The notes under the pieces were generated by a model. That model did not search any database and was not told the origin of the DNA. It saw nothing but the letters and a program-made list of their open reading frames with translations. From the NCBI GenBank assembly GCA_017650905.1, contig JAGCDZ010000101.1, positions 1-47,796 of the forward strand: a stretch of DNA of 47,796 nt. The letters are read 5' to 3'. Origin of the DNA: Prevotella sp. GTDB lineage: Bacteria; Bacteroidota; Bacteroidia; Bacteroidales; Bacteroidaceae. Within the stretch, counting starts at the first letter, position 1. Every line of letters begins with the position of its first letter. This document shows positions 1-47,796 of the stretch, piece by piece. The position numbers and the translations under genes are program-made.

Positions 1-3
1 ACG

Positions 4-11
4 CAAAAATA
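4..11 (-). promoter_or_regulatory. Leftward -7 promoter box
   Basis: The minus strand reads TATTTTTG, which fits the Bacteroidetes -7 consensus TAnnTTTG. It would drive transcription out of the window to the left, as expected for a transposase operon of the proposed insertion sequence. Confidence 0.4.
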
Positions 12-43
12 CAAAAAAATCCTGCCAAATACAATTTTGGCAG
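12..43 (-). terminator. Hairpin with T-run, leftward
   Basis: CTGCCAAA (22-29) pairs perfectly with TTTGGCAG (36-43). On the minus strand the hairpin is followed within 2 nt by seven T residues. It sits just before the leftward promoter at 4-11 and would stop read-through from the host gene into the insertion sequence. That role is inferred. Confidence 0.5.
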
Positions 44-95
44 GGGTCAGTTTTATTTTGACTCTGAGGGGTCAATCAAAAAATAGCCAATGGGG

Positions 96-770
96 TCAGT
101 GAAACATGGCTCGAGGGGTCAGTTCGCTCTGGATTTTCCAAGTATTGAGCCACAATAGAACTTTAGAGTATTTATCATCAACAAGGTCTTGGAAAAAGAA
201 GAAATCTACATATCCCTTGAAATCCACGAATAAGTTAAAGAAAGACTTGTTTTTATCTAAAACTCCCTTCAAAGGACTGTCCTCACCGTTATAGTATCTG
301 CGAATACATTCCAATGTCAAATCCCATCTGTCACGAATGTCGGACCTAAATCCTCTAGTTTGGTTTATACCGCCAATTGCCGAAGGCAGAATGACTTCTC
401 CACCTATCTGATATAGTTTATGCAGATAGTTTTCAACAAACTGATGATAGTCTTTTACTTCCTTCCCTACCATCTCCAAGAATGGTCTGTTTCGATAGTA
501 TCTAAATGATGCCGTGATAGAATCATTGCTAAAATAAAAGTCTTTCCATCTTAAATAAAATTTGCTCTTTCCATCTTCGAGTTCCATCGCCTCACCGTTA
601 GGTAATCGCTTGCTCCATATAAGCTGACTGTATAATCTAAGCGTTTTGCTTTTTGAATCTGGGTCAGCCCCTCCAGCACCAAGTCCATCATTTCTTTCCC
701 AGAAGCCATCCCAAAAGCCTTTGGTGTCGCTTGTAAAGTCAAATGTTACATCAATATCTTTTATTTTCAT
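96..770 (-). CDS. DUF6994-like protein, 3' end replaced by insertion-sequence DNA
   Basis: The 224-residue product begins MKIKDIDVTFDFTSDT and contains GFWDGFW near residue 20, RDRWDLTLECIRRYYN near 150 and a phenylalanine-rich FVDFKGYVDFFFFQDLV stretch near 185. I recognise this as the DUF6994 family of Bacteroidales, which has no known function; the name is from memory. No signal peptide or membrane segment is seen, so it is probably cytoplasmic. The last ten residues (SELTPRAMFH) are encoded by the GGGGTCA repeats of the adjoining insertion-sequence end, and the stop codon lies inside one of those repeats. The natural C-terminus, probably about 20-30 residues, is therefore missing. Whether the truncated protein folds is unknown. 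Confidence 0.65.
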   Translation of the reverse strand: MKIKDIDVTFDFTSDTKGFWDGFWERNDGLGAGGADPDSKSKTLRLYSQLIWSKRLPNGEAMELEDGKSKFYLRWKDFYFSNDSITASFRYYRNRPFLEMVGKEVKDYHQFVENYLHKLYQIGGEVILPSAIGGINQTRGFRSDIRDRWDLTLECIRRYYNGEDSPLKGVLDKNKSFFNLFVDFKGYVDFFFFQDLVDDKYSKVLLWLNTWKIQSELTPRAMFH

Positions 771-868
771 AATTTAATCAATATGAATATGTAGTTTTCA
801 AATAACATAGTAACTTCGTTATCCATTGGACAAAATTTTACAAAGAGAGGATGGGATTCTTACCGCTA

Positions 869-1717
869 TTAATCTTCTTCTGGTAATTCTTGTATTCTGT
901 CAGCAGGAGACAGGTAATCAGAAGCTTTGGCAGAAGAGATAACACTACGTCCCAACTTTCCTTCCAACTGCTTGCGAGCAGCCTTAGCTACACTTCCGCC
1001 ATCCTTTGCCACACGCTTTTGCGCCTTATAACCCTTAGGATCCCGTTGTTTGGATAATTCTGTAGCCGATGCTTCCGCCAACGTATTTAGTGCAATTTCT
1101 ACGTTTGTCATATTGTCGCGTAAGTTTTCTTTCTTCAAACCCTTATAATGTCTATATTGTTTAGTTGTGAAGCCACTCCATTCTTGAGTAATGATATCAG
1201 TCAGCGAGGCATATTCCATACCCTCATGCACACCTGTCCGCTTCCACTCGTCTGTCAATTCCTTACGTACCTCAATGCTTTTGATACGTTGGTTAATCCA
1301 CGCATCAGAATAACCCAAACGTTTGTAATCGACAATGGCCTGATCTATACTCAGTTCAGGATCCTGTATCTGGTCGACACGCAGACTGGCCACCCGTGCC
1401 ATCCATTGTTTGAAGGGCTCTGCCTTAGGCGATGGGATTGCTTGAATGATTCGGAAAATGCCTTCTCTTTGTGCACAATTCACCATTTGTGGGCCTCCTG
1501 CCGTCTGAATAGAAAGGGGGGTGACAATTTGTCCCCACCCTTTGGAGAGTTCTGGGTCGCGTTTCTTCATTTTCTTAATGTAGTCTTTAGGGGCTTTACT
1601 ATCTGTCAAAGCCTCAACAACATCTACCACACAAAAGAACCACTTCTCCTTGTCATCGTCCCACACCGTGCGGACTTTCTTTTCTTCAAATAGTTGTATC
1701 GTTTGTTTCTTTGCCAT
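869..1717 (-). CDS. BRO-family (Bro-N) DNA-binding protein, copy 1
   Basis: This 282-residue protein has an N-terminal Bro-N/antirepressor-like domain (about residues 8-115, with KKVRTVWDDDKEKWFFCVVD and the IPSPKAEPFKQWM motif). A basic C-terminal region follows (WINQRIKSIEVRKELTDEWK, then SGFTTKQYRHYKGLKKENLR). Bro-N proteins are common in phages and mobile islands and bind DNA, often as antirepressors. A close paralogue lies at 2696-3550 on the other strand. The two are nearly identical before residue 40 and after about residue 95 but differ strongly between. A -7 box at 1726-1733 supports this start and implies a very short leader. A DUF1016 nuclease stump lies just upstream on the same strand. 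Confidence 0.8.
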   Translation of the reverse strand: MAKKQTIQLFEEKKVRTVWDDDKEKWFFCVVDVVEALTDSKAPKDYIKKMKKRDPELSKGWGQIVTPLSIQTAGGPQMVNCAQREGIFRIIQAIPSPKAEPFKQWMARVASLRVDQIQDPELSIDQAIVDYKRLGYSDAWINQRIKSIEVRKELTDEWKRTGVHEGMEYASLTDIITQEWSGFTTKQYRHYKGLKKENLRDNMTNVEIALNTLAEASATELSKQRDPKGYKAQKRVAKDGGSVAKAARKQLEGKLGRSVISSAKASDYLSPADRIQELPEED

Positions 1718-1725
1718 ATCGTTTG

Positions 1726-1733
1726 CAAATTTA
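1726..1733 (-). promoter_or_regulatory. Promoter -7 box for BRO copy 1
   Basis: The minus strand reads TAAATTTG (consensus TAnnTTTG), 8 bp ahead of the ATG at 1717, implying an almost leaderless mRNA. Confidence 0.5.
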
Positions 1734-1772
1734 CTACTTTTTCTAAAAAAATAATATTAAAATCATGAAAAT

Positions 1773-1786
1773 GTTCAATGTTCAAT
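1773..1786. repeat. Heptamer repeat, two GTTCAAT units
   Basis: Two perfect 7-bp units (1773-1779, 1780-1786) lie between BRO copy 1 and the DUF1016 stump and overlap the stump's stop codon. It is the smallest member of a set of 7-bp-period repeats found across the window. Confidence 0.6.
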
Positions 1787-1889
1787 GCTTCTTTTTTACT
1801 GCAGCCTTGATTTGGCTTTGGCGATAACGCTGGCTTAATTCAGCGATCCACTCCAGATACTCTTTGTCCAAATTTCTTGTTGTGTCCAT
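1782..1889 (-). pseudogene. N-terminal stump of a DUF1016/YhcG-type PDDEXK nuclease
   Basis: The frame encodes only 35 residues beginning MDTTRNLDKEYLEWIAEL and continuing SQRYRQSQIKAAVK before a stop. This matches the start of DUF1016 N-terminal domains, found on YhcG-like PDDEXK nucleases of about 350 residues. The rest, including the nuclease domain, is absent, and BRO copy 1 follows on the same strand. A heptamer repeat lies at the break point. A promoter remains at 1962-1969, so the stump may still be transcribed. Family identity rests on this short N-terminus only. Confidence 0.6.
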
Positions 1890-1961
1890 AATGTTAAATT
1901 TAAGTTGATAACACCCCGCCGAATTAGGCCCTGCTATGAGGCATGACGGGTTCTAATGGTG

Positions 1962-1992
1962 CAAAGATAAGAACAATTATTGAATAATCCAA
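1962..1992 (-). promoter_or_regulatory. Promoter for the DUF1016 stump
   Basis: The minus strand has TATCTTTG at 1969-1962 and TTG at 1992-1990, a spacing of about 20 nt, fitting the Bacteroidetes -33/-7 pattern. Confidence 0.6.
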
Positions 1993-2100
1993 GGAAAAGC
2001 CTTAGATTTTATAAGTTTTTTATTAAAAAGGGACTATCTGTGTTATAGGTTATTATGGATATTTATACCCAGTCACCTGTCCCAGTGGCTACATCGTTAA

Positions 2101-2175
2101 AAAAAAGTTCGTACGGTATGGGATGACGAGCAGGAGAAAGCTATGTTGGACCTTATTACAGAAAAACATCTGTAG
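2101..2175 (+). pseudogene. Scrap of a third BRO-family gene
   Basis: Bases 2107-2139 read KVRTVWDDEQEK, nearly base-for-base identical with the start of BRO copy 2 (about 2739-2771). Homology stops abruptly after the lysine, and the frame ends twelve codons later at 2175 with unrelated residues. No start codon belongs to it. It is best explained as the remnant of a duplication or recombination between BRO genes. Confidence 0.7.
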
Positions 2176-2247
2176 TAGAGACTCCCAATGTTATGATTGT
2201 CTACTGATTTATTTCTTGAAAATCTTCATTTATTCCGAAATTATTCG

Positions 2248-2255
2248 TACCTTTG
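2248..2255 (+). promoter_or_regulatory. Promoter -7 box before the RhuM remnant
   Basis: TACCTTTG fits TAnnTTTG and lies 40 bp before the ATG at 2296. No convincing -33 element is seen at the usual distance. It may also serve BRO copy 2 downstream. Confidence 0.5.
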
Positions 2256-2295
2256 CAAACGTGCTATGGTATAACCATAAAACTAAAAGCGAGAT

Positions 2296-2668
2296 ATGAA
2301 CGATAAAAGAAACATCATACTATACACGACTCCTGACAGAGAGGCGAAGATTGAGGTGACGCTACAGGATGAGACCGTATGGCTGACCCTCGACCAGATG
2401 GCAGAATTGTTCCAGCGTAACAAATCCACCATTTCCCGACATATTAAGAACATCTTCGAGACAGGAGAACTGAACAAAGAACTAGTTGTTGCAAAAAATG
2501 CAACAACCACTCGGCATGGTACAATTAAAGGCAAAACACAGATGCCAAATCCGATAAGTTCAAGGAGCGCACAGCCAACGAACTTACTCCAGTGGAGATT
2601 ACTTCATAGAGAACTTTGAGAGAGAGCAACAACGTTTAAAAGACAGTAATAAGAATGAATGGCGATGA
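2296..2668 (+). pseudogene. RhuM-family gene, internally deleted and frameshifted
   Basis: The first 75 or so codons read as a RhuM-family N-terminus (IEVTLQDETVWLTLDQMAEL, then FQRNKSTISRHIKNIFETGE). The reading then jumps to fragments of the family's C-terminus in other frames: DKFKERTANELTPVEI, then, after a shift, DYFIENFEREQQRLKDSNK ending NEWR and a stop at 2666-2668. Intact RhuM proteins are roughly 300-350 residues, so about 200 codons are missing. RhuM proteins were named from a Salmonella pathogenicity island; their function is poorly defined. A second, better preserved RhuM gene stands at 9587. Confidence 0.75.
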
Positions 2669-2695
2669 CTAACTAAAACCGATATGGAATGAGTT

Positions 2696-3550
2696 ATGAC
2701 AAAGAAACAAGCAATACAACTCTTTGAAGAAAAGAAAGTTCGCACGGTATGGGATGACGAGCAGGAGAAATGGTATTTCTCTATCGTAGATGTATGTTAT
2801 GTACTTACTGACAGCAAAGATGCTCTAACGGCCCGTAAGTACTGGAATAAGCTGAAACAACGTCTGAAAGAGGAAGGTAATGAAACGGTGACAAATTGTC
2901 ACCAGTTGAAAATGCGTGCAGCCGATGGCAAGATGCGACTGACGGATGTCGCTGATACAGAGCAGCTTTTCCGCTTGATTCAGTCTATCCCTTCTCCCAA
3001 GGCTGAGCCGTTCAAGCTATGGATGGCTCAGGTGGCCAGTCAGCGATTAGACCAGATGCAGGACCCAGAACTCAGCATCGATCAAGCCATTATCGATTAC
3101 AAGCATCTTGGTTATTCAGACGCATGGATTAACCAGCGCGTCAAGAGCATAGAGGTTCGTAAGGAACTCACAGACGAATGGAAGCGTACAGGTGTGAAAG
3201 AAGGGCTTGAATATGCTTCGTTGACAGATATCATTACTCGTGAATGGAGCGGATTCACCACCAAACAATACAAGCATCATAAGGGACTGAAGAAAGAAAA
3301 TCTGCGCGACAACATGACCAATCTCGAAATAGCACTTAATATCCTGGCCGAAGCCTCTGCTACTGAAATTTCCAAGCAGCGTGATCCCAAAGGCTATAAC
3401 GCCCAGACACAAGTTGCCAAAGAGGGTGGTAGCGTAGCCAAAGCGGCTCGCAAGCAGTTGGAGAGCAAATTGGGCCGCAGCGTCATCTCTAAATCAAAAG
3501 CCAGCGACTATCTTTTGCCTGAAAATGCTGAAAAAGAGGAATCTAAATGA
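2696..3550 (+). CDS. BRO-family (Bro-N) DNA-binding protein, copy 2
   Basis: This 284-residue paralogue of the gene at 869-1717 shares its opening (KKVRTVWDDEQEKWYFSIVD), the IPSPKAEPFKLWMAQVASQR motif and almost the whole C-terminal half (ELTDEWKRTGVKEGLEYASL; GGSVAKAARKQLE). Residues 42-95 differ: here KYWNKLKQRLKEEGNETVTN followed by a GKMRLTDVADTEQLFRLIQ segment, closer to the usual Bro-N pattern. A DNA-binding, antirepressor-like role is inferred from the family. It lies 27 bp behind the RhuM remnant and probably shares its promoter at 2248. The start ATG at 2696 aligns with that of copy 1. Confidence 0.8.
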   Translation: MTKKQAIQLFEEKKVRTVWDDEQEKWYFSIVDVCYVLTDSKDALTARKYWNKLKQRLKEEGNETVTNCHQLKMRAADGKMRLTDVADTEQLFRLIQSIPSPKAEPFKLWMAQVASQRLDQMQDPELSIDQAIIDYKHLGYSDAWINQRVKSIEVRKELTDEWKRTGVKEGLEYASLTDIITREWSGFTTKQYKHHKGLKKENLRDNMTNLEIALNILAEASATEISKQRDPKGYNAQTQVAKEGGSVAKAARKQLESKLGRSVISKSKASDYLLPENAEKEESK

Positions 3551-4118
3551 AATGAAGAATTAAGATGACTGCTTATACAATACTCAAGGAATATATCTGG
3601 CTGATGAATATTATTCATCATGCAGGAATTCGCACACCGGGACAGAGTCATGTGATTCTAATCGTTTCTAAGAAACGCTTGCCAAAGCAAGAATTCGGCC
3701 TATAATAGAAGGTAAAGAGAGGAAGAACGAGGAAGGTCATTTTTGGATTGAAAGCAAATTGGGGAGGATTGTAGAAGTAGTTAAGTTTTCAAATCGTAAC
3801 CTCATTTAGCCATTTCCTTCATCTTTGTGACGAAACTGTTGAAGCTCGTCAGCAGTTCTTCAAGTGAAGCGACAAGCCGATTACCTCGTAGGTACTGCGC
3901 TCAACTTAAGAAAACAAAAGTCTAAAGTCCGCCGAGCTTGCTCATCAGAAAGCAGGCAAGCATCTTTATGTGGCACTCCACAGAAAGGTGCGTATTAGAT
4001 TACACCCTTTTATGGCATAGGAAACAGAAATCTTTGCGGAATGATACCATATCAAGAGAAAAGACCACTCTTTTTCTTAATTTATGTTCACGAATTATTG
4101 TATCCCCAATTTTTTGAT
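3551..4118. other. Decayed sequence between BRO copy 2 and the defence-like operon
   Basis: No intact gene is seen. At 3672-3809 a plus-strand frame without a start reads IIEGKERKNEEGHFWIESKL and looks like a C-terminal fragment of something unidentified. On the minus strand, about 3905-3802, a frame ends LEELLTSFNSFVTKMKEMAK, also a C-terminal-looking scrap. The two overlap tail to tail at 3802-3809. A possible WYL-type N-terminus at 3565 is listed separately. The stretch is best read as recombination debris. Confidence 0.5.
3565..3705 (+). pseudogene. Possible N-terminal scrap of a WYL-type regulator
   Basis: The 46-codon frame begins MTAYTILKEYIWLMNIIHHAG. That resembles the opening helix of WYL-domain transcriptional regulators of Bacteroidales, which usually continue with a winged-helix motif. 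Here the frame goes on with unrelated residues and stops. Only about 20 residues support the match, so this is a weak call. Confidence 0.35.
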
Positions 4119-4126
4119 TATATTTG
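4098..4126 (+). promoter_or_regulatory. Promoter of the four-gene operon
   Basis: TTG at 4098-4100 and TATATTTG at 4119-4126, 18 bp apart, fit the Bacteroidetes promoter. The predicted transcript start near 4132 lies downstream of an in-frame ATG at 4041 and upstream of the ATG at 4170, which decides the start of the XRE gene. No other -7 box was noticed before the later genes, which overlap. Confidence 0.6.
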
Positions 4127-4169
4127 CGCACAGAACGCTCAATGTTGGGCAAGAATAACTAAAAGCGAT

Positions 4170-4397
4170 ATGGAGATACAACGCTATAACAGGCTAAAAA
4201 TAGTACTGGCCGAGAAAGAAAGAACAGGCACGTGGCTCTCAGAGCAGATGGGCCATAATGTCAGTATTGTTTCACGCTGGATGACTAACAAGGTACAGCC
4301 CTCCGTGGAACAACTCTACGAGATAGCACACCACCTCGACGTGGATGTGAAGGAATTATTAGTGTCATCAAAAAAACAAGTAAATTTTAAACGCTAA
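4170..4397 (+). CDS. Small XRE-family HTH regulator
   Basis: The 75-residue product is almost entirely a Cro/C1-type helix-turn-helix: WLSEQMGHNVSIVSRWMTN carries helices 2 and 3, followed by KVQPSVEQLYEIAHHLDVDV. Such single-domain regulators commonly sit first in toxin-antitoxin and defence operons and repress their own promoter. The reading frame is open back to 4041, but the promoter at 4098-4126 and the family's usual N-terminus favour ATG 4170. Its stop codon shares one base with the next gene's start (TAATG), which suggests translational coupling. Autoregulation is inferred; no operator dyad was confirmed. Confidence 0.8.
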   Translation: MEIQRYNRLKIVLAEKERTGTWLSEQMGHNVSIVSRWMTNKVQPSVEQLYEIAHHLDVDVKELLVSSKKQVNFKR

Positions 4398-7357
4398 TGA
4401 ACTATCCACTAATTACAGACTATATCGACTCGATAAGATTTGCAGAGTATAATTTTGCTACACTTACTAACCTACGTCCAATATTTGAAAAAGATGACAA
4501 TCCCTTATACATTATTGAGGGTAATTGTATAGTTTTTAAAATGGAAGATGTCGTTTTTAAAAAGAACTATTGGGTTAAGTGCTTTCTTTTAGAACAATTA
4601 GGTAGAAAAGAATGGTATGATGAAATTTGTCAAAGTGGTTTGTTCTTCTCTAAGGATTCTTTTTTTTTAGAAAACGAACTATTTGTTGATACGGATATGA
4701 CAAATAATGAGGAATTTCCAGTATTCATTTATCCATGTACAGAAAATGTTTGCTTTGCTGACTATATATATGCAAATTTAGATAATAAACATGCGCTTAT
4801 TCGTTTGTCCACCCAATTTGGCCAAATATTGAAATGGTCGCGAGATGCTAATTTCATATGGAACAAATTGGATATTTCAAAAATGTTTGTGAACACAAAG
4901 GAGAACCTTGAATTTGTAAATCTTGATGATATACTTTTAAAAAGCTCTGAAGACACTGATATTTATCAATTTGATGAAGTTTCAATTGTCATGTTACTCC
5001 TTTCTTTAAAAGCAATATCAATAATGCCTGATTTATTTGATTTAGAAAGGATAAAAAGTCATTTGCTTTTTGCAATTCAAGATAGTGAGCATATAGTGAA
5101 GAGCGAATTATTTCAAAAGTTAATACAGATTGATGACAAAGAAATCAATTCGTTAATTGGATATTTACTTCTTTGCTTGAATTCTGATTTTAATTTTCGA
5201 ATCGATTCAAGCATCTTTAGTCTGAAACCTATTTTTGAATCAGAAATCGATGAACTTTTGTACTACGCAAAGAATGGTGATGACAAAAAACAAGTGGAAT
5301 TAGCTAGAATCTATTATAAGCAAAAGTTGTATCCAGAGGCTTTTAAATGGTATTCTGCAGCAGCAAGCCTAGGAAATCCTGATGGCATAAATGGCGTTGG
5401 CTGTTGCTATAAGGGAGGATTATCTGTAGAAAAAAATGAAGAATATGCCGTTCAATTATTTACCAAAGCAGCGGATAAAGGGTCAGAAAGAGCTCAATAC
5501 AATCTTGCTATGGCATACTATACAGGGAAAGGAATTGAATCGGACTGGGAAAAGGCTTTTTCACTTTTCAAAAAATTAGCAGAAAATGGTGAACCACATT
5601 CCCAATACATGGTTGGTAAATACCTTATGTCTAATCATGGAGGTACAATTTCATGGCATATAGTAAGTAAACGCAACACAAAAGAAGCATTTAAATGGTT
5701 TGAAAAATCTGCTATCCAAGGAAATTCTAGTGCCCAACAGCAATTAGGACTGTTTTATGAATCTGGAACAGATCCCTGTATAAGAAACATTGAAAAGGCA
5801 TTTGATTGGTATCTAAAATCAGCAGATCAGGGTAATATTGAAGCTATATTCGCACTTGGAAGGCTATACACAAATGGCATAGATGAAAAAAAACCTGATA
5901 TGGCGAAAGCTTTCCATTATTTTCTAAAAGCTGCAGAATCTGGCCATCCAGAAGCACAATATAGAGTTGGCGTAGCGCTGTATTATGGTAAAGGAACTGA
6001 AATTGATAAAGAATCTGCAATGTCTTGGCTTAATAAATCTGCGAGTCAAAGAAATGATGCCGCTCATAATCTTTTAATCCAACTCAAATCAGAGCATACA
6101 GAAGTAGAAAATAACGATACAGCGGCAACACAAGGTGAAATGGCAAATGCAAAAATGGATTCATATGATGTTTTATATAGTGTCGATGGAAAGAAATTGT
6201 TGCATTATGGAATTGATGACGTAACAAATGATTTTAATTTTGGCACAATAAAACAGCAGTCGTTGAAAAAATACTCTGTTCCAGAAGGAGTTACAATTAT
6301 CTGTGACGATGCTTTTAGTGATTGTGAATCACTTGAGACTATAATCTTGCCATCTTCCATAAAGTTAATAGGTAGTGGTGCTTTTTATAATTGTGTAAAT
6401 CTGGAATCAATTGTTATACCAGAAGGTGTGAAATCTATAGAGTCCTATACTTTTAATGGATGCTCATCATTACAAGATCTTGTATTACCCCGCTCACTTG
6501 AAACAATCAACACCAGTGCTTTAACTGATGTTAAGGGTATAGAATCAAATTCACCTAATTTCATAGTAAAGGAAGAGTGCCTTTATAGCCAAGATTTAAA
6601 AACACTTATCCATTTTTTTAATAATGGAAGAACATTTTTTAATATCCCTAATGGTACAACTCGTATTGAGAGTTACGCATTTGAAAATTCTACCATAAGA
6701 AGTATATTAATTCCTAATTCTGTTTCCTCTATTGGTGATTGCGCCTTTGCTAGTTGTAAAAAACTCCAAGAGATAGAATTGCCATCGTCAATTACAGAAA
6801 TTGGGGAGGCTGCTTTTGATAATTGTGCAAGTTTATACAACATTATACTCCCAAGATATTTGAAGCGTATAGATGTTCAAACATTTGAGCATTGCAAGAG
6901 TCTTACACGTATTCAAATACCTGATTCAGTTGAAGAAATTGGAAATTATGCATTTGCACTAACAAGCTTGAAATCAATCTGCTTGCCTCAAAACTTGAAG
7001 AAATTAGGCGGAATGTGCTTTGCTTTAGCACCATTAGAAAGAATTATGTCAAATTCTGAGTCTATGTTAGTTGATAATATGACAGTTTACAGTGCAGATA
7101 GAAAAACATTGATACAATACTATGGACACGATCAAAGGCTTGTTATTCCAAATAGTGTTGTTAAGATTGGAGATTTTGCATTTGCTTGTGCCTATTCTAT
7201 TAATGAGCTTGTCATCCCTGATTCTGTTGAAGAAATCGGCAAATCTTTTTTAGAGGAAGTTTTGCCTGATAAAATAATAGTGCCAGCCAATTTGGTTGAA
7301 ATAGTTAAAGATAGAACAGAAAGCTATTATCATAATCATATTGTTGTAAGTGAGTGA
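4397..7357 (+). CDS. Degenerate kinase-like / Sel1-repeat / BspA-type LRR protein
   Basis: The 986-residue product appears to have three parts. Residues 30-240 follow the layout of a kinase-like domain known to me from Bacteroidales proteins: NPLYIIEGNCIVFKM, then WVKCFLLEQ with a possible ATP-binding lysine K61, and EVSIVMLLLSLKAI near 195. Where active relatives have an HGDLKPDN-like catalytic loop, this protein has WNKLDISK (155-162), with lysine 157 at the catalytic aspartate. Residues 295-560 hold about six Sel1/TPR-like repeats (AFKWYSAAASLGNPDG, AFKWFEKSAIQGNSSA). Residues 620-985 hold BspA-type leucine-rich repeats (ITEIGEAAFDNCASLYNIIL). No signal peptide or membrane segment is seen. 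It overlaps the next gene by 4 bp. A sensing or scaffold role is inferred from its repeats and context. Confidence 0.75.
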   Translation: MNYPLITDYIDSIRFAEYNFATLTNLRPIFEKDDNPLYIIEGNCIVFKMEDVVFKKNYWVKCFLLEQLGRKEWYDEICQSGLFFSKDSFFLENELFVDTDMTNNEEFPVFIYPCTENVCFADYIYANLDNKHALIRLSTQFGQILKWSRDANFIWNKLDISKMFVNTKENLEFVNLDDILLKSSEDTDIYQFDEVSIVMLLLSLKAISIMPDLFDLERIKSHLLFAIQDSEHIVKSELFQKLIQIDDKEINSLIGYLLLCLNSDFNFRIDSSIFSLKPIFESEIDELLYYAKNGDDKKQVELARIYYKQKLYPEAFKWYSAAASLGNPDGINGVGCCYKGGLSVEKNEEYAVQLFTKAADKGSERAQYNLAMAYYTGKGIESDWEKAFSLFKKLAENGEPHSQYMVGKYLMSNHGGTISWHIVSKRNTKEAFKWFEKSAIQGNSSAQQQLGLFYESGTDPCIRNIEKAFDWYLKSADQGNIEAIFALGRLYTNGIDEKKPDMAKAFHYFLKAAESGHPEAQYRVGVALYYGKGTEIDKESAMSWLNKSASQRNDAAHNLLIQLKSEHTEVENNDTAATQGEMANAKMDSYDVLYSVDGKKLLHYGIDDVTNDFNFGTIKQQSLKKYSVPEGVTIICDDAFSDCESLETIILPSSIKLIGSGAFYNCVNLESIVIPEGVKSIESYTFNGCSSLQDLVLPRSLETINTSALTDVKGIESNSPNFIVKEECLYSQDLKTLIHFFNNGRTFFNIPNGTTRIESYAFENSTIRSILIPNSVSSIGDCAFASCKKLQEIELPSSITEIGEAAFDNCASLYNIILPRYLKRIDVQTFEHCKSLTRIQIPDSVEEIGNYAFALTSLKSICLPQNLKKLGGMCFALAPLERIMSNSESMLVDNMTVYSADRKTLIQYYGHDQRLVIPNSVVKIGDFAFACAYSINELVIPDSVEEIGKSFLEEVLPDKIIVPANLVEIVKDRTESYYHNHIVVSE

Positions 7358-8046
7358 TGATATATATCGAATCAAAAAGAAAAAAAGTAGAGGGGCTAAT
7401 TAAAAAGTACCCTAATGCAATAATTGCTGATGTTACGAGCAAATCGGACACCGCATTGATAAAATTAAGTCCCTTTTATCCATGGGGAGATATTCCAGTT
7501 CCATATACTCCAAACATGGTGGCGTCTTGTGTTGAGGCAATCTGGCAAGGTCTGAAAGTATTTGAAAAATCGGATGTTGATGTTGATACATTTAAGAATG
7601 ATACTATGCGAGGTATAAAACGATCATCCAAGAAATACGGACAGATTCTTGGGCATCGTCGGGGCGTTTATGGCAATGTGCTATTCGATTATTTAGAAGC
7701 GAGAAAAAGAATATACATACGTTCATATAGATGGATGTTAGAAAATAAGGCATTATACATAATCGAAAGAATGAGAGTGGCTTTTAAGAATCAAGACATT
7801 GTTCTTCTTGATTATGAAACTAATTGTGATATTACCAATGTTACCAGACCTCTTTCACATGCTTACTTAGTTAAAGCCTATGTTGAGGGGATAGAACCAT
7901 TTGAAGATGTAAAAGAAAAGATAGTGCATCATCATTACTATACAGGAAAGAGGACCATAAGTTGGACAACAGAGGAAGAAGTGTTTAAAAAAGTACAACC
8001 ACAAGAACAAAAGGATACTCAACTATCTATAGAATTTGATTTTTAG
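7354..8046 (+). CDS. DUF6939/NADAR-like protein, candidate antitoxin
   Basis: This is a 230-residue cytoplasmic protein. Conserved-looking blocks are IADVTSK (24-30), KLSPFYPWGDIPVPYTP (37-53), CVEAIWQGLKVF (59-70), YGQILGHRRGV (95-105) and LLDYETNCD (151-159). I recognise it as DUF6939 (name from memory). The order of blocks resembles NADAR (YbiA-like) proteins: a surface loop with SxFxPW, then E-x3-Q-x2-K (E61, Q65, K68), then LG-x-R. Some NADAR proteins remove ADP-ribose from guanine bases and act as antitoxins of DarT enzymes. Here the gene lies directly before a DarT-like gene (stop and start codons abut at 8046/8047), and no DarG macrodomain gene is present. The antitoxin role is inferred. 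An alternative start is the second ATG at 7357. Confidence 0.65.
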   Translation: MMIYIESKRKKVEGLIKKYPNAIIADVTSKSDTALIKLSPFYPWGDIPVPYTPNMVASCVEAIWQGLKVFEKSDVDVDTFKNDTMRGIKRSSKKYGQILGHRRGVYGNVLFDYLEARKRIYIRSYRWMLENKALYIIERMRVAFKNQDIVLLDYETNCDITNVTRPLSHAYLVKAYVEGIEPFEDVKEKIVHHHYYTGKRTISWTTEEEVFKKVQPQEQKDTQLSIEFDF

Positions 8047-9474
8047 ATGAAAAGAAGAAAAGACTATTCCAAATTCAAGGAAATCCTTGAAAAGTATCAA
8101 ATAAAGAAGTTCTACCATTTTACTGATAGATCCAACATAGAGTCTATAATTAAAAATGGAGGATTATACTCTTGGGGTGATTGCCTAAAAAGAGGTATAT
8201 ATGTCGCACATCCTGGAGGATCAGAGTTGTCTCACGAACTTGACAGTCAACAAAATCTTGCAGAATACGCTCGTATAAGTATTTGCAAAAGACATCCCAT
8301 GATGTATTATGCCATGAATGAGGGACGAATTGTTAATCCTGTAATACTAGAAATAGACACTGATATATTGTTTTTAGACGGGAATGTCTTCTCTGATAAG
8401 AATGCAGTTAGGGCTGATGCAAATAAAGGAACAAGTTTTTCTTATTTTGAAAATATACATTTTCAGACTGCATTAAGAAATACACAGTTTGGTGTTAATG
8501 AAGATGAAAAGGATTATTATCAAGCAGAGATATTAGTTAAAAACTATATACCCCTCCATTATATCATAAACATCTCTAATTTTGTAGAGCAAGATACACA
8601 TAGTACCATACCCCATGCAAAAGTTCCATACTCAGCATCAATTACGGAAGACAATCCTGCAGCTATATTTTTCATATTAAACCAGTCATATCCAACAGAA
8701 AATAAGATAGTTTATAAAGGGAAAGAAGAAACTGTATCTCAGGCTATCTCTGATATTGTTAACCAACAACTTCATACTTTAATTACTCAAAACACCGAAG
8801 ACAACAATCTATATAATAGATATCAGATTTCTGTTATTGGCTATGGTGATTCTGAATATAGTTGTTTTAACGGAAACTTGCGATATAAAAATATTGTGGA
8901 ACTTGAAGAGTTAAAGGGAAATCCACAGTCAATTAAAAAAACGATCAAAGAAAAAAAGACAAGGCAAGGAATAATCCAAATAGAAAGGGATGAACCTGTA
9001 TGGATTACACCACAAAGTGGTGGAAACGCATATTTACATAAAGCATTAAACCGTGTGAAGAATCTTGCAGAAAAGTGGATATCTCTTCACCCCACTTCAT
9101 TCCCTCCTTTAATCATACACATATCTTGTTTTGGATATAATGGAATAGAAGATTATGATATAATTCAATTAGCCAATGAAATTAAATCTCTATACACGCA
9201 GGATGGTAATATTATTTTTGCGAATCTCATTTTTTCGCAAAAAACAGAGGAGGAACCTGTATTGTTTCCTGAGTCTGTTAAGGAGATGGGAAGAAGTGTG
9301 TTTGGGGAGATGTACTATCTGATGTCTAGTCAGTTGCCTTTATTTTATAATCAACAGATAAGAGATTATAGGGATGAAATAGAGATGAGATCATTTCACT
9401 CAGCGTTAGCATTTAATATCAAAATAAGTGACATCCCTGTGCTGTTACAGACTCTTGTCCAGAAAGCGAAATAA
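8047..9474 (+). CDS. DarT-like ADP-ribosyltransferase fused to a degenerate vWA domain
   Basis: Residues 20-178 fit DarT (PF14487): FYHFTDRSNIESIIKNGGL (22-40), KRHPMMYY (81-88), FSDKNAVRADA (115-125) and DYYQAEILVKNYIPLHYI (156-173), with E161 as the likely catalytic glutamate. DarT enzymes attach ADP-ribose to bases in DNA. Residues 205-470 follow a von Willebrand A fold: FFILNQSYP (208-216), ISVIGYGD (261-268), SGGNAYLHKAL (324-334), PPLIIHISCFGYNG (353-366) and a TQDGNIIFANLIFS strand. At the metal-site positions of active vWA proteins I read N212 for Asp, P216 for Ser, N327 for Thr and C361 for Asp, so metal binding is probably lost. No signal peptide is seen. It is the last gene of the operon. 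The fusion and its pairing with a NADAR-like gene suggest a toxin; activity is untested. Confidence 0.75.
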   Translation: MKRRKDYSKFKEILEKYQIKKFYHFTDRSNIESIIKNGGLYSWGDCLKRGIYVAHPGGSELSHELDSQQNLAEYARISICKRHPMMYYAMNEGRIVNPVILEIDTDILFLDGNVFSDKNAVRADANKGTSFSYFENIHFQTALRNTQFGVNEDEKDYYQAEILVKNYIPLHYIINISNFVEQDTHSTIPHAKVPYSASITEDNPAAIFFILNQSYPTENKIVYKGKEETVSQAISDIVNQQLHTLITQNTEDNNLYNRYQISVIGYGDSEYSCFNGNLRYKNIVELEELKGNPQSIKKTIKEKKTRQGIIQIERDEPVWITPQSGGNAYLHKALNRVKNLAEKWISLHPTSFPPLIIHISCFGYNGIEDYDIIQLANEIKSLYTQDGNIIFANLIFSQKTEEEPVLFPESVKEMGRSVFGEMYYLMSSQLPLFYNQQIRDYRDEIEMRSFHSALAFNIKISDIPVLLQTLVQKAK

Positions 9475-9586
9475 AAAGTAATATGAAGCGAAGTAAATCA
9501 TTACAATGATGATCAGAGGGACAGGTGTTTGATCTATTTTCAAAGTATTATAACAATAGAAACAGCAACGAGGACGTTATTCAAAT

Positions 9587-10459
9587 ATGGTGAAAAGAAG
9601 AGAAATAAGAAATAGTACAGCAGAGTTTCTGATCTTCCAGGCAGAAGGAAAGGAACAGGGTATAGAGGTATACTATAAAGACAAGACTGTGTGGTGTACC
9701 CAAAAAGCGATGGGTCTGTTGTTTGACTGTTCAACGGACAATGTAGGACTTCACCTGAAGAACATATTTGCAAGTGGCGAACTGGTTAAGGATTCAGTTA
9801 CCGAGAAAATCTCGGCAACTGCCTCTGATGGGAAGAACTACATGACACAGTTCTACAATCTTGATGCCATCATCAGCGTAGGCTATCGCGTCAATTCTAT
9901 CCGTGCTACGCAGTTCCGTCAGTGGGCCACGAGTGTATTGCGTGAGTATGCCATTCGAGGCTATGTGCTTGACAGAAAGCGTATGGAGAACGGAACATTC
10001 TTAGACGAAGACTATTTCGAGCACCTGTTAGCGGAGATTCGGGAGATTCGTCTCTCTGAGCGTCGTTTCTATCAAAAACTGACAGATATCTATGCCACAA
10101 GCATGGACTATAACAAAGATGCGCCTACCACGCGATTGTTCTTCAAACGGATTCAGAACAAAATGCATTATGCCGTTCATGGGCGTACGGCAGCAGAACT
10201 GATTATGGATAGAGCTGATGCTGACAAGGAGCACATGGGGCTTACTACTTGGGAGAATGCGCCAGACGGAAAGATTGTAAAGACGGACGTGTCAATTGCC
10301 AAGAACTATCTGAAGCAAATGGAACTGGAAGATATGGGGCGTATTGTTACGGCTGTATTGGAGTTTGCAGAAAGCCGTGCTAAACGGCATATCCCGATGA
10401 CGATGGAGGACTGGGCTAAGCTGGCAGCGATTGAGCCCGTCTGGCTCACCATCAAATAG
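9587..10459 (+). CDS. RhuM-family protein, C-terminus shortened
   Basis: The 290-residue protein has the RhuM layout: a winged-helix-like N-terminus (YYKDKTVWCTQKAMGLLFDC, then STDNVGLHLKNIFASGEL), the central YNLDAIISVGYRVNSIRATQ and FRQWATSVLREYAIRGYVLD, and a helical C-terminal part (RLFFKRIQNKMHYAVHGRTA). Family members usually continue about 40-50 residues past MTMEDWAK; here the frame ends LAAIEPVWLTIK. The stop lies 20 bp from the stop codon of the first core gene. The end has probably been replaced at the island junction. The second RhuM gene of the island, at 2296, is a wreck. Function of the family is uncertain. Confidence 0.75.
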   Translation: MVKRREIRNSTAEFLIFQAEGKEQGIEVYYKDKTVWCTQKAMGLLFDCSTDNVGLHLKNIFASGELVKDSVTEKISATASDGKNYMTQFYNLDAIISVGYRVNSIRATQFRQWATSVLREYAIRGYVLDRKRMENGTFLDEDYFEHLLAEIREIRLSERRFYQKLTDIYATSMDYNKDAPTTRLFFKRIQNKMHYAVHGRTAAELIMDRADADKEHMGLTTWENAPDGKIVKTDVSIAKNYLKQMELEDMGRIVTAVLEFAESRAKRHIPMTMEDWAKLAAIEPVWLTIK

Positions 10460-10478
10460 GGCATAGTGGGTGTTGATT

Positions 10479-11429
10479 CTAAACTACATTCTGAGGCTTT
10501 CCATTGATGAATGCCCGTACGCTGCTGATGGCTACATCTATCAGACGGGTGCGGGCTTCATTGGATGCCCAGGCGATGTGGGGTGTGATGAAGGCATGGT
10601 CACATGTCAGCAGAGGATTGGCCTTTGGTGGTTCCTCTGTCAGCACATCGGCGCAAAAGGCTCTCAGTCGATTGCTGTTTAGGGCCTCTGTCACATCCTC
10701 ATCGTTGATTAATGGGCCGCGACCTGTGTTGATAAGGATGGCTGAGGGCTTCATCAGTCCAAGTGCCTGACGGTTGATCAGGTGCTTGGTTTCCTGTGTC
10801 AGCGGACAATGCAGACTCAATACATCGCTTTCTGCCAATAATTCTCGTAGCGTTCTCTTCCCAATGTATTGTGGTAGTTCCTCTGCCGACTTGCTGGTAT
10901 AGGCGATGACGTTCATACCGAAAGCATTGGCGATAGCTGCTACACGCTGACCGATATTTCCAAGTCCTACGATGCCGAAGGTCTTGCCTGCGAGTTCTGT
11001 CAACGGTGTGTCCCAATAGCAGAAGTCAGGGTTGGCTGTCCATCTGCCTGCACGGTTGAGAATGGCGTAATGCTCGGTGCGATTGGTAACGGTGAGCAGA
11101 TGGGCGAACACCATCTGGGCAACGCTCTCCGTGCTATAGGCTGGCACGTTGGTGACGATGATGCCGTGTTCATGGGCGGCTTCCACGTCGACCACGTTAT
11201 AACCCGTTGCCAGCACACCGATGTACTTCAGCTTGGGCAGCTGTTCGATTTCCTGGCGTTTGATCAGCACTTTGTTCGTCAGGACAATCTCTGCGTCTTT
11301 CGCCCGTGCGATGGTTTCTTCGGGCTTCGTGCGGTCATAAACGGTCAGCTCACCAAGTTGCTTCAACGGTTTCCATGCGAGGCTATCTGGATCTGCCGTA
11401 TAGCCGTCAAGAATTACAATTTTTCTCAT
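10479..11429 (-). CDS. D-2-hydroxyacid dehydrogenase (hydroxypyruvate/glycerate type)
   Basis: This 316-residue NAD-dependent reductase interconverts 2-hydroxyacids and 2-oxoacids. It has the Rossmann fingerprint GIVGLGNIGQRVAAIANAFG near residues 152-171, the catalytic arginine in NTGRGPLI, and the histidine in FITPHIAWAS. Length and motifs match glycerate dehydrogenase/hydroxypyruvate reductase relatives, but the substrate cannot be fixed by eye. It is the last gene of a leftward set nudix-mscS-dehydrogenase, 15 bp behind mscS. Its stop codon faces the accessory island, so the island inserted just beyond its 3' end. Confidence 0.88.
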   Translation of the reverse strand: MRKIVILDGYTADPDSLAWKPLKQLGELTVYDRTKPEETIARAKDAEIVLTNKVLIKRQEIEQLPKLKYIGVLATGYNVVDVEAAHEHGIIVTNVPAYSTESVAQMVFAHLLTVTNRTEHYAILNRAGRWTANPDFCYWDTPLTELAGKTFGIVGLGNIGQRVAAIANAFGMNVIAYTSKSAEELPQYIGKRTLRELLAESDVLSLHCPLTQETKHLINRQALGLMKPSAILINTGRGPLINDEDVTEALNSNRLRAFCADVLTEEPPKANPLLTCDHAFITPHIAWASNEARTRLIDVAISSVRAFINGKPQNVV

Positions 11430-11444
11430 AGGTGTTTTACTGAT

Positions 11445-12554
11445 TTACTGCGACGGGAACTGCTGATAGATGGTGAGGCCGTAATCAGCGCTGGCAGCAA
11501 AGATGTATTCCATAATATCAGCTGTGTCGTGCTCGAAGTCGGCCCAGGCCTGGGCATAGAGCCAGAAGGTGAACTCCAGGCAGCAGCCGCCCTGCGAGGC
11601 CTCAGCCTGACGCACCAAAGGATTCTTCTCGGCAATGACCTTCGGATTGTCGCGCAGCCATTGTTCCACATGCTGGCGGAACTTGGTGATGTTGGCCACT
11701 CCGTCGTCGTCGAGATGGATGGAGCGGAAGTCGAAATAGATTTTCCGTGACTGCTTGCGGCCTTCGTTCTGCTCCATACCGAGCCAGTTCTGGAAGGAGC
11801 CGTCGACCAGCGTCTGAGGTGTGACGGTGACGATGGTGTTGTCGAAGTTGCGCACTTTCACGGTGGTCAGCGAGATGTCTTCCACCCGGCCATTGACACC
11901 GGCTGAACTGACTGTTATCCAGTCGCCGATGTGAACCATATCATTGTTCGTCAGTCGGATACCTGCCACCAGTCCTTTGATGGTGTCCTGGAAAGCCAGC
12001 ATCAGGATGGCTGACGCGGCTCCCAGACCGGCAAAGAGCGTTGTGGGGTTTTTGTCAACCACGATGGCGATGACCACAATGATGGCAATGAAGATGATGA
12101 TGATTTTCAGCACGCCACAGATGGAGTAGAGATATTGTTGGCGAGCCGAACGGGGTCCGCTCCCCAGCAGCTTGAACGAGTCGATGAATACGATGACGGC
12201 ACGTGTGGACATCACTGTGATGTAGATGGCTGTCAGACGGGTCAGCACTTCACGGACCGTGGGGAAATCGAAGAACGTCCAGGGCAGCAACAGCCAGATG
12301 ACGATGGCTGGCACGATGCTGCAGGCTGTCAACAACACGCGCTCGCTGAAGAGCACATCATCCCATTTTGCCTCTGTCTTTGCCGTCAGTTTCAACGTTG
12401 CGGGCACCACTATCTTTCTGCAAATCCAGCCTGCGAGTGCTGCCAACAGGATGGCCAATACCACCAGAACAATATGCGTGACGACGTTGACTGCATCACC
12501 CGTAATGCCGCAAGCTGTAATCAGCTGCTCTACCCAAATCTGTATCCTTTCCAT
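11445..12554 (-). CDS. MscS-family mechanosensitive channel (YbdG-like)
   Basis: The 369-residue membrane protein has about five hydrophobic segments (for example IVLVVLAILLAALAGWI at 28-44 and IIIIFIAIIVVIAIVV near 153-168). The pore-lining helix follows as PTTLFAGLGAASAILMLAFQ. Next is the soluble MscS beta domain (VHIGDWITVSSAGVNGRVED; TIVTVTPQTLVDGSFQNW). Such channels open under membrane tension and release solutes during osmotic down-shock. Two N-terminal helices before the conserved MscS core fit the YbdG-type subgroup. It is separated by 22 bp from the nudix gene and 15 bp from the dehydrogenase, so the three are likely co-transcribed. Confidence 0.88.
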   Translation of the reverse strand: MERIQIWVEQLITACGITGDAVNVVTHIVLVVLAILLAALAGWICRKIVVPATLKLTAKTEAKWDDVLFSERVLLTACSIVPAIVIWLLLPWTFFDFPTVREVLTRLTAIYITVMSTRAVIVFIDSFKLLGSGPRSARQQYLYSICGVLKIIIIFIAIIVVIAIVVDKNPTTLFAGLGAASAILMLAFQDTIKGLVAGIRLTNNDMVHIGDWITVSSAGVNGRVEDISLTTVKVRNFDNTIVTVTPQTLVDGSFQNWLGMEQNEGRKQSRKIYFDFRSIHLDDDGVANITKFRQHVEQWLRDNPKVIAEKNPLVRQAEASQGGCCLEFTFWLYAQAWADFEHDTADIMEYIFAASADYGLTIYQQFPSQ

Positions 12555-12576
12555 AAGCTCAATAAAACTTGGTTAA

Positions 12577-13086
12577 TTATAAAAAGAACTGCTCGAACTC
12601 ATGCTCGAAGTTGGGTGTCAGTACACCCTGACCCATTGCCTCGCGAATCTCTTGTATTGACCAGAAACGGCCATCATCGAGTTCATCCTTTGAGGGCAGG
12701 ATGGGACCTTCGTAGTTGGTGCGGTGCACATACACCAGTTCACGTTCGCGCTTGCTTTCAAATACATACTTGCCTATGAACTCGGGTGTGAAATCCGTGA
12801 TGCCCAGTTCCTCGCGCACCTCACGATGCAGCGCCTCTTCGGGTGTCTCACCATAGTCGATATGACCGCCTACGGCCGTATCCCACTTGCCTGGCTGGAT
12901 GTCCTTCCACTCGGGCCGCTTCTGAAGATAGACGTCACCCTGCGCATTGAACACATGTAGATGGACCACAGCGTGCAGCAGCCGTGAACCGTTGTGGCAC
13001 TCACCGCGCGTCGCTTGTCCTATGATCGTTCCCTCTTCATCCACGATTGGGAACACTTCATGCTGATTATCTTTCATGTTTAGCAA
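12577..13086 (-). CDS. Nudix hydrolase
   Basis: The 169-residue enzyme carries a complete Nudix box (GHIDYGETPEEALHREVREE followed by LGI, about residues 74-96), the metal site for hydrolysis of nucleoside diphosphates linked to another group. The N-terminal FPIVDEEGTIIGQATRGECH and the YLQKRPEWKDIQPGKWD region resemble the isopentenyl-diphosphate-isomerase-like or YfcD-like branch, so the substrate is not certain. The promoter at 13100-13107 lies so close that the fourth codon, ATG at 13077, is an alternative start. It is the first gene of the operon with mscS and the dehydrogenase. Confidence 0.85.
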   Translation of the reverse strand: MLNMKDNQHEVFPIVDEEGTIIGQATRGECHNGSRLLHAVVHLHVFNAQGDVYLQKRPEWKDIQPGKWDTAVGGHIDYGETPEEALHREVREELGITDFTPEFIGKYVFESKRERELVYVHRTNYEGPILPSKDELDDGRFWSIQEIREAMGQGVLTPNFEHEFEQFFL

Positions 13087-13099
13087 TTCATTTTGTCGG

Positions 13100-13107
13100 C
13101 AAAGATA
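13100..13107 (-). promoter_or_regulatory. Promoter -7 box of the nudix-mscS-dehydrogenase operon
   Basis: The minus strand reads TATCTTTG, 14 bp before the ATG at 13086. It is divergent from the promoter at 13183. Confidence 0.6.
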
Positions 13108-13182
13108 GTAAATTATCCGCTATTATTCGTTAAAAGTCATCGTTTTTTTACGCGCATGGCAATGATATTAGCGTTTTTTTCG

Positions 13183-13190
13183 TATCTTTG
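13183..13190 (+). promoter_or_regulatory. Promoter -7 box for the AlkZ-related gene
   Basis: TATCTTTG fits TAnnTTTG. It lies inside the longest possible reading frame (open from 13093), so the true start must be the ATG at 13210 or 13216. Confidence 0.65.
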
Positions 13191-13209
13191 CATCGTTCTG
13201 AGAGAAGTA

Positions 13210-13881
13210 ATGACGATGAAACAGATTGAGATACATTCCTGCCCCGAGTTGATAGAGTATATTCAGCAAGTGGGCTTCCTGCCTTTGCTCGACAGCGGCA
13301 TCAGAGGCTATTCGGCTGAGGATATCGTGGATGATGACTGTCGATATGTGATGCTTCCGGATGGTGGCTGGGACTGGCCGTTGTGGAAATGGAAGGGTCC
13401 CATCGTTACAGAAGGCAACTGTGTCTACGGCAAGTTCTTTGCAGGGAAGGCGGGCTTCGTGAGTCGTGAGTGGTGGCCTGATTTTTGCAACTATCGGCGA
13501 AGTCAGCATCCGGCCCCTCAGGAGGGTTCCATCGAGGAGGCCATCTTGTTCACCTTAGGCGAGCATGGTAGTCTGATTACCCGTCAGCTGCGTGCGGCCT
13601 GCGGCTTTACAGGGCCGAAGATGCGCAGTCGTTTTGATGCCTATATTACCCGCCTGCAGATGGCTTGTCGTATCATCACAGAGGACTTTGTCTATCCTCA
13701 GGACCGTCATGGCCGCGAATATGGCTGGGGCTGGTCGCTGCTCACCACACCTGAGCTGTTATTGGGCCGCGATGCCTGTCAGTGTCCTCGTACCCCGCAG
13801 GAGTCGTTCGATCGTTTGTTCGCCCACTTCAGAGCCCTTTTGCCCGAGGCCACCGACAAGCAAATCCTCAAACTGATTTAA
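13210..13881 (+). CDS. AlkZ-related winged-helix protein
   Basis: The product is 223 residues from ATG 13210 (or 221 from 13216). It has a tryptophan-rich block, GGWDWPLWKWKGPIV, then GKFFAGKAGFVSREWWPDF, then a winged-helix-like segment (ILFTLGEHGSLITRQLRAAC) and a second basic helix region (KMRSRFDAYITRLQMACRII). This resembles proteins labelled AlkZ-related in Bacteroidales, distant from the YcaQ/AlkZ DNA glycosylases. The label is from memory and catalytic activity cannot be inferred. It stands alone between divergent and downstream promoters. Confidence 0.6.
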   Translation: MTMKQIEIHSCPELIEYIQQVGFLPLLDSGIRGYSAEDIVDDDCRYVMLPDGGWDWPLWKWKGPIVTEGNCVYGKFFAGKAGFVSREWWPDFCNYRRSQHPAPQEGSIEEAILFTLGEHGSLITRQLRAACGFTGPKMRSRFDAYITRLQMACRIITEDFVYPQDRHGREYGWGWSLLTTPELLLGRDACQCPRTPQESFDRLFAHFRALLPEATDKQILKLI

Positions 13882-13932
13882 CAAAAATAGTTAAAAATGT
13901 GGCCATAAACGTCGGCTCTCGATAATTCTGAG

Positions 13933-13940
13933 TACTTTTG
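13933..13940 (+). promoter_or_regulatory. Promoter -7 box for the S41 protease
   Basis: TACTTTTG lies only 5 bp before the ATG at 13946. The signal peptide fixes that start, so the mRNA is predicted to be leaderless or nearly so. Confidence 0.55.
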
Positions 13941-13945
13941 CACCG

Positions 13946-15703
13946 ATGAAAAAGCTGATTTCCATATTGTTAGTGTTCCTGCCGACCCTCACATGGGCAC
14001 AGGCACAGAAAGACCATAACTTCGAGGTGGCCAAGCATCTCGATATCTTTAATAATGTCTATAAGAACCTCGATTTGCTGTATGTTGATACGCTGAATCC
14101 GAAGGATGTAATCGGTACGGGTATCAATGCCATGCTGCGCCAGCTGGATCCTTATACGGAATATTATGCGCAGGATGAGACCAAGAACCTGCGGATGATG
14201 CTCACGGGTAAGTATGCCGGCATCGGTGCCTTGATCCGCAAGCATCAGAAGCTGGACCGTGTTGTCATCGATGAGCCCTATGCCAATATGCCTGCCGCTG
14301 AAGCCGGTCTGCAGAAAGGTGACATTATCCTGAGCATCGATGATACGCTGATGACAGACAAGGAGGTGAGCTTTGTGAGTAGCCATCTGCGTGGTGAGCC
14401 TGGCACCAGTTTCCTCTTGAAGGTGATGCGTCCCTCTACAGGCAAGCTGATGAATTTCAAGATTACCCGTAAGAACATAAAGTTGCCAGAGCTGCCCTAT
14501 TACGGTATGCGCGAGGGTAACATCGGCTATATCAATTTCAATAGCTTTACACAGGAGAGTGCCAAGGAGGTGCGTAGGGCCTTTGTCGATTTGAAGAAAC
14601 AGGGTGCCACTTCGCTTATCTTCGATCTTCGCAATAATGGTGGCGGCTCTGAGTCAGAGGCCGTTGATATCGTGAACCTATGGGTGCCGAAGGGTATTAC
14701 GGTGGTCGACAATCGTGGCAAGGTAAAGCAGGCCAGTCATATCTACAAGACCCGTCTGGAGCCCACGGATACCGTGATGCCTATCGTGGTGCTGGTGAAT
14801 GGCGAATCGGCCAGTGCCAGTGAGATTACCAGCGGTGCCTTGCAGGACTTGGACCGTGCAGTCATCTTAGGTACACGCACATACGGGAAAGGCCTCGTAC
14901 AGATACCCATCGACTTGCCTTATAATACGAATATGAAGGTGACGACCTCGAAATACTATATCCCCAGCGGGCGTTGTATCCAGGCCATCAACTACAAGCA
15001 GGGCAGCACGGGCTATCGTGAGCATATCCCAGACTCGCTGACCAAGGTGTTCTATACCGTAGGTGGCCGTGAGGTTCGTGACGGTGGTGGCATCAAGCCC
15101 GATGTGGAGGTGAAAGCCGATACCATCCCCAACATCGCCTTCTATCTCTCTGCCTCCGGACAGGATTCCACCGAGGTGATGTTCGACTATGTGGTCGACT
15201 ATATTGCCAAGCATCCCATGGTAGCCGAGCCTGCCAAGTTCCATCTGACAGAGGCCGACTGGGAGGAATTCAAGGCCCGTGTCATCAAGAGCGGATTCAC
15301 CTATGATCCTGTCAGCAAGAAACAGTTTGATGAGCTGGTGAAGACGGCTAAGTTTGAGGGTTATTACGATGATGCCAAGATGGCCTTCGACAATCTGGAG
15401 CAGAAACTGAACCATGATGTGGCATTCGACTTGGAGAAGCATAAGGCTGTGCTCCTGCAGATCCTTGAGAGTGACATCATTGCCCACTATTATTATCAGG
15501 CTGGTGCCATCGAGGCCGGACTTAATTTTGACCGTCAGCTGAAGGAGGCCGAGCGCTTGCTGAAGAACCCCGAGGCATACAAAAAACTCTTAGCGCCCCA
15601 GAAGCCCAAAGAGACCTCGTCGCTGATCAAAATCGATAAGAAACCGATAGGAAATATCTCTCTGAAACAGAAGAAATTAGAAATATTCAGCGCTTTATCG
15701 TAA
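13946..15703 (+). CDS. S41-family C-terminal processing protease
   Basis: The 585-residue serine protease is exported; its signal peptide is MKKLISILLVFLPTLTWAQA. A PDZ domain spans about residues 85-175 (GLQKGDIILSIDDTLM). The S41 catalytic core follows, with GYINFNSFTQESAKEVRRAF, LRNNGGG, the nucleophile in GESASASEI (S290 by spacing) and the general base lysine K315 in GTRTYGKGLVQ. These enzymes trim or degrade periplasmic proteins after recognising their C-termini. A C-terminal helical extension (residues 400-585) is usual in Bacteroidetes members. It is probably monocistronic, with the next promoter at 15719. Confidence 0.92.
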   Translation: MKKLISILLVFLPTLTWAQAQKDHNFEVAKHLDIFNNVYKNLDLLYVDTLNPKDVIGTGINAMLRQLDPYTEYYAQDETKNLRMMLTGKYAGIGALIRKHQKLDRVVIDEPYANMPAAEAGLQKGDIILSIDDTLMTDKEVSFVSSHLRGEPGTSFLLKVMRPSTGKLMNFKITRKNIKLPELPYYGMREGNIGYINFNSFTQESAKEVRRAFVDLKKQGATSLIFDLRNNGGGSESEAVDIVNLWVPKGITVVDNRGKVKQASHIYKTRLEPTDTVMPIVVLVNGESASASEITSGALQDLDRAVILGTRTYGKGLVQIPIDLPYNTNMKVTTSKYYIPSGRCIQAINYKQGSTGYREHIPDSLTKVFYTVGGREVRDGGGIKPDVEVKADTIPNIAFYLSASGQDSTEVMFDYVVDYIAKHPMVAEPAKFHLTEADWEEFKARVIKSGFTYDPVSKKQFDELVKTAKFEGYYDDAKMAFDNLEQKLNHDVAFDLEKHKAVLLQILESDIIAHYYYQAGAIEAGLNFDRQLKEAERLLKNPEAYKKLLAPQKPKETSSLIKIDKKPIGNISLKQKKLEIFSALS

Positions 15704-15718
15704 AAAAGTCGAGAAATA

Positions 15719-15750
15719 TTTGGTGGAATGGAAAAAAATGTGTAATTTTG
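15719..15750 (+). promoter_or_regulatory. Promoter of the rimP-nusA-infB operon
   Basis: TTTG at 15719-15722 and TAATTTTG at 15743-15750 are 20 bp apart, a textbook Bacteroidetes arrangement. Transcription should begin near 15756, leaving a leader of about 57 nt that contains a terminator-like hairpin. Confidence 0.7.
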
Positions 15751-15767
15751 CACCCGTTCAGTGGAAT

Positions 15768-15794
15768 GAGAGACCCGGAAGGGCCTCTCTTTTT
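15768..15794 (+). terminator. Terminator-like hairpin in the rimP leader
   Basis: GAGAGACCC (15768-15776) pairs with GGGCCTCTC (15781-15789) with one mismatch around a GGAA tetraloop, and five T residues follow. It lies between the promoter and rimP, so it may act as an attenuator. It could alternatively serve as the terminator of the S41 protease gene. Confidence 0.6.
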
Positions 15795-15812
15795 CATTAT
15801 TATTACAGTTAG

Positions 15813-16283
15813 ATGATGATTAATAAAGAGACGATTAAGACATTAGTGGAAGAGTGGTTGCAGGGCAACGATTACTTCCTGGTAGACATTATGTTTGGTT
15901 CAGACGACCGCATCGTGATTGAGATTGACCATGCAGATGGTGTCTGGATTGAGGACTGTGCAGCATTAAGCCGTTTCCTGCAGGAACGCCTGGGCGATGA
16001 GCTGGGCGAATTTGAGCTGGAGGTAGGCAGTGCTGGTATTGGACAACCTTTCAAGGTAGAACAACAGTATGTTAACCACATTGGCGACGAACTCGAGGTG
16101 CTTGATGCCGACGGTAAGAAAGTACAGGGTATCCTGAAAGAAGTGAATGGCCGTGAGTTCGTGCTCACCGTCAAGGAGAAACAGACGGTGGAAGGCAAGA
16201 AGCGTCCCGTGATGGTTGACGTCGACAAGACTTACTCAATGGATACTGTGAAGTATGCCAAGTATCAGCTGACATTCAAATAA
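15813..16283 (+). CDS. Ribosome maturation factor RimP
   Basis: The 156-residue protein promotes 30S subunit maturation. Its N-terminal domain has LVDIMFGSDDRIVIEIDHAD and GVWIEDCAALSRFLQERLG. The short conserved block EFELEVGSAGIGQPF ends the domain, and the C-terminal SH3-like domain follows (KVQGILKEVNGREFVLTV). Either of the two adjacent ATG codons (15813, 15816) could be used. It is the first gene of the operon, 12 bp before nusA, the order found in most bacteria. Confidence 0.92.
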   Translation: MMINKETIKTLVEEWLQGNDYFLVDIMFGSDDRIVIEIDHADGVWIEDCAALSRFLQERLGDELGEFELEVGSAGIGQPFKVEQQYVNHIGDELEVLDADGKKVQGILKEVNGREFVLTVKEKQTVEGKKRPVMVDVDKTYSMDTVKYAKYQLTFK

Positions 16284-16295
16284 AAAAATAAATAA

Positions 16296-17555
16296 ATGGC
16301 AACAAAAAAAGAAGCGAAAGGCCCCTCAATGATTGAGACCTTTCAGGAATTCAAAGAGACAAAGAACATTGACCGTACGACGCTGGTGAGTGTGCTGGAA
16401 GAAAGCTTCCGCAACGTCATCGCAAAGATCTATGGTTCGGATGAGAACTTTGACGTGATTGTAAACCCCGACAAGGGTGACTTTGAGATTCACCGTAACC
16501 GTATTGTGGTAGCAGACGGCGAGGTGGAGGATGAGAACAAGGAAATCTCCCTGAGCGAGGCTCAGAAGATTGAGCCCGACTATGAGATTGGTGAGGAAGT
16601 ATCTGAAGAGGTGAACTTCCAGAAATTTGGCCGTCGTGCTATCTTGAATCTCCGTCAGACACTGGCTTCGAAGATCCTCGAACTGGAGCATGATTCTCTG
16701 TATCAGAAGTACAAGGACCGTGTTGGTCAGGTGGTTAGTGGTGAGGTCTATCAGATCTGGAAGCGTGAAGTGCTGCTGATCGACGATGAGGGCAATGAGC
16801 TCCATCTGCCGAAGGGAGAGCAGATTCCCAACGACAACTATCACAAGGGTGAGACCGTTCGTGCTATCGTCAAGGAGGTGCAGAACGAGAACAACAACCC
16901 CCGTATTATCCTTTCACGTACCTCTCCTATCTTCTTGGAGCGTCTGCTCGAGGCTGAGGTGCCTGAGATCAACGATGGTCTGATTACCATCCGTCGTGTG
17001 GCCCGTATGCCGGGCGACCGTGCCAAGGTAGCAGTTGAGAGCTATGATGAGCGTATTGACCCCGTTGGCGCTTGTGTGGGTGTCAAGGGTAGCCGTGTGC
17101 ATGGTATCGTACGTGAGCTGTGTAATGAGAATATCGATGTGATCAATTATTCCAGCAATGTACAGTTGTTTATCACCCGTGCCCTGAGTCCTGCTAAGAT
17201 TTCCAGCATCACCATCGATCAGGAGAACCACAAGGCTGAGGTTTATCTGCAGCCTGAGGAGGTATCTTTGGCCATCGGACGTGGTGGTATGAACATCAAG
17301 CTCGCCTCAATGCTTACAGAGTATACCATTGATGTCTTCCGTGTAGTGAGCGAGAACGAGGCCGATGAGGATATCTATCTGGATGAGTTCGCTGATGAGA
17401 TTGACCAGTGGGTGATCGACTCTATCAAGGCCATCGGTCTGGATACCGCTAAGTCTGTGCTCAACGCTCCCCGTGAGATGCTGATTGAGAAGGCTGACCT
17501 CGAAGAGGAGACTGTAGACCACGTGATTGAGGTGCTGAAGTCCGAGTTTGAATAA
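16296..17555 (+). CDS. Transcription termination/antitermination factor NusA
   Basis: The 419-residue RNA-polymerase-binding protein has an N-terminal domain (residues 1-135), an S1 domain (GQVVSGEVYQIWKREVLLID, about 143-205) and two KH domains (DPVGACVGVKGSRVHGIVRE and EEVSLAIGRGGMNIKLASML). It ends with a single helix-hairpin region (TAKSVLNAPREMLIEKADLE). It is shorter than the E. coli protein because the paired acidic repeats are absent, as usual for Bacteroidetes. NusA modulates pausing, termination and antitermination. The 35-bp gap to infB is filled by a heptamer repeat. Confidence 0.95.
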   Translation: MATKKEAKGPSMIETFQEFKETKNIDRTTLVSVLEESFRNVIAKIYGSDENFDVIVNPDKGDFEIHRNRIVVADGEVEDENKEISLSEAQKIEPDYEIGEEVSEEVNFQKFGRRAILNLRQTLASKILELEHDSLYQKYKDRVGQVVSGEVYQIWKREVLLIDDEGNELHLPKGEQIPNDNYHKGETVRAIVKEVQNENNNPRIILSRTSPIFLERLLEAEVPEINDGLITIRRVARMPGDRAKVAVESYDERIDPVGACVGVKGSRVHGIVRELCNENIDVINYSSNVQLFITRALSPAKISSITIDQENHKAEVYLQPEEVSLAIGRGGMNIKLASMLTEYTIDVFRVVSENEADEDIYLDEFADEIDQWVIDSIKAIGLDTAKSVLNAPREMLIEKADLEEETVDHVIEVLKSEFE

Positions 17556-17557
17556 GA

Positions 17558-17592
17558 AGTGAATAGTGAATAGTGAAAAGAGAATAGTAAAT
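17558..17592 (+). repeat. Heptamer repeat, five AGTGAAT-like units
   Basis: Five consecutive 7-bp units (two AGTGAAT, then AGTGAAA, AGAGAAT, AGTAAAT) fill the nusA-infB gap. The last unit supplies the first two bases of the infB start codon, so the repeat takes the place of any Shine-Dalgarno sequence. Confidence 0.8.
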
Positions 17593-20431
17593 GGGTGTTA
17601 GATTAAATAAAGTATTAACAGAGCTTAATATAGGTCTTCAAACGGCAGTTGAATACCTGAAGAATAAGAAGAGCCTGGGTGAGATCAGGGATGACGCCAA
17701 TGTCAATACCAAGATCAGCGACGAGCAATATGAAGCACTCGTCAAGGAGTTCAAGGGTGACAAGGACGTCAAGAAACAGGCTAATATGATTTTCCCCAAA
17801 AAAGAGAAAAAGGACAAGCCGAAGCCCAAGGAGACTGTGAAGGTGGAGACGAAAGAAGAGACTCGTCAGACCTTTACACCTTTAGGCAAGATTGACTTGG
17901 ATAGCCTCAGTGGCAAGAAACCTGCTGCCAAGCCGGCTGCAGAGCCTGCCAAAAAAGAGGTGAGTCCTAAACCAGCACCAGTGGCTGCTGCCGAGAGCCC
18001 GGTGAAGGAAGAGCCCAAGAAAGAAGAAGTGAAGGTTGTGGAAGTCAAACCAGAACCCAAAGTGGAAGTGCAGTCCGAACCAAAGACCGCATCTGTTGTC
18101 GATGTGAAGCCCGAGACTCCGGAAGTTCCAGAGACACCACAGCCAGCGGAGGAGGTTGAAAAGGCTCCTGAGGTTTATAAGCTGAAGACAGAGCAGAAGG
18201 CAGTGCCTAATCTGAATGTCGTTGGTAAGATTGACCTCGACTCACTGAACCAGAGTACGCGTCCTAAGAAGAAAACCAAGGAAGAGCGCCGTAAGGAACG
18301 TGAGGAGAAGCAGGCTCAGTTGCATGGTGGCAATGGTGAGAAGAAGAAACGTGAGCGTATCCGTGGCGGAAAAGAGCGCGTGGATATCGAAGCTGCTGCC
18401 AATCAGGACAAGGGCCAGAATCCCAAGAAAAAGAACAAGGGTGGTAACCAGAACTTCCAGGATAACGGCAATCAGCAGCAAGGCGGTAAGAAGAATAAGA
18501 AAAACCGTCCTGTGAAGCCTTTGGAGGTTGACGATGAGGCTGTAGCCCGTCAGGTGAAGGAGACGTTGGCACGTCTGACTTCGAAGAACCAGAACAAGAA
18601 GGGTGCCAAATATCGTCGTGAGAAGCGTGATGCTGTTGCTGAGCGTATGCAGGAGGAGATGGAGACACAGGCAGCTGAGAGCAAGGTGCTGAAGCTGACG
18701 GAGTTTGTAACCGTCTCGGAGCTTGCAACGATGATGAACGTGGGTGTGAACCAGGTTATCGGTACTTGTATGAGCATTGGTATCATGGTATCCATCAACC
18801 AGCGTCTCGATGCCGAGACCATCAATATCGTGGCAGAGGAGTTTGGTTTCACCACCGAATATGTCAGTGCTGAGGTTCAGAACGCCATCACAGAGGAGGA
18901 GGACGATGAGAATGATCTGATCAGCCGCGCTCCTATCGTAACCGTGATGGGTCATGTAGACCATGGTAAGACTTCATTGCTCGACCACATCCGCAACACC
19001 AATGTGATTGCCGGTGAGGCTGGTGGTATCACCCAGCACATCGGTGCTTACAATGTGAAGTTGAAGGATGGTCGCCAGATTACATTCCTTGATACCCCAG
19101 GTCATGAGGCTTTCACCGCCATGCGTGCCCGTGGTGCTCAAGTAACGGATATTGCAATTATTATCGTAGCAGCTGATGACTCTGTGATGCCTACCACCAA
19201 GGAGGCCATTGCTCATGCTCAGGCTGCTAATGTGCCGATGGTATTTGCTATCAACAAGATTGATAAGCCAGGCGCTAACCCCGATAAGATTCGTGAGGAT
19301 CTGGCCAATATGAACCTGCTGGTGGAAGAGTGGGGTGGTAAGTACCAGTGTCAGGAGATCAGTGCCAAGAAGGGCATTGGTGTCGATGAGTTGCTGGAGA
19401 AGGTACTCTTAGAGGCTGAGATGCTCGACCTGAAAGCCAATCCTAACCGTAAGGCCACTGGTTCTATCATCGAAAGTTCGCTCGACAAGGGTCGTGGCTA
19501 CGTGTCAACCGTGCTCGTGTCGAATGGTACGCTGAAGATTGGTGATGTGGTTATTGCAGGTACGGCTTGGGGTAGGGTGAAGGCCATGTTCAACGAGCGT
19601 AATCAGCGCATCGAAGAGGCTGGCCCAGCTGAACCCGCTATCATTTTGGGATTGAACGGTGCGCCTACCGCTGGTGACACCTTCCATGTCATGGAGACAG
19701 AACAGGAAGCCCGTGATATCGCCAATAAGCGTATCCAGCTGCAGCGTGAGCAGAGTCTGCGCACCACGACTAAGCTGGGTCTCGATGAATTGTCGCATCG
19801 TATCGCTTTGGGTGAGTTCCACGAGTTGAATATCATCGTGAAGGGTGATACCGACGGATCTATCGAGGCATTGAGCGATTCGTTCATCAAGCTTTCTACC
19901 GAGAAGGTGCAGGTGAATGTGATCTCGAAGGCAGTCGGTCAGATCTCAGAGAACGATGTCATGCTGGCTTCGGCTTCCGAGGCTATCATCATCGGCTTCC
20001 AGGTGCGTCCTTCTGCCGATGCTCGTCGTGCAGCTGATCGTGAGGGTGTTGAAATCAATACCTACTCTATCATCTACGATGCCATCGATGATGTGAAGAG
20101 CACGATGCAGGGTATGCTCGACAAGGTGAAGAAGGAAATTGTCTCTGGTGAGATTGAAGTTAAGCAGGTATTCAAGATATCAAAGGTTGGTACGGTAGCC
20201 GGTGGTTTGGTTATCGACGGTAAGGTACACAACAAGGACAAGGCCCGTGTCATTCGCGATGGTATCGTGATCCACACGGCTCCTATCGATGCCTTGAAGC
20301 GCTACAAGGACGATGCCAAGGAAGTGGCAACGGGCCTGGAGTGCGGTATCTCGCTGGTGAACTTCAACGATATCCAGGTCGGTGATATTATCGAGACCTT
20401 TACTGAGATTGAAGTAGAACAAAAACTGTAA
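17591..20431 (+). CDS. Translation initiation factor IF-2
   Basis: This 946-residue GTPase delivers initiator tRNA to the 30S subunit. Residues 1-52 form the small N-terminal IF2 domain. A long low-complexity linker rich in Lys, Glu, Pro and Ala runs to about residue 350. The second IF2-N domain lies around 375-425, and the G domain starts near 450 with [28 protein letters not shown] and [12 protein letters not shown]. Domains II to IV follow ([20 protein letters not shown] near the end). The gene is joined to its downstream neighbour by a gap of only 2 bp. Confidence 0.96.
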
Positions 20432-20433
20432 GA

Positions 20434-22494
20434 ATGTCAAAAAAGCGCAAACTACGTCCCTTCTACCGGCGACTGACACGATGGATTGGTATTGCCCAGC
20501 TCATCGTGATGGCATTGGCATCCTACCTCATCTATTTGTTTGCTGAGGAAGTATTCAAAGGAGAGGAGTTCGATATGTACGAAAAAAGCCTGAAGGTTAC
20601 TGAGAAGGATGTCAGGCGCGTTCTCTCCAATGTCTACGTAGGAGCCACTAATCATGTGCCGGAAATAGAGGAGAACCTCGACCATCCAGACAAGTTGTAT
20701 GACATCATGCAACGGGTGGTGGAGTTGAATCCTCATATCCGTAGCTGTGGACTTAGTTTCATTGCCGACTACTATCCGCAGAAGGGACATTGGTTCTGTC
20801 CCTATGCGGTGAAAGACGAGGATGGCAAGATTGAGCGCAGTACCATTGGCGATTCGAAGCATGACTACCTGAATGCAGCGTGGTTCAAGGAGGCTTTGGA
20901 GGCCGACAGCAGCTATTGGTCGAAGCCTTTCATGGACTCCCGCGACACCATTACGCCATTGGTGTCCTACATGATTCCTATTCACAACAAGCAGGGAAAG
21001 ACGGTCGCCATTCTTGGAGCCGACATGTCGCTCTACAAGTTCAGCGGCAGACTGATGAGAGGGCTGAGTTTTAAAGGAGACACGGTTCATGTCAGCTACA
21101 GAAGAGGCCAGGAAGAAGACGATAATTCTGCAAATCAGAATACCAATAGCCTCAGGACGTTGAAAGAGCAATTGGGAAGTTTTGACTTCATTATCGATCA
21201 TGACGGCATCTATATAGCCCATCCTGACAGTGGTTATGTCATCAGGAAGAACTATTTCGAGTTGGCTAAGGCCACGAAGGATACCATCGACGATCATGTG
21301 GGCCGTCTGATAGTGGCTGGAAAAAAAGGCATCTTCAAAGACGAAGAAGGTGATGGATGCCATTTTGACTTCTTCGATCTTGGGAGTTCCGAAGTTTATA
21401 TGTTCTATATGCCTATTGAACATACGAACTGGTCTATCGCAATGGCTGTGGCAAGATACTCGATTGATGCCCTCGCCATCGGATTCGGGTTTGTCTTCCT
21501 GGTATTGGTAGGTCTCGCTCTATTGGTTGTGCGCTTTGTGGGTAAGTTTGTCGCTAAGCGTGCCACCAGGCCACTGAGCCAGTTAGCTGCATCGGCTAAT
21601 GAGGTAGCGAAGGGAAATTTCAATGCGCCCTTGCCTCAGTTGAAGCATTACGATGAGGTTCGCCTGTTGCGCGACTCCTTCGAAGAGATGCAGCATTCGC
21701 TCACCCATTATATCGACGAGCTCAAGGATACCACCGCTTCGAAGGCAGCCATCGAAAACGAGCTGAAGGTGGCGCATGACATCCAGATGTCGATGCTGCC
21801 GAAGACCTTCCCTCCTTATCCGGAGCGTGACGATATCGATATCTACGGCTCTCTGACACCTGCCAAGGACGTGGGTGGTGACCTTTTCGATTTCTTTATC
21901 CGCAATGAAAAGTTGTTCTTCTGCGTGGGTGATGTGTCAGGAAAGGGTGTGCCTGCCTCATTGGTAATGGCTGTTACACGATCCTTGTTCCGTAATATCG
22001 CTGCGCATGTGACTGAGCCTGACGAGATCGTCAGAACACTTAATGATGCAATGGCTGAGAGTAACGATACGAATATGTTCGTTACTGCCTTTGTGGGTGT
22101 ACTGGATCTCGGAAACGGACATTTAAGCTACTGCAATGCAGGCCACAATTATGCGATGCTCATAGGAAAGTTAGTTAGTATGCTTCCATGTGATCCGAAC
22201 CTGCCTGTAGGTGTGATGCATAACATGACGTTCACGAAGCAGGAACTGACTATTGAGCCGGAGACCACGATATTCCTCTATACCGATGGACTCAATGAGG
22301 CTGAGGACCCAGGTCATGCGCTGTTTGGCGTAGAACGTATCATTCGTATTGCCGAATCGCTGGTGAAAGAGGACAAGAATGATCCTACCACGATAATCAA
22401 CCAGATGATTGAGGGCGTTCATCGATTCGTGGACGATGCCGAGCAAAGTGACGACCTGACCATTTTGGCTATCAAATATGGGAAAAGACGATAA
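20434..22494 (+). CDS. Membrane-bound RsbU/SpoIIE-type PP2C phosphatase with Cache sensor
   Basis: The 686-residue protein has a transmembrane helix at about 18-37. An extracytoplasmic Cache-like sensor follows (40-340, with [20 protein letters not shown] and [17 protein letters not shown]). A second helix spans about 345-367, then a HAMP linker ([20 protein letters not shown]). The PP2C/SpoIIE domain begins [20 protein letters not shown], with metal-site signatures [28 protein letters not shown] and [10 protein letters not shown]. Such phosphatases relay a signal by dephosphorylating anti-sigma antagonists or similar partners; none is visible here. It starts 2 bp after infB and overlaps sufB by 17 bp, so it is expressed with translation and Fe-S assembly genes. 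Confidence 0.88.
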
Positions 22495-23926
22495 TAAACT
22501 CGTACGTCGTATAGCTGAGCAGAAATATGAGTTCGGCTTCACGACTGACGTACATACAGAAATCATAGAAAAAGGGCTGAACGAGGATATTGTTCGGCTC
22601 ATCTCTTCCAAAAAGGGGGAACCCGAGTGGATGCTCGAGTTCCGCTTGAAGGCATTCCGCTATTGGAAAGAACAGACGGAACCCAAATGGGGACATGTGC
22701 ATGTACCTGAGATCGACTATCAGGTCATCAGCTACTATGCTGACCCTATGGCTAAGAAGCCTGCTGGCGACGGCAAGATCGATCCTCAGTTGGAAAAGAC
22801 CTTCGATAAACTGGGTATTCCCCTCGAAGAGCGTCTGGCGTTGTCTGGCAACACGGCTGTTGATGCCATTATGGACTCTGTCAGTGTAAAGACCACCTTC
22901 AAGGAGAAACTCCGTGAGAAGGGTGTCATCTTCTGTTCGATAGGCGAGGCCATCAAGGAGCATCCAGATCTGGTACGCGAGTACTTGGGATCTGTGGTGC
23001 CCTATAAGGATAATTTCTTTGCGGCCTTGAACTCAGCCGTCTTCTCTGATGGCTCGTTTGTGTATATCCCCAAGGGTGTACGCTGTCCGATGGAACTGAG
23101 CAGCTATTTCCGTATCAATGCGCGTAATACTGGTCAGTTTGAACGCACGCTGATTATCGCCGATGATGATGCCTACGTGAGCTATCTCGAAGGTTGTACG
23201 GCGCCGATGCGTGACGAGAACCAGTTGCATGCGGCTATCGTCGAGATTATCGTTAAGAATCGGGCAGAGGTGAAATACTCTACCGTTCAGAACTGGTATC
23301 CTGGCGATGAAAACGGCAAAGGCGGTGTACTGAATCTCGTAACGAAGCGTGGTGATCTGCGTGGCGTTGACTCTAAACTTTCGTGGACACAGGTGGAGAC
23401 AGGCTCTGCCATCACGTGGAAATATCCCTCATGTATCCTCAGAGGCGATAACTCGCAGGCTGAATTCTATTCGGTGGCAGTGACCAACAACTATCAGGAA
23501 GCGGATACAGGTACGAAGATGATTCATATTGGCAAGAATACCAAGTCGACTATCATCTCGAAAGGTATCTCGGCTGGTCATTCCCAGAACAGCTATCGTG
23601 GTCTGGTACGAGCAGCGGCCACAGCGGATAATGCCCGTAATTACAGCTCATGTGATTCACTGCTCTTAGGCTCGGATTGTGGTGCGCATACCTTCCCTTA
23701 TATGGATGTTCACAACGATACGGCTATTTTCGAGCATGAGGCGACGACTTCAAAGATCAGTGAGGATCAGCTTTTCTACTGTAATCAGCGTGGCATCCCC
23801 ACAGAACAAGCAGTCGGTCTCATTGTCAACGGCTATGCCAAGGAAGTGCTCCAGAAACTTCCCATGGAATTCGCTGTTGAGGCTCAGAAACTGCTCTCTG
23901 TCTCTCTCGAGGGCACAGTCGGGTAA
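22478..23926 (+). CDS. Fe-S cluster assembly protein SufB
   Basis: The 482-residue scaffold subunit of the SufBCD complex has the SufB core [20 protein letters not shown] near the N-terminus. It also has [40 protein letters not shown] and the C-terminal [20 protein letters not shown] with conserved cysteines. SufB receives sulfur and builds the nascent cluster with SufC and SufD. It overlaps the phosphatase gene by 17 bp. A 42-bp gap with a heptamer repeat separates it from sufC. Confidence 0.95.
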
Positions 23927-23933
23927 TCATCTA

Positions 23934-23961
23934 TAAACAATAAACTCTAAACTATAAACAA
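23934..23961 (+). repeat. Heptamer repeat, four TAAACNN units
   Basis: Units TAAACAA, TAAACTC, TAAACTA and TAAACAA run without interruption between sufB and sufC. With the 10 bases before them they form a copy of a 33-bp element also found behind ung (35431-35463). Confidence 0.8.
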
Positions 23962-23968
23962 AGAATAG

Positions 23969-24724
23969 ATGTTAGAAGTTAAGAACTTACACGCCAAGAT
24001 TGGCGAGAAAGAGATATTAAAAGGCATCGATCTTGTGATCAACGATGGTGAGACGCATGCCATTATGGGGCCTAATGGTTCAGGCAAATCAACGCTGAGT
24101 GCCGTGCTCGTGGGCAATCCGGTCTACGAGGTGACGGAAGGTGAGGCGTATTTTAATGGCAAGAATCTATTGGAGATGAAACCTGAGGAGCGTGCCCATG
24201 AAGGATTATTCCTTTCGTTTCAGTATCCTGTGGAGATTCCAGGTGTCTCGATGACCAATTTTATGAAGGCTGCCATCAACGAAAAGCGTAAGTATCAGGG
24301 TCTGGAGCCGATGAATGCGGCTGAGTTTCTGAAGTTGCAGCGTGAGAAGCGTAAGATTGTGGAACTTGATTCGAAACTTGCTAACCGCTCTGTCAACGAG
24401 GGTTTCAGTGGAGGTGAGAAAAAACGCAACGAGATTTTCCAGATGGCAATGCTGGAGCCCAAACTCTCAATCCTTGATGAGACGGATTCTGGCCTCGATG
24501 TCGATGCCATGCGTATTGTGGCCGAGGGCGTCAACAAGCTTCAGACACCAGAAACCTCGTGTATTGTTATCACTCACTATGATCGTCTGTTGGAGATGAT
24601 TCGCCCACAGTTTGTACATGTGCTCTACAAAGGACGTATTGTCAAGACGGGTGGTCCTGAACTTGCCAAGCAGATTCAGGAGCATGGCTACGATTGGATT
24701 AAGGAAGAAATCGGAGAGGAATGA
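23969..24724 (+). CDS. Fe-S cluster assembly ATPase SufC
   Basis: This 251-residue ABC-type ATPase powers the SufBCD scaffold. Walker A is GPNGSGKSTLS, the signature is SGGEKKRNE and Walker B with its acidic residue is LSILDETDSGLD. The FLSFQYPVEIPGVSMTNFM region is characteristic of SufC rather than transport ATPases. It overlaps sufD by 4 bp. Confidence 0.96.
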   Translation: MLEVKNLHAKIGEKEILKGIDLVINDGETHAIMGPNGSGKSTLSAVLVGNPVYEVTEGEAYFNGKNLLEMKPEERAHEGLFLSFQYPVEIPGVSMTNFMKAAINEKRKYQGLEPMNAAEFLKLQREKRKIVELDSKLANRSVNEGFSGGEKKRNEIFQMAMLEPKLSILDETDSGLDVDAMRIVAEGVNKLQTPETSCIVITHYDRLLEMIRPQFVHVLYKGRIVKTGGPELAKQIQEHGYDWIKEEIGEE

Positions 24725-26124
24725 ATAGCGAGCAACAATATATTGAGTTGTATCAGCAGGCACGAGAGATGATTTTCTCTCATGCTCCAGAAGCGATGAA
24801 TGCTGTGCGCGATAAGGCTTTCGAGGACTTCCGTAAACAGGGTTTCCCTTCAAAGAAGGTGGAGCGCTATAAGTATACGGACATTCAGAAGTTGTTTGCA
24901 CCCGACTATGGCGTGAATCTCAATCGTCTTGAAATACCCGTTGATCCTTATGAGGCCTTCCGCTGCGATGTGCCTAATCTCTCGACGTCGCTTTATTTTG
25001 TGGTGAACGATATGTTTTATAATAGAGATAAGGAGCAGGAGGTAAGAGGTGAGAAAATACCTTATGTTAATCCTCATTTACCAGAGGGTGTGATTGTGGA
25101 TTCCATAGCAAATGTATTCTCTCACCTCTCAACCTCTCACCTCTCAAGTTTCTATGCCCGTCTCGCCAAGACTAGCGAGGATGCTATCACAGCTCTCAAC
25201 ACGATGCTGGCGCAGGATGGTCTCTTCGTTTATGTGCCTAAAAATGTAAAGGTCAATCGTGCCATCCAGGTTATCAATATCCTGAAGGCAACACCCCAGA
25301 ATGCCCAGAGGCAGGTGCCGGATCTGATGGTCAACCGCCGTGTACTCATCATCCTCGAAGAGGGCGCAGAAATCAAAATGCTCTTTTGCGATCATGCTGC
25401 CGATGACCGTAATTTCCTCGCTACTCAAGTCATCGAGGCCTATGTCGGTGAAAATGCTTCGCTTGACCTATATTGTCTCGAGGAAACCCATTATAAGAAT
25501 GTACGCGTGAGCAATGTCTACATCGACCAACAGGCCAATAGCCGTGTGAACCACAACGTCATCACTCTCCATAATGGCATTACACGCAACAAACTTGACC
25601 TCACTTTTTCTGGTGAGGGAGCCGAGTGTCAGTGCTATGGTTGTGTGATTGCTGACAAGGAACAACATGTCGACAACAACACGCTCATCACCCATAAGGT
25701 GTCACATTGTACCTCCAATGAGCTTTATAAATATGTGCTCGATGACAAGTCAACTGGTGCTTTTGCAGGTCGTGTATTGGTGGAGCATGGGGCTCAGAAG
25801 ACCATTTCGCAGATGACCAACCAAAACCTGACGGCTACCAAAGAGGCCCGAATGTACACCCAACCGATGCTCGAAATATATGCCGACGATGTAAAGTGTG
25901 CACATGGCTCTACCGTTGGTCAGCTCAACGATGCGGCCCTCTTTTATATGCGTCAGCGAGGCATCTCGCTCGATGAGGCTAAGATGCTTCTGCAGAATGC
26001 CTTCATCAACGAGGTCATCGACCACATGCAGCTCGAACCTCTACGCGACCGCCTCCATTACTTGGTGGAAAAACGCTTTCGTGGCGAACTCAACAAATGT
26101 ACTGGTTGCAAACTATGCAAATAA
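24721..26124 (+). CDS. Fe-S cluster assembly protein SufD
   Basis: The 467-residue partner of SufB and SufC has the N-terminal KKVERYKYTDIQKLF, and later VLIILEEGAEIKMLFCDHAA, FAGRVLVEHGAQKTISQMTN and CAHGSTVGQLNDAALFYMRQ. Unusually, residues about 133-143 (SHLSTSHLSSF) are encoded by a heptamer repeat (25119-25147). A related repeat-like stretch lies at about 25039-25053. Both fall in what is probably a surface loop between the N-terminal helices and the beta-helix core. It is the last gene of the operon and is followed by a strong terminator. Confidence 0.93.
   Translation: MNSEQQYIELYQQAREMIFSHAPEAMNAVRDKAFEDFRKQGFPSKKVERYKYTDIQKLFAPDYGVNLNRLEIPVDPYEAFRCDVPNLSTSLYFVVNDMFYNRDKEQEVRGEKIPYVNPHLPEGVIVDSIANVFSHLSTSHLSSFYARLAKTSEDAITALNTMLAQDGLFVYVPKNVKVNRAIQVINILKATPQNAQRQVPDLMVNRRVLIILEEGAEIKMLFCDHAADDRNFLATQVIEAYVGENASLDLYCLEETHYKNVRVSNVYIDQQANSRVNHNVITLHNGITRNKLDLTFSGEGAECQCYGCVIADKEQHVDNNTLITHKVSHCTSNELYKYVLDDKSTGAFAGRVLVEHGAQKTISQMTNQNLTATKEARMYTQPMLEIYADDVKCAHGSTVGQLNDAALFYMRQRGISLDEAKMLLQNAFINEVIDHMQLEPLRDRLHYLVEKRFRGELNKCTGCKLCK
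25119..25147. repeat. Heptamer repeat inside sufD
   Basis: CTCTCAC and CTCTCAA alternate twice (25119-25132, 25134-25147) with one extra C. The reverse complement is the same heptamer family as that inside sufS (GAGGTGA). The repeat is translated. Confidence 0.8.
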
Positions 26125-26125
26125 A

Positions 26126-26146
26126 AAGGGGGCATTTAGCCCCCTT
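26126..26146 (+). terminator. Terminator of the suf operon
   Basis: AAGGGGGC (26126-26133) pairs perfectly with GCCCCCTT (26139-26146) around ATTTA, followed by a T-rich tail. It lies between convergent genes and could act in both directions. Confidence 0.85.
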
Positions 26147-26167
26147 ATTTGTATATTGACAGCCCGA

Positions 26168-26944
26168 TTATTTAATAATCGTCTTCTTGCCTTCTTGAAT
26201 GCGAATACCTTTGGCATTCTCGGAAATCTTCCGACCCTGAAGGTTGTAGTAGTCGCTGCCATTTGTCTTGTTCTGCTTAATAACAGAAATGGCGGTCACC
26301 TCACTCATGCTGGCAACATGCTGAATCTTCAGATCGCTGGCTGATGTTGCTTGCTCGTCCCAAGAGAAACCGCAACGTGTGGGCAGGAATGCCATATTTG
26401 CATCGGTCTTGACAAGCACGCTTTCCAGAGGTGTCACATTCTGCTTTGCGGGAATGCCATAGCGTCCAGCCTTCTCAATGCTCTCCCAACCGCTTCCGAA
26501 AGTCACGGTGTTGCCCTTGTTATCAGACATTCGAACAGCCTTGAGCTCTGTGTCGTAATTCAGGACATCGGTGTTTTTCACCTTCATATACTGTGATTTG
26601 GGCGAATAAACCAGATAAGGTACGCCAGCCTGGATACCGTCAGCAGTACAATCAACGAAGTAGAGATTCAGCGTTTCTCCCTCCTGCTGGATGCCTGCCA
26701 AGCACTCCACCTTCAGGTCTTTGGCGGCAGCTGCTACTTGCTCGGCAGTCAAGGAGAAAGGCAGGCAGAGTGTATTGTAACCTGCAAAGAAATAACGATT
26801 CAACTGAATGGGTTGCTCGCTGCTCTGCATCATCTCTATATCCAGCTTAGAGGAACTGGCATAGATATTCTTCACTTTGTTCTGTGCAACGGCTGTAGTA
26901 CTTACGGCCATAGACACCATCATGACAAGTAGTAAATGTTTCAT
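26168..26944 (-). CDS. Secreted protein with a Bacteroidales C-terminal tail
   Basis: The 258-residue product has a signal peptide (MKHLLLVMMVSMAVSTTAVA, cleaved before QN). Most of the rest is unrecognised. The middle contains FFAGYNTLCLPFSLTAEQVA and GVPYLVYSPKSQYM. The C-terminus reads YYNLQGRKISENAKGIRIQE followed by GKKTIIK. I know this tail from many secreted Prevotella and Bacteroides proteins, often as a module at the end of cell-surface proteins. Function is unknown. A full promoter lies at 26977-27009. Confidence 0.75.
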   Translation of the reverse strand: MKHLLLVMMVSMAVSTTAVAQNKVKNIYASSSKLDIEMMQSSEQPIQLNRYFFAGYNTLCLPFSLTAEQVAAAAKDLKVECLAGIQQEGETLNLYFVDCTADGIQAGVPYLVYSPKSQYMKVKNTDVLNYDTELKAVRMSDNKGNTVTFGSGWESIEKAGRYGIPAKQNVTPLESVLVKTDANMAFLPTRCGFSWDEQATSASDLKIQHVASMSEVTAISVIKQNKTNGSDYYNLQGRKISENAKGIRIQEGKKTIIK

Positions 26945-26976
26945 ACTCTAAAAGTTTTAAATGTTTGGTTTTGGTG

Positions 26977-27009
26977 CAAAGATACGAAAATGTTTTTAAA
27001 ACAACCAAA
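26977..27009 (-). promoter_or_regulatory. Promoter of the secreted protein gene
   Basis: On the minus strand TTTG (27009-27006) and TATCTTTG (26984-26977) are 21 bp apart. Confidence 0.65.
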
Positions 27010-27085
27010 TTTTTTATATTTTTTTTACCGTTTTGGCTCAAAAATATGGGGACAATCTCTAATCTTTCTCCTAATGTGGGAGTGA

Positions 27086-27694
27086 CTAAGGAGCGAACTC
27101 GAGAGAAAGTTGGCCATCGCCGAGGAGATTGTAGCTCTTTCGATGGTAGGGTGTGATGCCAAACTGCCTGATGGCCTCACGATGTTTCTTCGTGGGATAG
27201 CCCTTGTTTGAGAGCCAGTCGTATTGGGGGTATTCCTTGGCGAGACAGTTCATATAGTCGTCACGGTAGGTCTTGGCGAGAATCGAAGCCGCAGCGATGG
27301 AGAGATACTTGCCATCGCCTTTGACAATCGTTGTATGGGGTAAATCCTTATACTTCTTGAATCGATTGCCATCGACGATGATTGCCTCCGGTCGTACTTT
27401 CAGCTGGTCTAAGGCACGATGCATAGCAAGGATTGAAGCATTAAGAATATTGATCTTGTCGATTTCTTCTGGTGTCACGACACCCACAGCCCAAGCAACG
27501 GCATCGCGCTCGATGATTTCACGAAGCTGATAACGCTTTTTTTCTGTCAGTTGCTTCGAGTCGTTGAGCAAGTCGCTCTGGTAGTTCTCTGGCAGAATGA
27601 CAGCTGCCGCATAGACACTGCCTGCCAAACAGCCACGCCCAGCTTCATCGCAGCCAGCCTCAACCTTCCCTTCGTAAAAATGACTTGCCAGCAT
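27086..27694 (-). CDS. Ribonuclease HII
   Basis: The 202-residue nuclease removes ribonucleotides and RNA from RNA-DNA hybrids. The N-terminal [20 protein letters not shown] carries the conserved Asp-Glu pair. [19 protein letters not shown] holds the third acidic residue and [14 protein letters not shown] the family block, with [18 protein letters not shown] near the end. It begins 2 bp after sufS stops, so the two are co-transcribed. Confidence 0.94.
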
Positions 27695-27696
27695 AA

Positions 27697-28944
27697 TCAG
27701 AACATTTGAGCCACGCGGCGGATGCCTGCCACGAGGGTATTGACTTCCTCCTTCGTGTTATAAAGCGCAAACGAGGCTCTCACTGTACCTGAGATACCAA
27801 GCCTGTCCATTAAAGGTTGAGCACAATGATGACCTGTGCGGACAGCGATACCTAAACGATCGAGCAAAGTACCCATATCCAAATGATGAATCTCGCCCAC
27901 ATTAAAACTAACAACAGCGTCTTTTAGAGGTAAGAGGTGAGAGGTGAGAGGTGAGAGATTACCCATAGGGCCGTAAATCTTCATGCCATCGATCGTCATT
28001 AATTGCTCCATGCAATAGTTGGTGAGTTCCTGCTCATGCTGCTGGATGGCCTCGAAACCGATGGAATCAATATAATCGATGGCTTTCGCCAGTCCGTGGG
28101 TTGCCACATAGTCGGGCGTGCCAGCCTCAAACTTGAATGGCAAGCGCTCGAAGGTGGTCTTCTCCCACGTCACCTTGTCGATCATCTCGCCACCACCCTG
28201 ATAGGGCGGCAGCTTCTCCAACCACTCCTCCTTACCATAGAGCACGCCAATGCCTGTAGGACCATACATTTTATGACCGCTGAAGGCAAAGAAGTCGCAG
28301 TCTATCGCCTGTACGTCTATCTTGAAATGAGGTGCGCTTTGGGCACCGTCCACCAAAACAGGGATTCCATGCCGATGTGCGATTTCCACGATTTCATCGA
28401 TAGGATTCACCGTTCCCAGCACATTGCTCACATGGGCCACACTGATAAGCTTTGTCCGCTCAGAAATAAGTGGCTCCAGCTGATCAATAAGCAGCTCTCC
28501 TTCGTCATTAAGAGCCAGGTGTTTCACCACAATTCCCCGTTTCATCGCCTGCAGTTGCCAGCTGACGATATTCGAATGATGCTCCATCTCTGTGACAATC
28601 ACTTCATCACCTGTCTGCATCTGTGATTCGCAGAACGAACTGGCCACGAGATTAATCGCCTCCGTTGTTCCTCTTGTGAAGACAATCTCCTCAATTTTGC
28701 GGGCATTGATAAACTGGCGTACCTTTTCACGAGCAGCCTCGTGAAGGTCCGTCGCTTGTTGCGAGAGATAATGTACCCCGCGATGCACATTGGCATTCAC
28801 GTTGAGATACTCATCTCGCATCGCATCAAGCACACATAGTGGTTTTTGCGCGGTCGCTGCATTATCTAGATACACCAGCGGTTTGCCATACACCTCCCTC
28901 GACAAAATGGGGAAATCTGCCCTTATCTTACTAATATCGTACAT
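27697..28944 (-). CDS. Cysteine desulfurase SufS
   Basis: This 415-residue PLP enzyme releases sulfur from cysteine for Fe-S assembly. The PLP lysine is in [20 protein letters not shown] and the sulfur-accepting cysteine in [16 protein letters not shown] 28944 is chosen as start because the upstream in-frame TTG at 28965 lies within the -7 promoter box. About residues 331-342 ([12 protein letters not shown]) are encoded by a heptamer repeat and look like an insertion between IYGPMG and [10 protein letters not shown]. It is transcribed toward the sufBCD operon but separate from it. rnhB follows. Confidence 0.94.
27927..27957. repeat. Heptamer repeat inside sufS
   Basis: GAGGTAA followed by three GAGGTGA units and a partial GAG run through the coding sequence. 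The same heptamer, in the other orientation, occurs inside sufD. Confidence 0.85.
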
Positions 28945-28962
28945 TCTTTTCCTATTTTGCTG

Positions 28963-28970
28963 CAAAATTA
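28963..28970 (-). promoter_or_regulatory. Promoter -7 box of sufS-rnhB
   Basis: The minus strand reads TAATTTTG, 18 bp before the ATG at 28944. It rules out the TTG at 28965 as start codon. Confidence 0.65.
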
Positions 28971-29020
28971 CTACTTTTCTGCGACTTAGACAAAATATAG
29001 CCCCAAAAAACTATAAGAAA

Positions 29021-29042
29021 GGAGCGACATCGCTGCCGCTCC
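29021..29042 (-). terminator. Terminator of the lipoprotein operon
   Basis: GGAGCG (29021-29026) pairs with CGCTCC (29037-29042). On the minus strand it is followed by TTTCTTAT, downstream of the gene ending at 29077. Confidence 0.65.
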
Positions 29043-29076
29043 TTGATTTGGGAAAAGATCAGAGACCTGTCTTTCT

Positions 29077-29985
29077 TTACTTCATGTAAAATGTGAATTC
29101 GAAGTCGATGTTATTCACGGTGCCTTTAAGTATCAGTTTGCAACTCTCAGGATTCTTCGTGAACTCCACTGAGGCATTACCCGTAAACAACGAGATAGCC
29201 TGCAACTTGTCATTCCAGTTGTAAATCAGCTCGCCATTATTCATGTTTGTCCAACGCCATACGCCCACATCGTCATTGCGGTTCTTGTAATTGATGGCGA
29301 ACAGACCTTTAGAATCGAAATAGATGCCCTCGATGATCGTGTTGGCATCAAACTGATCCTTGAGTTCTCCGAAATTATTCTCATACCACGCCTTAACCTC
29401 AGCCAGATCAATGGGGCCTTTGAACTCCTTGCCAAGTGTTTTTCCTTCGAAAACGGCACTAACAATGACCCGCTCGACTTTCCACGGACGGCTGCACAGG
29501 TTGTCGGTGTAAACGCCTGCGGTGACAGACGATGAGGTGTCGAGGGTACCAACGGTCTTGATCGTCGTGCCGTTCTGCCACGTGATGGTGATGTCGTAGT
29601 TCGATCCTGAGGGTTCTAGGGAGATGGTCATGCCGTTATCGAACACGTACTTGCCGTTGGAATAGGTGAACTTGCCGAACTCATAGACAAGGCCGCCTGA
29701 ACCTGCACGTTTGGCACGCGCATTTGCTGATCCCGCCTGACGAGCAATCATAAAGGCACCGCTCTCCATGATGCGCAACTGCTTGATGCCCTCGCTATTG
29801 TCCTGAGTGATATTCAGTATCTTCGCCACATCCTTATAAGGTGGCGCAGTGAGTGTCACGGTGGTGTTGGTCTGATTACCATTGTCGCCGTTATCGTCGT
29901 CATCCTTTTTGTCGCACGCAGTGACAACAAACAGGGCTGTGGCCACAAGGGCCATCATCATTAATATCTTCTTCATAATTTTCAA
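29077..29985 (-). CDS. Predicted lipoprotein of unknown function
   Basis: The 302-residue product has a lipoprotein signal (MKKILMMMALVATALFVVTA then C), followed by the acidic DKKDDDDNGDNGN linker typical of surface-exposed lipoproteins in Bacteroidetes. The rest looks beta-rich (YEFGKFTYSNGKYVFDNGMT; FEGKTLGKEFKGPIDLAEVK; LILKGTVNNIDFEFTFYMK). I do not recognise the domain. It lies 8 bp behind the outer-membrane protein gene and is probably made from the same mRNA. An earlier in-frame Met is included in the coordinates; the MKK at the fourth codon is an alternative start. Confidence 0.75.
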   Translation of the reverse strand: MKIMKKILMMMALVATALFVVTACDKKDDDDNGDNGNQTNTTVTLTAPPYKDVAKILNITQDNSEGIKQLRIMESGAFMIARQAGSANARAKRAGSGGLVYEFGKFTYSNGKYVFDNGMTISLEPSGSNYDITITWQNGTTIKTVGTLDTSSSVTAGVYTDNLCSRPWKVERVIVSAVFEGKTLGKEFKGPIDLAEVKAWYENNFGELKDQFDANTIIEGIYFDSKGLFAINYKNRNDDVGVWRWTNMNNGELIYNWNDKLQAISLFTGNASVEFTKNPESCKLILKGTVNNIDFEFTFYMK

Positions 29986-29993
29986 CTTTCTAC

Positions 29994-30749
29994 TTAAAAG
30001 ATTCTATAGGTCAGACGGAGCGTCAGCACAGGCCATACCGAGAACTTAGAGATCACGTCGTAATACTTATTGCTGTCATCGCCCAGATCCTCTTTCTTCA
30101 CTTCCAAATCCATGCCAGTCTGCTTCTCATATACTTTGGGCTTGCCCCAGAACTGCACACCGAAATCACCACTCACACCAAAACGTTTGCGGGGAACGGA
30201 ACGTCCAAAGCCAATGCCGACGTAAGGACGGAATTTATTTACCTTAATAGAGCCATGAGCATAACCGTCTTTGTCGAAGCCCACGATGTGGTCGCCAATC
30301 ACGATACCCTCGCCCTCGTCGAAGTCTTTCACGGGGATGGTATTCTCCAGCTTCACGACCTCATCGGTACCAATGTAGAATCCTGCTGTGGCATGGAAGG
30401 TGTAGTTGGGGAAAGGATACACGTCGAGCAGCAGATGGCCCGTACCCATGTAGTTCGTTCCCTCTGCCGTGGTCTTACCTCTTGTGGGTTTGCCCTTGGC
30501 ACGATAATCCACATCCTCCTTGTACTTAAATCCCGAGAAGAAGTTGTATCCGGCACGTACCTGCAGATAGTCGGTTACAGGAGCAGCCAGATCTAATCCG
30601 ATACCTGTGGTTCCAAGAGTCACACCTAACGACATATGGTCGAAGATTCCAAACTCATCTACTCTGTCCTGTGCCTGCACAGGTTGTGTCAACAAGGTCA
30701 TTGCAAAGGCTGCAACGATTGCCATACTCAGTTTCTTAAGTTTTTTCAT
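29994..30749 (-). CDS. Outer-membrane beta-barrel-like protein
   Basis: The 251-residue protein has the signal peptide MKKLKKLSMAIVAAFAMTLL...QA. It shows alternating strands with glycine turns (MSLGVTLGTTGIGLDLAAPV; YLQVRAGYNFFSGF; RPYVGIGFGRSVPRKRFGVS) and ends with RLTYRIF, a C-terminal phenylalanine typical of barrel proteins. Size suggests a small barrel of 8-10 strands. Substrate or partner is unknown; the downstream lipoprotein may work with it. Confidence 0.75.
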   Translation of the reverse strand: MKKLKKLSMAIVAAFAMTLLTQPVQAQDRVDEFGIFDHMSLGVTLGTTGIGLDLAAPVTDYLQVRAGYNFFSGFKYKEDVDYRAKGKPTRGKTTAEGTNYMGTGHLLLDVYPFPNYTFHATAGFYIGTDEVVKLENTIPVKDFDEGEGIVIGDHIVGFDKDGYAHGSIKVNKFRPYVGIGFGRSVPRKRFGVSGDFGVQFWGKPKVYEKQTGMDLEVKKEDLGDDSNKYYDVISKFSVWPVLTLRLTYRIF

Positions 30750-30817
30750 ACGCTAAAAATGTATTATTAAGTGAAACATAAAAATCCCATGGAGGGTTTG
30801 ATTAATAAATTATGTTG

Positions 30818-30856
30818 CAAAGATAAGAAAAAAAACGATACATCGTTGCAAATATA
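30818..30856 (-). promoter_or_regulatory. Two -7 boxes upstream of the outer-membrane gene
   Basis: The minus strand carries TATCTTTG (30825-30818) and TATATTTG (30856-30849), both fitting TAnnTTTG and pointing at the gene starting at 30749. They may be tandem promoters. Confidence 0.5.
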
Positions 30857-31203
30857 AGAATAAATTTTGAAAATCGACTCACAATTCAACACTTTCGACT
30901 TACAGAACACGTTTTGTAAGTTGTTTTTTAAAGTTTTGCCGATATAATAGCGTTTTTTACAGAAAACGTTGTCTGAATCAAAGGGTGAACATAAGACATG
31001 TAATATAGATTTATAGCATCCCTGAATAGATAAGGTCACATTCGACAAGGGCATCACGATGGTGAAGAAATGCTTTCATAATTGTTATGTTGATGTTGCA
31101 AAGATAATTATATAATCATACACAAAGATACATGGATACTTAGTTTTCACCTTTTTTATAATAATTCTCTGAAACTCAGTACCTCTGCGTTCGAGATTTT
31201 TTG

Positions 31204-31211
31204 TACCTTTG
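31204..31211 (+). promoter_or_regulatory. Promoter -7 box of gpmI
   Basis: TACCTTTG lies 38 bp before the ATG. No clear -33 element is seen. Confidence 0.6.
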
Positions 31212-31248
31212 CACCCGAAAAAGTTAAAAGGTAAAAAAGTATAAGACA

Positions 31249-32769
31249 ATGGCAAAGAAAGCATTATTGATGATTCTCGATGGATGGGGAATCGGTAAGC
31301 ACGGTAAGGGTGACGTGATCTTCAACACACCAACGCCTTACCTCGATCTGTTAACAGCTACATCAGCTCACTCTCAACTTCAGGCCTCTGGTGAGGACGT
31401 AGGTCTGCCCGATGGTCAGATGGGTAACTCTGAGGTGGGTCACTTGAATATCGGTGCTGGTCGTATTGTGTATCAGGACCTCGTGAAGATTAATCGTGCC
31501 TGCAAGGATGGTTCGATTATGGAGAATCCACAGGTAAAGGCTGCTTACACTTATGCCAAGGAAAACAATAAAAAACTTCACCTGATGGGTCTGACCAGTG
31601 ATGGTGGTGTTCACTCAAGCCTCGATCATCTGTTCAAGCTTATTGAGATTGGTAAGGCTTATGGCCTGAAGAATCAGGTGTTTGTGCATTGCTATATGGA
31701 CGGTCGCGACACTGACCCGAAGAGCGGTAAGGGCTTTATTCAGCAGGTAAGTGATGTCTGTGCTGCCAATGATGCTGCCATCGCCAGTATCGTAGGTCGT
31801 TTCTATGCAATGGACCGCGACAAGCGTTGGGAGCGCGTGAAGGAGGGTTACGACCTGATTGTCAATGGCGTCGGTAAGCAGGCTACGGATATGGTTGTAG
31901 CCATGCAGGAGAGTTATGATGAGGGTGTGACCGATGAGTTCATTAAGCCTATCCACAACGCCTCTGTCAATGGTTGCATTGAAGAGGGTGATGTCGTTAT
32001 ATTCATCAATTTCCGCAACGACCGTGCTAAGGAGATGACTATCGTACTGACTCAGGAGGATATGCCGGAGCAGGGGATGAAGACCATCCCTGGCCTGCAA
32101 TACTATTGTATGACGCCATACGACGCCAACTTCAAGGGTGTGCACATCCTCTTTCCAAAAGAGAACGTCGAGAACACACTGGGCGAGTATTTGAGCAAGC
32201 AGGGTAAGAAGCAGCTGCACACTGCCGAGACTGAGAAGTATGCTCACGTAACGTTTTTCTTCAATGGTGGTCGTGAGGCTCCTTACGAGGGTGAAGACCG
32301 TATTCTGGTGCCTTCCCCAAAGGTGGCTACCTATGACCTGAAGCCTGAGATGAGTGCCTACGAGGTGAAGGATAAGTTGGTGGCTGCTATCAACGAGGCT
32401 AAATATGATTTCATCGTAGTAAACTTCGCTAATGGTGATATGGTGGGTCATACGGGTATCTACAACGCTATTGCCAAGGCCGTATGGGCTGTTGACAACT
32501 GCGTGCGTGAGGTGATTGAGGCTGCTAAGGCCAACGACTACGAGGCCATCATCATCGCTGACCACGGTAATGCCGACAATGCTATCAATCCCGATGGTAC
32601 GCCGAATACCGCTCACTCACTCAATCCTGTGCCGTTCATCTACGTGACAAACAACAATAGTGCTACTGTGAAGGATGGTCGTCTGGCAGACGTGGCCCCC
32701 TCTATTCTGCATATCATGGGGCTGGAGCAGCCTGCAGATATGACGGGTGAAAGCCTGATTACAGATTAA
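31249..32769 (+). CDS. Phosphoglycerate mutase, cofactor-independent (GpmI)
   Basis: The 506-residue glycolytic enzyme interconverts 3- and 2-phosphoglycerate with two manganese ions. [19 protein letters not shown] begins the phosphatase domain. The catalytic serine lies in [37 protein letters not shown] marks the transferase domain, and [12 protein letters not shown] with [10 protein letters not shown] supply the metal ligands. Length matches the family. It is monocistronic, with its own promoter and terminator. Confidence 0.96.
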
Positions 32770-32777
32770 GAACTTTA

Positions 32778-32807
32778 AAAGCTGGTCAATTTAGACCAGC
32801 TTTTTTT
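32778..32807 (+). terminator. Bidirectional terminator between gpmI and the GH2 gene
   Basis: AAAGCTGGTC (32778-32787) pairs perfectly with GACCAGCTTT (32794-32803) around AATTTA, with T residues on the right and A residues on the left. The two genes converge here. Confidence 0.85.
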
Positions 32808-34647
32808 ATTTCTTCTCATACCATTGTTTGAGAATGTAGAAGGCTTTTTTCTTCTCGCCCTTATCGCTCACCAAGCCCTTTCTGTTATAGTAGTCCTGAA
32901 CATCGGGCAGTACACGGCGGGGTGAACGGAAGTCTTTCAGGATCCAGGGTGTGGTGCCTGAAAGTCCTTCAATCTTATCAAGCATTGCAATATTCTCTAT
33001 GTAGAGGTTCTCTTGGAACTCCTCAGTCCATCTCTGGTTCTTCTCGCCGTGATAGCCGTATTTGGCACCACCGCCGAACTCACTGACAATAACAGGCTTG
33101 TTATAGGGTATCTCCCACTTCATCTTTGGCGCATCGTTCACATCACGGTACCAGCCGATGTATTGGTTAAAGCTTACCACATCGACATACTTGTTCATAT
33201 TGTCGTTGAGGCGATTCACATAGTTTGAGGCTCCTGTTACTTCCATTGCCATTGAAATGAGACGGGTGGAGTCGAGACTACGGGCATATTGGGCGAGGTT
33301 GCCGAGGAAGGTGTCACGTTCTGGAGAGTGAGGTGTCTCGTTAGCGATGCTCCAGATAATGACATTGGCACGGTTGTGATCGCGGGCAATCATATCGCGC
33401 AGTTGGTTTTGGGCGTTCTCGTAGGTCTTGGAATTCTTCCAGGCGATGGTCCAGTAGACAGGAATCTCTGACCATACCAAGATGCCCATCTTCTCAGCCT
33501 CACGTACCATTTCTTCATGGTGCGGATAGTGGGCCAGACGGACAAAGTTGCAGCCCAGTTCCTTGGCCCATCCGAGGAGTGTGCGGGCATCTTCGGCAGA
33601 GTTGGCACGTCCGCCGCCATTGGGCTTCTCGTTGTGGATGGAAATACCCTTCAAGAAAATGGGTTGGCCATTGAGCAGGATTTGCTTGTCACGGGTTTCG
33701 ATGGTGCGAAAGCCTATGCTGTCGCTGATGCTCGTCATATAATGTTTGATTTCCACGAGATAGCGCTTGGGATTGTCTGGACTCCAAAGGGAGAGCTTCT
33801 TGGCGGGCACCTTAACGATGTCGTTAGCACATCCTTTTGCATTGGTCAAAAGAGGTACTGATAGTTTCAGTTCAGGGATATTCACCGTGAGCAGATGACC
33901 TTCAAGGGGCTCGTTAAGTTTTACAGAGATGAGAATCTCACGCTGCTTGGATTTGGCATCGGCTTTCATTAGTTGCAGGCTGTAGTCCTCAATATAACTT
34001 GGTTTTGTGGTGTTGCTAAAGTAGGCTGTCGGCACCTTGACGAGCATGACATCACGGGTAATACCTCCGTAGTTCCACCAGTCGAATATCTGCGTGGGCA
34101 CATCCTCGGCATGACGCTTGTTGTCGACCTTGACGATTACTACGTTTTCGCCATCACGAAGTAGGTCGGTGACGTCGTAGTTGAAGGGCGTGAAGCCACC
34201 AATATGATGGCCAGCCTCCTTACCGTTCACCCAGACACGACTGTCATAGTTGATGGCCCCGAAGTAAAGCAGCGTGCGACAGTTCTGCATCGGTAAAGCC
34301 CGGAAGCTCTTTTTAAACCAGACGGTTCCCTCGTAGAAAAAGAGACGTTCATCCTGCGTATTCCAGTCTGAGGGAATATGCATCGTCGGCGACTTGTCGA
34401 AGTCGTATTCGATGAGATCCTCAGGTCGTTGCGGCTTTGCATTCTGGAAGAATCCCCATCGTGTAGGATTCATGCGATAATCATAATAGCCCTCTTCCTG
34501 TACGTCTACGATATAATGCCAATCGCCATTGAGTGATACGCTTTCATAAGCATGGACATTTTGAATCAGGGGTACTTCGTAATTGGCTGCTCCTGTGGGC
34601 AGTACTACTGCCGTTATCAACAAGATAGTGAAGATGAAATGTTTCAT
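32806..34647 (-). CDS. Glycoside hydrolase family 2, possibly beta-glucuronidase
   Basis: The 613-residue exported enzyme has the signal peptide MKHFIFTILLITAVVLPTGA. It shows a GH2 sugar-binding domain (SLNGDWHYIVD; WFKKSFRALPM), an immunoglobulin-like domain and a TIM barrel. The acid/base glutamate is in IIWSIANETPHSPER and the nucleophile in PVIVSEFGGGAKYG. Near the end, YNRKGLVSDKGEKKKAFYIL carries an N-x-K motif found in beta-glucuronidases at the carboxylate-binding site, so uronic-acid substrates are plausible. Other GH2 activities remain possible. It is probably periplasmic and acts on plant or host glycans. Confidence 0.85.
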   Translation of the reverse strand: MKHFIFTILLITAVVLPTGAANYEVPLIQNVHAYESVSLNGDWHYIVDVQEEGYYDYRMNPTRWGFFQNAKPQRPEDLIEYDFDKSPTMHIPSDWNTQDERLFFYEGTVWFKKSFRALPMQNCRTLLYFGAINYDSRVWVNGKEAGHHIGGFTPFNYDVTDLLRDGENVVIVKVDNKRHAEDVPTQIFDWWNYGGITRDVMLVKVPTAYFSNTTKPSYIEDYSLQLMKADAKSKQREILISVKLNEPLEGHLLTVNIPELKLSVPLLTNAKGCANDIVKVPAKKLSLWSPDNPKRYLVEIKHYMTSISDSIGFRTIETRDKQILLNGQPIFLKGISIHNEKPNGGGRANSAEDARTLLGWAKELGCNFVRLAHYPHHEEMVREAEKMGILVWSEIPVYWTIAWKNSKTYENAQNQLRDMIARDHNRANVIIWSIANETPHSPERDTFLGNLAQYARSLDSTRLISMAMEVTGASNYVNRLNDNMNKYVDVVSFNQYIGWYRDVNDAPKMKWEIPYNKPVIVSEFGGGAKYGYHGEKNQRWTEEFQENLYIENIAMLDKIEGLSGTTPWILKDFRSPRRVLPDVQDYYNRKGLVSDKGEKKKAFYILKQWYEKK

Positions 34648-34669
34648 AAACTGTTAAGTATTGTTTCTG

Positions 34670-34677
34670 CAAAGATA
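34670..34677 (-). promoter_or_regulatory. Promoter -7 box of the GH2 gene
   Basis: The minus strand reads TATCTTTG, 23 bp before the ATG at 34647. Confidence 0.6.
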
Positions 34678-34717
34678 ATAATTTATGATAGATTATGGCT
34701 ACTTTTCACTGAAAAAG

Positions 34718-34748
34718 TTGCATTTTTGGGATAAAATGAGTAACTTCG
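34718..34748 (+). promoter_or_regulatory. Possible promoter of ung
   Basis: TTG at 34718-34720 and TAACTTCG at 34741-34748 are 20 bp apart. The -7 box departs from consensus by C for T, so this may be a weaker promoter. Confidence 0.4.
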
Positions 34749-34769
34749 CGGCCAAAATAGTGTTGAATT

Positions 34770-35435
34770 ATGAGTGTACAGATAGAAGAGTCGTGGAAGA
34801 TGCATCTCTGTGGTGAGTTTGAGAAGCCTTACTTCTCACAACTGACAAGTGCCGTGCGACAGGAGTATATGCAGACGACGTGCTATCCTCCTGGTAAACT
34901 GATTTTCAATGCCTTTAATCTCTGTCCGTTTGATAAGGTGAAAGTGGTGATTATCGGACAGGATCCCTATCACGAACCAGGACAGGCGCATGGACTGAGT
35001 TTCTCCGTGCAGGATGGCGTGATGTTTCCTCCATCGCTACAGAATATTTTCAAGGAGATACAGGCAGACCTCGGTAGGCCTATTCCCTCTTCAGGCAATC
35101 TGACGCGTTGGGCAGAACAGGGCGTGCTGTTGCTGAATGCTTCGCTCACGGTGAGAGCCCATCAGGCGAATAGCCATTCTGCATTGGGCTGGCAGAAGTT
35201 TACTGATGCTGCGATTCATGCTTTGGCTACTCATCGTGAACATATTGTTTACATGCTTTGGGGTGGCTATGCGCGTTCAAAGGCTTATATGATTGACAAG
35301 AGCCGTAACCTTGTGCTTGAGAGTGTCCATCCCTCGCCCCTGAGTGCCAATCGTGGTGGTTGGTTCGGCCAGCATCAGTTCTCGCGTTGCAATGCCTATC
35401 TTCAGCAAAATGGCCAGACTCCCATCGTCTGGTAA
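34770..35435 (+). CDS. Uracil-DNA glycosylase, family 1
   Basis: The 221-residue enzyme excises uracil from DNA. VVIIGQDPYHEPGQAHGLSF holds the catalytic aspartate and water-activating motif. Leucine-rich GVLLLNASLTVRAHQANSH follows, and HPSPLSANRGGWFGQHQFSR is the DNA-intercalation loop with its histidine. Length is normal. It is followed at 33 bp by the DUF3109 gene, the gap containing a heptamer repeat. Confidence 0.96.
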   Translation: MSVQIEESWKMHLCGEFEKPYFSQLTSAVRQEYMQTTCYPPGKLIFNAFNLCPFDKVKVVIIGQDPYHEPGQAHGLSFSVQDGVMFPPSLQNIFKEIQADLGRPIPSSGNLTRWAEQGVLLLNASLTVRAHQANSHSALGWQKFTDAAIHALATHREHIVYMLWGGYARSKAYMIDKSRNLVLESVHPSPLSANRGGWFGQHQFSRCNAYLQQNGQTPIVW

Positions 35436-35442
35436 TCATCTA

Positions 35443-35463
35443 TAAACTTTAAACTCTAAACTA
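35443..35463 (+). repeat. Heptamer repeat behind ung
   Basis: Units TAAACTT, TAAACTC and TAAACTA. Starting 12 bases earlier, at 35431, the sequence GGTAATCATCTATAAAC is identical with that at the end of sufB, and the two copies agree at 31 of 33 positions. Confidence 0.8.
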
Positions 35464-35467
35464 AAAA

Positions 35468-36079
35468 GTGCAACTTCCCCCCATTATCCAAGTTGGCGAT
35501 GTGTTACTTTCGTCGGAGATTCTGACGGAGAAGTTCTGCTGTGACCTGAGTGCTTGCAAGGGGCAGTGCTGTGTCGAAGGAGATGCAGGGGCTCCTGTCA
35601 CCCTCGATGAAATCGCGGAAATTGAAGAATGTGTCGATGAGGTTTGGAGTGATCTCTCGGCCTCTGCTCAGTCTGTTATTGATAAACAAGGGGTGGCTTA
35701 TACCGATCAGGAGGGTGACTTGGTTACAAGCATTGTAAGAGGGAAAGACTGTGTTTTCACTTTCTATGATGATTTGGAAGGTATTCACGATTGTTGCCTT
35801 TGTGCTTTAGAAAAGGCTTACAGGGCAGGAAAGACAAAGTTCTGCAAGCCTGTGAGTTGTGCACTCTATCCTATCCGTGAGAAGCGAATAGGAACGGATT
35901 TGATAGGTCTGAACTATAATCGGTGGCATGTCTGTAAGATGGCCATTGTCAAAGGTATCGAGGAAAATATATATTTATATCAGTTCTTGCGTGACCCGCT
36001 AGTTCGACGTTTTGGTGAGGACTGGTATCAGGAATTACTTGATACCGTGAAAGAGTTGAAGGCGCAAGGTTATCTATAG
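35468..36079 (+). CDS. DUF3109 family cysteine-rich protein
   Basis: The 203-residue protein is known only as DUF3109. It has many conserved cysteines: FCCDLSACKGQCC near the N-terminus, then DCCLCALEKA, KFCKPVSCALYPIR and WHVC. The arrangement suggests metal or Fe-S binding, as in the related YkgJ-type proteins. The start codon is GTG at 35468. It is likely co-transcribed with ung. Its 3' end forms one arm of the terminator hairpin. Confidence 0.8.
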   Translation: MQLPPIIQVGDVLLSSEILTEKFCCDLSACKGQCCVEGDAGAPVTLDEIAEIEECVDEVWSDLSASAQSVIDKQGVAYTDQEGDLVTSIVRGKDCVFTFYDDLEGIHDCCLCALEKAYRAGKTKFCKPVSCALYPIREKRIGTDLIGLNYNRWHVCKMAIVKGIEENIYLYQFLRDPLVRRFGEDWYQELLDTVKELKAQGYL

Positions 36080-36107
36080 ATTCCTGCGCCTTCAATTCGT
36101 TTTTTTA
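36058..36107 (+). terminator. Terminator of ung-DUF3109
   Basis: GAAGGCGCA (36058-36066), inside the last codons of the DUF3109 gene, pairs with TGCGCCTTC (36085-36093). Seven T residues follow at 36100-36106. It overlaps the 3' end of the converging GH95 gene. Confidence 0.75.
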
Positions 36108-38453
36108 CCAAGTCTTGATATTTTGCGTTTGACCAGCTTTTAGTTTGACGGTCTTCTGTTGGCCATTATATAATAAGGTGACGGCACTGTTCGTTTTCGA
36201 TTTTATACTGCAGTCGCGCACATAGCCGCCTTTCCATTCGAAGGAGACCTCATAACCGCCACGTGCACAGAGTCCACTCACCTTGCCCTCCTTCCAGGCC
36301 TCAGGCAGTGCGGGCAGGAGTTCTATTTTACCATCGCCACTCTGCATCAGCATCTCGCAGACACCAGCTGTACCGCCGAAGTTGCCATCAATTTGGAATG
36401 GCGGATGGGCATCGAAGAGATTGGGATAGGTGCCTCCGCTACGACGACGGTCAGGTCCGCGATACTTGTCTGGCGAGACGTACGTCAGCAGCTTCTGGTA
36501 GATATGATAGGCTTGTTCGGGCTTGTGCAGACGAGCCCATAGGTTGATGCGCCAGCCGGTGCTCCAGCCTGTGGTCTTATCGCCCTTGATCTCTAATGAT
36601 TTCTCTGCGGCTTTCTGCAGGGTGGCATCTGTCAGATGGTTGCCAGGATAGAGTCCGATGAGGTGACTCTGGTGGCGATGCTGGAAATCCCAATCATCCC
36701 AGTCGTAGTACCACTCGTTGATGTCGCCCATGTGTCCAATTGTGTAGGGGTGCAGACGTGCGAGGGCCTTCTCCATCTCCTTGTTTTTCTCACCGAGGAT
36801 CTTGCCTGCAGCGATGGTATTGATGAATAGTTCGCGGATGATAGCCATATCGGCTGTACCACCATAGCAGGTCATACCATGATAGCCTTTGTCTGTCTTA
36901 TATTCATTCTCGGGAGAGGTCGAGGGAGCTGTGATTAGTTCGCCAGGAGCCTTGGGATTCTCGATGAGCCATCGTAGACAGAACTGTGCAGCACCTTTCA
37001 TCAGCGGATAGGCCACCGTGCGCAGATAGTTCTTGTCTTGCGAAAACTGATAGCGCTCCCATAAGGTGTGAACGAGCCAGGCACCTCCTAGGTTCCAGTT
37101 TGCCCACTCTGGTTTCTCATTCTTCTCGCCTACGGGATTGGTCATTGCCCAGATGTCAGAATTGTGGCTCGAGCACCAGCCTTCCTGAATGTTATAATAG
37201 TTCTTAGCCGTATACTGTCCGTTGGCAGCGAGGGCCTTCACGAAACCGTCGAGGGGTTGTGCCATTTCTGCCATATTGGCCACGAAGGCTGGCCAATAGT
37301 TTTCTTCGAGGTTAATGTTCACCGTATAGTTACCACGCCAGGGTGACCAGAGGTGAGGTGTCCAAAGACCCTGCAAGTTGGCAGGTACATTCTCTGTACG
37401 AGAGGAGGAAATAAGCAGATAACGTCCAAACTGGAAGTAAAGTTCTTCCAGATAACGGCTCTTACCGCCACCATCGGTGTAAGCCTTGAGGAGAGCGTCG
37501 GTATTTTCGGAATACTCAGAGTTATCTGAATTCTCAGATAATCTCAACTTCACGCGATCATAGAAAACCTTATAGTCTGCGAGGTGGCGGTTGTAGAATT
37601 CATCGAAAGTGAAATTCTGCGTGTGCCAGATATCGTTGGCGACATTCTCCAGATAAGGCGCGCCCTCGTTGACGGGATGTTTGTCGAAACCATTGAAGCT
37701 GGTCTCGTTGACAATATAGATAATCGCTTCTTTGGCATTTATGATGGTCAGCGAGGAGTCTGCTGCCGAGACCTCTCCATCAGTTTTGACATTAAGCATC
37801 GTACAGAAGTGGATGCTCTCCTGTGGTGATCCTGTGGCATGACCAGTCATCGTCAACTGGGTGGGGATAGCCTTTACCTTATGGGGCACCTGAGCCGTTA
37901 GTGCGATGCGACAATTGATATCGCCTCTCAGTCGGATAGCGATGAGTTTGTCGGGGTTCGAGGCGAAGTATTCTCGTTCGATGGTTTTTCCATCACGGAT
38001 ATAGCTATCCTTGATAATGGCACTATCGAGGTTGAGACTGCGCTGATAGTTGCCGACTTCCCCCAATCCCAGGTCTTTGATATGCAGCGTGCCGAGAGGT
38101 TGGAAATGTTGCGAGTTGGGGCCTTGTACATGCAACTGCAGGGAGTCGGCCAACTGGTAGTCCTCATTGAAGAGTGCCTTGCGGATGTCAGGAATCCACT
38201 TATGGGCATCGGCATCGAGGTTACGATCCACAGGCTTTCCCGTCCAGAGTGTGATGTCATTCAGGTAAATGATGTTGTCGTCGGTGCCGCCATAGACGAG
38301 CGCACCAAGTTTGCCATTACCGATGGGCAACGACTCCTCAAAGTAGGTCGCAGGTTTGTCGTAATGCAGTACCATTGGTGCCTGCTGTACTTGTGCCTCA
38401 CAAAGTGTCAAACCCTTTGTGAGAATCGCTGTTAAGAGCAGATATTTTCTCAT
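36105..38453 (-). CDS. Glycoside hydrolase family 95 (alpha-L-fucosidase/galactosidase type)
   Basis: The 782-residue exported enzyme has the signal peptide MRKYLLLTAILTKGLTLCEA. The GH95 N-terminal domain reads YFEESLPIGNGKLGALVYGG and LNDITLWTGKP. The (alpha/alpha)6 barrel contains NYTVNINLEENYWPAFVANM, HNSDIWAMTNPVGE and GWSTGWRINLWARLHKPEQA. FDAHPPFQIDGNFGGTAGVCEMLMQS carries a family aspartate. The NINLEENYW block differs from the NIN-x-x-MNYW of well-known fucosidases, so linkage specificity is open. It diverges from ptb-buk. Confidence 0.88.
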   Translation of the reverse strand: MRKYLLLTAILTKGLTLCEAQVQQAPMVLHYDKPATYFEESLPIGNGKLGALVYGGTDDNIIYLNDITLWTGKPVDRNLDADAHKWIPDIRKALFNEDYQLADSLQLHVQGPNSQHFQPLGTLHIKDLGLGEVGNYQRSLNLDSAIIKDSYIRDGKTIEREYFASNPDKLIAIRLRGDINCRIALTAQVPHKVKAIPTQLTMTGHATGSPQESIHFCTMLNVKTDGEVSAADSSLTIINAKEAIIYIVNETSFNGFDKHPVNEGAPYLENVANDIWHTQNFTFDEFYNRHLADYKVFYDRVKLRLSENSDNSEYSENTDALLKAYTDGGGKSRYLEELYFQFGRYLLISSSRTENVPANLQGLWTPHLWSPWRGNYTVNINLEENYWPAFVANMAEMAQPLDGFVKALAANGQYTAKNYYNIQEGWCSSHNSDIWAMTNPVGEKNEKPEWANWNLGGAWLVHTLWERYQFSQDKNYLRTVAYPLMKGAAQFCLRWLIENPKAPGELITAPSTSPENEYKTDKGYHGMTCYGGTADMAIIRELFINTIAAGKILGEKNKEMEKALARLHPYTIGHMGDINEWYYDWDDWDFQHRHQSHLIGLYPGNHLTDATLQKAAEKSLEIKGDKTTGWSTGWRINLWARLHKPEQAYHIYQKLLTYVSPDKYRGPDRRRSGGTYPNLFDAHPPFQIDGNFGGTAGVCEMLMQSGDGKIELLPALPEAWKEGKVSGLCARGGYEVSFEWKGGYVRDCSIKSKTNSAVTLLYNGQQKTVKLKAGQTQNIKTW

Positions 38454-38478
38454 AATAATCGTTTTTAGTCGTATTCGC

Positions 38479-38509
38479 TTGCAAAGATACGAAAAATTCC
38501 TTATCTTTG
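38479..38509 (+). promoter_or_regulatory. Promoter of ptb-buk, overlapping a divergent promoter
   Basis: TTG (38479-38481) and TATCTTTG (38502-38509) are 20 bp apart. On the minus strand TATCTTTG at 38489-38482 serves the GH95 gene. The two overlap, so they may compete. Confidence 0.65.
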
Positions 38510-38536
38510 CAGCATAAAAACCAAAATTATATTATT

Positions 38537-39373
38537 ATGCAGTCGATTAGGAACTTGAACGATATGATTGTCTTCCTCCAACAACGAGGAGACAAGAAGC
38601 GTGTAGCCGTGGTTTGTGCCAATGATGCCAGTACCCGTTATGCAGTGGAGAAAGGTCAGGAAATGGGCTTTATCGAACCCATTTATGTGGATGGTGACGA
38701 TAAGGACGAGTGTGCCCGCAGGGCTGTGGCGCTCTGTAAGAATGGCGAGGCCGACATACTGATGAAGGGGCTTATCAATACAGATGTCATCCTGCGCGCA
38801 ATATTAGATAAGGAGAAAGGTATCATCCGTCCTGGCCATGTGCTCACCCATGTGGCGATGGCTGAGATTCCTAAGTACGAGAAACTGCTTTTCTTTACTG
38901 ATGCGGCGGTAATACCTGTACCTACGGAGGCCCAGCGTCGTCAGCAGATCCATTATATGAACTATGTCTGTCATGCCTTGGGTATTGAGGAGCCCCGCAT
39001 CTCGCTCATCCATTGTGCGGAGAAGGTGAGTGCCAAGACCTTCCCCTATACCGTCGACTATCTCGAGATTATCGCAGAGGCACAGACAGGTAAGTTCGGA
39101 CGTTGTATTATCGATGGTCCCCTTGACCTGAAGACCTCGCTCGATAGTGTCAGCCTACGTGAGAAGGGCATCCGTAGTGTCATTGATGGTCAGGCAGACG
39201 CACTTATCTTTCCGGATATTGTGGCAGGTAATGTGTTCTACAAAACCATTACTCTCTTCGGCTATGCTAAAACAGCGGGCGTGTTGCAAGGTACCCAATG
39301 CTGTTGTGTGCTGCCCTCGCGTGCCGATAGTCCGGAGTCAAAATATTACTCATTAGCCCTCGCAGCCATATGA
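38537..39373 (+). CDS. Phosphate butyryltransferase
   Basis: The 278-residue enzyme converts butyryl-CoA and phosphate to butyryl-phosphate and CoA. Family blocks are VAVVCANDASTRYAVEKGQE, ADILMKGLINTDVILRAIL, GRCIIDGPLDLKTSLD and FPDIVAGNVFYKTITLFGYA. ATG 38537 is chosen since the TTG at 38507 lies within the promoter -7 box. It overlaps butyrate kinase by 4 bp, the usual pair for butyrate or branched-chain acid formation with ATP gain. Confidence 0.93.
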   Translation: MQSIRNLNDMIVFLQQRGDKKRVAVVCANDASTRYAVEKGQEMGFIEPIYVDGDDKDECARRAVALCKNGEADILMKGLINTDVILRAILDKEKGIIRPGHVLTHVAMAEIPKYEKLLFFTDAAVIPVPTEAQRRQQIHYMNYVCHALGIEEPRISLIHCAEKVSAKTFPYTVDYLEIIAEAQTGKFGRCIIDGPLDLKTSLDSVSLREKGIRSVIDGQADALIFPDIVAGNVFYKTITLFGYAKTAGVLQGTQCCCVLPSRADSPESKYYSLALAAI

Positions 39374-40440
39374 AGATACTGGTGATTAATCCAGGCTCTA
39401 CATCGACGAAGATGGCTGTCTTTGAAGATGAGACATCCGTGCTTGTCAGGAATATCGTGCATACGCCTGACGACCTCTTACGTTTTGATGATGTCATTGA
39501 GCAGCAAGATTTCCGTAAACAGTTAGTCATTGATGAGCTGCAAAAAGCAGACCTACCATTAGACTTCGATGCGGTCATCGGACGTGGCGGATTGGTAAAG
39601 CCATTGGAAGGTGGTGTCTACGAAATCAACGATTTGATGATTCAGGATACCCATAGTGGTATTGCTTTGCATAATCATGCTTGTAACCTTGGATGTCTGA
39701 TTGCCCATGAGATTGCTTCAGAGATTCCTGGTTGTCGTTCGTTTATTGCAGACCCTGGCGTTGTTGATGAACTTAATGATTATGCGCGTATTTCAGGATC
39801 TCCTTTGATGAACCGCATCTGTATCTGGCATGCTTTGAACCAGCGTGCCATTGCCCGTCGTTATGCGGCTGAGATCGGTAGGGAGTATGAAGACCTGAAC
39901 CTGATTATTTGTCACATGGGAGGCGGCATCTCTGTCGCTGCCCATGAAAAGGGTAGGGCGGTGGATGCGAACAATGCCCTCGATGGTGAGGGACCGTTCT
40001 CGCCGGAGCGTGCAGGTTCTTTGCCTGCGGCTGATTTGATACGACTCTGTTTCAGTGGTAAGTATAATGAGAAACAGTTGTTAAAGCGTATTGCAGGAAA
40101 GGCGGGCCTGAATGCTCATTTAGGAACGAACGATGTCAAGGAAATAATTCGACGTATTGAGGACTATGGCGACGAACATGCCCGTCTGATTCTTGATGCG
40201 ATGATCTATCACGTGGCAAAGAATATTGCTTCTGAGAGTGCCGTGCTCTGTGGTAGTATCGATGCCATTCTGCTGACGGGTGGTTTGGCGCGTTCAGAGT
40301 ATATCGTTAGTCGTCTGCGCAAACGTATTGGCTTCTTAGCACCTATCCGTTGTTTCCCTGGCGAGGATGAGATGGAGGCTTTGGCCCTTAATGCACTCGC
40401 CGTGCTTCGTGGCAAACGGAAAGCGAAAGTCTATGAATAA
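39370..40440 (+). CDS. Butyrate kinase
   Basis: This 356-residue acetate/propionate-kinase-type enzyme makes ATP from butyryl-phosphate. NPGSTSTKMAVFEDE is the phosphate-binding start. GRGGLVKPLEGGVYEIND, ICHMGGGISVAAHEKGRAVD and ILLTGGLARSEYIVSRL are the family signatures. It overlaps ptb by 4 bp and is followed directly by a strong hairpin terminator. Confidence 0.95.
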   Translation: MKILVINPGSTSTKMAVFEDETSVLVRNIVHTPDDLLRFDDVIEQQDFRKQLVIDELQKADLPLDFDAVIGRGGLVKPLEGGVYEINDLMIQDTHSGIALHNHACNLGCLIAHEIASEIPGCRSFIADPGVVDELNDYARISGSPLMNRICIWHALNQRAIARRYAAEIGREYEDLNLIICHMGGGISVAAHEKGRAVDANNALDGEGPFSPERAGSLPAADLIRLCFSGKYNEKQLLKRIAGKAGLNAHLGTNDVKEIIRRIEDYGDEHARLILDAMIYHVAKNIASESAVLCGSIDAILLTGGLARSEYIVSRLRKRIGFLAPIRCFPGEDEMEALALNALAVLRGKRKAKVYE

Positions 40441-40443
40441 AAA

Positions 40444-40472
40444 ATCCCCGCCAACCGGCGGGGATTATTATT
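40444..40472 (+). terminator. Terminator between buk and gyrB
   Basis: ATCCCCGCC (40444-40452) pairs perfectly with GGCGGGGAT (40457-40465) around AACC, followed by TATTATTAT. It lies between convergent genes. Confidence 0.8.
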
Positions 40473-42447
40473 ATGCATCGATATTCGCGTAAGTGGCGTT
40501 CTTCTCGATGAACTGTCGGCGTGGCTCTACGTCATCGCCCATCAACATCGAGAAGATCTCATCAGCCTCTGCGGCATTCTCGATAGTTACCTGTTTTAGC
40601 AGACGGTTCTCGGGATTCATGGTGGTCTCCCAAAGCTGTTCGGGATTCATCTCACCCAAACCTTTGTAGCGCTGCGTGTGGAGAGCTGTCGCGTTTTCGT
40701 CGCCTGCCACGTACTTGTCGATAAAGGCCTGACGCTGCTGCTCGGTGTAGCAATACTCAGAGACTTTCTTGTAAGTACATTTATAGAGTGGCGGAGTAGC
40801 GATATACAGATGTCCGCCCTGAATAACCTGTGGCATGAAACGATAGAAGAGTGTCATAATCAGCGTGTCGATGTGCGAACCATCGACGTCAGCATCGGTC
40901 ATGATGATGATCTTGTCGTAACGCAGCTTGTCAATGTTAGCCTCGCGGTCACCTTCGCCTTCAACACCGAAGCGCACGCCGATCGATTGGATGATGTTCA
41001 TCACCGACTCAGCCTCGAATACACGGTGCCATTGTACCTTCTCCACATTCAGGATCTTACCTCTTAACGGCAGAATGGCTTGGAAGTGACGATCGCGACC
41101 CTGCTTGGCAGAACCACCTGCGGAGTCACCCTCGACGAGGAAGATTTCACAATCCTTTGGGTCCTTGTTTGAGCAGTCAGCGAGTTTACCTGGCAGTCCA
41201 CCTCCTGTCATTGGATTCTTACGCTGTACGCTCTCACGGGCTTTGCGGGCGGCGATACGGGCTGTAGCTGCCAGAACCACCTTGTCGCAGATCATCTTGG
41301 CCTCCTTTGGATGTTCCTCCAGATAGTTGGCTAACGCCTCGCCTACAGCCTGCTGTACAGCACCAGCGACCTCAGAGTTGCCAAGCTTGGTCTTGGTCTG
41401 TCCCTCGAACTGGGGCTCGGCCACCTTGATGCTAATCACTGCTGTAAGGCCCTCGCGGAAGTCTTCGGGTGCAATCTCAATCTTGGCTTTCTCAATCTGC
41501 TTGGAGATCTGAGGATCGCTGTCTGCATATTTCTTCAGGGTACGGGTGAGGGCAGCACGGAAACCGGCCAGATGGGTTCCACCCTCAATCGTATTGATAT
41601 TGTTTACATAGGAGTGGATATTCTCCGAATAATCGGTGTTGTACATCACAGCCACCTCGATGGGAATTCCCTGCTTTTCTGTCTTCAGATAGATGACATC
41701 GTCAACAAGGTGTGTGCGGTGACGGTCTACGTAACGCACAAACTCCTTTAGACCGTCTTTAGCGTGGAACACCTCAGGCTCTTTCAAATTACCTTCCTCA
41801 TCCGGACGCAGGTCGGTGAGCGTGATGGTGATACCGGCATTCAGATAGGCCAGCTCACGCATACGACGGGCAATGATGTCATATTTGTATTCTGTCGTGG
41901 TAAAGATCGTAGCATCGGGCCAGAACTGCTGACGGGTACCTGTCTTGTCTGTGTCGCCTACGATCTTCACATCGTAGAGAGGCTTTCCCTTCTCGTATTC
42001 CTGCTGGTAGATATGACCATTGCGGAATACTTGCGACAACATACGAGTGGATAGGGCATTCACACAGCTGACACCCACACCATGCAGACCGCCAGACACC
42101 TTATACGAACCCTTGTCGAACTTACCTCCGGCATGGAGCACGGTCATAACAACCTCAAGCGCACTCTTGTGCATCTTTTCGTGTTCATCCACGGGGATAC
42201 CACGACCATTATCCATTACGGTAATGGAATTATCTTCGTTAATTGTTACTTCAATATGTGTACAATAACCGGCCATAGCCTCGTCGATAGAATTGTCGAC
42301 GGTCTCATTGACCAGATGATGGAGTCCCTTTTCACTGATGTCGCCAATATACATGGCAGGGCGCTTGCGCACAGCCTCTAAACCCTCGAGTACCTGAATA
42401 TTACTCGCGGAATAATTTTGTTCCTGATTCAGTTGTTCGTCTGTCAT
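40471..42447 (-). CDS. DNA gyrase subunit B
   Basis: The 658-residue ATPase subunit of gyrase has the GHKL domain (VDNSIDEAMAGYCTHIEV; VMDNGRGIPVDEH; GGLHGVGVSCVNALS) and the QTKTKLGN loop with its ATP-contacting lysine. The TOPRIM domain (IFLVEGDSAGGSAKQGRDR; MTDADVDGSHIDTL) and C-terminal TQRYKGLGEMNPEQLWETTM follow. The motifs fit GyrB better than ParE. It lacks the extra TOPRIM insertion of gamma-proteobacteria and so is shorter than in E. coli. Confidence 0.95.
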   Translation of the reverse strand: MTDEQLNQEQNYSASNIQVLEGLEAVRKRPAMYIGDISEKGLHHLVNETVDNSIDEAMAGYCTHIEVTINEDNSITVMDNGRGIPVDEHEKMHKSALEVVMTVLHAGGKFDKGSYKVSGGLHGVGVSCVNALSTRMLSQVFRNGHIYQQEYEKGKPLYDVKIVGDTDKTGTRQQFWPDATIFTTTEYKYDIIARRMRELAYLNAGITITLTDLRPDEEGNLKEPEVFHAKDGLKEFVRYVDRHRTHLVDDVIYLKTEKQGIPIEVAVMYNTDYSENIHSYVNNINTIEGGTHLAGFRAALTRTLKKYADSDPQISKQIEKAKIEIAPEDFREGLTAVISIKVAEPQFEGQTKTKLGNSEVAGAVQQAVGEALANYLEEHPKEAKMICDKVVLAATARIAARKARESVQRKNPMTGGGLPGKLADCSNKDPKDCEIFLVEGDSAGGSAKQGRDRHFQAILPLRGKILNVEKVQWHRVFEAESVMNIIQSIGVRFGVEGEGDREANIDKLRYDKIIIMTDADVDGSHIDTLIMTLFYRFMPQVIQGGHLYIATPPLYKCTYKKVSEYCYTEQQRQAFIDKYVAGDENATALHTQRYKGLGEMNPEQLWETTMNPENRLLKQVTIENAAEADEIFSMLMGDDVEPRRQFIEKNATYANIDA

Positions 42448-42472
42448 TTTGCTTCTAATTGAATTATGGGTG

Positions 42473-42480
42473 CAAAATTA
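42473..42480 (-). promoter_or_regulatory. Promoter -7 box of gyrB
   Basis: The minus strand reads TAATTTTG, 26 bp before the ATG. Confidence 0.6.
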
Positions 42481-42534
42481 CAAAAAAAAGGTCAGATAAA
42501 CGAAGTTTATCTGCAAAGAAAACTTAAAAATAAA

Positions 42535-42558
42535 GCCGCAATTCTTAAGAATCGCGGC
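42535..42558 (-). terminator. Terminator of rpsT
   Basis: GCCGCAATTCTT pairs with AAGAATCGCGGC, one mismatch in 12. On the minus strand it is followed by TTTATTTTTAAG, so it fits the leftward rpsT gene. Confidence 0.75.
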
Positions 42559-42585
42559 TTCTATTGTTTTTTAACAATCAACCTT

Positions 42586-42837
42586 TTAAAGTTTGTTGAC
42601 GTGCTGTGCCAGACTTGACTTCAGGTTTGCGGCCTTGTTCTTGTGAATAATGTTGGTCTTAGCCAGCTTGTCCAGCATCTTCTGTACTTTTGGATACAGG
42701 GCAGCAGCCTCGTCCTTATTAGTCATAGCGCGAAGTTTGCGCACAGCGTTACGCATGGTTTTTGCGTAGTAGTGATTGTGAAGGGCTCTTTTCTTCTCCT
42801 GACGGATGCGCTTCACTGATGATTTGTGATTTGCCAT
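42586..42837 (-). CDS. 30S ribosomal protein S20
   Basis: The 83-residue basic protein begins [18 protein letters not shown], the standard S20 opening, with two long helices ([38 protein letters not shown]). An in-frame ATG 17 codons upstream exists, but the heptamer repeat would then be translated and the family start is clear. It is probably co-transcribed with tRNA-Glu; the 156-bp spacer between them is structured. Confidence 0.96.
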
Positions 42838-42843
42838 TTTTTT

Positions 42844-42864
42844 GTTTAATGTTTAATGTTAAAT
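42844..42864 (-). repeat. Heptamer repeat before rpsT
   Basis: On the plus strand two GTTTAAT units and one GTTAAAT run at 42844-42864, ending 6 bp upstream of the rpsT start codon. Confidence 0.7.
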
Positions 42865-42879
42865 GATAAGGAATTAAAG

Positions 42880-42975
42880 CCTGTGGGTCTTGCATCGTTT
42901 TGACCGCCCTGGGCAGCCCCGAAGGACTTTTGCCACCTTATCCCTGCGCCTTGCAGGTAGCACTTGGCTGTGCAG
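42880..42975 (-). ncRNA. Structured leader between tRNA-Glu and rpsT
   Basis: This GC-rich stretch has no reading frame of note. On the minus strand TGCTACCT (42962-42955) can pair with AGGTGGCA (42938-42931) with one G-U pair, while CCTGC and GCAGG inside it offer a competing stem. AGTCC-TTCG-GGGCT (42928-42915) forms a hairpin with a UUCG tetraloop, and GCCCAGGGC follows. It may be an rpsT regulatory leader or a processed RNA. No known family was assigned. Confidence 0.4.
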
Positions 42976-42993
42976 ATGACAAATTTAATTTTG

Positions 42994-43065
42994 TAGTCCC
43001 TAGGAGAGTCGAACTCCTCTTTAGAGAATGAAAATCTCTCGTCCTAGCCGATAGACGAAGGGACC
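42994..43065 (-). tRNA. tRNA-Glu (UUC)
   Basis: The minus strand folds as a complete cloverleaf: acceptor GGTCCCT with AGGGACT (first pair G-U) and discriminator A; D-arm GTC..GAC; anticodon stem AGAGA/TCTCT with loop TTTTCAT, giving anticodon TTC; T-arm AGGAG-TTCGACT-CTCCT. CCA is not encoded. A promoter lies just upstream at 43085-43092. Confidence 0.93.
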
Positions 43066-43084
43066 GTCGTCAATTTTGCGGGTG

Positions 43085-43092
43085 CAAAGGTA
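43085..43092 (-). promoter_or_regulatory. Promoter -7 box of tRNA-Glu (and rpsT)
   Basis: The minus strand reads TACCTTTG, 20 bp before the first tRNA base. It is divergent from the recO promoter. Confidence 0.6.
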
Positions 43093-43189
43093 CTGTTATT
43101 TTTCCATTCCACCAAATAATTCCGTAAAAAAATGCTATTTTTCCTCAAAAAAGGTCGATAATCATATATAATATATCATTTTTTATTCG

Positions 43190-43197
43190 TAACTTTG
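43190..43197 (+). promoter_or_regulatory. Promoter -7 box of recO
   Basis: TAACTTTG lies 7 bp before the ATG, so the mRNA is predicted to have almost no leader. Confidence 0.55.
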
Positions 43198-43204
43198 CAG
43201 TCGT

Positions 43205-43930
43205 ATGCTGACAAAGACACCAGCTATTGTGCTCCACGCGCTGAAGTATGGGGAGACGCGGCTCATCGTCGATATGTTCACCCGCAACTACGGTAGACTC
43301 TCGTTTATCGTCAGCCTGCCAAAGTCGCCCAAAGGAAAGATCAAGAAACAGTTCTTCCAGCCGCTCACCCTCTTGGAAATCGAGACCGATGTTAGGCCAA
43401 GACTGCAGCTGCAGAAACTATCCGATGTGCGCTTGCTGCACCCATTCTCCACCATTCCCTTTGAACCCGAAAAACTTTCAATCTCCCTTTTCATAGCGGA
43501 GTTCCTATATTATGCCATGCGGGGTGAGCAGCAGAATGTGCCACTTTTTGACTATGTGACCGATAGCATCCAGTGGCTCGATGGTCAGGAGGGGCGTTTT
43601 GCCAATTTCCATTTGGTGTTCCTCATGCGCCTCTCCCGATTCCTCGGTTTCTATCCTAACCTCGACGGTTATACCAGCGGCGACTATTTTGACCTGCGCG
43701 AGAGCGCCTTCTGTGCCCAGCCCCCCGTGCATCGCGATTTCCTCCAGCCTGCCGAAGCAGAGATTATCCAGCTTATGATGCGTATGGACTATGCCACCAT
43801 GCATCTCTACCGTCTCTCCCATCACGAACGCAACCGCCTACTCGAAGTCGCCCTCACCTATTACCGCCTCCACCTGCCCGACTTCCCCGAGCTGAAGTCG
43901 TTGGGTGTCTTGCAGGAATTATATCAGTAA
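43205..43930 (+). CDS. DNA repair protein RecO
   Basis: The 241-residue recombination mediator loads RecA with RecR. It starts MLTKTPAIVLHALKYGETRL with the OB-fold (NYGRLSFIVSLPKSPKGKIK; FFQPLTLLEIETDVRPRLQL). A helical C-terminal domain follows (LSISLFIAEFLYYAMRGEQQ; FHLVFLMRLSRFLGFYPNLD). The four-cysteine zinc site of some RecO proteins is missing, as usual in Bacteroidetes. A 21-bp-period repeat array begins 7 bp behind its stop codon. Confidence 0.92.
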   Translation: MLTKTPAIVLHALKYGETRLIVDMFTRNYGRLSFIVSLPKSPKGKIKKQFFQPLTLLEIETDVRPRLQLQKLSDVRLLHPFSTIPFEPEKLSISLFIAEFLYYAMRGEQQNVPLFDYVTDSIQWLDGQEGRFANFHLVFLMRLSRFLGFYPNLDGYTSGDYFDLRESAFCAQPPVHRDFLQPAEAEIIQLMMRMDYATMHLYRLSHHERNRLLEVALTYYRLHLPDFPELKSLGVLQELYQ

Positions 43931-43936
43931 CCCGAC

Positions 43937-44041
43937 AAAAAGAGTCTCTTATTCCGGAATAAGTGGTTCTTAATTTCCAATAAGTGGCACTTATCTGACA
44001 ATAACTAACCCTTATTTGGTAATAAGGGACCTTTATTGTAT
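43937..44041. repeat. Five-unit, 21-bp-period array with internal dyads
   Basis: Units start at 43937, 43958, 43979, 44000 and 44021, each exactly 21 bp. Each holds a dyad near AATAAG-N5-CTTATT: AAAAAG..CTTATT, AATAAG..CTTAAT, AATAAG..CTTATC, AATAAC..CTTATT, AATAAG..TTTATT. The centres N5 and the 4-bp linkers vary. The period equals two helical turns, so a protein bound to every unit would lie on one face of the DNA. Confidence 0.8.
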
Positions 44042-44067
44042 ATAGTTGTTATACACATTTTTTATGT

Positions 44068-44141
44068 GACCCTTCTGCCCCTTCTGACCCTAACGTTAGA
44101 TGACGAAATTCATTTTGGGGGTCAGAAGGGTCACAAGGGTC
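44068..44141. repeat. 23-bp inverted repeat between recO and the thioredoxin gene
   Basis: The left arm 44068-44090 and right arm 44119-44141 are reverse complements at 21 of 23 positions, with a 28-base loop containing the palindrome TAACGTTA. Each arm itself repeats CCCTTNTG with an 11-bp step. On the plus strand GCTTGTTTTTC follows, so it could end recO transcription. Confidence 0.7.
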
Positions 44142-44164
44142 GCTTGTTTTTCTTTATAACCTTT

Positions 44165-46024
44165 CTATTTGAGTACTTTCTCAACAGCATCCTTAATGGG
44201 ATCGAGTCCAGCAAATCCGATGGTTTTGAAGGTCTGTTGCCCTTGAGCATCATAGATGGCGTAGGTGGGGATACCCTCCGATTCGTAGTGTTGGAGGACG
44301 TAGTTGTACTGCTCCTTCGTCAGATAGTAGTGGTCGCCGTCGATGTTCTTGATCATCTCCTGCCAGGTAGCCAGTGGTGACGTGGAGGAGGTTATATAAA
44401 TAAACTGGATGTTCTTGCCTTTCAGTTCCTGTTTCCACGGAGCCATCATCTGATGACCAGCCTTGCAGGGACCGCACCATGTGGCCCAGATGTCGATAAG
44501 TACCACCTTACCTTTGTAACGGTCAAGGATTGTCTGGAGTATGTTTTCAGGAGCCACGTCATCGAACTTCTTAATGAAGACACTCTCCTGACTGGCCAAC
44601 TCCTTAGCAATTCGCTGTTGCTCAGCCTGATACTCGTGATAGACGTTTTTACAGTCTTCGCTCTCCATTCCATTGAGAGTGGATTTAATCAAGATCTCGT
44701 GGTCAGTACTCATAATGAATGATAGGGCACGAAGGTCTGCGTTGTAGGCATTCTTCTCCCTTTCATTCGGGTCATAGGAGGCACCGCTCTGCCAGAAGGC
44801 CAGGCAGCAGGGCGAGGCAGGTTCATCCAGATACTTATATGTGTAGTTACGTTCCTCGTCGGTAAGAGCCAGCAGATCCTTGTTCTTCTGCATTTTCTCA
44901 TAAATATTCTCCTGAGTCATAATGACGGTTCCATCGTCATCCAACTTGTATTGGCTAAATTGGAATTCGAACTGGCGCGACCATTTCACGAAGTCTTCTT
45001 CTGCCGTCATACACATCAAGTCTTTGGCAGCCTTGGTGCACTTGAACTTGTTAATGGCAGCCACACGTTGGTCGAAGATGTCTTGTAGGCACTGCAGACG
45101 CTCTTCCTTCGTATTGCACTCCTTAACCTTGAGGTAGGTGTTATCACCGTCTCTGAAATACTTGAATGTGTCGTAGGCATTAATCAGGTCCATGTTGGTT
45201 TTGGCCATATAGCCCTTGAAAGCCACAAACGGCTTGTTGTCAGAGGTCACCTTCATCAGAATGTTGGTCTCCTGTCCTGGGCCGATGATGATTTGAGGGA
45301 AGGCCATACCCTGAACGCCAACAGTCACTTCGCGCGTCAGCCAAAGGGGTACTTCTACTTTCACGGTACCGTCGTCAGCAAACGGGAAGAATTTCTGGAA
45401 GCGCTCCTTAGAACCTAAAGGCGTGAAGCCGCCCACATAGAATTGCAGTCCCATGCCCTTCTTGTAGCCTAACATCTTCACCTTAATGGTGGCAATACCT
45501 TTATTAATCTTAGCGGCTGGCAATGTCTCGTCTTTGGCATACTGAACATTTTTCCAGTCATCAGGCAACACCGTTTTCTGCTTGGTTTTGCCATCATTGA
45601 TGTTCCAGAACTTAAAGTCGCCGTCGTTATAGCCTTCCAGGAAATCCATCTCCTTGGTGTCGAGCGGCACAGGCTTGAAGTGAAGTGCCAGGTCAGCCTT
45701 TCCGCTTGCAGGCATCCAGAAGAGCGAGTCGAGTTGCAGATCGGACTCCTGCTCGTTGGTCTTTGCGCCACCCGTGATGCCGTACTTCGTACCGTCAGGT
45801 GTCTGTAGGAACGACTCCTTTGCAAAACGTATCCAACTGCCAGGCCTGTAGTTGGCACAGATATGCAACACGGTTTCCGTCTGCTTCAGTTCCACCTTAG
45901 TGATGACAAACTCTCCGTTACTTCTTCCCATAAAGGCCGAAGGCTTTTCCCATACGATGGTTTTCTGGGCCTGTCCTGCTAATGCTATAAGGACGAGCAG
46001 TGTAGTGATAATGGCTTTCTTCAT
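44165..46024 (-). CDS. Secreted TlpA-like thioredoxin-fold protein
   Basis: The 619-residue exported protein has the signal peptide MKKAIITTLLVLIALAGQAQ. A large N-terminal region (20-470) of unknown fold includes LWLTREVTVGVQGMAFPQII and GPGQETNILMKV, which resembles DUF4369-type domains. The C-terminal thioredoxin domain (about 485-619) has LIDIWATWCGPCKAGHQMMA with the CGPC active site and the cis-proline region GIPTYAIYDAQG. Such proteins act as periplasmic disulfide reductases; the substrate is unknown. Its own -7 box is at 46047-46054. Confidence 0.88.
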   Translation of the reverse strand: MKKAIITTLLVLIALAGQAQKTIVWEKPSAFMGRSNGEFVITKVELKQTETVLHICANYRPGSWIRFAKESFLQTPDGTKYGITGGAKTNEQESDLQLDSLFWMPASGKADLALHFKPVPLDTKEMDFLEGYNDGDFKFWNINDGKTKQKTVLPDDWKNVQYAKDETLPAAKINKGIATIKVKMLGYKKGMGLQFYVGGFTPLGSKERFQKFFPFADDGTVKVEVPLWLTREVTVGVQGMAFPQIIIGPGQETNILMKVTSDNKPFVAFKGYMAKTNMDLINAYDTFKYFRDGDNTYLKVKECNTKEERLQCLQDIFDQRVAAINKFKCTKAAKDLMCMTAEEDFVKWSRQFEFQFSQYKLDDDGTVIMTQENIYEKMQKNKDLLALTDEERNYTYKYLDEPASPCCLAFWQSGASYDPNEREKNAYNADLRALSFIMSTDHEILIKSTLNGMESEDCKNVYHEYQAEQQRIAKELASQESVFIKKFDDVAPENILQTILDRYKGKVVLIDIWATWCGPCKAGHQMMAPWKQELKGKNIQFIYITSSTSPLATWQEMIKNIDGDHYYLTKEQYNYVLQHYESEGIPTYAIYDAQGQQTFKTIGFAGLDPIKDAVEKVLK

Positions 46025-46046
46025 ATTAGGTCGATGTTTGATATTG

Positions 46047-46054
46047 CAAAGATA
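46047..46054 (-). promoter_or_regulatory. Promoter -7 box of the TlpA-like gene
   Basis: The minus strand reads TATCTTTG, 23 bp before the ATG at 46024. Confidence 0.6.
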
Positions 46055-46357
46055 TGTGTTTCTCTTGTAATAGCGATATAAACCTCCTACTATTTGATTG
46101 ATTTTTTTGGTTCTTTAACCACTTTTCTTAGTTACTAACATCATTTCCTGGATGGCGGATGCCATCAGCTAACTGTCAGAACTGCCATCTATAAGAAAGT
46201 TTTACAAACAGGTAGTACCTTGGCTCTGTCAATAACGAGGCGGAATTTGCGGCATAACTAGAGAACAAATTTTTCTTAGCCTACGAACACTTTTTTTATA
46301 GGCATAGCACAAAACGGCATCTATTCAGCGACAAGTAAAAAAACGTTAGCCTATGAA
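46055..46357. other. Intergenic region with a short direct repeat
   Basis: No gene is recognised. TTAGCCTACGAAC (46276-46288) and TTAGCCTATGAAC (46346-46358) are direct repeats 70 bp apart that differ at one base. The second abuts the stop codon of the small frame at 46358. The sequence may be the decayed remainder of that gene. Confidence 0.4.
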
Positions 46358-46501
46358 CTATTGGCAATTGTGTAAGAAGTACCCCTTGGCATTCAGCAAT
46401 TGCAGATAATCGTCTAACGTAGGCTCGTTCGTTCTAATCTCTTGTGCTTGCCCCGCCAAAGCGACGAGGGCAAGCAATGTGGTGATGATAGCTTTATTCA
46501 T
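46358..46501 (-). pseudogene. Truncated secreted protein, signal peptide and 27 residues
   Basis: The frame of 47 codons begins MNKAIITTLLALVALAGQAQ, almost the same signal peptide as the TlpA-like protein at 46024, and continues EIRTNEPTLDDYLQLLNAKG before a stop. It starts 2 bp after the upstream BlaR1/TonB-type gene ends, as in an operon. It is probably the remains of a longer secreted protein. A genuine small secreted peptide is less likely but not excluded. Confidence 0.55.
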
Positions 46502-46503
46502 GT

Positions 46504-47796
46504 TTATTCTGCTTTCTTTGTCGTGATAAGCAATCTGTCCTTCGGATGCTCACTATCCTTCTGGACATACTCTATGCTCTTAATGGGGTTTTGGGGGGAA
46601 TTCTTCTCCTTCAGATCCTTTACGGAAACAGGTACCCCATCGATTTCATAATCGAAATGCTCAGTATCGTTAAGCATGATATTCGCAATGATTCTTGACA
46701 GTTGATTATCAATAGGAGGTTCAAACAGGTATCTTTTCACTTCCTTACCGTTGACGATGAGTCTGCCATTCTCGTCGATTCCTGTCATCCCCTCTGCAGA
46801 TTCTGCTGGCGTGGCGGTACCCTTGATATTAGACGTTTCTTTGTTACCCAGACGGAAAGAAACAGGTACTGAATATTTCACGCGGACGGCTTCACCGTTT
46901 TGCTTTCCAGGCGTCCATTTCGGCATAGCACTGACCACACGGAGGGCTTCCTCATCAAGGGAAGAATACGTCGACTTCGCCACTTTTGCGTTGCTGATAC
47001 TACCGTCTTTCTCCACAATGAAACTGACAATGACACGTCCCTGAGTGCCAGCCTCTCTTGCATCTTCAGGATAACGGATATTGCTGCTTAGATATTGCAT
47101 CATTCCCGCCATACCGCCAGGGAATTGCGGTGCCTCATCCACCTTGTCGAAGACATCAGGCTGACTGATCTGTTCATTATATATTTCCTTCTGATGCTTG
47201 ACGGTGGTGATAATCAGTGCACCATACTTGGCTTTTTCACCGTATGAACTGATGGCAGCCTCTTTAATCATCGTACCCACACTGGCGACTGCATCTCTGG
47301 GGAGAGCCCGCACCTGTTCTATTGTGGCAATCTTTTTGTCAACGATGAGCAACGGCTCTTCTCCTTTCTTTTTGGTATTAAGAATCAAAACTGCCATATT
47401 GGGTTCTGTCTCTTGTTTCACGGTGGTTTCAGAAGTCTTTTCCTTGTTGGCAGCCTCAGATACTTCTATGACCTGTATGCCCTGATTGGCATTGGTCTTG
47501 ATAGTAGCATCTTTCTTGCCTTTCTTCACGGGCACCTGTTTCTGGGGCTCGTCGTTCTTATAGACAAAGTCGGTGACGGTCTCGGCGTTGAGGGCAAGGG
47601 TGATGCCCACGATGGGCAGCAGTGCCAACAACTTCAGGGCGTTGCGGCGCGGGGATTTATTAAGTAACATCATATTAATTCTCTTTTTGATGGTGCTGTT
47701 GTTGATGCCGTTGGCGAGGATACAGGCCTTTGTACCCATCGCCTTCCGCATCAGTAATTGGATGTATTGGCTCACGTCTGAACCTGACGAGAGAAC
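46504..47796 (-). CDS. BlaR1/M56-type membrane protein with TonB C-terminal domain, partial
   Basis: The reading frame is open to the window edge; 431 codons are visible and the N-terminal part is missing. The first visible residues, VLSSGSDVSQYIQLLMRKAM, fit the end of an M56 (BlaR1-like) peptidase domain. A transmembrane helix (ALKLLALLPIVGITLAL) and a Lys/Glu-rich linker follow. The TonB C-terminal domain comes next (PQFPGGMAGMMQYLSSNIRY; GRVIVSFIVEKDGSISNAKV; SAMPKWTPGKQNGEAVRVKY). About 110 residues of unknown function end the protein. Such proteins usually stand next to a BlaI-type repressor, expected just outside the window. A GTG at 47775 is not the true start. Confidence 0.85.
   Translation of the reverse strand, partial: VLSSGSDVSQYIQLLMRKAMGTKACILANGINNSTIKKRINMMLLNKSPRRNALKLLALLPIVGITLALNAETVTDFVYKNDEPQKQVPVKKGKKDATIKTNANQGIQVIEVSEAANKEKTSETTVKQETEPNMAVLILNTKKKGEEPLLIVDKKIATIEQVRALPRDAVASVGTMIKEAAISSYGEKAKYGALIITTVKHQKEIYNEQISQPDVFDKVDEAPQFPGGMAGMMQYLSSNIRYPEDAREAGTQGRVIVSFIVEKDGSISNAKVAKSTYSSLDEEALRVVSAMPKWTPGKQNGEAVRVKYSVPVSFRLGNKETSNIKGTATPAESAEGMTGIDENGRLIVNGKEVKRYLFEPPIDNQLSRIIANIMLNDTEHFDYEIDGVPVSVKDLKEKNSPQNPIKSIEYVQKDSEHPKDRLLITTKKAE

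What the first reader, a model, noticed from the sequence alone, without database searches (positions are those of the whole stretch)
4098..9474. Compact four-gene operon: XRE regulator, kinase-like/Sel1/LRR protein, NADAR-like protein, DarT-vWA fusion
Seen: one promoter and four genes whose ends overlap by 1 bp, 4 bp and 0 bp, in DNA far richer in AT than its surroundings and flanked by mobile-element debris. Known: DarT enzymes ADP-ribosylate DNA bases and are toxins and phage-defence effectors; they usually pair with a DarG macrodomain, and some with NADAR proteins. Inferred: here a DUF6939/NADAR-like protein replaces DarG, and a large repeat protein with a dead-looking kinase domain may sense or hold the complex. 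I know of no described system with this set.
Basis: partly seen in the sequence, partly recalled or inferred. Interest (0 to 1): 0.92.

Follow-up and report, generated by a model that had tools for sequence, protein, structure and literature searches.

The report
DarT toxin operon with dead kinase
A Prevotella-like bacterium carries a compact operon that joins a DNA-modifying toxin, its likely antidote and a large repeat-rich sensor-like protein; it looks like a branch of a defence switch that has lost its phosphorylation machinery but kept its weapon.

Summary
The last gene is a DarT1-type DNA ADP-ribosyltransferase fused to a TerY-type vWA domain. DUF6939 is a diverged relative of the NADAR antitoxins of DarT1. 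The 986-aa protein is a dead protein kinase with Sel1 and LRR repeats. The set recurs: of 80 DUF6939 loci from named genomes, 73 have a DarT gene nearby and 65 a PP2C phosphatase; 52 of these 65 also hold a kinase of the TerY-P antiphage type. So the common form is a TerY-P-like triad whose vWA protein carries DarT. The window belongs to one five-locus clade without the phosphatase, the kinase motifs, the activation segment and the vWA metal site, yet its frames are intact and look constrained. Tandem kinases of the common form have unlike repeat tails, and two operons of the window's clade that are otherwise 99% identical carry different LRR tails. Best reading: a sensor-scaffold with an exchangeable LRR tail gates a DarT/NADAR-like pair, now without phosphorylation. 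The upstream HTH gene is not a conserved part. Function, sensing and any action on phage are inferred; no structure could be predicted.

The parts
4098..4126 (+). Bacteroidetes-like promoter (TTG ... TATATTTG)
   Evidence: Pattern found; consensus recalled from memory; not proved to be used
4170..4397 (+). Cro/C1-type HTH protein, 75 aa; co-oriented but probably not a core part
   Evidence: Pfam HTH_26 2.7e-7; its profile rings in 1 of 86 loci, the window; GC 43% against 29-37% for the rest
4397..7357 (+). 986-aa pseudokinase-Sel1-LRR protein (proposed sensor/scaffold)
4397..5221 (+). Degenerate TerY-P-type kinase domain (residues 1-275)
   Evidence: Aligned with intact relatives: HGDLKPDN stands as WNKLDISK, DYDG as NLDD, activation segment deleted
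5222..6166 (+). Sel1 repeats (residues 276-590)
   Evidence: Pfam Sel1 1.6e-50
6167..7354 (+). BspA-type LRR tail (residues 591-986), proposed ligand-binding part
   Evidence: Pfam LRR_5 3e-69; the matching part differs between L049 and L051
7357..8046 (+). DUF6939 protein, NADAR-like, proposed DarT antitoxin (ADP-ribosyl-guanine hydrolase)
   Evidence: Pfam DUF6939 1.9e-69; hhalign to DarT1-type NADARs E 6e-7; E60, K67, K88, D152 invariant in 29 sequences
8047..8601 (+). DarT domain of the DarT-vWA protein (residues 1-185)
   Evidence: Pfam DarT 9.4e-30; profile best PDB match E. coli C7 DarT1 1.3e-9; catalytic Glu position E161
8617..9471 (+). TerY-type vWA domain (residues 191-475), MIDAS lost
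   Evidence: PADLOC TerY 4.7e-36; DxSxS stands as NQSYP and DG as CF
9587..10459 (+). RhuM-family gene, where most relatives have PP2C; flanking DNA, not part of the system
   Evidence: Pfam Virulence_RhuM 2.1e-93
2696..3550 (+). Bro-N gene, upstream flank, not part of the system
   Evidence: Pfam Bro-N 2e-13

Best explanation
The three genes 4397-9474 are a phosphorylation-free derivative of a DarT-armed, TerY-P-like system. Shown by sequence: a DarT1-type ART fused to a TerY vWA domain; a NADAR-like DUF6939; a kinase-derived Sel1/LRR protein; absence of PP2C, intact kinase motifs and MIDAS in one clade whose frames stay open and look constrained. Inferred: at rest, DUF6939 removes ADP-ribose from guanine in DNA and/or restrains DarT. 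The pseudokinase holds the DarT-vWA protein through the old kinase-TerY contact. The exchangeable LRR tail binds an invader's product, and that binding frees DarT or sidelines DUF6939. DarT then ADP-ribosylates DNA and stops replication, so the infected cell does not yield phage. In the common form the same switch would run through kinase and PP2C.
For: Domains. The set recurs: 73 of 80 DUF6939 loci have DarT within 1.5 kb on the same strand and 65 of 80 have PP2C. Kinases match PADLOC STK_OB in 17 of 18; PP2C in 15 of 15. 65 of 65 PP2C loci keep vWA DxSxS; the 5 PP2C-less loci with room downstream (window, L045, L047, L049, L051) lack it. PP2C of this family was not found in the held genomes of these five and was found in 5 of 5 control genomes. 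The five form one clade, 100/100, inside the PP2C group on the DarT tree. dN/dS per gene 0.06-0.13 for the window against L045 and 0.05-0.12 for L047 against L049. NADAR kinship: hhalign E 6e-7 against 0.19 and 0.56 for two controls. Different LRR tails in otherwise 99% identical operons L049/L051, and kinase identity above tail identity in 39 of 39 within-locus pairs kept. Precedents seen in passages: inactive kinases in other vWA conflict systems (PMC7159879); KKP, where a phage protein inhibits the phosphatase (PMC11341870).
Against: No function, interaction or toxicity was tested, and no fold could be predicted. dS is near saturation, so dN/dS is rough; for the kinase-like part of window against L045 it could not be computed, and for L047 against L049 that part gives 0.20. 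In L049 against L051, where divergence is tiny or the tail is foreign, it reaches 0.42 (986-aa protein) and 0.19 (DarT-vWA). The losses share one origin, so their agreement is not five independent events. In L045 and L047 the Asp of HGD is kept, so kinase death is surest for the window. Only the first ~100 residues of DUF6939 align well with NADAR, and Pfam NADAR-DarT1 scores under its cut-off (15.2 of 27 bits). The window's genome is 71.6% complete and the completeness of the other four is not told, so missing PP2C genes are weak evidence. Repeats change faster than enzyme domains in general, so unlike tails do not prove recognition. The LRR swap rests on one pair of metagenome-assembled genomes and could be a misassembly. 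DarT-vWA has no relative found in viral contigs and DUF6939 none in the phage collection.
Confidence: 0.5

Rival explanations
1. A plain toxin-antitoxin module: DarT-vWA is the toxin, DUF6939 the enzyme antitoxin, and the pseudokinase-Sel1-LRR protein only a holder that keeps the pair together. It stabilises the island or gives general stress control, with no invader-specific sensor.
For: DarT1 with NADAR is a proved toxin-antitoxin pair (PMC11543638, passages). The genes abut. DUF6939 follows DarT in other gene sets too, such as L144 and L081, L089, L125.
Against: Repeat tails diverge more than kinase domains in 39 of 39 pairs kept and differ wholly between L049 and L051, which a mere holder does not need. 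The common form is built on the TerY-P-like kinase/phosphatase set.
Confidence: 0.23
2. Phosphorylation still works in trans: a kinase and PP2C elsewhere in the genome act on this operon's proteins.
For: The window's genome is only 71.6% complete. Two weak kinase hits exist elsewhere, E 0.001 and 0.0075.
Against: No PP2C of this family found in the window's genome or in four genomes of the clade, against 5 of 5 controls. The vWA MIDAS and the C-terminal GTPTN/GTLSS tail (a candidate phosphosite, my inference) are also gone in 5 of 5.
Confidence: 0.08
3. A decaying remnant: the operon lost PP2C and kinase function and is on its way out.
For: Several conserved motifs are lost; the island also holds Bro-N and RhuM genes.
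Against: Three intact frames of 986, 229 and 475 codons; the same state in five loci of one clade; per-gene dN/dS 0.05-0.13 in the two pairs that are far enough apart; DarT catalytic Glu motif kept.
Confidence: 0.07
4. The DarT target is not DNA guanine but another base, RNA or a protein, and DUF6939 reverses that mark; the system is otherwise as in the best explanation.
For: DUF6939 is clearly diverged from NADAR; NADARs also act on RNA guanosine (PMC11833690, passages).
Against: The DarT domain is nearest DarT1, a guanine-specific enzyme (PMC11543638, passages).
Confidence: 0.12

Closest known systems
TerY-P triad (TerY vWA, PP2C, STK fused to an OB-fold or zinc ribbon), antiphage; described in passages of PMC11090510 and PMC10889362; Gao et al. 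2020 not seen itself
   Same: Window vWA matches PADLOC TerY; kinases and PP2C of the close relatives match PADLOC STK_OB and PP2C
   Different: DarT is fused to TerY, a DUF6939 gene is added, the kinases carry Sel1, LRR or WG repeats; the window itself lacks PP2C and an intact kinase
DarTG1 (DarT1 with NADAR antitoxin), PMC11543638 (passages and section 12)
   Same: DarT1-type ART next to a NADAR-like protein
   Different: Order reversed (DUF6939 first), DarT fused to vWA, a third sensor-like gene, DUF6939 in place of the DarT1-type NADAR
KKP kinase-kinase-phosphatase module, PMC11341870 (abstract and passages)
   Same: A kinase/phosphatase balance used as an antiphage toxin-antitoxin switch, as inferred here for the common form
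   Different: There the kinases are the toxin; no DarT-vWA or NADAR-like part was seen in the passages
vWA-MoxR ternary systems, PMC7159879 (passages)
   Same: vWA partners and kinases with disrupted catalytic residues in conflict systems
   Different: No MoxR ATPase in this operon; the word DarT has 0 occurrences in that text

Membership tests
TerY-P triad | TerY-like vWA protein | tested here: met
   PADLOC TerY 4.7e-36, residues 194-463, although MIDAS is lost
TerY-P triad | PP2C phosphatase gene | tested here: not met
   Next gene is RhuM; no PP2C of this family found in the genome held, genome 71.6% complete
TerY-P triad | Active Ser/Thr kinase | tested here: not met
   No PADLOC hit for P0001; catalytic Asp, Lys, Asn and activation segment lost; by sequence only
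DarTG1 (DarT1-NADAR) | DarT1-type ADP-ribosyltransferase | tested here: met
   Pfam DarT 9.4e-30; best PDB match C7 DarT1 by profile; E161 at the catalytic position. By sequence only
DarTG1 (DarT1-NADAR) | NADAR antitoxin | tested here: inconclusive
   Homology by hhalign E 6e-7, E60 and K67 aligned with the NADAR pair; Pfam NADAR-DarT1 below cut-off; fold not predicted
DarTG1 (DarT1-NADAR) | Toxicity relieved by the partner | not testable with these tools
   Needs expression
DarTG2 (DarT2-DarG macrodomain) | Macrodomain antitoxin next to DarT | tested here: not met
   No macrodomain among the Pfam hits of the four proteins
Pfam DUF6939 | Match over curated cut-off | tested here: met
   233.1 bits against 27
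Phage defence system | Protection from phage | not testable with these tools
   Needs plating assays

The most novel reading that the evidence does not exclude
Bacteroidales carry an intracellular receptor-kinase immune system: sets of kinases with related kinase domains and exchangeable repeat tails feed one DNA-modifying effector, and the window's clade has turned the receptor kinase into a pseudokinase scaffold that works without phosphorylation, much as plant immune pseudokinases do.
Probability: 0.38. Interest if true: 0.9.

Novelty: new variant of a known kind. Interest (0 to 1): 0.73.

Why it matters
How DarT toxins are released during infection is described as unknown for DarTG (passage of PMC11481870). 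A DarT fused to a TerY domain and tied to sensor-like kinases with unlike tails gives a concrete, testable route from sensing to release. The clade in which kinase motifs, phosphatase and metal site are all missing offers a natural experiment on what phosphorylation contributes. DUF6939, found in 0 papers of the library searched, gains a likely function as a NADAR-like antitoxin that is combined with more than one gene set.

Tried and rejected
The PDB sequence search with DUF6939 alone gave only chance hits. A single NADAR sequence against the DUF6939 profile gave E 0.029, not convincing; eight NADARs gave 6e-7. DUF6939 D152 was considered as the counterpart of NADAR D171, but the extended alignment pairs another Asp, so it is left open. 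R52 of DarT1 could not be mapped with confidence. No relative of DarT-vWA was found in viral contigs and none of DUF6939 in the phage collection. Second copies of the two LRR tails were looked for in three genomes, the window's included, and not found. The idea that the HTH gene is a core part was dropped. A DarG macrodomain was rejected. The vWA tree keeps the five together, but its midpoint root puts them outside, so nesting rests on the DarT tree alone (where the bootstrap had not settled).
Full report
Anatomy. The window is one whole contig of a 2.9 Mb, 71.6% complete genome. A same-genus genome (G206) holds a contig of the same length as a named record titled uncultured Prevotella sp., so the genus is probably Prevotella in the wide sense. 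Four co-directional ORFs lie at 4170-4397, 4397-7357, 7357-8046 (or GTG 7354) and 8047-9474. Pfam gives HTH_26/HTH_3; Sel1 and LRR_5; DUF6939 (233 bits) with a sub-threshold NADAR-DarT1 match (E 0.015); and DarT (104 bits, residues 23-184). PADLOC adds TerY over residues 194-463 of the last protein (4.7e-36) and finds nothing in the 986-aa protein. GC is 29-37% over 4397-9474, 43% in the HTH gene and 48.6% downstream. Two Bro-N genes and a RhuM gene flank the operon. The HTH profile rings in the window alone of 86 loci.

Recurrence. A search with the DarT-vWA protein in 301 genomes of the family found 21 with a match; 14 of the 301, own genome included, span residues 1-440 or more. A DUF6939 profile scan of the named genomes found 296 relatives, of which only the 80 nearest to the window were kept; what follows is about those 80. 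Of them, 73 have a DarT gene within 1.5 kb on the same strand and 65 have a PP2C; of the 7 without DarT, 3 lie on contigs of about 6 kb or less. Across 395 genomes drawn from the phylum, 4, own genome included, have a DUF6939 match at E 1e-10 or better.

What the common form is. In the PP2C loci the usual order is kinase(s), DUF6939, DarT-vWA, PP2C; in L122 DUF6939 comes last. Of the 65 PP2C loci, 52 hold a kinase ORF and 51 of these have at least one intact kinase; the exception, L071, is cut by the contig start. Of 18 kinase-like proteins aligned in A6 (picked by me from the loci), 17 match PADLOC STK_OB, the one without a match being the window's, and 14 match Pfam Pkinase. The PP2C proteins match PADLOC PP2C in 15 of 15. 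TerY, PP2C and STK_OB are the three parts of TerY-P. I saw passages that describe TerY-P as a vWA, PP2C and kinase triad and as antiphage (PMC11090510; PMC10889362). In the one kinase inspected, L029:4252-7482, the STK_OB match covers positions 3-266 of 562, the kinase half, and WG repeats precede it. Of the 18 proteins of A6, LRR_5 is found in 15 and Sel1 in 8.

The window's clade. Among 71 DarT-vWA loci (the window and 70 others), 65 have PP2C, and 65 of 65 keep the vWA motif DxSxS and the DG of the second motif (62 by regular expression; 3 by eye). Five have none although 8.5 kb or more is held downstream (for the window the whole contig): the window, L045, L047, L049 and L051. In the sixth, L046, the contig ends 503 bp downstream; its kinase and vWA motifs are intact. 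In all five PP2C-less loci the MIDAS reads NQSYP (the regular expression missed three of them) and DG stands as CF, CL, EF or EY. The C-terminal tail, GTPTN in 60 and GTLSS in 5 of the 65, is gone in the five. In the kinase domain all five lose the glycine-rich loop SSGNFAVVF, the Lys and Asn of HGDLKPDN and about 20 residues of activation segment. The window and L049/L051 also lose the HGD Asp, L045 and L047 keep it, and only the window loses the first Asp of DYDG. PP2C of this family was not found in the held genomes of the five and was found in 5 of 5 control genomes.

One origin, and still constrained. On the DarT-domain tree the five are one clade (100/100), inside the PP2C group next to L105 (99/98); the bootstrap had not quite settled. 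On the vWA tree they are one side of a branch, but the midpoint root puts them outside. Counting (Nei-Gojobori, own script; dS is near saturation), window against L045 gives dN/dS 0.13 for the 986-aa protein, 0.06 for DUF6939 and 0.13 for DarT-vWA; L047 against L049 gives 0.12, 0.08 and 0.05. By part, the kinase-like part of L047 against L049 gives 0.20, and for window against L045 dS could not be computed there. L049 against L051 gives 0.42 for the 986-aa protein, where the tail differs, and 0.19 for DarT-vWA at tiny divergence. I read this as a kept state, not decay. Because the five share one origin, the joint loss of PP2C, kinase motifs and MIDAS is one evolutionary episode.

The antitoxin. 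DUF6939 (A3, 29 sequences) against eight DarT1-type NADARs (A5, which match PDB 8bat at 2e-98) gives hhalign E 6.2e-7, probability 92. Two control comparisons gave 0.19 and 0.56. E60 and K67 of DUF6939, seven apart and invariant in A3, fall on the NADAR Glu/Lys pair. In the paper that pair is E88/K95 of C7 NADAR; [quoted passage not shown] The second half of the protein does not align with confidence. DUF6939 also sits after DarT in Zorya-like operons (L081, L089, L125) and on a Parabacteroides plasmid (L144), and beside an RHS gene on a Bartonella plasmid (annotation only). That is how an antidote that travels with ART-like weapons would behave; this last step is inference.

The toxin. The DarT-vWA profile's best PDB match is E. 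coli C7 DarT1 (1.3e-9), ahead of two DarT entries (8e-5 and 0.003) that I take, from recall, to be DarT2. The position of the catalytic Glu is E161, invariant in 25 of 25 sequences of A4. The matched crystal construct carries Ala there, as the paper's E152A does.

The sensor. Of the pairs of kinases within one locus, 39 were kept after dropping those with a kinase part under 200 or a tail under 80 residues. In 39 of 39 the kinase parts are more alike than the tails (medians 66% and 26%), and 19 of 41 loci with at least 9 kb held upstream of DarT-vWA have two or more kinase ORFs on that strand. Repeats evolve fast in general, so this alone is weak. L049 and L051 are 99.0% identical over 6968-8972 and 98.8% over 9984-12586 (L049 coordinates), but show no blastn match over the LRR tail between, while the gene upstream is 80.6% identical. 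By DNA search neither tail has a second copy in either genome. I read this as exchange of recognition tails. It rests on one pair of metagenome-assembled genomes.

Mechanism. Shown: parts, order, losses, constraint. Inferred: the pseudokinase keeps the old contact with the vWA domain; the LRR tail senses; DUF6939 restrains or reverses DarT; release stops DNA replication. The contact with the vWA domain is the weakest step. For DarTG the trigger is stated to be unknown (PMC11481870, passages), and in KKP a phage protein inhibits the phosphatase (PMC11341870).

Literature. I saw no description of DarT fused to TerY or of DUF6939 with DarT in the searches. These cover open-licence PubMed Central papers only, and most papers were seen as listings. 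DUF6939 occurs in 0 papers of that library. So the claim is only that I did not find it.

Noticed in passing
L081:8356-12844; L089:8623-12842; L125:8769-12953; L042:7520-11341; L041:5650-9813; L144:3739-7861: DarT and DUF6939 followed by MotA-like and ZorB-like genes: a Zorya-like operon with a DarT/NADAR-like pair. Basis: PADLOC ZorB 8e-13 in L042; weak MotA_ExbB and MotB_plug hits in L081; L089 and L125 by profiles made from L041 and L042; L041 and L144 by gene order and size only.
   Followed up: partly
L126:9980-10549; L127:9974-10555; L128:9917-10477; L129:9917-10477: DUF6939 genes without a DarT hit in the stretch held, in viral contigs of 95-201 kb: possible anti-DarT counter-defence. 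That the contigs are phage was not checked.
   Followed up: partly
L143:3995-4549; L142:4995-5585: DUF6939 near an RHS gene on a Bartonella plasmid, and on a Kitasatospora plasmid that also has an Imm7 gene: possible immunity protein role (annotation).
   Followed up: no
L049:8972-9984 and L051:8912-9984: LRR tails unlike each other inside operons that are about 99% identical on both sides.
   Followed up: yes
L029:7619-8896; L047:5184-6698 and others: SLFN_AlbA_2 plus HATPase_c_4 proteins near the system; a profile match is held at 20 of the 80 named loci, some on the other strand or as fragments.
   Followed up: no
L029:11878-13140; L141:2448-3700: DUF1810 genes near these systems, and on a Prevotella plasmid with NUDIX and ADP-ribosylglycohydrolase genes not far from DUF6939.
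   Followed up: no
869-1717 and 2696-3550: Two similar Bro-N proteins in opposite orientation close to the operon.
   Followed up: no
96-770: DUF6994 gene at the contig start.
   Followed up: no
L091: A contig labelled Lachnospiraceae carries the Bacteroidales-type system, next to L110 on the vWA tree: contamination or transfer.
   Followed up: no
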